NCBI GenBank assembly: GCA_039714315.1
Contig: JBDLJM010000018.1
Location: 1-33,586 of the forward strand
Direction of reading: 5' to 3'
DNA length: 33,586 bases
From: Bacteroidota bacterium
Lineage (GTDB): Bacteria > Bacteroidota > Bacteroidia > Flavobacteriales > JADGDT01
Shown here: piece by piece, positions 1 through 33,586 of the stretch
Layout: each line of letters opens with the position of its first letter
Numbering within the stretch: the stretch's first letter is position 1
Made by a program: the position numbers and the translations under genes
Notes under the pieces: generated by a model
Told to the model about the DNA's origin: nothing
What the model saw: the letters and a program-made list of their open reading frames with translations, nothing else
Database searches by the model: none

Positions 1-16
1 ATGAAAGCATTGGGAT

Positions 17-35
17 GCGAAGCAATCCCTTACGC
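17..35. repeat. left-end copy of a GCGAAGC...ACGC motif
   Basis: GCGAAGCAATCCCTTACGC. A related 20-mer is found at 33546-33565, 22 bases from the other end of the window. The left copy sits in a small hairpin (GGGATGC, loop GAA, GCAATCCC with one bulged A). Confidence 0.4.
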
Positions 36-92
36 AAATGCAAAATTTAAGTTAAAAAGAAAATTAAGATATTTTTTTTCGGACAATAAATA

Positions 93-100
93 TACTTTTG
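93..100 (+). promoter_or_regulatory. putative -7 promoter element for the M16 gene pair
   Basis: The octamer TACTTTTG matches the Bacteroidota -7 consensus TAnnTTTG. No clear TTTG lies 19 bases upstream; that place is a T-run. Transcription from here would begin near position 107, so an ATG at 108 would be essentially leaderless. This favours the ATG at 156 as the real start of the M16 gene. Placement is by eye. Confidence 0.4.
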
Positions 101-155
101 AACTTTAATGATTTATTTATATAAAATCAACTCATTTAACTTAAACAAATATCAA

Positions 156-1466
156 ATGAAAAAGACCTTGCTCTTTGCAATTCTCACATTGCTTAATTTC
201 TCTGTGCAGGCTCAGAACATTAAATTTGAGGAATACACCCTTGAAAACGGCTTGCACGTTATTCTTCACAAAGATAATACTGCTCCGGTTGTGGCTGTTT
301 CCGTTTCCTACCATGTAGGATCCAAGAACGAAGATTCTACCAGAACAGGATTTGCCCACTTCTTTGAACACCTTTTATTCGAAGGTTCTGAAAACATTAA
401 AAGAGGCGAATACGACAAGTACGTTAAAGATAATGGTGGTGTTCTTAATGCCAATACAAGTATGGATCGCACATACTACTACGAAATTTTTCCTTCGAAC
501 AAACTGGAGATGGGACTTTGGCTGGAATCGGAAAGAATGATGCATGCCAAGATTGACACAGTTGGAGTACAAACACAGCGCGAAGTTGTAAAGGAAGAAA
601 AGCGTTCTAACTACGACAATGTTGGATACAGATCTTTCATGGGCGAAACTGCCAAACGTATGTTTACAGTTCACCCTTACCGATGGATTACTATTGGTTC
701 AATGGAACATATAGGTGAAGCTCAACTTGGGGAATTCATGGAGTTCTACAAAACTTTTTATGTACCAAACAACGCAGTTTTAACAATTGCAGGTGATATT
801 GACGAAGCCCAGACAAAAAAATGGGTTAGTGAGTATTTTGGCACTATTCCTAAAGGTACGCACGAAATAGTTAGCCCCGAAATAACAGAACCTTTCCTTA
901 CTGAGGAAATTGTTGACACTATATACGATGCAAACATTCAGATTCCTGCTGTTTTTGTTACTTACAGAACACCAAAACAAACAGACAAAGATGCCTATGT
1001 AATGAATTTTATCAATGATATTTTATCAGGAGGAGCAAGTTCGCGTATTCACAAAAAAATTGTAGAAAAGGAACAAATTGCTCTTCAATCGGGAAGCTTT
1101 GTAATGAACGGAGAAGATTACGGTAGGATAACTTTTTACGGTCTGGTAAATCAGGGAAAAAAATTAGATGAATTATTAAGTGCAATAGATAGTGAAATAG
1201 ATAATATTTCTACGTCGTTAATTTCACCAAAGGAACACGAAAAAGAAATTAACCAGCTTGAACTTGGTTTTGTTTCACGTAACAGACGTATGTCGGGGGT
1301 TGCAGAATCACTAGCCGACTATTATTTATATTTTGGAAATACCAATCTGGTAAATACAGAAATCGATAAATACCGAAGTATCACAAAAGAGGATATTAAA
1401 CGCGTTGCATCGGAATATTTCAAAAAAGAAAGAAGAGTTGTTCTTTACTACTACCCTAAAAAATAA
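156..1466 (+). CDS. secreted M16 family zinc metallopeptidase (catalytic member of a pair)
   Basis: A predicted 436-residue exported zinc protease of the pitrilysin/insulinase (M16) clan, expected in the periplasm or anchored there. The start at 156 gives a classic signal peptide (MKKTLLFAILTLLNFSVQAQ). An in-frame ATG at 108 would add 16 residues in front of the signal peptide and is less likely. The inverted zinc motif HFFEH sits at residues 68-72, and the third ligand Glu lies near residue 148 in VVKEEKR, the spacing usual for M16. The length covers one M16 domain plus one M16_C domain, that is half of a full pitrilysin-like enzyme. The next gene, 11 bases downstream, encodes a complementary M16 protein without the zinc motif, so the two probably form a heterodimer as in bacterial M16B pairs. 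The substrate is unknown. Confidence 0.9.
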   Translation: MKKTLLFAILTLLNFSVQAQNIKFEEYTLENGLHVILHKDNTAPVVAVSVSYHVGSKNEDSTRTGFAHFFEHLLFEGSENIKRGEYDKYVKDNGGVLNANTSMDRTYYYEIFPSNKLEMGLWLESERMMHAKIDTVGVQTQREVVKEEKRSNYDNVGYRSFMGETAKRMFTVHPYRWITIGSMEHIGEAQLGEFMEFYKTFYVPNNAVLTIAGDIDEAQTKKWVSEYFGTIPKGTHEIVSPEITEPFLTEEIVDTIYDANIQIPAVFVTYRTPKQTDKDAYVMNFINDILSGGASSRIHKKIVEKEQIALQSGSFVMNGEDYGRITFYGLVNQGKKLDELLSAIDSEIDNISTSLISPKEHEKEINQLELGFVSRNRRMSGVAESLADYYLYFGNTNLVNTEIDKYRSITKEDIKRVASEYFKKERRVVLYYYPKK

Positions 1467-1477
1467 ACTGACATAAT

Positions 1478-3544
1478 ATGAAGAAGATAATATCATTAAT
1501 AATTATAACTTTTATCAGTTTTGGGATCAATGCCCAGATTGATAGAAGCACAGAACCTAAATCGGGTCCTGCACCCGAAATTAATCTCCCAAAAGCCGAG
1601 ATGTGGCAGTTGAAAAACGGCCTAAAGGTGATTTTGGTTGAAAACCACAAACTTCCTACAGTTAGTTACACACTCCATTTCGATTACGATCCAATTTTAG
1701 AAGGTGAAAAAGCCGGAGAGACTATGATTTTTGGATCGATGATGAGCTCAGGAACAACAAATAAGTCTAAAGAAGAATTATTTGAGGAAGTAGAAACTAT
1801 GGGAGCTACATTAAGTACATCCCGCAATGGAATTAACGTTTCTACACTAAAAAAGAACTACATACAGGCTTTCGAAATCATGTCTGATGTTTTATTTAAT
1901 CCAAGCTTCCCTCAGGAAGAATTCGATAAAGAAATAAAACAAACGCTAACAGGTTTAGAAGCAAATGAGAAAGATAACAAGGCTGTGATGGGAAATGTTA
2001 AAAATGCAGTTCTGTTTGGATTAGACCATCCATACGGAGAAGTAATGACTCCTGAAACAGCAAAGAACATCACTCTCGACGATGTTAAAAACCTGTACAA
2101 CACATACTTTAAACCGAACATTGCCTACCTTGTTGTAAACGGTGATATTAAAAAGAAAGAGCTTAAAAAACTGGTTAAAAAACATTTAAAAAATTGGAAA
2201 TCAGGCGAAGTTCCAAGCCATATTTATGAGCTTCCTCAAAATCCGGAAAAGACCGAGATCAATTTTGTTAACATGGATGCGGCAACGCAATCTATTATTT
2301 CGATTGTTAACCTGGAAGAACTTAAGAAAACAAATCAGGATTATTTTGCAGCAAGTGCGGGTAACACCATACTTGGGGGTGGAATGACAGGACGTTTATT
2401 TTCAAACATAAGAGAAGACAAAGGATGGACATACGGAGCTTACAGCTCTTTGGGTAACGACAAAATAATAGCAAACTTCTATGCCGGGGCAAGCGTTAGA
2501 AATTCTGTTACAGATAGTGCAATTGTTGAATTTTTCAATGAAATAAATAAAATCCAGCAGGAAACTGTAAATGAAGACGAATTAACTCAACAAAAAAACA
2601 TGATGTTTGGTTCGTTTGCCAGAACTCTTGAATCGCCTGCTACAATTGCCGGTTTCTACCTTTCTGAACAAAAAGACAATCTTCCTGAGGGTTATTATGC
2701 AAACTACCTGAAAAAGGTAAATGAGGTAACAACCGAAGATGTTAAAGCAGCAATGAACCATTACCTAAAGCCAAACAATTCAAGAATTGTTATTGTTGGT
2801 AAGGCAGTAGAAGTTGTACCAAGACTGAAAAGACTGGGCTACGAAATTAAATACTTCGACATTTACGGTAATCCAACAGAAGCACCGTCATTGGCTAAAC
2901 CTGTTCCTGCAGATGTTACCGTTTCTACAGTTTTAGACAACTACGCTCAGGCAATTGGGGGAAGAGAAAAACTTGAAAAAGTTAAAACTCTTAACCAGGA
3001 TTTCACAATGCAAATGGGACCATATTCAATTGACGGAAACATAAAAACAATGTTGCCAAACAAGATGTTAATGGAAATGAAAATGCAGGGTAACGTAATT
3101 TCCAAAAATGTTTTTGACGGCGAAAAAGGCTATGTTATGGCACAGGGTCAAAAAATGCCATTTGACAAAGCTAAAAATGATAAGGCAAAAAACAGCCGTT
3201 CTATTTTCGAATGGATGGACTTCGCAAACGAATCACATGAAGCTGTTCTAGAAAATATAGTACCGGTAAATGATTCGGAGGCTTATAAAATGAAAATAGT
3301 TATAGAGGGCGAAACCTCTTACTACTATTTCGATACTAAAACCGGACTTATTCTTCAGCAAGAATCAATCAAGGAAGTTCAGGGTAATATAATCACAGAA
3401 CTTACCGAACTGAAGGATTATAAAGAAATCGAAGGTATTAAGTTCCCTACCCTGCTAAAGATTCAGGCAGGTCCACAGGCTATGGAAATGAAAATAAAAT
3501 CAGTTCAGATAAACAAAGGAGTTAAGAAAGCTGATTTTAAATAG
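1478..3544 (+). CDS. M16 family peptidase-like protein lacking HxxEH, with extra C-terminal domain
   Basis: A 688-residue exported protein with signal peptide MKKIISLIIITFISFGINAQ. Residues about 35-450 form an M16 plus M16_C pair. The zinc motif is absent: GETMIFGSMM stands where HxxEH would be. The substrate-binding R/Y motif of the non-catalytic M16 half is present in GRLFSNIREDKGWTYGAYSS near residue 310. Residues about 480-688 are an added domain starting DNYAQAIGGREKLEKVKTL, rich in beta-strand-like segments and resembling outer-membrane lipoprotein-carrier-type (LolA/LolB-like) folds; that fold assignment is inference. It lies 11 bases after the catalytic M16 gene and is probably co-transcribed and co-functional with it. 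A strong terminator follows the stop codon. Confidence 0.88.
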   Translation: MKKIISLIIITFISFGINAQIDRSTEPKSGPAPEINLPKAEMWQLKNGLKVILVENHKLPTVSYTLHFDYDPILEGEKAGETMIFGSMMSSGTTNKSKEELFEEVETMGATLSTSRNGINVSTLKKNYIQAFEIMSDVLFNPSFPQEEFDKEIKQTLTGLEANEKDNKAVMGNVKNAVLFGLDHPYGEVMTPETAKNITLDDVKNLYNTYFKPNIAYLVVNGDIKKKELKKLVKKHLKNWKSGEVPSHIYELPQNPEKTEINFVNMDAATQSIISIVNLEELKKTNQDYFAASAGNTILGGGMTGRLFSNIREDKGWTYGAYSSLGNDKIIANFYAGASVRNSVTDSAIVEFFNEINKIQQETVNEDELTQQKNMMFGSFARTLESPATIAGFYLSEQKDNLPEGYYANYLKKVNEVTTEDVKAAMNHYLKPNNSRIVIVGKAVEVVPRLKRLGYEIKYFDIYGNPTEAPSLAKPVPADVTVSTVLDNYAQAIGGREKLEKVKTLNQDFTMQMGPYSIDGNIKTMLPNKMLMEMKMQGNVISKNVFDGEKGYVMAQGQKMPFDKAKNDKAKNSRSIFEWMDFANESHEAVLENIVPVNDSEAYKMKIVIEGETSYYYFDTKTGLILQQESIKEVQGNIITELTELKDYKEIEGIKFPTLLKIQAGPQAMEMKIKSVQINKGVKKADFK

Positions 3545-3565
3545 ATAAAAATTCTAACCAAAAAT

Positions 3566-3616
3566 AATCCGTGCATCAGTAGCTGTTCATATTCGCTACA
3601 GATGCACGGATTTTTA
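3566..3616. terminator. bidirectional intrinsic terminator between M16 pair and hutU
   Basis: A perfect 12-bp inverted repeat (AATCCGTGCATC at 3566-3577, GATGCACGGATT at 3601-3612) extends after one mismatch by GTAGC/GCTAC at 3579-3583 and 3595-3599, with an 11-base loop. It is followed by a T-run on the plus strand, and the minus strand reads TATTTTTGG after the stem. It lies between two converging genes and can stop both transcripts. Confidence 0.9.
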
Positions 3617-3634
3617 TTTAATTAGTTTCGAATT

Positions 3635-5644
3635 TTAAAATAATCCTTCTATTAATTCATCATCAGCAAAATTAGGAAGAGTAACTTTTAACTTTGGTTC
3701 TTCTTTCATTGCACGCTTTATCGCAAAAATTGCATTTTCGTTTCTCGCCCAGTTTCTACGTGAAATACCGTTATTAACATCCCAGTGAAGCATCATTCTC
3801 AATCTTCTGTCAGCCTCATCCGAACCATCAAGCAACATTCCAAACCCACCGTTGATAACTTCTCCCCAGCCTACTCCACCACCATTGTGGATTGACACCC
3901 ATGTAGCTCCGCGGAAAGAATCACCTATTACATTTTGAATGGCCATATCGGCAGTAAAACTCGAACCATCGTATATATTTGAAGTCTCACGGAATGGAGA
4001 ATCAGTACCTGAAACATCATGATGATCGCGACCTAGAACAACCGGACCAATTTTACCTTCGGCAATAGCCTTGTTGAATGCTGCGGCAATTTTCATCCTG
4101 CCTTCCGCATCGGCATATAAAATTCTTGCCTGAGAGCCAACAACTAACTTGTTTTCCTGTGCTCCCTTAATCCACTGAATATTATCGGCCATTTGACCCT
4201 GAATTTCCACAGGAGAATTATTCATTATTTCTTCCAAAACATCAGAAGCTATTTTATCGGTAGCCTCCAAATCCTCAGGCGATCCTGATGCGCAAACCCA
4301 ACGGAACGGTCCAAATCCGAAATCGAAGAACATTGGTCCCATAATATCCTGAACATACGAAGGATACTTAAACGACTTACCATCTTTAGCCATAACATCA
4401 GCTCCGGCCCTTGATGCCTCAAGGAGGAAAGCATTTCCATAATCAAAGAAATAAGTTCCTTTTGCAGTATGTTTATTCACTGCTGCTGCATGTCGTCTTA
4501 AAGTTTCCTGCACTTTTTCTTTAAACAGTTCAGGTTTTTCAGCCATCATAATATTAGACTCTTCATAACTCATACCGACAGGATAATAACCTCCGGCCCA
4601 AGGATTATGTAGCGAAGTCTGATCGGATCCTAATTCAACAAACACGTTCTCCTCATCGAATTTTTCCCAAACATCAACAATATTACCCTGATAGGCTATA
4701 GATACAACCTCTTTTTCGGCCTTGGCTTTATTCACCCTTGTCACCAACTCATCTAAATCTTCTATCACCTCATCTACCCATCCCTGCGAGTGACGGGTTT
4801 CGGTTGCTTTCGGATTTACTTCGGCTGTAACAGAAACAACTCCGGCAATATTACCTGCTTTAGGTTGAGCTCCCGACATACCTCCTAAACCGGAAGTAAC
4901 AAATAATTTACCTGCAAAAGGATTTTCATTATTCTTAGCAACCATCCTTGCAGCATTCATAACTGTTATAGTAGTACCGTGAACAATTCCCTGAGGACCG
5001 ATATACATATATGAACCCGCTGTCATTTGACCATACTGTGAAACACCTAAAGCATTGAATTTCTCCCAATCATCCTGTTTAGAATAGTTAGGTATTACCA
5101 TACCGTTTGTAACTACAACACGAGGAGCATCTTTATGCGATGGATACAATCCCATTGGATGACCACTATACATTACAAGAGTCTGATCATCTTCCATTTC
5201 CGAAAGATATTTCATAGTAAGTCGATATTGTGCCCAGTTTTGAAAAACAGCACCATTTCCACCGTAGGTAATTAACTCATGTGGATGTTGGGCAACTGCG
5301 TAATCCAAATTATTCTGAATCATCAACATAATAGCAGCTGCCTGTTTCGACTTTGCAGGGTAATCATCAATACTACGTGCAAATATCTTATAATCCGGGC
5401 GAAGTCGGTACATATAAATTCGTCCATAGGTTTCCAATTCCCTGGCAAACTCAGGCGCCAATTCGGCATGTTGCTTTTTATCAAAATATCTTAAAGCGTT
5501 TTTCAGAGCCAGTTTCTTCTCATCTTCCGACAAAATGGCTTTACGCTTTGGTGCGTGATTTATATCTTCTTCATAGGATTTAGCCACCGGTAAGACCTCT
5601 GGAATCCCCATCCTTATATCATTTCTAAATTCTTCGTTAGTCAT
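3635..5644 (-). CDS. hutU: urocanate hydratase (urocanase)
   Basis: Converts urocanate to 4-imidazolone-5-propionate in histidine degradation; cytoplasmic and NAD+-dependent. Family motifs are clear: YGGNG at residue 127, GHPMGL at 161, YGQMTAGS at 204, SGLGGMSGAQP at 251, ELGSDQTSLHNPW at 337, FGPFRWVCASG at 443-453 with the conserved Cys451, and GGGVGWG at 588. At 669 residues it is about 110 longer than the classical 550-560-residue enzyme, which fits the longer urocanase form known in Bacteroidota. It stands alone in this window, with no hutH, hutI or hutG beside it. The start at 5644 agrees with a plausible promoter about 100 bases upstream. Confidence 0.96.
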   Translation of the reverse strand: MTNEEFRNDIRMGIPEVLPVAKSYEEDINHAPKRKAILSEDEKKLALKNALRYFDKKQHAELAPEFARELETYGRIYMYRLRPDYKIFARSIDDYPAKSKQAAAIMLMIQNNLDYAVAQHPHELITYGGNGAVFQNWAQYRLTMKYLSEMEDDQTLVMYSGHPMGLYPSHKDAPRVVVTNGMVIPNYSKQDDWEKFNALGVSQYGQMTAGSYMYIGPQGIVHGTTITVMNAARMVAKNNENPFAGKLFVTSGLGGMSGAQPKAGNIAGVVSVTAEVNPKATETRHSQGWVDEVIEDLDELVTRVNKAKAEKEVVSIAYQGNIVDVWEKFDEENVFVELGSDQTSLHNPWAGGYYPVGMSYEESNIMMAEKPELFKEKVQETLRRHAAAVNKHTAKGTYFFDYGNAFLLEASRAGADVMAKDGKSFKYPSYVQDIMGPMFFDFGFGPFRWVCASGSPEDLEATDKIASDVLEEIMNNSPVEIQGQMADNIQWIKGAQENKLVVGSQARILYADAEGRMKIAAAFNKAIAEGKIGPVVLGRDHHDVSGTDSPFRETSNIYDGSSFTADMAIQNVIGDSFRGATWVSIHNGGGVGWGEVINGGFGMLLDGSDEADRRLRMMLHWDVNNGISRRNWARNENAIFAIKRAMKEEPKLKVTLPNFADDELIEGLF

Positions 5645-5749
5645 CTTTTATTATATTAAAAGTGAAAAAATATGTAAAGTTCATATTGTAATTGCAATTC
5701 CTTTCAAAAAAATTACAATATATAAACGTGCCCTCGATTTAAAGCCTCA

Positions 5750-5780
5750 CAAAGTTAAAGTCTTTAAATCAAACAGCAAA
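5750..5780 (-). promoter_or_regulatory. hutU promoter (TTTG-N19-TAACTTTG)
   Basis: On the minus strand, a -33 TTTG (5780-5777) is followed after exactly 19 bases by TAACTTTG (5757-5750), a full match to the Bacteroidota consensus TTTG-N19-TAnnTTTG. Transcription would start near 5743 and leave a leader of about 100 bases. This is the best two-part promoter match seen in the window. No operator was recognised around it. Confidence 0.55.
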
Positions 5781-5903
5781 AATATTATTAAAATGTAATG
5801 TCGTAAAAAAAGTACCTGATAAGAATCTAAGGCACGCGAATGGAAGGGCGATATTGAATTCGCCTAATAGAAAGTTTATATGTGTAATAATTAATATCCA
5901 AAC

Positions 5904-6125
<222 letters not shown>

Positions 6126-6132
6126 TCAATAT

Positions 6133-6140
6133 TATATTTG
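6133..6140 (+). promoter_or_regulatory. putative -7 element for glucosaminidase gene
   Basis: TATATTTG matches TAnnTTTG and lies 77 bases before the start codon at 6217. No TTTG is found at the usual 19-base distance upstream. The leader that follows contains two direct copies of ATCTAATTA (6178-6186 and 6194-6202), 16 bases apart, of unknown meaning. Confidence 0.4.
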
Positions 6141-6216
6141 ATAATTTAAATAAAAATTTTTAGTATTACTTATCAATATCTAATTAAAGCAACATCTAAT
6201 TATCAAACACTTACGT

Positions 6217-7164
6217 ATGTCTATCACTAAACTACTAACATCTGTTTCGATCATCTTTATGACCTACTTGTCAGTAAATGCGCAAAGTAGTGATAATATC
6301 AACTACATAAAACGATATCAAAAAGTTGCGATGGATGAAATGCGCATTTTTGGAATTCCCGCAAGTATCACACTTGCACAGGGGATTTTAGAATCTGCAA
6401 ATGGAAAAAGTCGCTTAGCCATAAAAGCAAATAACCATTTTGGAATTAAATGTGCCAATTGGACAGGAAAAAAGATATACCACAACGATGATAAGCGAGG
6501 AGAATGCTTCCGCAGTTATCCTTCTCCCTGGGGCTCATATAGAGACCATTCAAAGTTTTTAAAGAATCAAAGAAGATATGCTGACTTATTTAAGATAAAA
6601 GTTACTGATTACAAAGGTTGGGCATATGGGTTAAAAAAAGCCGGTTACGCAACCGACAAACATTACCCTAAAAGATTAATTAGGATCATTGAAGACAATA
6701 AACTTTATCGATTTGATCAGATGGTATTAAATGGTACTGAACCACCACAAAAAGATCTTATAGCTTCTACTCAAAAAGAAGTTATAGACATTACGGAGCC
6801 ACATGATTTTACAGGAACACATAATATAAAAACACACAAAAGCAGTTTAGATTATATCGTAATTCGAGAAGGTGACTCCTATGAAAGTCTTTCTATAGAA
6901 TTAGATATTAAACAAAAAAAGCTTCTGGAATACAATGACAAAAACTGGGATAGCCCACTTTTAAACGGCGAAACATTTTTTATTGAACGAAAAAACAGAA
7001 AAGGTAAAAACAAATATTACAAAGTAGTTAAAGGAGACTCTATGTACTCTATAGCTCAAAAAGAAGGTATCAGATTAGAGTACTTATATAAGCGAAATAG
7101 AATGTCTTGGGGATTACAACCAAAAATTGGAACAATACTTTATCTGAGAAAATATAAGAAGTAA
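6217..7164 (+). CDS. secreted GH73 endo-beta-N-acetylglucosaminidase with two LysM domains
   Basis: A predicted peptidoglycan hydrolase that cleaves the GlcNAc-MurNAc glycan backbone outside the cytoplasm. The N-terminus is signal-peptide-like, ending near NAQ at residue 23. Residues about 30-168 form the glucosaminidase (FlgJ/LytG-type) domain, with the expected catalytic Glu59 in LAQGILESANGKS and the family block NNHFGIKC at 72-79. Two LysM peptidoglycan-binding modules follow (about 212-257, beginning YIVIREGDSYESLS, and about 267-311, beginning YYKVVKGDSMYSIA). It is the first of a rightward run of four genes, and the next gene encodes a lipoprotein. A role in wall turnover or daughter-cell separation is inference. 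Confidence 0.92.
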   Translation: MSITKLLTSVSIIFMTYLSVNAQSSDNINYIKRYQKVAMDEMRIFGIPASITLAQGILESANGKSRLAIKANNHFGIKCANWTGKKIYHNDDKRGECFRSYPSPWGSYRDHSKFLKNQRRYADLFKIKVTDYKGWAYGLKKAGYATDKHYPKRLIRIIEDNKLYRFDQMVLNGTEPPQKDLIASTQKEVIDITEPHDFTGTHNIKTHKSSLDYIVIREGDSYESLSIELDIKQKKLLEYNDKNWDSPLLNGETFFIERKNRKGKNKYYKVVKGDSMYSIAQKEGIRLEYLYKRNRMSWGLQPKIGTILYLRKYKK

Positions 7165-7194
7165 GTAATATCCTAGATATATTGTCAAAAAAAG

Positions 7195-7218
7195 TATATT
7201 TGTCAGTAAACAAATATA
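7195..7218. promoter_or_regulatory. perfect inverted pair of -7 elements (TATATTTG / CAAATATA)
   Basis: TATATTTG at 7195-7202 and its exact reverse complement CAAATATA at 7211-7218 are separated by 8 bases. The plus-strand copy is a TAnnTTTG -7 element 38 bases before the lipoprotein start at 7241. The dyad could be a promoter, an operator or both. The upstream gene ends at 7164, so this is the whole intergenic space. Confidence 0.4.
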
Positions 7219-7240
7219 TCGCTTACAATTAAATGCAAAA

Positions 7241-9859
7241 ATGAAGAACTTACTCTTATTCATCACATTAACATCATTATTTTCTTTTTCCTCGTGCGAT
7301 TCTCCTCTTACAAAAGATGTAAACAGAGTGAAAGGCGTACCAAAAAATGCTGTTTTATTATTTGAATCAGATAATATTGGTGAAGCCTTAAATAATTTAG
7401 AGGAAAACTCTTTATGGTCAGTTATTGAGAAAGAAGAAAGCATAAAGTTAATAGCCACACAGTTGAGATCACTTTCTCAATACCTCAATAAAAATAACAT
7501 TGAGGTTTTAGATAAAAAAGCAGTTTTTAGCCTTCACAATGTGGGTGTAAAATCGTTTGATTATCTTATTTTACTTAAACAATCGGATATTAGCCCGGAA
7601 GATTTTTCGAAATTTGATCCGCACAAAAAGTCCAGTAAAATTTATGACAGTGCCAATATTGTTGAATACTCCCTGCCGGTTTTATCTTCACCTCTTTATG
7701 TAAGTAATTATCAGGGACTGTTAATAATTAGCAGAAATATTATTTTGTTAGAAAACTCTATCCGTCAGTTAAATTCGAAAGAAAGCCTGATGGATAATTC
7801 TAATTTCAGCTCCATATACAAGTCTATAAACAATAAAGAAGACTTCAACTTATTAATAAATATTCCCAAACTAAGAGTAGTTGATAAATTTGCAGACAAC
7901 ATTGATTTCGTTAAATGGACCACAAATTTCTCCGATTGGATGGAATTAGATATTAGTCCGGATGCCGATGAAATATTCTGCAGCGGAATAACATCTACAA
8001 ATGACTCTATCGGAAACTTCCTCGGTATTTTTAGTAATCAAAAAGCTCAAAGAATTACTGTTGATGAACTTTTACCTTCGGGAACAGCCTTTTCTGTAGT
8101 ATACGGTTTTGAGAATTTTTCTCAATATTATCGCAGATACCAGGACTATCTCCAAAAACACGGTGAGTTAAAAAAGTTTGAATTAAATCAGCAAAAACAC
8201 CAGATAAAAAGAGCAAAATTATTTGATACATGGATAGATAATCAAATTGGATTTGCCGCTCTAAGATCGGACAACAAAGCAATAAACTACAATGATTTGG
8301 TGTTGATAAAAAGTAAGGAGGCTTCTTTGGCTAAAGAAGCATTAAAACTTATCAGCGATAAGTCGATACTTAATTTTAGAGGATTTACAATTCATAAGAC
8401 GGTAAAAAAGGAAATTTTTAAAGATTATCTGGGAGAATCATTCAGGAACCTACAGGCTCCTTACTATACTATTATTGATGATGTTGTAATATTATCGGAT
8501 AACAGAAAAAACATCCAAAATATCATAAGCGATTATATAGACGGTCGTAATATGGAAAGTTACCACCATTTTAAAAACTTAAAAGAAGATCTGGCTTATA
8601 AATCTAATATTATCTTTTACTTCAAAAATCCTGATTTTTCAGAATTTTTAACTGCCATTTTCCCTGATTTAAAACCCCTCATTTCAGATAACATCAAAGA
8701 ATTATCAAAATATAAATCGGGAGCTTTTCAGTTTACTTATGAAAATGGTAATGCCTATACAAATATTTTAGCAAGGCAGAGCTATGAAGTAGAAAATGAA
8801 GTTAAGCCTATATGGGAACTAGAGTTTGACAAGGATTTATATCCGGAAATCAGTACTCTTCAAAATCATTACAATAACAATAAGGAAATAGCTGTACAGG
8901 ATAAAAACAATATACTCTATTTAATTAGTACTTCCGGTAAAATTTTGTGGTCGAAACAACTGGACTCGAAAATTTTAGGAAAAATACAACAGGTAGACTT
9001 GTACAAAAACAGGAAATTACAAATGGCTTTCAACACCGAAGCCAATTTATACATCTTGGACAGGAACGGAAAAAACATCGATAATTTCCCTAAAAAACTT
9101 CCCTGGAAATCGAGTGCACCAATCGGCATTTTTGATTATTCGAAAAGTAGGAACTATAGATTTGTTGTACCAATGGGCAAACAAATAAGGATGTACGACA
9201 ATAAAGGGAAAACAATTAGCGGCTTCAAGTTTAAGAAAAGTTCCAGTACTATTAATAAAGCACCACAGCACTTTAGAGTAAAAGGCAAAGATTATATAGT
9301 TCTGAGTACTGCCAGTGGTAAAATATATGTTCTGGACAGAAGAGGCAGCAACAGAATTAATGTTAAGAATAACTATCCTTTAGGTGTTAATAAATTTTAT
9401 CTGATTGAAGAATCTTCTTTATCTAAATCCAGAATTATAACAAATACAAAAAAAGGAGAGCTCCTGAGTATCTTCTTCAATTCCGTAGTTGATATTTCGA
9501 AAATAGATAAATTCGACAGTGAAACATTCTATATCAAAAAAGGAGATCAGACTGTTTCTTTATCTAAAAACATTGTAAAGTGGAGCAATAAAAGCTCTAC
9601 CGAAATTTTTGAAATAGAAGACAATAATTTTAGCGAGCCAAAAGTCTTTTCCTGGAATAAAATTCATTATTTGGTAGTGGGATCCGTATCATCTAACAAA
9701 GTTTACTTATTTGATTCTAATATGGATCTACAAAAAGGATTTCCGGTTTATGGACAAATAGTTGGTCGTGTAGCTGATTATAACCGCAACGGTGATGTTA
9801 ACTTTCCTGTTATTGTTAATGATGATAAAGGAAATCTAAAGATGTTCTCAATTAATTAA
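7241..9859 (+). CDS. large predicted lipoprotein, DUF3352-like N-terminus and beta-propeller-like C-terminus, function unknown
   Basis: I do not recognise a named gene. The 872-residue product begins with a lipoprotein signal (MKNLLLFITLTSLFSFSSC, acylated Cys19), so it is probably membrane-anchored in the periplasm or at the outer membrane. Residues about 30-510 contain PKNAVLLFE and repeated alpha/beta segments resembling DUF3352-type proteins; this is a tentative assignment. Residues about 540-870 carry repeated strand motifs (GKILWSKQL, ANLYILDRNGKNI, GKIYVLDRRGS, NKVYLFDSNMDLQKGFP) typical of PQQ/WD-like beta-propeller blades. It lies between a peptidoglycan hydrolase gene and a polyprenyl synthase gene, which hints at an envelope role, but only by context. 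Codon and base use look like its neighbours. Confidence 0.8.
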   Translation: MKNLLLFITLTSLFSFSSCDSPLTKDVNRVKGVPKNAVLLFESDNIGEALNNLEENSLWSVIEKEESIKLIATQLRSLSQYLNKNNIEVLDKKAVFSLHNVGVKSFDYLILLKQSDISPEDFSKFDPHKKSSKIYDSANIVEYSLPVLSSPLYVSNYQGLLIISRNIILLENSIRQLNSKESLMDNSNFSSIYKSINNKEDFNLLINIPKLRVVDKFADNIDFVKWTTNFSDWMELDISPDADEIFCSGITSTNDSIGNFLGIFSNQKAQRITVDELLPSGTAFSVVYGFENFSQYYRRYQDYLQKHGELKKFELNQQKHQIKRAKLFDTWIDNQIGFAALRSDNKAINYNDLVLIKSKEASLAKEALKLISDKSILNFRGFTIHKTVKKEIFKDYLGESFRNLQAPYYTIIDDVVILSDNRKNIQNIISDYIDGRNMESYHHFKNLKEDLAYKSNIIFYFKNPDFSEFLTAIFPDLKPLISDNIKELSKYKSGAFQFTYENGNAYTNILARQSYEVENEVKPIWELEFDKDLYPEISTLQNHYNNNKEIAVQDKNNILYLISTSGKILWSKQLDSKILGKIQQVDLYKNRKLQMAFNTEANLYILDRNGKNIDNFPKKLPWKSSAPIGIFDYSKSRNYRFVVPMGKQIRMYDNKGKTISGFKFKKSSSTINKAPQHFRVKGKDYIVLSTASGKIYVLDRRGSNRINVKNNYPLGVNKFYLIEESSLSKSRIITNTKKGELLSIFFNSVVDISKIDKFDSETFYIKKGDQTVSLSKNIVKWSNKSSTEIFEIEDNNFSEPKVFSWNKIHYLVVGSVSSNKVYLFDSNMDLQKGFPVYGQIVGRVADYNRNGDVNFPVIVNDDKGNLKMFSIN

Positions 9860-9896
9860 TGCTATATTCTGACCAAAACGAACAAATTATAGACAG

Positions 9897-10871
9897 ATGA
9901 AACCCGCAGAAAAAATAAAGGAACCTATAAATAACGAGATGCGATTATTTGAAGAAAAATTCAGAGAATCCATGTCTTCATCTGTTCCTTTACTAGAAAG
10001 AATAACGCATTACATTGTTCGTAGAAAAGGAAAACAAATGCGTCCTATGTTTGTTTTCTTAACTGCAAAAGCTCTTTCCGGAAGTGTTTCAGAACGATCG
10101 TATCGTGCTGCTTCGTTAATTGAACTTTTACATACGGCAACACTTGTACACGATGATGTTGTTGACGACAGCAATATGCGCCGTGGTTTTTTCTCTATAA
10201 ATGCCCTTTGGAAAAATAAAATTGCCGTTTTGGTCGGTGATTATCTTCTTTCAAAAGGTTTATTACTATCTGTTGACAATGAAGATTTCGATTTGTTAAA
10301 AATAGTATCAACAGCAGTTCGGGAAATGTCGGAAGGGGAATTGCTGCAAATTGAAAAAGCGAGAAAACTGGATATTACGGAGGCGGTATATTTCGATATA
10401 ATCAGACAAAAAACCGCTACCCTTATTGCTGCATGTACAGCTGCAGGAGCCAGATCGGTTGGTGCTGATATCGATATGGTGCATCGTTTTCACCGCTTTG
10501 GAGAGTTAATCGGAATTGCATTTCAGATAAAAGATGATTTGTTCGACTATACAAATGCCAAAATTGGCAAACCTACCGGTATTGATATAAAAGAACAAAA
10601 AATGACTTTACCGCTTATCCACACTTTAAATAATTGCGATAAGAAAGAAAGAAAATGGCTGATTAACTCCGTAAAAAAACACAATACAGACAAGAAAAGA
10701 GTTAAGGAAGTTATTGAATTTGTAAAACAAAACGGTGGTATAGAATACACAACCAAACGTATGCTGGAATACCAGCAGGAAGCACTGAAACTTCTCGAAG
10801 GTATAGCTGACAGTCCGGCCAAAGAAGCACTAATTACACTGGTAAATTACGTTATCGAAAGAAAAAAATAA
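9897..10871 (+). CDS. long-chain all-trans polyprenyl diphosphate synthase
   Basis: Cytoplasmic trans-prenyltransferase that extends allylic diphosphates with isopentenyl diphosphate, most likely for the menaquinone side chain. The 324-residue protein has the first Asp-rich motif DDVVD at residues 86-90 and the second, DDLFD, at 213-217, with GKPTGIDIKEQKMTLPL just after. Small residues (Ala81, Thr82) stand four to five positions before the first motif, which in this family permits long products, so an octaprenyl-type chain (IspB/HepT-like) is more likely than farnesyl or geranylgeranyl. The gap to the lipoprotein gene is 37 bases and to dnaG 49 bases, consistent with one transcript. Confidence 0.93.
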   Translation: MKPAEKIKEPINNEMRLFEEKFRESMSSSVPLLERITHYIVRRKGKQMRPMFVFLTAKALSGSVSERSYRAASLIELLHTATLVHDDVVDDSNMRRGFFSINALWKNKIAVLVGDYLLSKGLLLSVDNEDFDLLKIVSTAVREMSEGELLQIEKARKLDITEAVYFDIIRQKTATLIAACTAAGARSVGADIDMVHRFHRFGELIGIAFQIKDDLFDYTNAKIGKPTGIDIKEQKMTLPLIHTLNNCDKKERKWLINSVKKHNTDKKRVKEVIEFVKQNGGIEYTTKRMLEYQQEALKLLEGIADSPAKEALITLVNYVIERKK

Positions 10872-10920
10872 TTATATTCTCTCTTTATAATAGAAAATAA
10901 AAAATTATCAATTAGTATAG

Positions 10921-12960
10921 ATGATTCCAAAGGAAACCATAGATAGAATTTTTGAAGCTTCACGAGTTGAAGAGGTAATTGGTGACTTTGTAACTTTAAA
11001 AAGAGCAGGACAAAACCTAAAAGGATTAAGTCCATTTGTAAACGAAAAAACGCCCTCTTTCGTTGTGTCTCCTGCAAAACAAATCTGGAAAGATTTTAGT
11101 TCTTCAAAAGGAGGAAATGTTGTTAGTTTTCTGATGGAGCTGGAAAACTATTCATACCCCGAAGCTTTGAGATATTTAGCAAGGCGTTATAATATCGAAA
11201 TTGAAGAAGAAGAACTTGACGAAGAGAGTAAAAAATTAGCCGACGAAAAAGAAAGCATGTATTTGGTTTCTGAATATGCAGCTAAATATTTCAACGAAAC
11301 ACTTTTAAATTCTCAACGGGGAAAAGCTATAGGTCTCTCTTACTTTAAAGAAAGAGGATTTAGAAAAGATACTATTGAAAAATTCAGACTTGGATATTGC
11401 CTTGATGAATGGACGGCATTTACTGATTCAGCCATTTCGAAAGGTTATAATCTGAATTTTCTCGAATCAACCGGTTTGTCAATTGTTAAGGAAAGTGGCA
11501 AAAAGTTCGATCGATTTAAAGGTAGGGTTATGTTTCCAATCCAATCGCTCTCTGGAAGGGTATTGGGATTTGGAGGAAGAACACTTTTAAGCGATAAAAA
11601 GGTAGCCAAGTATCTTAACTCTCCGGAAAGTGCAATCTACCATAAATCAAATTTACTTTATGGTATTTATCAGGCAAAAGGCAGTATTATTAAAAACGAT
11701 ACCTGCTATCTGGTTGAAGGGTATACTGATGTGATTTCCTTACACCAAAATGGTATTGAAAATGTTGTAGCTTCTTCGGGTACTGCACTTACTCCCGGAC
11801 AAATAAATTTAATTAAACGCTTTACCCCAAACATCACCGTACTTTATGATGGTGATGCAGCCGGAATAAAGGCATCTTTCAGAGGTATTGATCTATTACT
11901 GGAACAGAACATGAACGTAAAAGTTCTGACTTTTCCTGATGGTCACGACCCGGATTCTTTTTCAAAATCTGTTTCTACAAGCGAACTACAGGCATATTTA
12001 AATGATAATGAAACAGATTTCATTCAGTTCAAAAGTGATTTATTACTAAAAGATGCAGAAGGTGATCCGATAAAGAGAGCCGGATTAATTAGAGATATTG
12101 TCCAATCAATTGCCAAAATTGAGGATAGAATTAAACGAGAAGTTTACATACAGGAAACTTCAAGGCTTCTAAACATCCAGGAATCAATACTTTTTGATGA
12201 ACTGGCTCAGATTGACAACAGAGAATTAAAAAAACTATCTCAGCAAAGAAGCAGAACTCAAGATTCTAATAAACCACAAAACCCGGGTTTAACAATTGTT
12301 CCGGACGATGAACCTCCACCTGATATTCCGGGATTCATGGGAGGCCCAACAACCCCTGCATCGCAATCTCTAAAAAAACAATTAAATTCGGCCGAGGAAC
12401 AGGAAAAGGAATTAATGAACCTATTACTTGTATATGGCGATTTTGAAATTGATATTATTGATGAGGTAGAACAGGAGAACGAAAAAGGAGAAATTGAAAC
12501 TGTAAAAGAAAGCTTTAAAACAACTGTAATTCAAGAAATAGTTGAAAGATTGGACGAAGACAATATGGGTTTCGAAAATACTTTCTTCAACGAAATATAT
12601 GATGAAATTATAGAAGGTATAAATAATGATGAAATAAGAAGTTCTGAATACTTCCGAAAACATCAGAACCAGCAAATTGCATCATTTATAGCTGATGTGG
12701 TTAGTGAAAAATATGAACTTAGCAAAAACTGGAAAAAGAAAGATATTCATATTCTGGGTAAAGAACAAAGATTAACACAAGCAACTGAGCAAACAGTATT
12801 GAGGTTCAAGGAAAAAAGAATTTCCGCCAAAATAGATAATATGGCCAAAAGCCTGACATCTATCTCCGATAATATGGAAAGACAGAGTAAAATGAAGGAA
12901 CTTATGAAACTTAATGAGTTGAGAACCTTAATAAATTCAAAATTAAACAGGGTACTTTAG
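10921..12960 (+). CDS. dnaG: DNA primase DnaG with degenerate zinc-binding domain
   Basis: Synthesises RNA primers for replication. The 679-residue protein has an N-terminal CHC2-type domain (1-100), a primase core with TOPRIM motifs EGYTD at 266-270, DGD at 310-312 and DPD at 343-345, a Pro-rich linker near 450-490 and a helical C-terminal helicase-interaction region. The four zinc ligand positions are all changed: GLSPFVNEKTPSF and WKDFSSSKGGN replace the usual GLCPFHNEKTPSF and CxxC, giving Ser37, Val40, Asp58 and Ser61. The rest of that domain is conserved, so it is a natural variant and not decay. From memory, flavobacterial DnaG proteins share this feature. A strong terminator follows the stop. 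Confidence 0.96.
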   Translation: MIPKETIDRIFEASRVEEVIGDFVTLKRAGQNLKGLSPFVNEKTPSFVVSPAKQIWKDFSSSKGGNVVSFLMELENYSYPEALRYLARRYNIEIEEEELDEESKKLADEKESMYLVSEYAAKYFNETLLNSQRGKAIGLSYFKERGFRKDTIEKFRLGYCLDEWTAFTDSAISKGYNLNFLESTGLSIVKESGKKFDRFKGRVMFPIQSLSGRVLGFGGRTLLSDKKVAKYLNSPESAIYHKSNLLYGIYQAKGSIIKNDTCYLVEGYTDVISLHQNGIENVVASSGTALTPGQINLIKRFTPNITVLYDGDAAGIKASFRGIDLLLEQNMNVKVLTFPDGHDPDSFSKSVSTSELQAYLNDNETDFIQFKSDLLLKDAEGDPIKRAGLIRDIVQSIAKIEDRIKREVYIQETSRLLNIQESILFDELAQIDNRELKKLSQQRSRTQDSNKPQNPGLTIVPDDEPPPDIPGFMGGPTTPASQSLKKQLNSAEEQEKELMNLLLVYGDFEIDIIDEVEQENEKGEIETVKESFKTTVIQEIVERLDEDNMGFENTFFNEIYDEIIEGINNDEIRSSEYFRKHQNQQIASFIADVVSEKYELSKNWKKKDIHILGKEQRLTQATEQTVLRFKEKRISAKIDNMAKSLTSISDNMERQSKMKELMKLNELRTLINSKLNRVL

Positions 12961-12964
12961 GTAT

Positions 12965-13001
12965 AAAAAAAATGCGTTGAAAAATCCAACGCATTTTTTT
13001 T
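12965..13001. terminator. bidirectional intrinsic terminator after dnaG
   Basis: A perfect 15-bp inverted repeat pairs 12965-12979 with 12987-13001. Its core is TGCGTTG/CAACGCA, flanked by eight A before and eight T after, with a 7-base loop. The A-tract becomes a T-tract on the minus strand, so it can end both dnaG and the converging response regulator gene. Confidence 0.92.
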
Positions 13002-13024
13002 ATTATAACTTAATTTATCTCTAA

Positions 13025-13663
13025 TTAATATAGATCTAAATTTCTGGCGTGATTAATTAACTCAACCATATTTGTTACATCAAGCTTCTTCAGCAATCTT
13101 GCTTTATATGTACTAACGGTTTTTTCATTAATAGTTAGTTCTTCAGCAATCTCTTTATTCCTTTTTCCCGCAGAAAGAAGTTTCAATACTTCAATTTCTC
13201 TTGTAGAAAGTTTTTTATACAAACGTGATGGTCTGTGGGCATTTTCGTCAAAAGCTAATTTTTGAGCTAATTCATTACTGATATAAATCCCACCTTCGCT
13301 TATCTTTCTTATAGCCGAAATTATTGTTTCCGTATCTGCTTCTTTTGATACAAATCCTGAAGCTCCCGCCTTTAATGCACTAATAGCGTATACCTTTTCC
13401 GGATGCATACTTAAAATTAATATTTTAGTATGTGGAATATCTTTCTTGATATGTCTAATTGCGGTAATCCCGTTCATTTTTGGCATATCAATATCCAACA
13501 ACACAATATCGATATGTTGTGCTCTTAGCTTGTTTAATGCATCTTCCCCGTCTATTGCCTCATCAACAATATTCATGTCAGGGATTTGTTTAAATAATAA
13601 CCGTAGACCTTTTCGGACTACAGCATGATCGTCAGCGATTAATAAATTTATCATTTTAATCAA
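13025..13663 (-). CDS. NarL/LuxR-type response regulator transcription factor
   Basis: A 212-residue two-component regulator. Residues 4-125 form the receiver domain with acidic pocket Asp11-Asp12, phospho-acceptor Asp57 in LLDIDMP, Ser85 and Lys107. Residues about 147-207 form a LuxR-type helix-turn-helix (LSTREIEVLKLLSAGKRNKEIAEEL, then TINEKTVSTYKARLLKKL). MIKM at the N-terminus allows a second start at Met4, which would begin directly with the first receiver strand. It is divergently transcribed from a histidine kinase 99 bases away, and the two probably make a pair. The target genes are unknown. Confidence 0.93.
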   Translation of the reverse strand: MIKMINLLIADDHAVVRKGLRLLFKQIPDMNIVDEAIDGEDALNKLRAQHIDIVLLDIDMPKMNGITAIRHIKKDIPHTKILILSMHPEKVYAISALKAGASGFVSKEADTETIISAIRKISEGGIYISNELAQKLAFDENAHRPSRLYKKLSTREIEVLKLLSAGKRNKEIAEELTINEKTVSTYKARLLKKLDVTNMVELINHARNLDLY

Positions 13664-13696
13664 AGATTAGACAGTTATTACTTACTTTATTGACTA

Positions 13697-13704
13697 CAAA
13701 TATA
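13697..13704 (-). promoter_or_regulatory. putative -7 element for response regulator gene
   Basis: On the minus strand this reads TATATTTG, a TAnnTTTG match 33 bases upstream of the start codon at 13663. No TTTG lies 19 bases further upstream. Confidence 0.45.
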
Positions 13705-13729
13705 TCATTTTACATAAATAAAAAAATTA

Positions 13730-13737
13730 TATATTTG
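13730..13737 (+). promoter_or_regulatory. putative -7 element for histidine kinase gene
   Basis: TATATTTG on the plus strand, 25 bases before the kinase start at 13763. Its spacing to the oppositely oriented copy at 13697-13704 is 25 bases, so the two divergent promoters must overlap in their -33 regions and may compete. Confidence 0.45.
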
Positions 13738-13762
13738 AAAAAATTTAATCAAGCACCGATAA

Positions 13763-14680
13763 ATGAGCGAGTTTTTTTCCCAGTGGGTTAATTATTACAT
13801 CCTTTTAGCATTAATAATAACACTTGGTGTTGTATACAGTTATTGGAGAAGACGTGAAAAACTACTCCAAAAACACGGTGAATTAATTAAGGAGCTACAG
13901 CTAAAAGAACGTAAGCTTAACGAACTTAATATTCTTCAGGAAGACAAGAACCTCAGATTAGAAGCTTCGCAGGAAAAACTTGAGAAAGTAAACTTCACCA
14001 ATAATAAATTATTGAGCATAATGGCCCATGATGTTAAAGGGCCCCTGAAGTTTATGGTGAATCTTGCCTCTTTAATGAAAAGCAATTACGAAATTTTATC
14101 AAAAGATGAACGTCAGGAAAATCTCGAAATAATTTCCACTACAGGCAATAAGGTATTTGATCTGGTACAAAACATGCTCCAATGGACTAAAATGCAGTCA
14201 GAGAGCATTAAAATGAAAAAGGACCCTGTACATCTCAAGAGCCTGGTTCAGGAAAAAATAGAATTATTCAATTCAGGAGCAAAGGCTAAGGATATCGATT
14301 TGATAAATGATTTATCAGAGGATATATATATATGGGGTGATGTAAATATGCTTGGTTTAGTGTTTCAAAACCTCATATCTAACTCAATAAAATTTACCCG
14401 CTCAAAAGGATCAGTGCGAATATACACAACTTATTCTCTTGAAGAAGTAGTAGAAATAGCGGTTGAAGACACAGGAATTGGTATGTCGGTATTGGATGTA
14501 GAAAGATTGTTAGACAGGAATGTACACCATACAACTTCAGGCACTTCCGAAGAACCAGGTTCAGGCTTGGGAATGATGGTAGCGCAAGAAATGATTGCCC
14601 GTCATGATAGTAGAATTTTTGTTGAAAGTGCTATTGGCAAGGGCAGTAAATTTACTTTTGTACTGCAACTGATCAACTAA
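13763..14680 (+). CDS. membrane-anchored sensor histidine kinase without a recognisable input domain
   Basis: A 305-residue two-component kinase. One membrane segment (about 9-28, YYILLALIITLGVVYSYW) is followed by a charged coiled coil (about 30-80). The HisKA-like dimerisation domain has His89 in SIMAHDVKGPLKFM, and the ATPase domain shows the N box NLISNSIKFT near 204, the G1 box DTGIGM and the G2 box GSGLGM. No PAS, HAMP, GAF or periplasmic domain is present; only about eight residues precede the helix, so input must come through the membrane segment, the coiled coil or a partner. The divergent response regulator is the likely partner. The start is the first ATG after a -7-like element. 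Confidence 0.9.
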   Translation: MSEFFSQWVNYYILLALIITLGVVYSYWRRREKLLQKHGELIKELQLKERKLNELNILQEDKNLRLEASQEKLEKVNFTNNKLLSIMAHDVKGPLKFMVNLASLMKSNYEILSKDERQENLEIISTTGNKVFDLVQNMLQWTKMQSESIKMKKDPVHLKSLVQEKIELFNSGAKAKDIDLINDLSEDIYIWGDVNMLGLVFQNLISNSIKFTRSKGSVRIYTTYSLEEVVEIAVEDTGIGMSVLDVERLLDRNVHHTTSGTSEEPGSGLGMMVAQEMIARHDSRIFVESAIGKGSKFTFVLQLIN

Positions 14681-14763
14681 ACAATTAAATACTTGTTCTT
14701 TAAGCCAATCATTTTTATCTTTCAGTTTGATAACTTTTTTCAAATCTGACAATTAAAATACCG

Positions 14764-15624
14764 ATGAACAACGAAAAGGTAAAAATTATAGAATGCCCTC
14801 GTGATGCAATGCAAGGGATTCACGATTTTATTCCCACCCAAAATAAGGCACGCTATATAAACACCTTACTAAAAGTCGGTTATCATACAATTGATTTCGG
14901 AAGCTTTGTTTCTCCAAAAGCTATCCCGCAAATGCGAGATACTGCCGAGGTTTTAAAACTGTTGAATCTGGATCAAAGTGAAAGTAAACTTTTGGCTATA
15001 GCTGCTAACTACAGAGGTGCGGAAGATGCATGTGCCTTCGATGAAATTTCTTATATAGGATTCCCTTTCTCTGTTTCAGAGACCTTTCAAATGAGAAATA
15101 CCAATAAAACAATTGAACAGTCTTTGAATTCTGTTGAGAATATAAAGAACTTAGTAAGTAAATCGAATAAAGAATTAGTAGTTTATTTGTCAATGGCTTT
15201 TGGCAATCCATATGGAGAACCGTGGAATATAGACTTAGTTGCAAAATGGGCTGAAAAAATTGCTGATTTAGGGGTCACAACTATAGCTCTTTCCGATACA
15301 ATAGGAGTCTCGCAAAAAGAATCTATCCAATATTTATTCTCTAACCTGATTCCTGCTTTCCCGGAAGTAGAATTTGGAGCTCACCTCCATTCCAGAAAAG
15401 AAACCTGGCGCGAAAAGGTAATGGCTTCATTTGAGGCAGGATGCAGAAGATTTGACTCGGCAATAAAAGGTCTTGGAGGCTGCCCGATGGCTAAAGACGA
15501 TCTGATAGGAAACCTGCCAACCGAAAAGCTTTTGTCGTATATGACTGAAAAAAGAGTTCAAACAAATTTAAACCCCTTAATGTTTGAATCTGCATATAAC
15601 GCTGCTCTAAATATATTTGTATAG
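14764..15624 (+). CDS. 3-hydroxy-3-methylglutaryl-CoA lyase-like enzyme
   Basis: A 286-residue DRE-TIM metallolyase, predicted to cleave HMG-CoA to acetoacetate and acetyl-CoA in leucine degradation, in the cytoplasm. Visible motifs are CPRDAMQ (Arg13-Asp14, for PRDGLQ), SFVSPKAIPQM at 47-57, SDTIG at 177-181, the metal-binding His207-x-His209 in GAHLHS, and the active-site loop GLGGCPMA with Cys240. It differs from well-studied HMG-CoA lyases in having Asp for Glu before SFVSPK and HLHSRKETW for HCHDTYGQA. It matches my memory of the flavobacterial form of the enzyme. No other leucine-degradation gene lies next to it. Substrate assignment is by family only. Confidence 0.85.
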   Translation: MNNEKVKIIECPRDAMQGIHDFIPTQNKARYINTLLKVGYHTIDFGSFVSPKAIPQMRDTAEVLKLLNLDQSESKLLAIAANYRGAEDACAFDEISYIGFPFSVSETFQMRNTNKTIEQSLNSVENIKNLVSKSNKELVVYLSMAFGNPYGEPWNIDLVAKWAEKIADLGVTTIALSDTIGVSQKESIQYLFSNLIPAFPEVEFGAHLHSRKETWREKVMASFEAGCRRFDSAIKGLGGCPMAKDDLIGNLPTEKLLSYMTEKRVQTNLNPLMFESAYNAALNIFV

Positions 15625-15646
15625 TTAAAAGATCTAAATTCTATAA

Positions 15647-15697
15647 AATCCCATAAAAGTTGACTTATATCAACAGCCATGACTAAATTTTGGGATT
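15647..15697. repeat. nested inverted repeat in intergenic space
   Basis: Outer arms AATCCCA (15647-15653) and TGGGATT (15691-15697) enclose an inner hairpin GTTGA/TCAAC (15659-15663 and 15669-15673). No T-run follows directly, so it is not a convincing terminator. It could be a structured leader of the rhomboid gene. Confidence 0.3.
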
Positions 15698-15728
15698 CCA
15701 TATAACCTTATCGTAAAAATTTACACAA

Positions 15729-16283
15729 ATGAATTTCAAAATAAGATATAACTCACCTGTAATTCTTAGCTTTTCGATAATTGCTGTTTTGTTATTTTTT
15801 ACAAATACTATTTTAGGCGGTACTTTAAACTCTATTCTGGTTTTATACCCCGATTTTAACTCAGGTAGCTTGACCGACTACATTTCCACGTTAACATATA
15901 CATTGGGACATGCAAATATTCAACATTTGTTTGGAAATCTATCCTTAATGCTAATATTAGGCCCCATAATTGAAGAAAAATACGGCAGCACATTATTGAT
16001 TTCCATGATGATACTTACCGCACTGTTTACAGCGATTATGCAAATCTTCTTCTTTAATTCAGGCCTTTTGGGTGCAAGTGGAATAGTTTTCATGTTGATA
16101 ATACTCGCATCATTTGCAAATTCAAGTGGCCATGGGATACCACTCACATTCATTTTGGTACTGATATTCTACCTGGGCAATGAAATTATAGGGAGTTTTG
16201 AAAACAACAACATCTCGCATTTCTCTCATATTATGGGAGGCATTTTTGGAAGTGTTTTTGGTTTTGCATTAAAGAAACAATAG
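15729..16283 (+). CDS. rhomboid family intramembrane serine protease
   Basis: A small (184-residue) polytopic inner-membrane protease that cleaves membrane-spanning substrates. Family marks are the HANIQHLFGN segment at 61-70, the catalytic Ser117 in GLLGASG, and the catalytic His167 in SHFSHIMGG. About six hydrophobic segments fill the sequence, matching the minimal six-helix rhomboid core with no added cytoplasmic domain. It follows the HMG-CoA lyase gene by 104 bases and converges on the end of the dcw operon, with a shared terminator between. The substrate is unknown. Confidence 0.88.
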   Translation: MNFKIRYNSPVILSFSIIAVLLFFTNTILGGTLNSILVLYPDFNSGSLTDYISTLTYTLGHANIQHLFGNLSLMLILGPIIEEKYGSTLLISMMILTALFTAIMQIFFFNSGLLGASGIVFMLIILASFANSSGHGIPLTFILVLIFYLGNEIIGSFENNNISHFSHIMGGIFGSVFGFALKKQ

Positions 16284-16416
16284 CCTTTGCTCAACCACGA
16301 ATATTGAGGAAATTTAATAACTTTTTTCATTAAGTTGATAATAGATCAAATGATGAGAGGATTATAAGATTAATAAACTGCTATTCTCTTTATCTTATGA
16401 TCAAATATTCTGTATT

Positions 16417-16434
16417 ATACCAATTAAATTTCAA
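16417..16434. repeat. copy 1 of the CCAATTRAATTTCAA dispersed motif
   Basis: ATACCAATTAAATTTCAA. Near-identical 18-mers occur at 33194-33211 and 33484-33501, with one or two differences. All three lie in intergenic DNA, and this one is directly beside a terminator hairpin. Confidence 0.55.
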
Positions 16435-16441
16435 CAATTAA

Positions 16442-16467
16442 AAATCCCCGCGGGGAAGCGGGGATTT
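16442..16467. terminator. bidirectional terminator between rhomboid gene and dcw operon
   Basis: A 10-bp perfect stem (AAATCCCCGC at 16442-16451, GCGGGGATTT at 16458-16467) with loop GGGGAA. On the minus strand it is followed by TTAATTG after GCGGGGATTT, extending a five-T run, which fits termination of the 16-kb dcw operon. Just beside it a second palindrome (TTTAGACAT at 16472-16480, ATGTCTAAA at 16482-16490) may add to termination. Confidence 0.88.
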
Positions 16468-16528
16468 AAGTTTTAGACATAATGTCTAAATAAAAAAACA
16501 ATGTTAAAATAACTAAAATTTTGGTATA

Positions 16529-16984
16529 CTATATAGCTCCCAAAATATCTTTAACCACCGTAGATATCATTCTACCTTCGGCTTTACCGGCTAATTTCTT
16601 ATTGGCTGCCCCCATTACTTTACCCATATCTTTAGGCGAAGTAGCGCCAAGCTCTTCTATAATTCTCCCTATTATAACTTTCAACTCATCTTCTGACAAT
16701 TGAGCCGGCAAGAACTTTTCGATTACAGCTACCTGAGCTAATTCAGGCTCGGCTAAATCCTCTCTTCCCTGCTCTTTGTACAATTGTGCAGAATCCTTGC
16801 GTTGTTTAACCAGTTTTTGAAGAAGCTTCATTTCCTGATTTTCATCCAATTCTTCTTTAGCGCCAGATTCAGTCTGTGCCATTAAAATAGCAGCCTTAAC
16901 AGCTCTTAATGCTTCTAAAGCAACTTTATCTTTTGATTTCATAGCTGATTTCATTTCAGCCATAACTTTGCTTTGTAAACTCAT
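16529..16984 (-). CDS. GatB/YqeY domain protein at the end of the dcw operon
   Basis: A 151-residue, mostly helical cytoplasmic protein (MSLQSKVMAEMKSAMKSKDKVALEALRAVKAAI...) with the YqeY-type block FLPAQLSEDEL near residue 90 and the C-terminal segment MGKVMGAANKKLAGKAEGRMISTVV. The fold is shared with the tRNA-binding tail domain of GatB, but free-standing YqeY proteins have no settled function. Only three bases separate it from the ftsZ stop codon, so it is translated from the same message. A terminator follows. This position behind ftsZ is one I remember from flavobacterial genomes. Confidence 0.92.
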   Translation of the reverse strand: MSLQSKVMAEMKSAMKSKDKVALEALRAVKAAILMAQTESGAKEELDENQEMKLLQKLVKQRKDSAQLYKEQGREDLAEPELAQVAVIEKFLPAQLSEDELKVIIGRIIEELGATSPKDMGKVMGAANKKLAGKAEGRMISTVVKDILGAI

Positions 16985-16987
16985 AAT

Positions 16988-19240
16988 TTAGTCAACGTTA
17001 TCGTGTAAAAATGAATTATTTGATCTTATTACATTATCATCATCACTATTCCTTAGGGAATAACGTGAATTATTATTCTGATTCGATGAAGACGTAACAT
17101 CTAATCCGGCTCTAATATATGCCGGCTGCTTTTCTAAATCATCGATCGCTGTTGGATTTGTAGCTTTAAAACGATGATTAAACCTTCTTAATCTTTCCTG
17201 TCTTTGTTTCCTGATTTCATCCTGTTTCGAAAGAGGAACATCAGTTGGATCGAACGACTCTTCTAGCAATTCATCTGCTTCTGTTCTTCCTTCAACATTC
17301 TTAATTGGTTGTTCCGTTGCAACCTGAGCTTCTACCGATTTCTTAACAATTTCAATTTTTAATTCAGGTTCAGGCTCCACCTCAACTTTTTCTACAGAGC
17401 TTTGTACACTTGCGATTTCTTCAACCGGCTTTGCTCTTTGTATTCTGGTTTCAAGCTCTGCATAATCGTCTAAATTATAACGTTTTGACCCATCAGAAAA
17501 CACCTCTGCTTTTTTTGACTGAGAAACTTCAGTAACATTTGAAACTTCAGGTACATTAGCAACATCTGACACTTCATGGGCATCAGGAGATTCAACAGCT
17601 TCTGAATGGATATAAGGCAGATCATTGATTATTTCCTCTTCAAAATCTTCAAGTCTGTGAACTACCTTTTTCTCGAAGACTTCTTCAATTACTTCTTCTT
17701 CATAATCATCTTCAATCACTTCTGTTTCTATCTCCTCATCACTATCCATCGGTTCGAAATCAAACTCAATAGTTGTTTGAGAGTCACCAACTACTTCTTC
17801 CGAAATATTTACATCAGAAACAATCGTATTAATTACAATTTCCTCATCAGCAATATCCATTATACTATTTTGCTGATTTTCGTCTGTCGACGACTCTATA
17901 CTTTGCTCTTGTATGTCAGACTGAATCTGTTTGTCTTCAATTTGTACAGGAGTTTCTTCAATAATATTTTCCTCTATTAAAACCGATTCCTCAACAGGTG
18001 GTGTAATTTCTTGTCTTTCTACTTTCACCTCATGCTCAATCGTTTTTGGAGCCTCATTTACTACAGGTTTTACAACAGGCTTTTCCTCAACTTCCTCTTC
18101 TAACAGATGAATAACCTTCTTATTTTCAACAACCTCTTGAATCTCCTCTTTTTTCTCGTGAACTACGGGAGCTTTTGGAGGCGGAACAGCCTTTCTTTTA
18201 GGCTTGACATCTTCGATCAGTTTATGAACCGTTTTCGAAGGTTCCTTCTCTATATGGGTATCCTGTTGCTCAGTAGAAAAACCTGTGGCAACAACTGTCA
18301 CACTGATACTGTCTCCTAATGAGGCATCATCTCCCACACCCATAATTATATCAGAACTTCCCCCGGATTCAATTTGAATATAATCATTGATTTCTCCTAT
18401 TTCGTCCAAAGTAATTTCTAATTCTCCCGAAACTATAAGAAGTAATACTTTTTTTGCCCCGGTAATTTTATTGTCATTCAATAGTGGTGAATCCAGTGCT
18501 TTAGTAATTGCATCAATAGCTCTATTATCTCCAGATGCTTCTGCCGACCCCATTATGGCAGTTCCACTTTTTGCCAATACAGTTTTGGCATCACGCAAGT
18601 CAATGTTCATACCATAGTGATTGGTAATTACCTGCGAAATACCCTTGGCTGCAGTAGCCAAAACTTCATCAGCCTTAGAGAAACCGGCTTTAAAGCCTAA
18701 ATTTCCATATATTTCCCTTAGCTTACCATTATTAATGACAATAAGGGAGTCCACATAACCACGTAACTCTTCAACACCTGCCTGAGCCTGAGCCAGCCTT
18801 TTCTGTCCCTCGAACTGGAAAGGAATAGTTACGATCCCCACAGTAAGAATTCCCAATTTTGAAGCAAGTTTAGCTATAACAGGAGCAGCTCCCGTACCTG
18901 TACCTCCACCCATTCCGGCAGTAAGAAAAACCATTCTCGTGTTCGTATTGAACATAGCCTCTATTTCCTCCAGACTCTCCTGAGCAGATTGTCCTCCAAT
19001 TTCAGGATCGGCACCTGCACCTAACCCCTCAGTAAGAGTCACACCTAATTGAATTTTATTAGGAACCGGACTATTTTGCAAGGCTTGTGAATCTGTATTA
19101 CAAACTACAAAATCCACACCGTTAAACCCTTGGTTATACATGTAATTAACCGCATTACTACCGCCACCACCAACGCCAATAACCTTAATCACGTTGGATC
19201 TATTTTTAGGCAGATCAAAGGAAATGTTGTTTTGATTCAT
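16988..19240 (-). CDS. ftsZ: cell division GTPase FtsZ with very long acidic linker
   Basis: The tubulin-like GTPase that forms the Z-ring. Residues about 12-322 are the conserved core with the signature GGGTGTGAA at 111-119 and the T7-loop NIDLRD at 212-217. Residues about 323-699 are a low-complexity linker rich in Glu, Val, Asp and Pro, with local repeats such as EVSDVANVPEVSNVTEVS. The conserved C-terminal peptide, KQPAYIRAG near 704-712, is followed by another 35 or so Asn/Ser/Asp-rich residues ending FLHDNVD. At 750 residues it is nearly twice the usual 380-400. The gene lies 55 bases after ftsA. The reading frame is uninterrupted, so the length is genuine unless the assembly is wrong. 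Confidence 0.97.
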   Translation of the reverse strand: MNQNNISFDLPKNRSNVIKVIGVGGGGSNAVNYMYNQGFNGVDFVVCNTDSQALQNSPVPNKIQLGVTLTEGLGAGADPEIGGQSAQESLEEIEAMFNTNTRMVFLTAGMGGGTGTGAAPVIAKLASKLGILTVGIVTIPFQFEGQKRLAQAQAGVEELRGYVDSLIVINNGKLREIYGNLGFKAGFSKADEVLATAAKGISQVITNHYGMNIDLRDAKTVLAKSGTAIMGSAEASGDNRAIDAITKALDSPLLNDNKITGAKKVLLLIVSGELEITLDEIGEINDYIQIESGGSSDIIMGVGDDASLGDSISVTVVATGFSTEQQDTHIEKEPSKTVHKLIEDVKPKRKAVPPPKAPVVHEKKEEIQEVVENKKVIHLLEEEVEEKPVVKPVVNEAPKTIEHEVKVERQEITPPVEESVLIEENIIEETPVQIEDKQIQSDIQEQSIESSTDENQQNSIMDIADEEIVINTIVSDVNISEEVVGDSQTTIEFDFEPMDSDEEIETEVIEDDYEEEVIEEVFEKKVVHRLEDFEEEIINDLPYIHSEAVESPDAHEVSDVANVPEVSNVTEVSQSKKAEVFSDGSKRYNLDDYAELETRIQRAKPVEEIASVQSSVEKVEVEPEPELKIEIVKKSVEAQVATEQPIKNVEGRTEADELLEESFDPTDVPLSKQDEIRKQRQERLRRFNHRFKATNPTAIDDLEKQPAYIRAGLDVTSSSNQNNNSRYSLRNSDDDNVIRSNNSFLHDNVD

Positions 19241-19295
19241 TGTTCTTATATTTTGGGGTTAGAAATTCTAATTTCCATTGTTTTAATTCTATTTT

Positions 19296-20669
19296 TTATT
19301 CATTTTCGAGAAAATCCCTGAGTTTCTTTACAAAAGAATCCCAAACAAACTTTCTTTCTTTAGGCTTTGCCTTCTTTACTTGCTTCTTCTCTTCACCATC
19401 CTCCTTAATCTCTTTTTCTATTTTATCTTTCTCACCGAGAATTTCAGATTTCTCTTCAACCGGTTTCTCCTCCTCCTCTACAATTTGCTCTGACTTTTTA
19501 TCAACTTCCAATTTATCAAGTCCTTTTATCAGCAGACCTACAGATGTCGCAAACATTGGCGACGTAAGCCTTGAATCTGATCCACTTGCGAGATGCTCAT
19601 TTGGATAACCAATTCTCGCATCCATCCCTGTAATATATTCAACCATTTGTCGGATATGCTTCAATTCAGCCCCTCCACCGGTTAACACAATTCCAGCTAT
19701 AAGCTTTTTCTTGGGCTCATCATGCCCATAATTTTTTATCTCCAGATAAACCTGGTCTACTATTTCAACAACCCTGGCATGAATAATTTTAGAGAGATTT
19801 TTCATTGTCACCTCTTTTGGCTCACGACCTCTTAAACCGGGTATTGAAACAATCTCATTTTCGCTATTTTCACCGGGCCATGCAGAACCGAACTTAACTT
19901 TCAATAACTCTGCCTGCTTCTCTATAATAGAACAACCTTCTTTAATATCATCTGTAATAACATTTCCACCAAATGGTATTACGGCAGAGTGACGAATGAT
20001 TCCGTCTTTAAAAATTGCTAAATCTGTTGTTCCCCCTCCTATATCTATCAAAGCTACTCCTGCCTCTTTCTCTTCATCGCTCAAAACTGAATCGGCAGAT
20101 GCAATAGGCTCAAGAGTGATATCATCAATTTCCAAACCGCTATTGATCACACATCTTCCAATATTCCTGATTGACGAAACATTTCCTACTACAACATGAA
20201 AATTAGATTCAATTCTTCGTCCCGACATTCCGATGGGCTCTCTGATTTCGTTCTGTCCATCTATTTTGAACTCCTGTGGCAACACATGGATAATCTCTTC
20301 ACCCGGAAGCATTACTAATTTATATACCTGATTTATTAGGTTATCAATATCAAACTCAGTAATAACCTCTTCATGGTCATCTCTGTCAATATAATCAGTA
20401 TGCTGTAAGCTTCTGATATGTTGACCCGCGATACCTACCACTACCTTGGTTATTTGTTGTCCTGAGCTAGCTTCTGCCTCTTCAATAGCCATTTGAATAG
20501 ATTCGATTGTTTTCATGATGTTACTAACAACACCACGATGAACACCTAAACTTTTGGCCTTTCCTACTCCCAAAACTTCCACCTTTCCATGCTCGTTTCT
20601 ACGTCCAATAATTGACACAATCTTTGTTGTACCAATATCCAGACCTACAGCAATGTCAGAGTTTTCCAT
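19296..20669 (-). CDS. ftsA: cell division protein FtsA
   Basis: Actin-like ATPase that tethers FtsZ to the membrane. ATP-site motifs are GLDIGTTK at residues 9-16 and DIGGGTTDLA at 209-218, with VLTGGGAELK later. The conserved fold ends near residue 385. A charged Glu/Lys linker (about 388-440) then leads to the membrane-targeting amphipathic helix WDSFVKKLRDFLENE at the extreme C-terminus. The linker makes the protein longer (457 residues) than typical FtsA of about 420. The start is three bases after the ftsQ stop. Confidence 0.97.
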   Translation of the reverse strand: MENSDIAVGLDIGTTKIVSIIGRRNEHGKVEVLGVGKAKSLGVHRGVVSNIMKTIESIQMAIEEAEASSGQQITKVVVGIAGQHIRSLQHTDYIDRDDHEEVITEFDIDNLINQVYKLVMLPGEEIIHVLPQEFKIDGQNEIREPIGMSGRRIESNFHVVVGNVSSIRNIGRCVINSGLEIDDITLEPIASADSVLSDEEKEAGVALIDIGGGTTDLAIFKDGIIRHSAVIPFGGNVITDDIKEGCSIIEKQAELLKVKFGSAWPGENSENEIVSIPGLRGREPKEVTMKNLSKIIHARVVEIVDQVYLEIKNYGHDEPKKKLIAGIVLTGGGAELKHIRQMVEYITGMDARIGYPNEHLASGSDSRLTSPMFATSVGLLIKGLDKLEVDKKSEQIVEEEEKPVEEKSEILGEKDKIEKEIKEDGEEKKQVKKAKPKERKFVWDSFVKKLRDFLENE

Positions 20670-20672
20670 GAT

Positions 20673-21401
20673 TTATCGTTTTGTACAAACTACTTGGTTT
20701 GCATATTCCAAATTAATCTTCTTGTATCTTTCCCAACCAAAGTCAGATACAGTTTTTCGATAATAAATTAACAACTTATCAAATTTACGTTCAATATCTG
20801 TTGCCTTTCCAAACTCAATAACCTGATTTCCTTTTCGAGTTCTGAATTCGTACTCATTATATTTATCTACTTTTATACTTACAATCTGCTCTTTCAATAC
20901 AGAATTGTTTCTTATATAATCTAACAAAGAGAAAATTTCGTAAAGATTTTCATCATTAACTTTCCCATCAATCAGAGGTACATTTAATGTAAACAGTTGC
21001 GACAATGGCATCTTTTCACCACGCTCATCTATATAACAATTATATTTTGAAGTTATGATTCGCCCAATAGGTTTTCTTTGTATTACATTTACAGCCAACC
21101 TACCTTCAATATCAATAAACACATCTGCTTTCTCAACAGAACTCAGCCTTTCTACTTCATTTTCGAGAAGAGAAACATTAATACTATTGCTTATTCGATA
21201 TGTGAGACTATCATAAGTAAGAGCAACCATTTTACTTACAACTTCTTCATTTATGAATTTTATACTGTCGTAATCCAAAACCTTTATTTCTACCCCGCTA
21301 ACAGTTTTAGAGTTATGCCTGTAATTGGCAAAACCCATCAGCGCAACCATAGCAGTTATAGCTAGTCCATAAAGCAAATATGTTACTCCTTTATTAATCA
21401 C
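20673..21401 (-). CDS. ftsQ: cell division protein FtsQ
   Basis: Bitopic divisome protein linking FtsW/FtsI to other division proteins. The 242-residue product has a short cytoplasmic tail, one membrane helix (about 7-26, TYLLYGLAITAMVALMGFAN), then a POTRA-like segment (VEIKVLDYDSIKFINEE..., SSVEKADVFIDIEGRLAVNV...) and a C-terminal beta region. Sequence identity to proteobacterial FtsQ is weak, so the call rests on the order murC-ftsQ-ftsA, size and topology. It begins two bases after the murC stop. Confidence 0.93.
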   Translation of the reverse strand: MINKGVTYLLYGLAITAMVALMGFANYRHNSKTVSGVEIKVLDYDSIKFINEEVVSKMVALTYDSLTYRISNSINVSLLENEVERLSSVEKADVFIDIEGRLAVNVIQRKPIGRIITSKYNCYIDERGEKMPLSQLFTLNVPLIDGKVNDENLYEIFSLLDYIRNNSVLKEQIVSIKVDKYNEYEFRTRKGNQVIEFGKATDIERKFDKLLIYYRKTVSDFGWERYKKINLEYANQVVCTKR

Positions 21402-21403
21402 TT

Positions 21404-22741
21404 TTATTTTTTTAATTTCTCTATTTCAATACTTATATCACCGGCACCCAGCATCATTACCACATCCTGATCGGCCGATAATATCTCGTTTGCTATTTCA
21501 TCTTTAGAAATCAATTTTTTATTTATATTATTGATTTCCTCTAAAAGAACCTTACTTGATACGCCCTCTATAGGTAATTCACGAGCAGGATATATATCCA
21601 ACAAGCGAATAGAATCGAATTTAGAAAGTATATCTGCAAATTCTTCCATAAAGTCTTTCGTTCTACTGAACAAATGCGGTTGAAAAACAACCATTATCTT
21701 TTTGCCCAAGAATAATTCTCTAGCCGTTTCCAGTGCTGATTCCACCTCCGACGGGTGATGAGCATAATCATCAACAATTATTTTCCCCCGGTAATCAAAA
21801 ACATTGAACCTGCGATAAATACCCTCAAAACTTTTAATAGCCTTTACAATATCCTCACCGTCCAGTCCAAACTGTTCTGCCATCGCATAAGCAGCCAGTG
21901 TGTTCTCTATATTCTTCCTCCCGGGTAAGTTACTTACAACGTTTAAGAACTCTTCATCTCTATTATTTACCAAATCAAATAAGAATTTACCATTCTCTAC
22001 TCTGACATTCTTAGCTAAATAATCACTTTCTTCTTCTATCGAATATGTTAGAGCTCCATCTATATCCAAACCTTTCCTGCAGATAAGTTTACCATCATCA
22101 GCCAAAAGCCCGGTAAAATCCTTAAATGCATGTTCAAGCTCCTCTGCCTTTCCATAAACATCCAGATGATCTGCATCCATAGATGTAATACAGGCAATAT
22201 TTGGACTCAAATGCATAAAGCTTCTGTCGTATTCATCAGCTTCAACAACCGAAATATTATTCTCTCCAAATATTACATTTGAATCGTATTGATTAACATG
22301 TCCTCCTATAAAAGCACTTGCGCCGGTACCGCATTCATTCATTACATGTCCCAACAAGGCCGATGTAGTTGTTTTTCCATGTGTTCCTGCAACAGCCAAA
22401 CAATAAGTAGACTTCGTAATTAAACCCAGTACTTCAGATCTCTTTAGTATTTTATACGATTCAGATTCAAAATACTTTAATATTTTATTATCTCCCGGTA
22501 TTGCAGGAGTATAAACAACCAATGTAGATTTATCTTCCCTAACCTCTCCTGATACTTCCCTTACATCATCAGTAAACGTAATTGAAATACCCAATCCGAT
22601 CAAACAATCTGTTATCTTACCCGGAGTTTTATCGTAACCGTAAACCGCAATGCCTTTTTCAGCAAAATACCTTGCCAAAGCACTCATACCGATTCCACCG
22701 ATACCTATAAAATAAACCTTATGTATTTTGTTTAACTCCAT
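21404..22741 (-). CDS. murC: UDP-N-acetylmuramate--L-alanine ligase
   Basis: Adds L-Ala to UDP-MurNAc, the first amino acid of the peptidoglycan stem peptide. The 445-residue protein shows the nucleotide-fold start GIGGIGMSALA (13-23), the P-loop GTHGKTTT (119-126), the Mur ligase segment EADEYDRSF, and YRRFN-x-DDYAHHPSE in the centre. Its start codon directly abuts the murG stop codon with no spacer, which suggests translational coupling. Confidence 0.97.
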   Translation of the reverse strand: MELNKIHKVYFIGIGGIGMSALARYFAEKGIAVYGYDKTPGKITDCLIGLGISITFTDDVREVSGEVREDKSTLVVYTPAIPGDNKILKYFESESYKILKRSEVLGLITKSTYCLAVAGTHGKTTTSALLGHVMNECGTGASAFIGGHVNQYDSNVIFGENNISVVEADEYDRSFMHLSPNIACITSMDADHLDVYGKAEELEHAFKDFTGLLADDGKLICRKGLDIDGALTYSIEEESDYLAKNVRVENGKFLFDLVNNRDEEFLNVVSNLPGRKNIENTLAAYAMAEQFGLDGEDIVKAIKSFEGIYRRFNVFDYRGKIIVDDYAHHPSEVESALETARELFLGKKIMVVFQPHLFSRTKDFMEEFADILSKFDSIRLLDIYPARELPIEGVSSKVLLEEINNINKKLISKDEIANEILSADQDVVMMLGAGDISIEIEKLKK

Positions 22742-23845
22742 TTATTTTAACAACAATTCTACTTCGTTCGCAATTTCTTTAGAAGCTTCCGGCAATGCTA
22801 ACTTTTTTATATTCTCTGCCAGTCGGTTTTCAATAATTTCATCGTCCAATATTCTTTCAAGCTCCGCAACAAACATCTCTTCCATTTTATTTTCAGGAAT
22901 AAGTATTGCAGCATCTTTCGATGAAAGTGATTCGGCATTCTTCGACTGATGATCCTCCGCCACATTTGGTGATGGAATAAAAATCACCGGTTTACCTACA
23001 ACACACAATTCTGATATTGTACCTGCTCCCGCCCTTGAAACAATAACATCTGCCATTTGATAAGCTAAATCCATGTTATTTAAAAAAGCCTGAATTTTTA
23101 TACCGTCATACGAAATCTCATCTTGTAAGGGCAAATAATCATCTATATAAAGTTTACCCGTTTGCCATATCATCTGGTAATTATTTTCCTTAACCCAGTT
23201 AAGAATTTTTGATACCTGTATGTTTATCGCTTTAGCACCCAGACTTCCTCCAAGAACTAATATTGTCTTTTTACTTTTATCAAGTCCGAAGAATTTTGCT
23301 GCCTCGTCTTTTGATCTTTTAATATCTACTAAATCATGCCTGATCGGATTTCCTGTCAACTTAATTTTAGCTTTTGGAAAAAACCTCTCCAAACCTTCGA
23401 AAGCAACACAAATCTTATCAACAGACTTTGACAAAACTTTATTTGTAATCCCCGGATAGGAGTTTTGTTCCTGAATTAATGTAGGGATCCCTTTTCGGGA
23501 TGCTACATACAATAATGGACCGCTTGCAAAACCACCTGTTCCGATAACCACATCGGGCTTGAACTTATTAATCAGTTTCCGTGATTTATATAAACTTGAA
23601 ATAAGTTTTAACGGAAACGAAAGATTATCAATTGTCAATTTTCGTTGTATTCCCGAAATCCAAAGTCCTTCAATATCATATCCGGCCTGAGGAACTTTTT
23701 CCATTTCCATCCTGTCTTTAGCACCAACAAACAAAAACTTTGATTCAGGGAACCTTTGTTTAAGTTCATTCGCGATAGAAACAGCCGGAAAAATATGTCC
23801 TCCGGTTCCACCTCCACTCAACATTATTTTATATAACTTCTTCAA
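22742..23845 (-). CDS. murG: undecaprenyl-PP-MurNAc-pentapeptide-UDP-GlcNAc GlcNAc transferase
   Basis: Transfers GlcNAc to lipid I to make lipid II at the inner face of the cytoplasmic membrane. The 367-residue GT28 enzyme has the acceptor-site loop [12 protein letters not shown] (10-21), a second glycine-rich turn [10 protein letters not shown], and the UDP-GlcNAc site [11 protein letters not shown] followed by [11 protein letters not shown]. Its first 17 bases overlap the end of ftsW. Confidence 0.97.
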
Positions 23846-25046
23846 CTTCCTGACTAATTAATTCTTTATCTATATTTTCTAAATCATCTGTCTCTTCCTG
23901 ATTTTCCAACTCCTGGGTTTCTCTACTAACGCTAATTATCATTCCTATTGCTGCAGCAATCATCCATATTGAAGTACCTCCACTACTAATTAAAGGTAAA
24001 GGCTGTCCGGTTACCGGGAATAACCCCACTGCTACAGCCATATTTACTAATGCCTGCAATACAATCGGAATTCCTAATGCCAGAACTAATAAAGACCCAA
24101 AAATCGTTGGTGCTTTTCTCGAAATAACCATCACCCGAAACAATAGAGCGAAATATAAGAACATCAAAGAAAAAGCTCCTAAAATGCCAAATTCCTCGAT
24201 TACTATTGCGAAAATAAAATCAGACGACGACTGTGGTAAATGATTCTTCTGAATACTTTTGCCAGGACCCTGCCCCAATACACCACCCATTGCAATAGCA
24301 ATCTTTGCTGACTCTACCTGATATTGCTCTTCTTTTTCATCATCCGACATAAAAGATTCTATACGGCTAACCCATGTATGAGCACGGTTTGGAAATGCAT
24401 CCGGAAACTTCATCGCCATCCCAATAAAGAGTGTTAGTATTATTGCTCCAACGCTAAACATCAAAACCAGATGTTTTAACGGATACCTTCCAATTATTAA
24501 TATTACCCCCAAATTAAGCACCAATAGTGCTGCTGTTGAAAAGTTTGCAGGCAAAATTGGCAAAACAACAGCCAGTATAGGTAACCACAATGGCAAAGCT
24601 GCTTCCTTAAAAGTAACCTTCTTATCCTGTATTCTGGACAAGTACCTGGCAACATAAGTGTATAATATTACTGTTGCCACTGAAGATGGTTGAATACTCA
24701 TCCCTATAAAAGGAACCTGAATCCACCTGCTCGCATTAGCACCGTCTATTTCTTTTCCCTGAAACAGAGTAAATATCAACATCAACACTACAACAGGTAA
24801 TAATAAAACTGCAATTGAGGAAAAATATTTATAAGGTTTCTTATGTACAAAATACATTATCACTATAGCTATTACTAAGTGTAAGCCATGTTTAAAAGTC
24901 ATAGATAAAACATGCCCCGAACCAGAGCCACGCCATGCTAAGTTACTTATTGCGCTGTATACAACAACAAGTGAGGCAATCATCATAAAGAATACAATGC
25001 CCCATACTTTTTTATCTCCTTTTAAACTTTGCATAAATGCTTTCAT
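23829..25046 (-). CDS. ftsW: septal peptidoglycan glycosyltransferase FtsW (SEDS family)
   Basis: Polymerises lipid II at the septum together with the FtsI transpeptidase. The 405-residue protein has about ten membrane segments and ends in a Glu-rich cytoplasmic tail. SEDS landmarks include [13 protein letters not shown], the extracellular loop Asp in [15 protein letters not shown] (the catalytic Asp position), and [16 protein letters not shown]. Two places differ from well-known FtsW: QPSS for QPSE, and PANFSTA for PDxGT. From memory these are usual in Bacteroidota. It overlaps murG by 17 bases and starts 34 bases after murD. Confidence 0.95.
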
Positions 25047-25080
25047 GCTAATCTCAACCTCTTATTTTTTACTAAAAAAA

Positions 25081-26430
25081 TTATTGCTCTAAGTGTCCAA
25101 CTTCCTCCTTAAACTGGAATCCTCTATCCTCATAACTATCGAATAAATCAAAACTTGCACAGGCTGGCGAAAGTAATACATTATCCCCTCTTCTGGCAAG
25201 AGTATACGCTGTATTTACAGCCTCTTTCATTGAAAAAGTTTCAGTAATAACATCAACCTTATTCCCAAAAACCTTCATCAGTTTTTCATTATCCACACCA
25301 AGACAAACCACAGCTCTAACTTTATCCCTCACAAAGGGTATTAAATCGGAATAATCATTTCCTTTATCCACACCTCCAACAATCCATACAGTAGTTTTTT
25401 TCATTGAATCCAATGCATAGAAAGTGGCATTTACATTAGTGGCTTTCGAATCATTAATAAAGTTTATTCCCTCAACACTTTTAAAATTTTCCAAACGATG
25501 TTCTACAGCTTCGAAACTCGACAGACCATTTCTGATAGTTCTATTTCTTACTCCGAGTAATTTTGCTGCCATACCACCCGCAAGAGAGTTTCTCGCGTTG
25601 TGTTTTCCCTGCAGAGCCAGTTCATCGATTGTCATAGTTATATTGTCATTTTGGTGGTTATAGTTCATTTCAATATTTTTATAATTCAACTTTCCGTATG
25701 TTATCCCTTTTATATTTTCGCCATATGGAACCTCTATAGATTTCACAGGATTATTTTTTAGACCTGACAGATTTCCTTCGTCGTTTGCATCATAGATTAA
25801 ATAGTCCGATTCTATTTGATTCATAGCAATTCTAAGTTTCGAATCGCGATAATTTTCAAATTTATAATCGTAGCGATTAAGATGATCAGGAGTAATATTC
25901 AATAAAACGGCGATATGAGGTCTAAAACTTACTATCCCGTCCAATTGAAAACTACTCAGCTCCAGCACATAATAATCAAACTCATTTCCTGCAACCTGAC
26001 GCGCAAAACTTTCTCCTATATTACCTGCCAGTCCTACATTTAATCCTTCCAGCTTCAGAATATGATAAATAAGCATCGATGTTGTAGTTTTACCGTTTGA
26101 TCCGGTAACTGCAACGATTTTTGCTTCTGTATATCTTGAGGCGAATTCTATTTCCGATATTACCTCAACCCCCTTTTCTTTCAGGGTGGTTACCAGCGGT
26201 ACATTATCAGGAATTCCCGGACTCTTCACAACTAACTCACTATTCAGAATAATTTCCTCACTGTGAGTTCCTTCTTCAAAAGACACCTTCAACTGTTCAA
26301 GCTCTTTTATATACCGGGGCTTTATCACTCCCATATCGGAAACAAAAACATCATAGCCAAGCTTGTTAGCCAAAATGGCCGCACCAACTCCGCTCTCACC
26401 TGCTCCTAATATGGAAATCCTTTTACTCAC
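25081..26430 (-). CDS. murD: UDP-N-acetylmuramoyl-L-alanine--D-glutamate ligase
   Basis: Adds D-Glu to UDP-MurNAc-L-Ala. The 449-residue cytoplasmic ligase has an N-terminal nucleotide-fold start ILGAGESGVGAA, the P-loop TGSNGKTTT at 109-117, the central ELSSFQLDG and NITPDHLNRY motifs, and the C-terminal FINDSKATN and SPACASFDLFDSYEDRG blocks, all diagnostic for MurD. It starts four bases after the mraY stop. Confidence 0.97.
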   Translation of the reverse strand: MSKRISILGAGESGVGAAILANKLGYDVFVSDMGVIKPRYIKELEQLKVSFEEGTHSEEIILNSELVVKSPGIPDNVPLVTTLKEKGVEVISEIEFASRYTEAKIVAVTGSNGKTTTSMLIYHILKLEGLNVGLAGNIGESFARQVAGNEFDYYVLELSSFQLDGIVSFRPHIAVLLNITPDHLNRYDYKFENYRDSKLRIAMNQIESDYLIYDANDEGNLSGLKNNPVKSIEVPYGENIKGITYGKLNYKNIEMNYNHQNDNITMTIDELALQGKHNARNSLAGGMAAKLLGVRNRTIRNGLSSFEAVEHRLENFKSVEGINFINDSKATNVNATFYALDSMKKTTVWIVGGVDKGNDYSDLIPFVRDKVRAVVCLGVDNEKLMKVFGNKVDVITETFSMKEAVNTAYTLARRGDNVLLSPACASFDLFDSYEDRGFQFKEEVGHLEQ

Positions 26431-26434
26431 TATT

Positions 26435-27673
26435 TTATCTGATTTTTAATGTTATTATTGACAAAACAGCCAACATTATCCCTACAATCCAAAATCGGAT
26501 TACAATTTTACTCTCGTGATAATTCTTTTTTTGATAATGGTGGTGCAAAGGAGCCATCAGAAAAATTCGTTTTCCTTCTCCTAATTTCTTCTTTGTATAT
26601 TTAAAATATGACACCTGCAACACTACTGAAAGGTTCTCTACAAGAAACACCCCGCTGATAATTGGGATTAGGAGTTCTTTTCTCATAATAATCGCTATTA
26701 CTGCAATTATTCCTCCTATAGTTAAACTTCCGGTATCGCCCATAAACACCTGCGCCGGATAAGCGTTATACCAAAGAAAACCAACCAGTGCTCCAATAAA
26801 TGCCGCTATGTAAATTGTAATCTCTCCCATATTTGGGATAAACATTATATTTAAATAATCCGCAAAAATTATATTACCGGATACCCAGGCAAACAAAGCC
26901 AAAGTAACTCCCATAATAGCAGATGACCCTGCTGCTAAACCATCAACCCCATCGGTAAGGTTTGCTCCATTTGATACCGCAGTAATTATAAAAATCACTA
27001 TCGGGATAAATAATAACCAGGCGTAGTCTTTAGCGTCATCACCCATCCATGAGATTAAACTCTCGTAATTGAATTCATTTCCTTTTACAAAAGGTATTGT
27101 AGTTTTAAGTGACTTATGCTCTGCATCAAATGTTGGTGGACTTATTCCTTGTTGTATAAATTCAGATAATTCCTCCTGTGTATAATGCACTTTCTCCTTA
27201 ATTGTAACATCCTCGTTGAAATACAACATACCACCAACAATTAAGCCTAAACCTACCTGTCCTATTATTTTGAACCTCCCTCTTAATCCTTCCTTATTTT
27301 TCCTAAACACTTTGATGTAATCATCAAGAAAACCGATAGTTCCCATCCAAAGTGTAGTAATCAAAAGAAGTATAACATAAATATTTTCAAGCTTGGCAAA
27401 TAACAATACCGGAACAACAGTTGCCAGAATAATAATTACACCTCCCATAGTAGGTGTACCTGCTTTTTGTATCTGCCCTTCCAGGCCAAGCTCCCTAACT
27501 GTTTCTCCAACCTGTTGGCGCTGTAGAAATAATATTATTCTCTTACCATATACTGTGGCAATTATCAACGAAAATATTATCGCTAAACCTGCCCGGAATG
27601 AAATATAATTAAACATTCCTGCTCCAGGGATATTAAATGTTTCATGTAGGAAATTGAATAAATAGTATAACAT
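26435..27673 (-). CDS. mraY: phospho-N-acetylmuramoyl-pentapeptide transferase
   Basis: Makes lipid I from UDP-MurNAc-pentapeptide and undecaprenyl phosphate in the inner membrane. The 412-residue polytopic enzyme shows KAGTPTMGG (70-78), the Mg-binding DD at 117-118 in [19 protein letters not shown] (238-247) and the PLHHHYQKK segment near the C-terminus. An insert of about 60 residues (about 151-215, mostly polar) makes it longer than the 360-residue E. coli enzyme. I recall similar lengths from other Bacteroidota. It starts four bases after murE. Confidence 0.97.
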
Positions 27674-27677
27674 ATCT

Positions 27678-29141
27678 CTACTTATTTAACAGGGTTAATA
27701 TTTTTTTCGCTTTTTCAAAATCATCAAAGTCGTATTTCACTCCCATGATATCCTGGTATGTTTCATGGCCTTTACCGGCGATAAGTATAATATCGCCTTT
27801 ATCTGCCTCCTGACATGCCGCTTTAATTCCTTGTTCTCTATCAACAATCGATACTGTTTTGTGATAGTGTTCTGCAGGAACACCGGCTTCCATATCAGAA
27901 ATAATATCCTCGGGTTTTTCGGTACGTGGATTATCTGAAGTAAGAACTACTTTATTAGAAAAATCACAGGAAATTTTTGCCATCTTCGGACGCTTCCCTT
28001 TATCTCTATCTCCGCCACAGCCAACAACTGTAATTAATTTTTCATTTCCTGTCCTTATCTCTCCAATCGTTTCCAGTACATTTTTCAAAGCATCGGGAGT
28101 ATGGGCATAATCAACCACGGTAATAATTCCCTTTTCCGAAGAAAAATGATCAAAACGACCTGTCACATTTTCTAAACGACTCATCGCTTTTAATACTTCA
28201 TCTTCATCCTCTCCAAGTTCAACCGAAACAGAGTAAATAGCTAAAAGGTTATATGCGTTAAACTTCCCTATTAATTTAGTCCAAATCTCCTTATTCCCAA
28301 TTCTCAACAACATCCCGCTAAAGTGACTTTCCAGTAATCTAACCTTATAATCACTCACTGATTTCATTGAATAGCTGAGCTTTTTAGCTTTTGTATTCTG
28401 AAGCATTACCATTCCGTTTTTATCATCAGAATTAGTTATGGCAAATGCTGTTTTAGGCAAATCATCAAAAAAACGTTTCTTAACGTTTATATATTCTTTA
28501 AATGTTTTATGATAATCAAGATGATCGTGGGTAATATTTGTAAAAGCGCCTCCTGCGAAATGCAGTCCGGCAATTCTGCGTTGGTCAACACCATGAGAGC
28601 TCACTTCCATAAAGCAGTGCGATACTCCTGCTTCGGCCATCTGTTGCAAATATTTATTTAATGTTACCGGATCCGGAGTTGTATGTGTAGAAACAATCTC
28701 TTCATCACCAGCCATAATCCTGATCGTTGAAAACAATCCCGCTTTTTTTCCCAGTAATCCAAAAAGCGTATATAACTGTGTAGCGATAGTAGTTTTACCG
28801 TTTGTTCCTGTAACTCCAACTAATTTAAGTTTTGACGAAGGATTATCATAAAAGTTTGAAGCTATTACTCCTAATGCCTCCTTGCTATCTCCCACCTTTA
28901 CCCAGGCAACACTATCATTATCAACATCTACATTATTTTGATATACAATTGCCTTTGCTCCAAGTTCTATAGCTTTTGATATATATTTATGCCCATCAAC
29001 TGCCACTCCGCTAATAGCCACAAAAACACTTCCGTTTGTCACTTTTCTGGAATCGAATTCAACAGAAGTAATTTCTGCGGAACTATTTCCGGAAAGCTCC
29101 AAAACATTTATGCCCCCAAGTATTTTGTTTAACACCCTCAT
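27678..29141 (-). CDS. murE: UDP-MurNAc-tripeptide synthetase, meso-DAP type
   Basis: Adds the third residue of the stem peptide. The P-loop TGTNGKTT lies near residues 111-118, [12 protein letters not shown] near 200, and DNPRTE near 403-408. The DNPR motif marks specificity for meso-diaminopimelate over lysine, so the wall is predicted to be DAP-type. I chose the ATG at 29141, whose A is shared with the TGA stop of ftsI (TGATG), a classic coupled start. An in-frame GTG at 29144 is possible and would add one residue. The product is 487 residues. Confidence 0.96.
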
Positions 29142-31123
29142 CACATCAATACTAAATTAACTAAGTTGTTCTTCTTTACTCTTCTTCCAGCCGGTATAGA
29201 TTGTTTAACAACCCTGCCTGAACCTCTCATTCTAACTTTCAGTCCAATATTTTCCAACATTGATAACGCATCCATTGCTGGAACACCTTTCACATTTGGC
29301 ATCAGACCTTTTCGAACCTCCGAAGCCTTTGATCCTAAAACTATCTGATTTCTCAACTCTTCATCACTCAAAGCCGGTATAATATTTTCTACTTCCGGTC
29401 CCTCGTGATAAATTTTAACTGCTATCTCCTTAAATACCGGTGCAGCAACCTGAGCACCGTAATAACCTTTACTCTTGTCCGGTTTATTAACTACAACAAT
29501 CATTGAGTACTTAGGATCTTTTGCAGGAAAATATCCGACAAATGAAGAACTATAACCCATATTCTTCTTTCCTTCCCAGTAATTTAACTGGGTAGTTCCG
29601 GTTTTTCCGGCAATTTGCAGGTTATCCATTTTCAAACCTTTTCCTGTTCCATTTTCCACAACTCCTTCCAGCATATCCCGAGCTATTTTCACTGTACTTT
29701 CAGAACAAATTCTCGAGTTCAGAACTTCGGTATGCACAGTAGAAATCACTCCCTCATCATCTCTTATTTTCGAAATAAAATACGGTTTAACTTCTACCCC
29801 GTCATTTGCAATTGCATTATAATAAGTAAGTATTTGAAGTGGTGTCAAATGAACCCCATAACCATAAGCCATCCAGGCTAAACTAAGTCCTGACCAGTTA
29901 TCGGCCTGAGGATTTGGAATTACAGGCGAACCTTCTCCCTTAATATTTAATCCAATTTTCTTATCAAGACCCATCGAATAAAGTCTGTTCAAAAATCTGG
30001 TTGGGTTTGTCTTATAGTTTTCATATATAATTTTAGCCATTCCTACATTTGATGATTCTTCGAACACCTTCTTTACTGACACCTTTCCAAAACCACCTCT
30101 ATGTGAATCTCTAATATATTTCCCATAGATCTTATGCTTCCCGTTTCCTGTATCTATCACCTTAGAGGTATCTACAACTCCATCTTCGAGAGCGGCTATT
30201 AAAGCCGGAAGCTTAAAGGTTGATCCGGGCTCAGAAGATTCGTAAACTGCGTAATTTACTTTTTCGTAATATTTACCTTTTTCTGTACGTCCAAGGTTTA
30301 CAATCCCTTTGATCTTACCGGTATTAACTTCCATTACTACAACAGTACCGTGGTCGGCTTTAAACTCTTCCAATTGCCTTAATAAAGCATAATGTGCCAC
30401 ATCCTGTATATGCACATCTATCGTAGAATATATATCTGCCCCATCCTCAGGTTCTATTTCATTTTTATCACTCAGAGGTTTCCATGATCCTTTTTGAAGT
30501 TTTACACTCAAAACACTTCCATCTCTACCCGACAGATATCTGGAATATGCTCCTTCGAGACCTACCGATAAATAATCTTTTTCGTATCCAATAGTCCGTT
30601 CGGCAACTTTTCCCAAAGGATGTTCCCTAACCATTTTTTCCTCAACAACAAGTCCGCCTTTAAACCTTCCTTTATTAAGAATTGGAAAACCTTTAAACCT
30701 TTGATATTGATCAAAGGTTAAATTTTTCTTTATTCTAAAATATTTTTTACCCTTCTCTCGTGCTTTGGTAATCTTGTCGGCATAATAATATCTTGATGGC
30801 GCTCCAAACAAACTGTGAATTGAGTCTGACAGATCGTCTATATTTTCATTGAATAATTTTGTAGAAGGAACAGTAGGATCTATTGCTACAGTAAATGTGG
30901 TGACTGATGTTGCCAACAAATTCCCGTCTTCTGCATAAATATTTCCACGTCGGGCCTTAATTACATGAGGTCTTATGGTTCTTTTCGAAGCTAACTCCCT
31001 GTAATGCTTACCATCAACATATTGAATCTGGAATATTTTCCCAAACACAGCAAAAAACACCAATAAAAGCAAAGCTAGAATCAGGTATAATCTGTTTAGT
31101 ATGTTTCTTCTATTTTTTTCCAA
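29141..31123 (-). CDS. ftsI: division-specific penicillin-binding protein (FtsI/PBP3) with C-terminal PASTA domain
   Basis: Septal DD-transpeptidase that cross-links glycan strands made by FtsW. The 660-residue class B PBP has one N-terminal membrane helix (about 11-31), the dimerisation/pedestal region with RRGNIYAEDG, and a transpeptidase domain with active-site Ser301 in STFK (301-304), SSN (357-359) and KTG (507-509). The last 60 or so residues (LMPNVKGVPAMDALSMLEN...) form one PASTA domain, a fold that binds peptidoglycan or beta-lactams in other PBPs. It starts one base after the ftsL stop and its TGA overlaps the murE ATG. Confidence 0.96.
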   Translation of the reverse strand: MEKNRRNILNRLYLILALLLLVFFAVFGKIFQIQYVDGKHYRELASKRTIRPHVIKARRGNIYAEDGNLLATSVTTFTVAIDPTVPSTKLFNENIDDLSDSIHSLFGAPSRYYYADKITKAREKGKKYFRIKKNLTFDQYQRFKGFPILNKGRFKGGLVVEEKMVREHPLGKVAERTIGYEKDYLSVGLEGAYSRYLSGRDGSVLSVKLQKGSWKPLSDKNEIEPEDGADIYSTIDVHIQDVAHYALLRQLEEFKADHGTVVVMEVNTGKIKGIVNLGRTEKGKYYEKVNYAVYESSEPGSTFKLPALIAALEDGVVDTSKVIDTGNGKHKIYGKYIRDSHRGGFGKVSVKKVFEESSNVGMAKIIYENYKTNPTRFLNRLYSMGLDKKIGLNIKGEGSPVIPNPQADNWSGLSLAWMAYGYGVHLTPLQILTYYNAIANDGVEVKPYFISKIRDDEGVISTVHTEVLNSRICSESTVKIARDMLEGVVENGTGKGLKMDNLQIAGKTGTTQLNYWEGKKNMGYSSSFVGYFPAKDPKYSMIVVVNKPDKSKGYYGAQVAAPVFKEIAVKIYHEGPEVENIIPALSDEELRNQIVLGSKASEVRKGLMPNVKGVPAMDALSMLENIGLKVRMRGSGRVVKQSIPAGRRVKKNNLVNLVLM

Positions 31124-31124
31124 T

Positions 31125-31448
31125 TCAATTATTATTTACTTTTATTACATGTGGTGGTGTTGTAGATTGCTCCAAGCCAATTTTTCTCACTTTTTCCTGA
31201 AGATTTGATCCCATTCTCGAATTCATCAGCTGCGTTCTTACATCTACAAATTCCGACTTCAACTCTCTAACTTCTTTCTGAAGTTTCGAAATCTCATATA
31301 CTTTTTCGTCAGCAGAATGAGAACTTACTATTGTTATCAGGATAAGCAAGACAGCAAAGGCTATTACTTTCCAGTTTTCAAGAAGTACATCAGTGTCAAA
31401 CAGGTTACCTCTTACAATAGTTCCTATGTTTTTGGACTTCTTTTCCAT
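31125..31448 (-). CDS. ftsL: FtsL-like bitopic division protein
   Basis: A 107-residue protein with a short cytoplasmic tail, one membrane helix (about 28-44, KVIAFAVLLILITIVSS) and a periplasmic coiled coil (about 50-85, DEKVYEISKLQKEVRELKSEFVDVRTQL). Topology, size and position between rsmH and ftsI identify it as the FtsL equivalent that joins FtsQ and FtsI/FtsW. Sequence similarity to proteobacterial FtsL is minimal, as is normal. Its ATG overlaps the rsmH stop codon by one base (TAATG). Confidence 0.88.
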   Translation of the reverse strand: MEKKSKNIGTIVRGNLFDTDVLLENWKVIAFAVLLILITIVSSHSADEKVYEISKLQKEVRELKSEFVDVRTQLMNSRMGSNLQEKVRKIGLEQSTTPPHVIKVNNN

Positions 31449-32353
31449 TATAGTTTTTTCGCAATTCTCAATTTTGCACTTCTCGCTCTGCTGTTTCTTT
31501 CAACCTCCTCTTCGGTTGGGACTATTACTTTTCTGTTAACAGCTTTAAAAGGAACATCCACATTCCCATAAATATCCTTTTCAGGTTCTCCCCTAAAAAG
31601 TCCGGTTTTAATATATCGTTTTACCAGCCTGTCTTCTAATGAGTGATAAGAAATTACAACTAATCTCCCATCAGGATTCAAAATTTCATTACTCGATTCG
31701 AGGAAGGCCTTTAAAACCCCCATTTCATCATTAACTTCAATTCTTATTGCCTGAAACATCTGAGCATAAAACTTATTTTCCCTGTTTCGAGGTGCTAAAT
31801 CTTTCGTTAATTCTTTTAGATCGCCATTAGTTTCAATTGGCTTATCACTACGTGAATCCACAATCCTGTTTGCAACTTTCCAGGCATTTTTAAGCTCCCC
31901 GAAATCTCTGAATATCCTGCTCAAATCCTCTACATCATAATCATTCACAATCTCATAAGCTGAGATATTTGATTTTTGATTCATTCTCATATCCAACCTG
32001 CCATCGAAACGAGTAGAAAACCCCCGCTCGGCAACATCGAATTGATGAGAACTAACACCCAAATCTGCGAGAATCCCATCGACCTTTTTCACTCCGTGAA
32101 GTCTTAAATAATTCTTCAGATGCCTGAAGTTTACGTTAATAAGCTCAAAACGAGAATCGTCTATCTTATTTTCTAAAGCATCTTTATCCTGATCGAAAGC
32201 AAATAGCTTTCCTTTTTCTCCAAGATGAGAAATAATTCCACGCGAATGACCACCTCCTCCAAAAGTAACATCCACATAAATACCATTTTCCTTAATCGCC
32301 AGGCCTTCGATACACTCGTCGAAAAGCACAGGCACATGGTACTCCATTGCCAT
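31448..32353 (-). CDS. rsmH: 16S rRNA (cytosine-1402-N4)-methyltransferase
   Basis: Methylates N4 of C1402 in the 16S rRNA decoding centre using S-adenosylmethionine (also called MraW). The 301-residue enzyme has the SAM motif DVTFGGGGHS near residue 28, ADLGVSSHQFD and GRLDMRM in the centre, ISYHSLEDRLVK near 235 and the C-terminal NSRARSAKLR. Met3 is an alternative start. The gene follows mraZ by 52 bases and its stop overlaps the ftsL start. Confidence 0.97.
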   Translation of the reverse strand: MAMEYHVPVLFDECIEGLAIKENGIYVDVTFGGGGHSRGIISHLGEKGKLFAFDQDKDALENKIDDSRFELINVNFRHLKNYLRLHGVKKVDGILADLGVSSHQFDVAERGFSTRFDGRLDMRMNQKSNISAYEIVNDYDVEDLSRIFRDFGELKNAWKVANRIVDSRSDKPIETNGDLKELTKDLAPRNRENKFYAQMFQAIRIEVNDEMGVLKAFLESSNEILNPDGRLVVISYHSLEDRLVKRYIKTGLFRGEPEKDIYGNVDVPFKAVNRKVIVPTEEEVERNSRARSAKLRIAKKL

Positions 32354-32405
32354 TTGTATAGAATTTTAGTTATTTTTTTCTACATTATATGGAATAGACG
32401 GAAAT

Positions 32406-32873
32406 CTACTGAAGTAACTCTTCAAAATCCCCCATTACTTCTTCTGCTAAATCTCCAAAATCCTCTTCAGGATTATTAATCACACTTTCGTAGCGATCTT
32501 TATCCCAAACCTCAATAATGTTGTTGACTGTAACAGTAAGTACAACTTCCTTTTCTATCCCTGCAAAACTCACAAGATCTTTCGTTATCAACATTCGCCC
32601 TGTCCCATCCAATTCAATCGACTTTACCCCTGCTGTAAATTGACGTATAAAACTTGCTACTTTCCTCTGAAAACGATTTTTCTTGTTTAATTTGCTCATC
32701 ACAGCGTTCCATTCTGCCATTGTATACAGTTCCAAACACTGCTCAAAAACTGATCGTTTCAATACGAATCCATCACCCAAATACGGAGCTAACTGCTTCT
32801 TTAACTGAGCAGGTAGCAACAAGCGTCCTTTGGCGTCGATCTTACATTCGTATGTTCCGAACAGATTTGTCAT
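32406..32873 (-). CDS. mraZ: transcriptional regulator MraZ
   Basis: First gene of the dcw operon, encoding a ring-forming DNA-binding protein that controls its own operon. The 155-residue product has two SpoVT-AbrB-like domains, marked by KIDAKGRLLLPA (about 11-22) and IELDGTGRMLIT (about 86-97), and an acidic tail (about 133-155) a little longer than usual. The start at 32873 lies 37 bases downstream of four AAAGTG repeats that match the known MraZ recognition pattern, which supports autoregulation. Confidence 0.96.
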   Translation of the reverse strand: MTNLFGTYECKIDAKGRLLLPAQLKKQLAPYLGDGFVLKRSVFEQCLELYTMAEWNAVMSKLNKKNRFQRKVASFIRQFTAGVKSIELDGTGRMLITKDLVSFAGIEKEVVLTVTVNNIIEVWDKDRYESVINNPEEDFGDLAEEVMGDFEELLQ

Positions 32874-32893
32874 TAATTGTTTTTTTACAATTT

Positions 32894-32901
32894 CAAATAT
32901 A
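32894..32901 (-). promoter_or_regulatory. putative -7 element of the dcw operon promoter
   Basis: TATATTTG on the minus strand, a TAnnTTTG match 20 bases upstream of the mraZ start, implying a leader of about 15 bases. The -33 position, 19 bases further upstream, falls at 32921-32924, inside the MraZ-box repeats, and has no TTTG. Confidence 0.55.
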
Positions 32902-32910
32902 AGATATTAT

Positions 32911-32950
32911 ACTACACTTTTTTACACTTTACCCCACTTTTTACCACTTT
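32911..32950 (-). promoter_or_regulatory. MraZ box: four AAAGTG decamer repeats
   Basis: On the mraZ coding strand, four consecutive decamers each begin with AAAGTG followed by G or T: AAAGTGGTAA, AAAGTGGGGT, AAAGTGTAAA and AAAGTGTAGT. On the plus strand this is CACTTT ending exactly at 32920, 32930, 32940 and 32950. The arrangement equals the MraZ binding pattern described in Mollicutes (AAAGTG[T/G] plus three bases, repeated). One helical turn per repeat places all sites on the same face of the DNA. The array covers the expected -33 region, so binding should block transcription. Confidence 0.8.
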
Positions 32951-33292
32951 GTTGAAAACTTAATTTAAAAACACTTATAAAGGCCTGTAAAACCTAACAC
33001 TTTCATACACCATGAAAAAAATCGGTTATTAACAATTATTCGGAATTCCACCACCCTTACAACACAATTATTGACTAGACAAATGGCAATTGGGGTAATA
33101 AAAGCATCATGAAAGAATAAACTTACAAACACATATTTATCTTATTGCTACAAATAAGATTACGGATAACACACAAAAAGTATATAACCTTTTATGCCAA
33201 TTAAATTTCAATGTGAAGAGTTTGGTCAAAGTATTATTTTTAATTTAACGAAAAAAAGCATAGCATTTAATAAATGTCTGAAGTTTCCAATC
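32951..33292. other. gene-free AT-rich stretch upstream of the dcw operon
   Basis: No reading frame of credible length or composition is present on either strand. The stretch is very AT-rich and contains one copy of the CCAATTAAATTTCAA motif (33194-33211). No other promoter, RNA gene or hairpin stood out by eye. Confidence 0.6.
33194..33211. repeat. copy 2 of the CCAATTRAATTTCAA dispersed motif
   Basis: ATGCCAATTAAATTTCAA differs from the copy at 16417 by a single base. It lies 290 bases before copy 3. Confidence 0.55.
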
Positions 33293-33470
33293 TCTTTTTT
33301 TTTGGCGCTATTTCCGGCTCTCCGCTATAGCTTTATTTAGCATAGCGGTTCGAAAATTGTATTTCGGGGTCTTCGCTAAGGCTCAGCCGCCAAAATACAT
33401 TTCTCACAAGCTATCCAAAACAAAGGCTGTCGCTTTTATCCGGGCGAACTATATTTCGCTGCTCCGCACC
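33293..33470. repeat. structured, G+C-richer intergenic island with inverted repeats
   Basis: It begins with a run of ten T then GGCGC, and is visibly richer in G+C than its flanks. It holds CCGCTAT (33322-33328) facing ATAGCGG (33342-33348), TGTATTT (33358-33364) facing AAATACA (33393-33399), and GGCTCAGCC at 33380-33388. No coding potential is seen. The wording resembles a dispersed intergenic repeat I recall from marine Flavobacteriia (…TCCGCTATA…, …GGCTGxCGCTT…ATCCGGGCG…). That recollection was not checked, and only one copy lies in this window. Confidence 0.45.
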
Positions 33471-33483
33471 TTAAAAACAAATA

Positions 33484-33501
33484 ATACCAATTGAATTTCA
33501 A
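33484..33501. repeat. copy 3 of the CCAATTRAATTTCAA dispersed motif
   Basis: ATACCAATTGAATTTCAA has one base different from the copy at 16417. It is immediately followed by the window-end segment that contains GCGAAGC and CTAACGC. Confidence 0.55.
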
Positions 33502-33545
33502 AATGCTCATTATAATTCGAAATGTAATTCTGTTAGACGAAATAA

Positions 33546-33565
33546 GCGAAGCGATTGGCTAACGC
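33546..33565. repeat. right-end copy of a GCGAAGC...ACGC motif
   Basis: GCGAAGCGATTGGCTAACGC aligns with the left-end motif at 17-35 with a few changes and one indel. It may be the edge of a repeat that broke the assembly. Confidence 0.4.
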
Positions 33566-33586
33566 CGAATCTCACGATTTCATGAA

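Follow-up and report, generated by a model that had tools for sequence, protein, structure and literature searches.

A MraZ operator at the dcw promoter of a Flavobacteriales genome is joined to a conserved DnaA-like box

How the initiation of DNA replication is coupled to cell division is a long-standing question, and the locus described here raises it in a concrete form: which proteins read the repeats in front of the dcw cluster of this bacterium, and what could the element that abuts them contribute? Eraso et al. reportedly located the E. coli MraZ operator at Pmra in 2014, with self-repression of the dcw operon, and Fisunov et al. are said to have described the MraZ binding site of Mollicutes as AAAGTG[T/G] repeats in 2016. 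In the 33,586-nucleotide stretch of DNA analysed here (the window), mraZ is the first gene of a dcw cluster with the order mraZ-rsmH-ftsL-ftsI...ftsZ:

32406..32873, minus strand: mraZ, 155 aa, first dcw gene (Pfam PF02381, E=1.4e-24, two domains)
31448..32353, minus strand: rsmH (mraW), second dcw gene (Pfam PF01795, E=1.1e-95)
31125..31448, minus strand: ftsL (Pfam PF19579 FtsL_2, E=5.5e-32)
29141..31123, minus strand: ftsI-like penicillin-binding protein with PASTA domain (Pfam PF00905, PF03717, PF03793)
16988..19240, minus strand: ftsZ, 750 aa, distal dcw gene (Pfam PF00091, PF12327)

The protein coded by mraZ, whose start codon lies at 32871-32873, carries the MraZ (AbrB-like) domain in two copies, as two stretches of PF02381, and matches solved MraZ chains (E=2.7e-15). 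Its motifs are of the DxxGR type, with DAKGR aligning with DSKGR of E. coli and DGTGR with DGAGR, and they include the N-terminal arginine equivalent to E. coli R15. At the other end of the cluster, the two FtsZ domains of the ftsZ product end near residue 321 and are followed by a very long C-terminal tail. A MraZ match was absent in 8/8 sampled genomes of one family of the phylum (f23: G027, G059, G086, G101, G105, G113, G136 and G144), and the reduced genomes of f46 also gave none; loss of mraZ would allow asking what became of the operator.

Upstream of mraZ, CACTTT occurs four times in exact 10-bp phase (32915-32920, 32925-32930, 32935-32940 and 32945-32950), which on the minus strand reads as four AAAGTG[G/T] boxes. 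The coding strand of mraZ runs AAAGTGGTAA AAAGTGGGGT AAAGTGTAAA AAAGTGTAGT, then 9 nt, TATATTTG and mraZ itself:

32944..32950, minus strand: MraZ box 1, distal, AAAGTGG (from the sequence; kept across the order and the phylum)
32934..32940, minus strand: MraZ box 2, AAAGTGG (from the sequence)
32924..32930, minus strand: MraZ box 3, AAAGTGT (from the sequence)
32914..32920, minus strand: MraZ box 4, promoter-proximal, AAAGTGT (from the sequence)
32894..32901, minus strand: -7 element TATATTTG, of the TAnnTTTG type of Bacteroidota (from the sequence; position conserved)

The initial annotation of this DNA had reported the four copies of CACTTT and their identical 10-base phasing before mraZ, and both the coordinates and the shuffles agree with it, since CACTTTNNNNCACTTT has 3 exact matches in the array and 0.00 in 100 shuffles. 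When up to two mismatches were allowed, AAAGTGN4AAAGTGN4AAAGTG found a single site in the 3.4-Mb genome, the array before mraZ. A MraZ operator calls for at least three GTG-core direct repeats with a 10-bp period upstream of mraZ, and the window has four. A fifth AAAGTG (32998-33003, minus strand) stands some 50 bp further upstream, off the phase of the array, and stray copies upstream were also seen in several relatives. The contig end upstream of mraZ (33200-33586) holds a repeat-like stretch without an ORF of 100 aa, perhaps a dispersed repeat at which the assembly broke off.

Conservation was followed in mraZ upstream regions from 35 genomes of the order, to which 17 others from the class and 58 others from the phylum were added, while phyla beyond Bacteroidota were represented by E. 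coli K-12 and published papers. At least three of four phased GTG[G/T] slots were present in 28/35 regions of the order, 15/17 of the class and 23/58 of the phylum, with dinucleotide-shuffle means of 0.00-0.01 in the three sets, and the lower count in the phylum partly reflects arrays of two boxes. The comparison of mraZ upstream regions in Bacteroidota, which had been proposed as the check for this locus, thus shows a conserved array, and 3-4 WWGTGG boxes before mraZ are widespread across the phylum. The box of the order is WWWGTGG(T/G)AA with a 10-bp period, a consensus in which GTG and the following G/T were fixed by the search and the other columns were free. The count of four repeats holds for the window and its genus mate, but not as a general number, as most relatives in the order have three.

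The array was also said to overlap the dcw promoter, with the expected -33 position inside it, and the position and conservation of TATATTTG support this. As in a Bacteroidota -33/-7 promoter, TATATTTG has the form TAnnTTTG, and the expected -33, 19-21 nt further upstream, would fall between boxes 3 and 4, in their spacer. Measured from the start of the last MraZ box, the -7 element begins 17-19 nt further on in 26 of the 35 order relatives and 27-28 nt further on in another 5/35, in which the last box is degenerate. Because the position of the -7 element is fixed relative to the last box, the -33 would lie inside the array, which makes occlusion the natural mechanism. In the window, no good match to a -33 TTG was found at 19-21 nt from TATATTTG, and TATATTTG is therefore a putative promoter element.

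The AAAGTG repeats of Mollicutes and the TGGG repeats of E. coli had been presented as contrasting recognition codes, and this distinction had to be abandoned. Upstream of mraZ in E. coli K-12, CAGTGGGAAA TTGTGGGGCA AAGTGGGAAT follow the register WWGTGG N4, as the Bacteroidota arrays do, and separate MraZ codes for the two groups were therefore rejected. The recognition code is indeed older than Mollicutes and reaches beyond them, but this is not new, as a GTG core common to B. subtilis, E. coli and mycoplasmas has already been described (PMC7761207, 2020). MraZ binding to repeats of this type has been published (PMC8475190, PMC7761207), and such binding, with an effect on dcw transcription, is known from E. 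coli, mycoplasmas and Burkholderia. The array before mraZ is a MraZ operator, and repression by MraZ through it is, by homology, nearly certain. By itself, the array extends a known rule to Bacteroidota. In the literature searched we found no relevant papers on MraZ in Bacteroidota, and neither MraZ operators nor DnaA-controlled division promoters described in this phylum.

The initial annotation was right about the array and the promoter, but it missed a conserved element at the edge of the region that it covered, directly 5' of box 1:

32950..32958, minus strand: TTTTCAACA, a DnaA-box-like element with one base in common with MraZ box 1

TTTTCAACA is the local form of TTWTYMACA, and the order consensus, TTATYAACA, falls within the same motif. 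TTWTYMACA is present in 33/35 mraZ upstream regions of the order against 3.1 in shuffles, and the narrower TTATYMACA in 31/35 against 0.97 expected. Its distance to box 1 is nearly fixed, at 8 nt in 24/35 and 18 nt in 6/35 (30/35 in total), two spacings that place it in the same helical phase. The composite of element and array, TTWTYMACAAWGTGGNNNAWWGTGG, was found once each in 78 of 298 genomes of the order, and the reversed-pattern control gave zero. In a scan of 84,980 species with the composite pattern, the matches listed were mostly named Flavobacteriales, the names from which we take the order to be Flavobacteriales, and among 84 composite loci examined (80 from the species scan) 82 lay directly upstream of mraZ and 2 were cut by the locus end. 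Measured against the DnaA box TT(A/T)TNCACA, TTTTCAACA has one mismatch, at position 6, where C stands in the classical box and usually A in the dcw element (TTATCAACA, TTATTAACA). Canonical TTWTNCACA boxes occur near the mraZ array in 8/17 regions from sister orders of the class, against 0.98 expected, but with no constant position or strand.

TTWTYMACA also stands at promoters of other replication genes; the gene names used here (nrdB, dnaB, accA, fmt, hup) come from a reading of the proteins and not from database assignment. A 20-bp pair, TTATYMACA-N11-TTATYMACA, has about 40 matches in 148 genomes, and the reversed pattern has 3; of 30 loci with the pair, the fmt-hup interval accounts for 20, the accA-dnaB interval for 5 and the region upstream of nrdB for 1. 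At nrdB promoters TTWTYMACA was present in 26/26 (shuffle mean 4.5), with two or more copies in 21/26 (0.4). The typical arrangement there is TTATTCACA-N11-TTTTTAACA, in which a canonical DnaA box (TTATNCACA) stands beside the variant (loci L350-L375), and these pairs are likely a DnaA-nrd regulatory site in the order. The fmt-linked hup promoters carry TTWTYMACA in 22/24 (shuffle 3.1) and the exact 20-bp pair in 14, whereas the controls, fmt upstream regions (3/42) and random flanks (0/27), were at chance level. The motif is thus present at known DnaA target promoters of the lineage (nrdB 26/26, hup 22/24). Most fmt-hup regions of the order keep TTATYAACA boxes, and the genome of the window itself (G000 C234:2217-2269, L240) has three of them before hup, the gene of the HU protein, two at 20 bp. 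A single element stands at dcw, and mostly pairs stand at hup, dnaB and nrdB. In the interval from accA to the replicative helicase gene dnaB, pairs were seen at L249/L280 (G103), L281, L288, L289 and L291. A search for canonical 20-bp DnaA pairs in the wider class gave 5 matches and 5 in the control, with no signal.

A replication origin was also sought through its boxes. As candidates for oriC, box clusters at dnaA were rejected, none lying next to dnaA in 8 genomes, and clusters of TTATCCACA were absent from three complete genomes. Near the skew minimum of one genome, G118, no convincing box cluster was found; its strand and AT skew switch near 3.43 Mb and not at hup (3.149 Mb) or dnaA, which discards the fmt-hup region as origin, and its only other box cluster near the skew switch overlaps a gene start and does not resemble an oriC. 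A relative in the order has five canonical TTATCCACA boxes clustered in one intergenic region (L246, G095 C1:1941001-1941168), which could be an origin or a site of DnaA titration.

Control by DnaA is published, and classical, for the genes of ribonucleotide reductase (PMC8203912). Because TTWTYMACA stands at hup, dnaB and nrdBA, usually has a canonical partner at nrdB, and ribonucleotide reductase genes and the ftsL promoter region of B. subtilis are published DnaA targets, DnaA is the best candidate for the protein that binds it, and probably the right one as far as sequence can tell. The single element at dcw, against mostly pairs elsewhere, and the shifting place of canonical boxes outside the order count against DnaA, as do the A that replaces C at position 6 and the failure to find a box cluster at an origin in the genomes searched; the last two would suit a reading in which a different cell-cycle regulator, with hup, dnaB and nrdBA among its targets, binds TTWTYMACA, while the MraZ operator stands. 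We regard such a regulator as unlikely, given that nrdB promoters pair the variant with the canonical TTATTCACA/TTATCCACA at the same 20-bp spacing, that nrdBA, dnaB, hup and dcw are the known or expected DnaA set, and that domain IV of DnaA retains RDH in its recognition loop (RDHATVLHA). It is very improbable that the element belongs to the MraZ operator as an accessory, whether a degenerate fifth box or a recognition signal at the end of the array, and that no second protein is involved; the phase lock to box 1 (8 or 18 nt) would fit, but the element lacks a GTG core, and its motif also stands before hup, dnaB and nrdB, at promoters in which we saw no MraZ array. Even though the region around the array is AT-rich with poly-T runs, the chance that the four repeats are an accident or a low-complexity feature of the intergenic region is negligible and was already refuted by conservation in order, class and phylum, besides the zero count in shuffles and the uniqueness of the array in the genome.

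The best reading is that DnaA and MraZ share one composite dcw operator in this order, probably Flavobacteriales. In the model, the four boxes, phased at 10 bp on one face of the DNA, would be bound by a MraZ ring, as homology suggests, and MraZ on the boxes would cover the -33 region upstream of TATATTTG, block RNA polymerase and repress its own operon. DnaA on TTTTCAACA would modulate the same promoter from a site some 57 nt before the -7 element begins; it could activate, contact MraZ or the polymerase, or compete with MraZ at the shared base. The array, the element, their phasing and conservation, and the return of the motif at other promoters are observed, whereas DnaA as the binding protein, the sign of its effect and its interplay with MraZ are the parts of the model that we infer. 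Taken as a whole, the explanation in which the MraZ array represses and TTWTYMACA is a lineage-specific DnaA box acting on the same promoter is probably correct, judged from motif and genome comparisons. Since such boxes would also serve hup, dnaB and nrdBA, dcw would join a DnaA regulon, and it is reasonably likely that Flavobacteriales have a DnaA regulon with the lineage-specific TTWTYMACA box, comprising nrdBA, hup, dnaB and dcw, whose dcw operator integrates DnaA and MraZ inputs. If so, division and wall synthesis would be tied to replication status through this regulon, giving DNA replication a direct line to cell division, and the conserved, phase-locked box at the MraZ operator offers a precise, mutable 9-bp target for studying this coupling. 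The novelty lies in the DnaA-MraZ composite and in the set of boxes at hup, dnaB and nrdBA, not in the array alone.

The comparison with known systems places both halves of the operator. Pmra of E. coli likewise has, immediately before mraZ, direct repeats that share a GTGG core and recur every 10 bp, but its good boxes number three and end in a G-rich TGGG, and in E. coli K-12 no DnaA-like box was seen abutting the array; its boxes are reported downstream of the -10 (PMC7761207), whereas those of the window are upstream of the -7. The Mollicutes site has a nearly identical box and spacing, and occurs once per genome, at mraZ, as with the sole AAAGTG[T/G] array of M. genitalium (PMC8475190). 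Unlike Mollicutes, the window belongs to a walled member of the Bacteroidota, with a full dcw cluster, a TAnnTTTG promoter and a DnaA-like box. The MraZ site of Burkholderia cenocepacia also consists of four 7-nt repeats with 3-nt spacers, and its fragment was bound by MraZ in EMSA, but this site follows the -10 and covers the start of transcription (PMC7761207). For the DnaA half, PMC8203912, citing Goranov et al. 2005, has DnaA of B. subtilis binding the ftsL promoter region, that is, the promoter region of the homologous division operon. Compared with B. subtilis, the box of the window is single, physically joined and phase-locked to the MraZ array, and conserved through the order.
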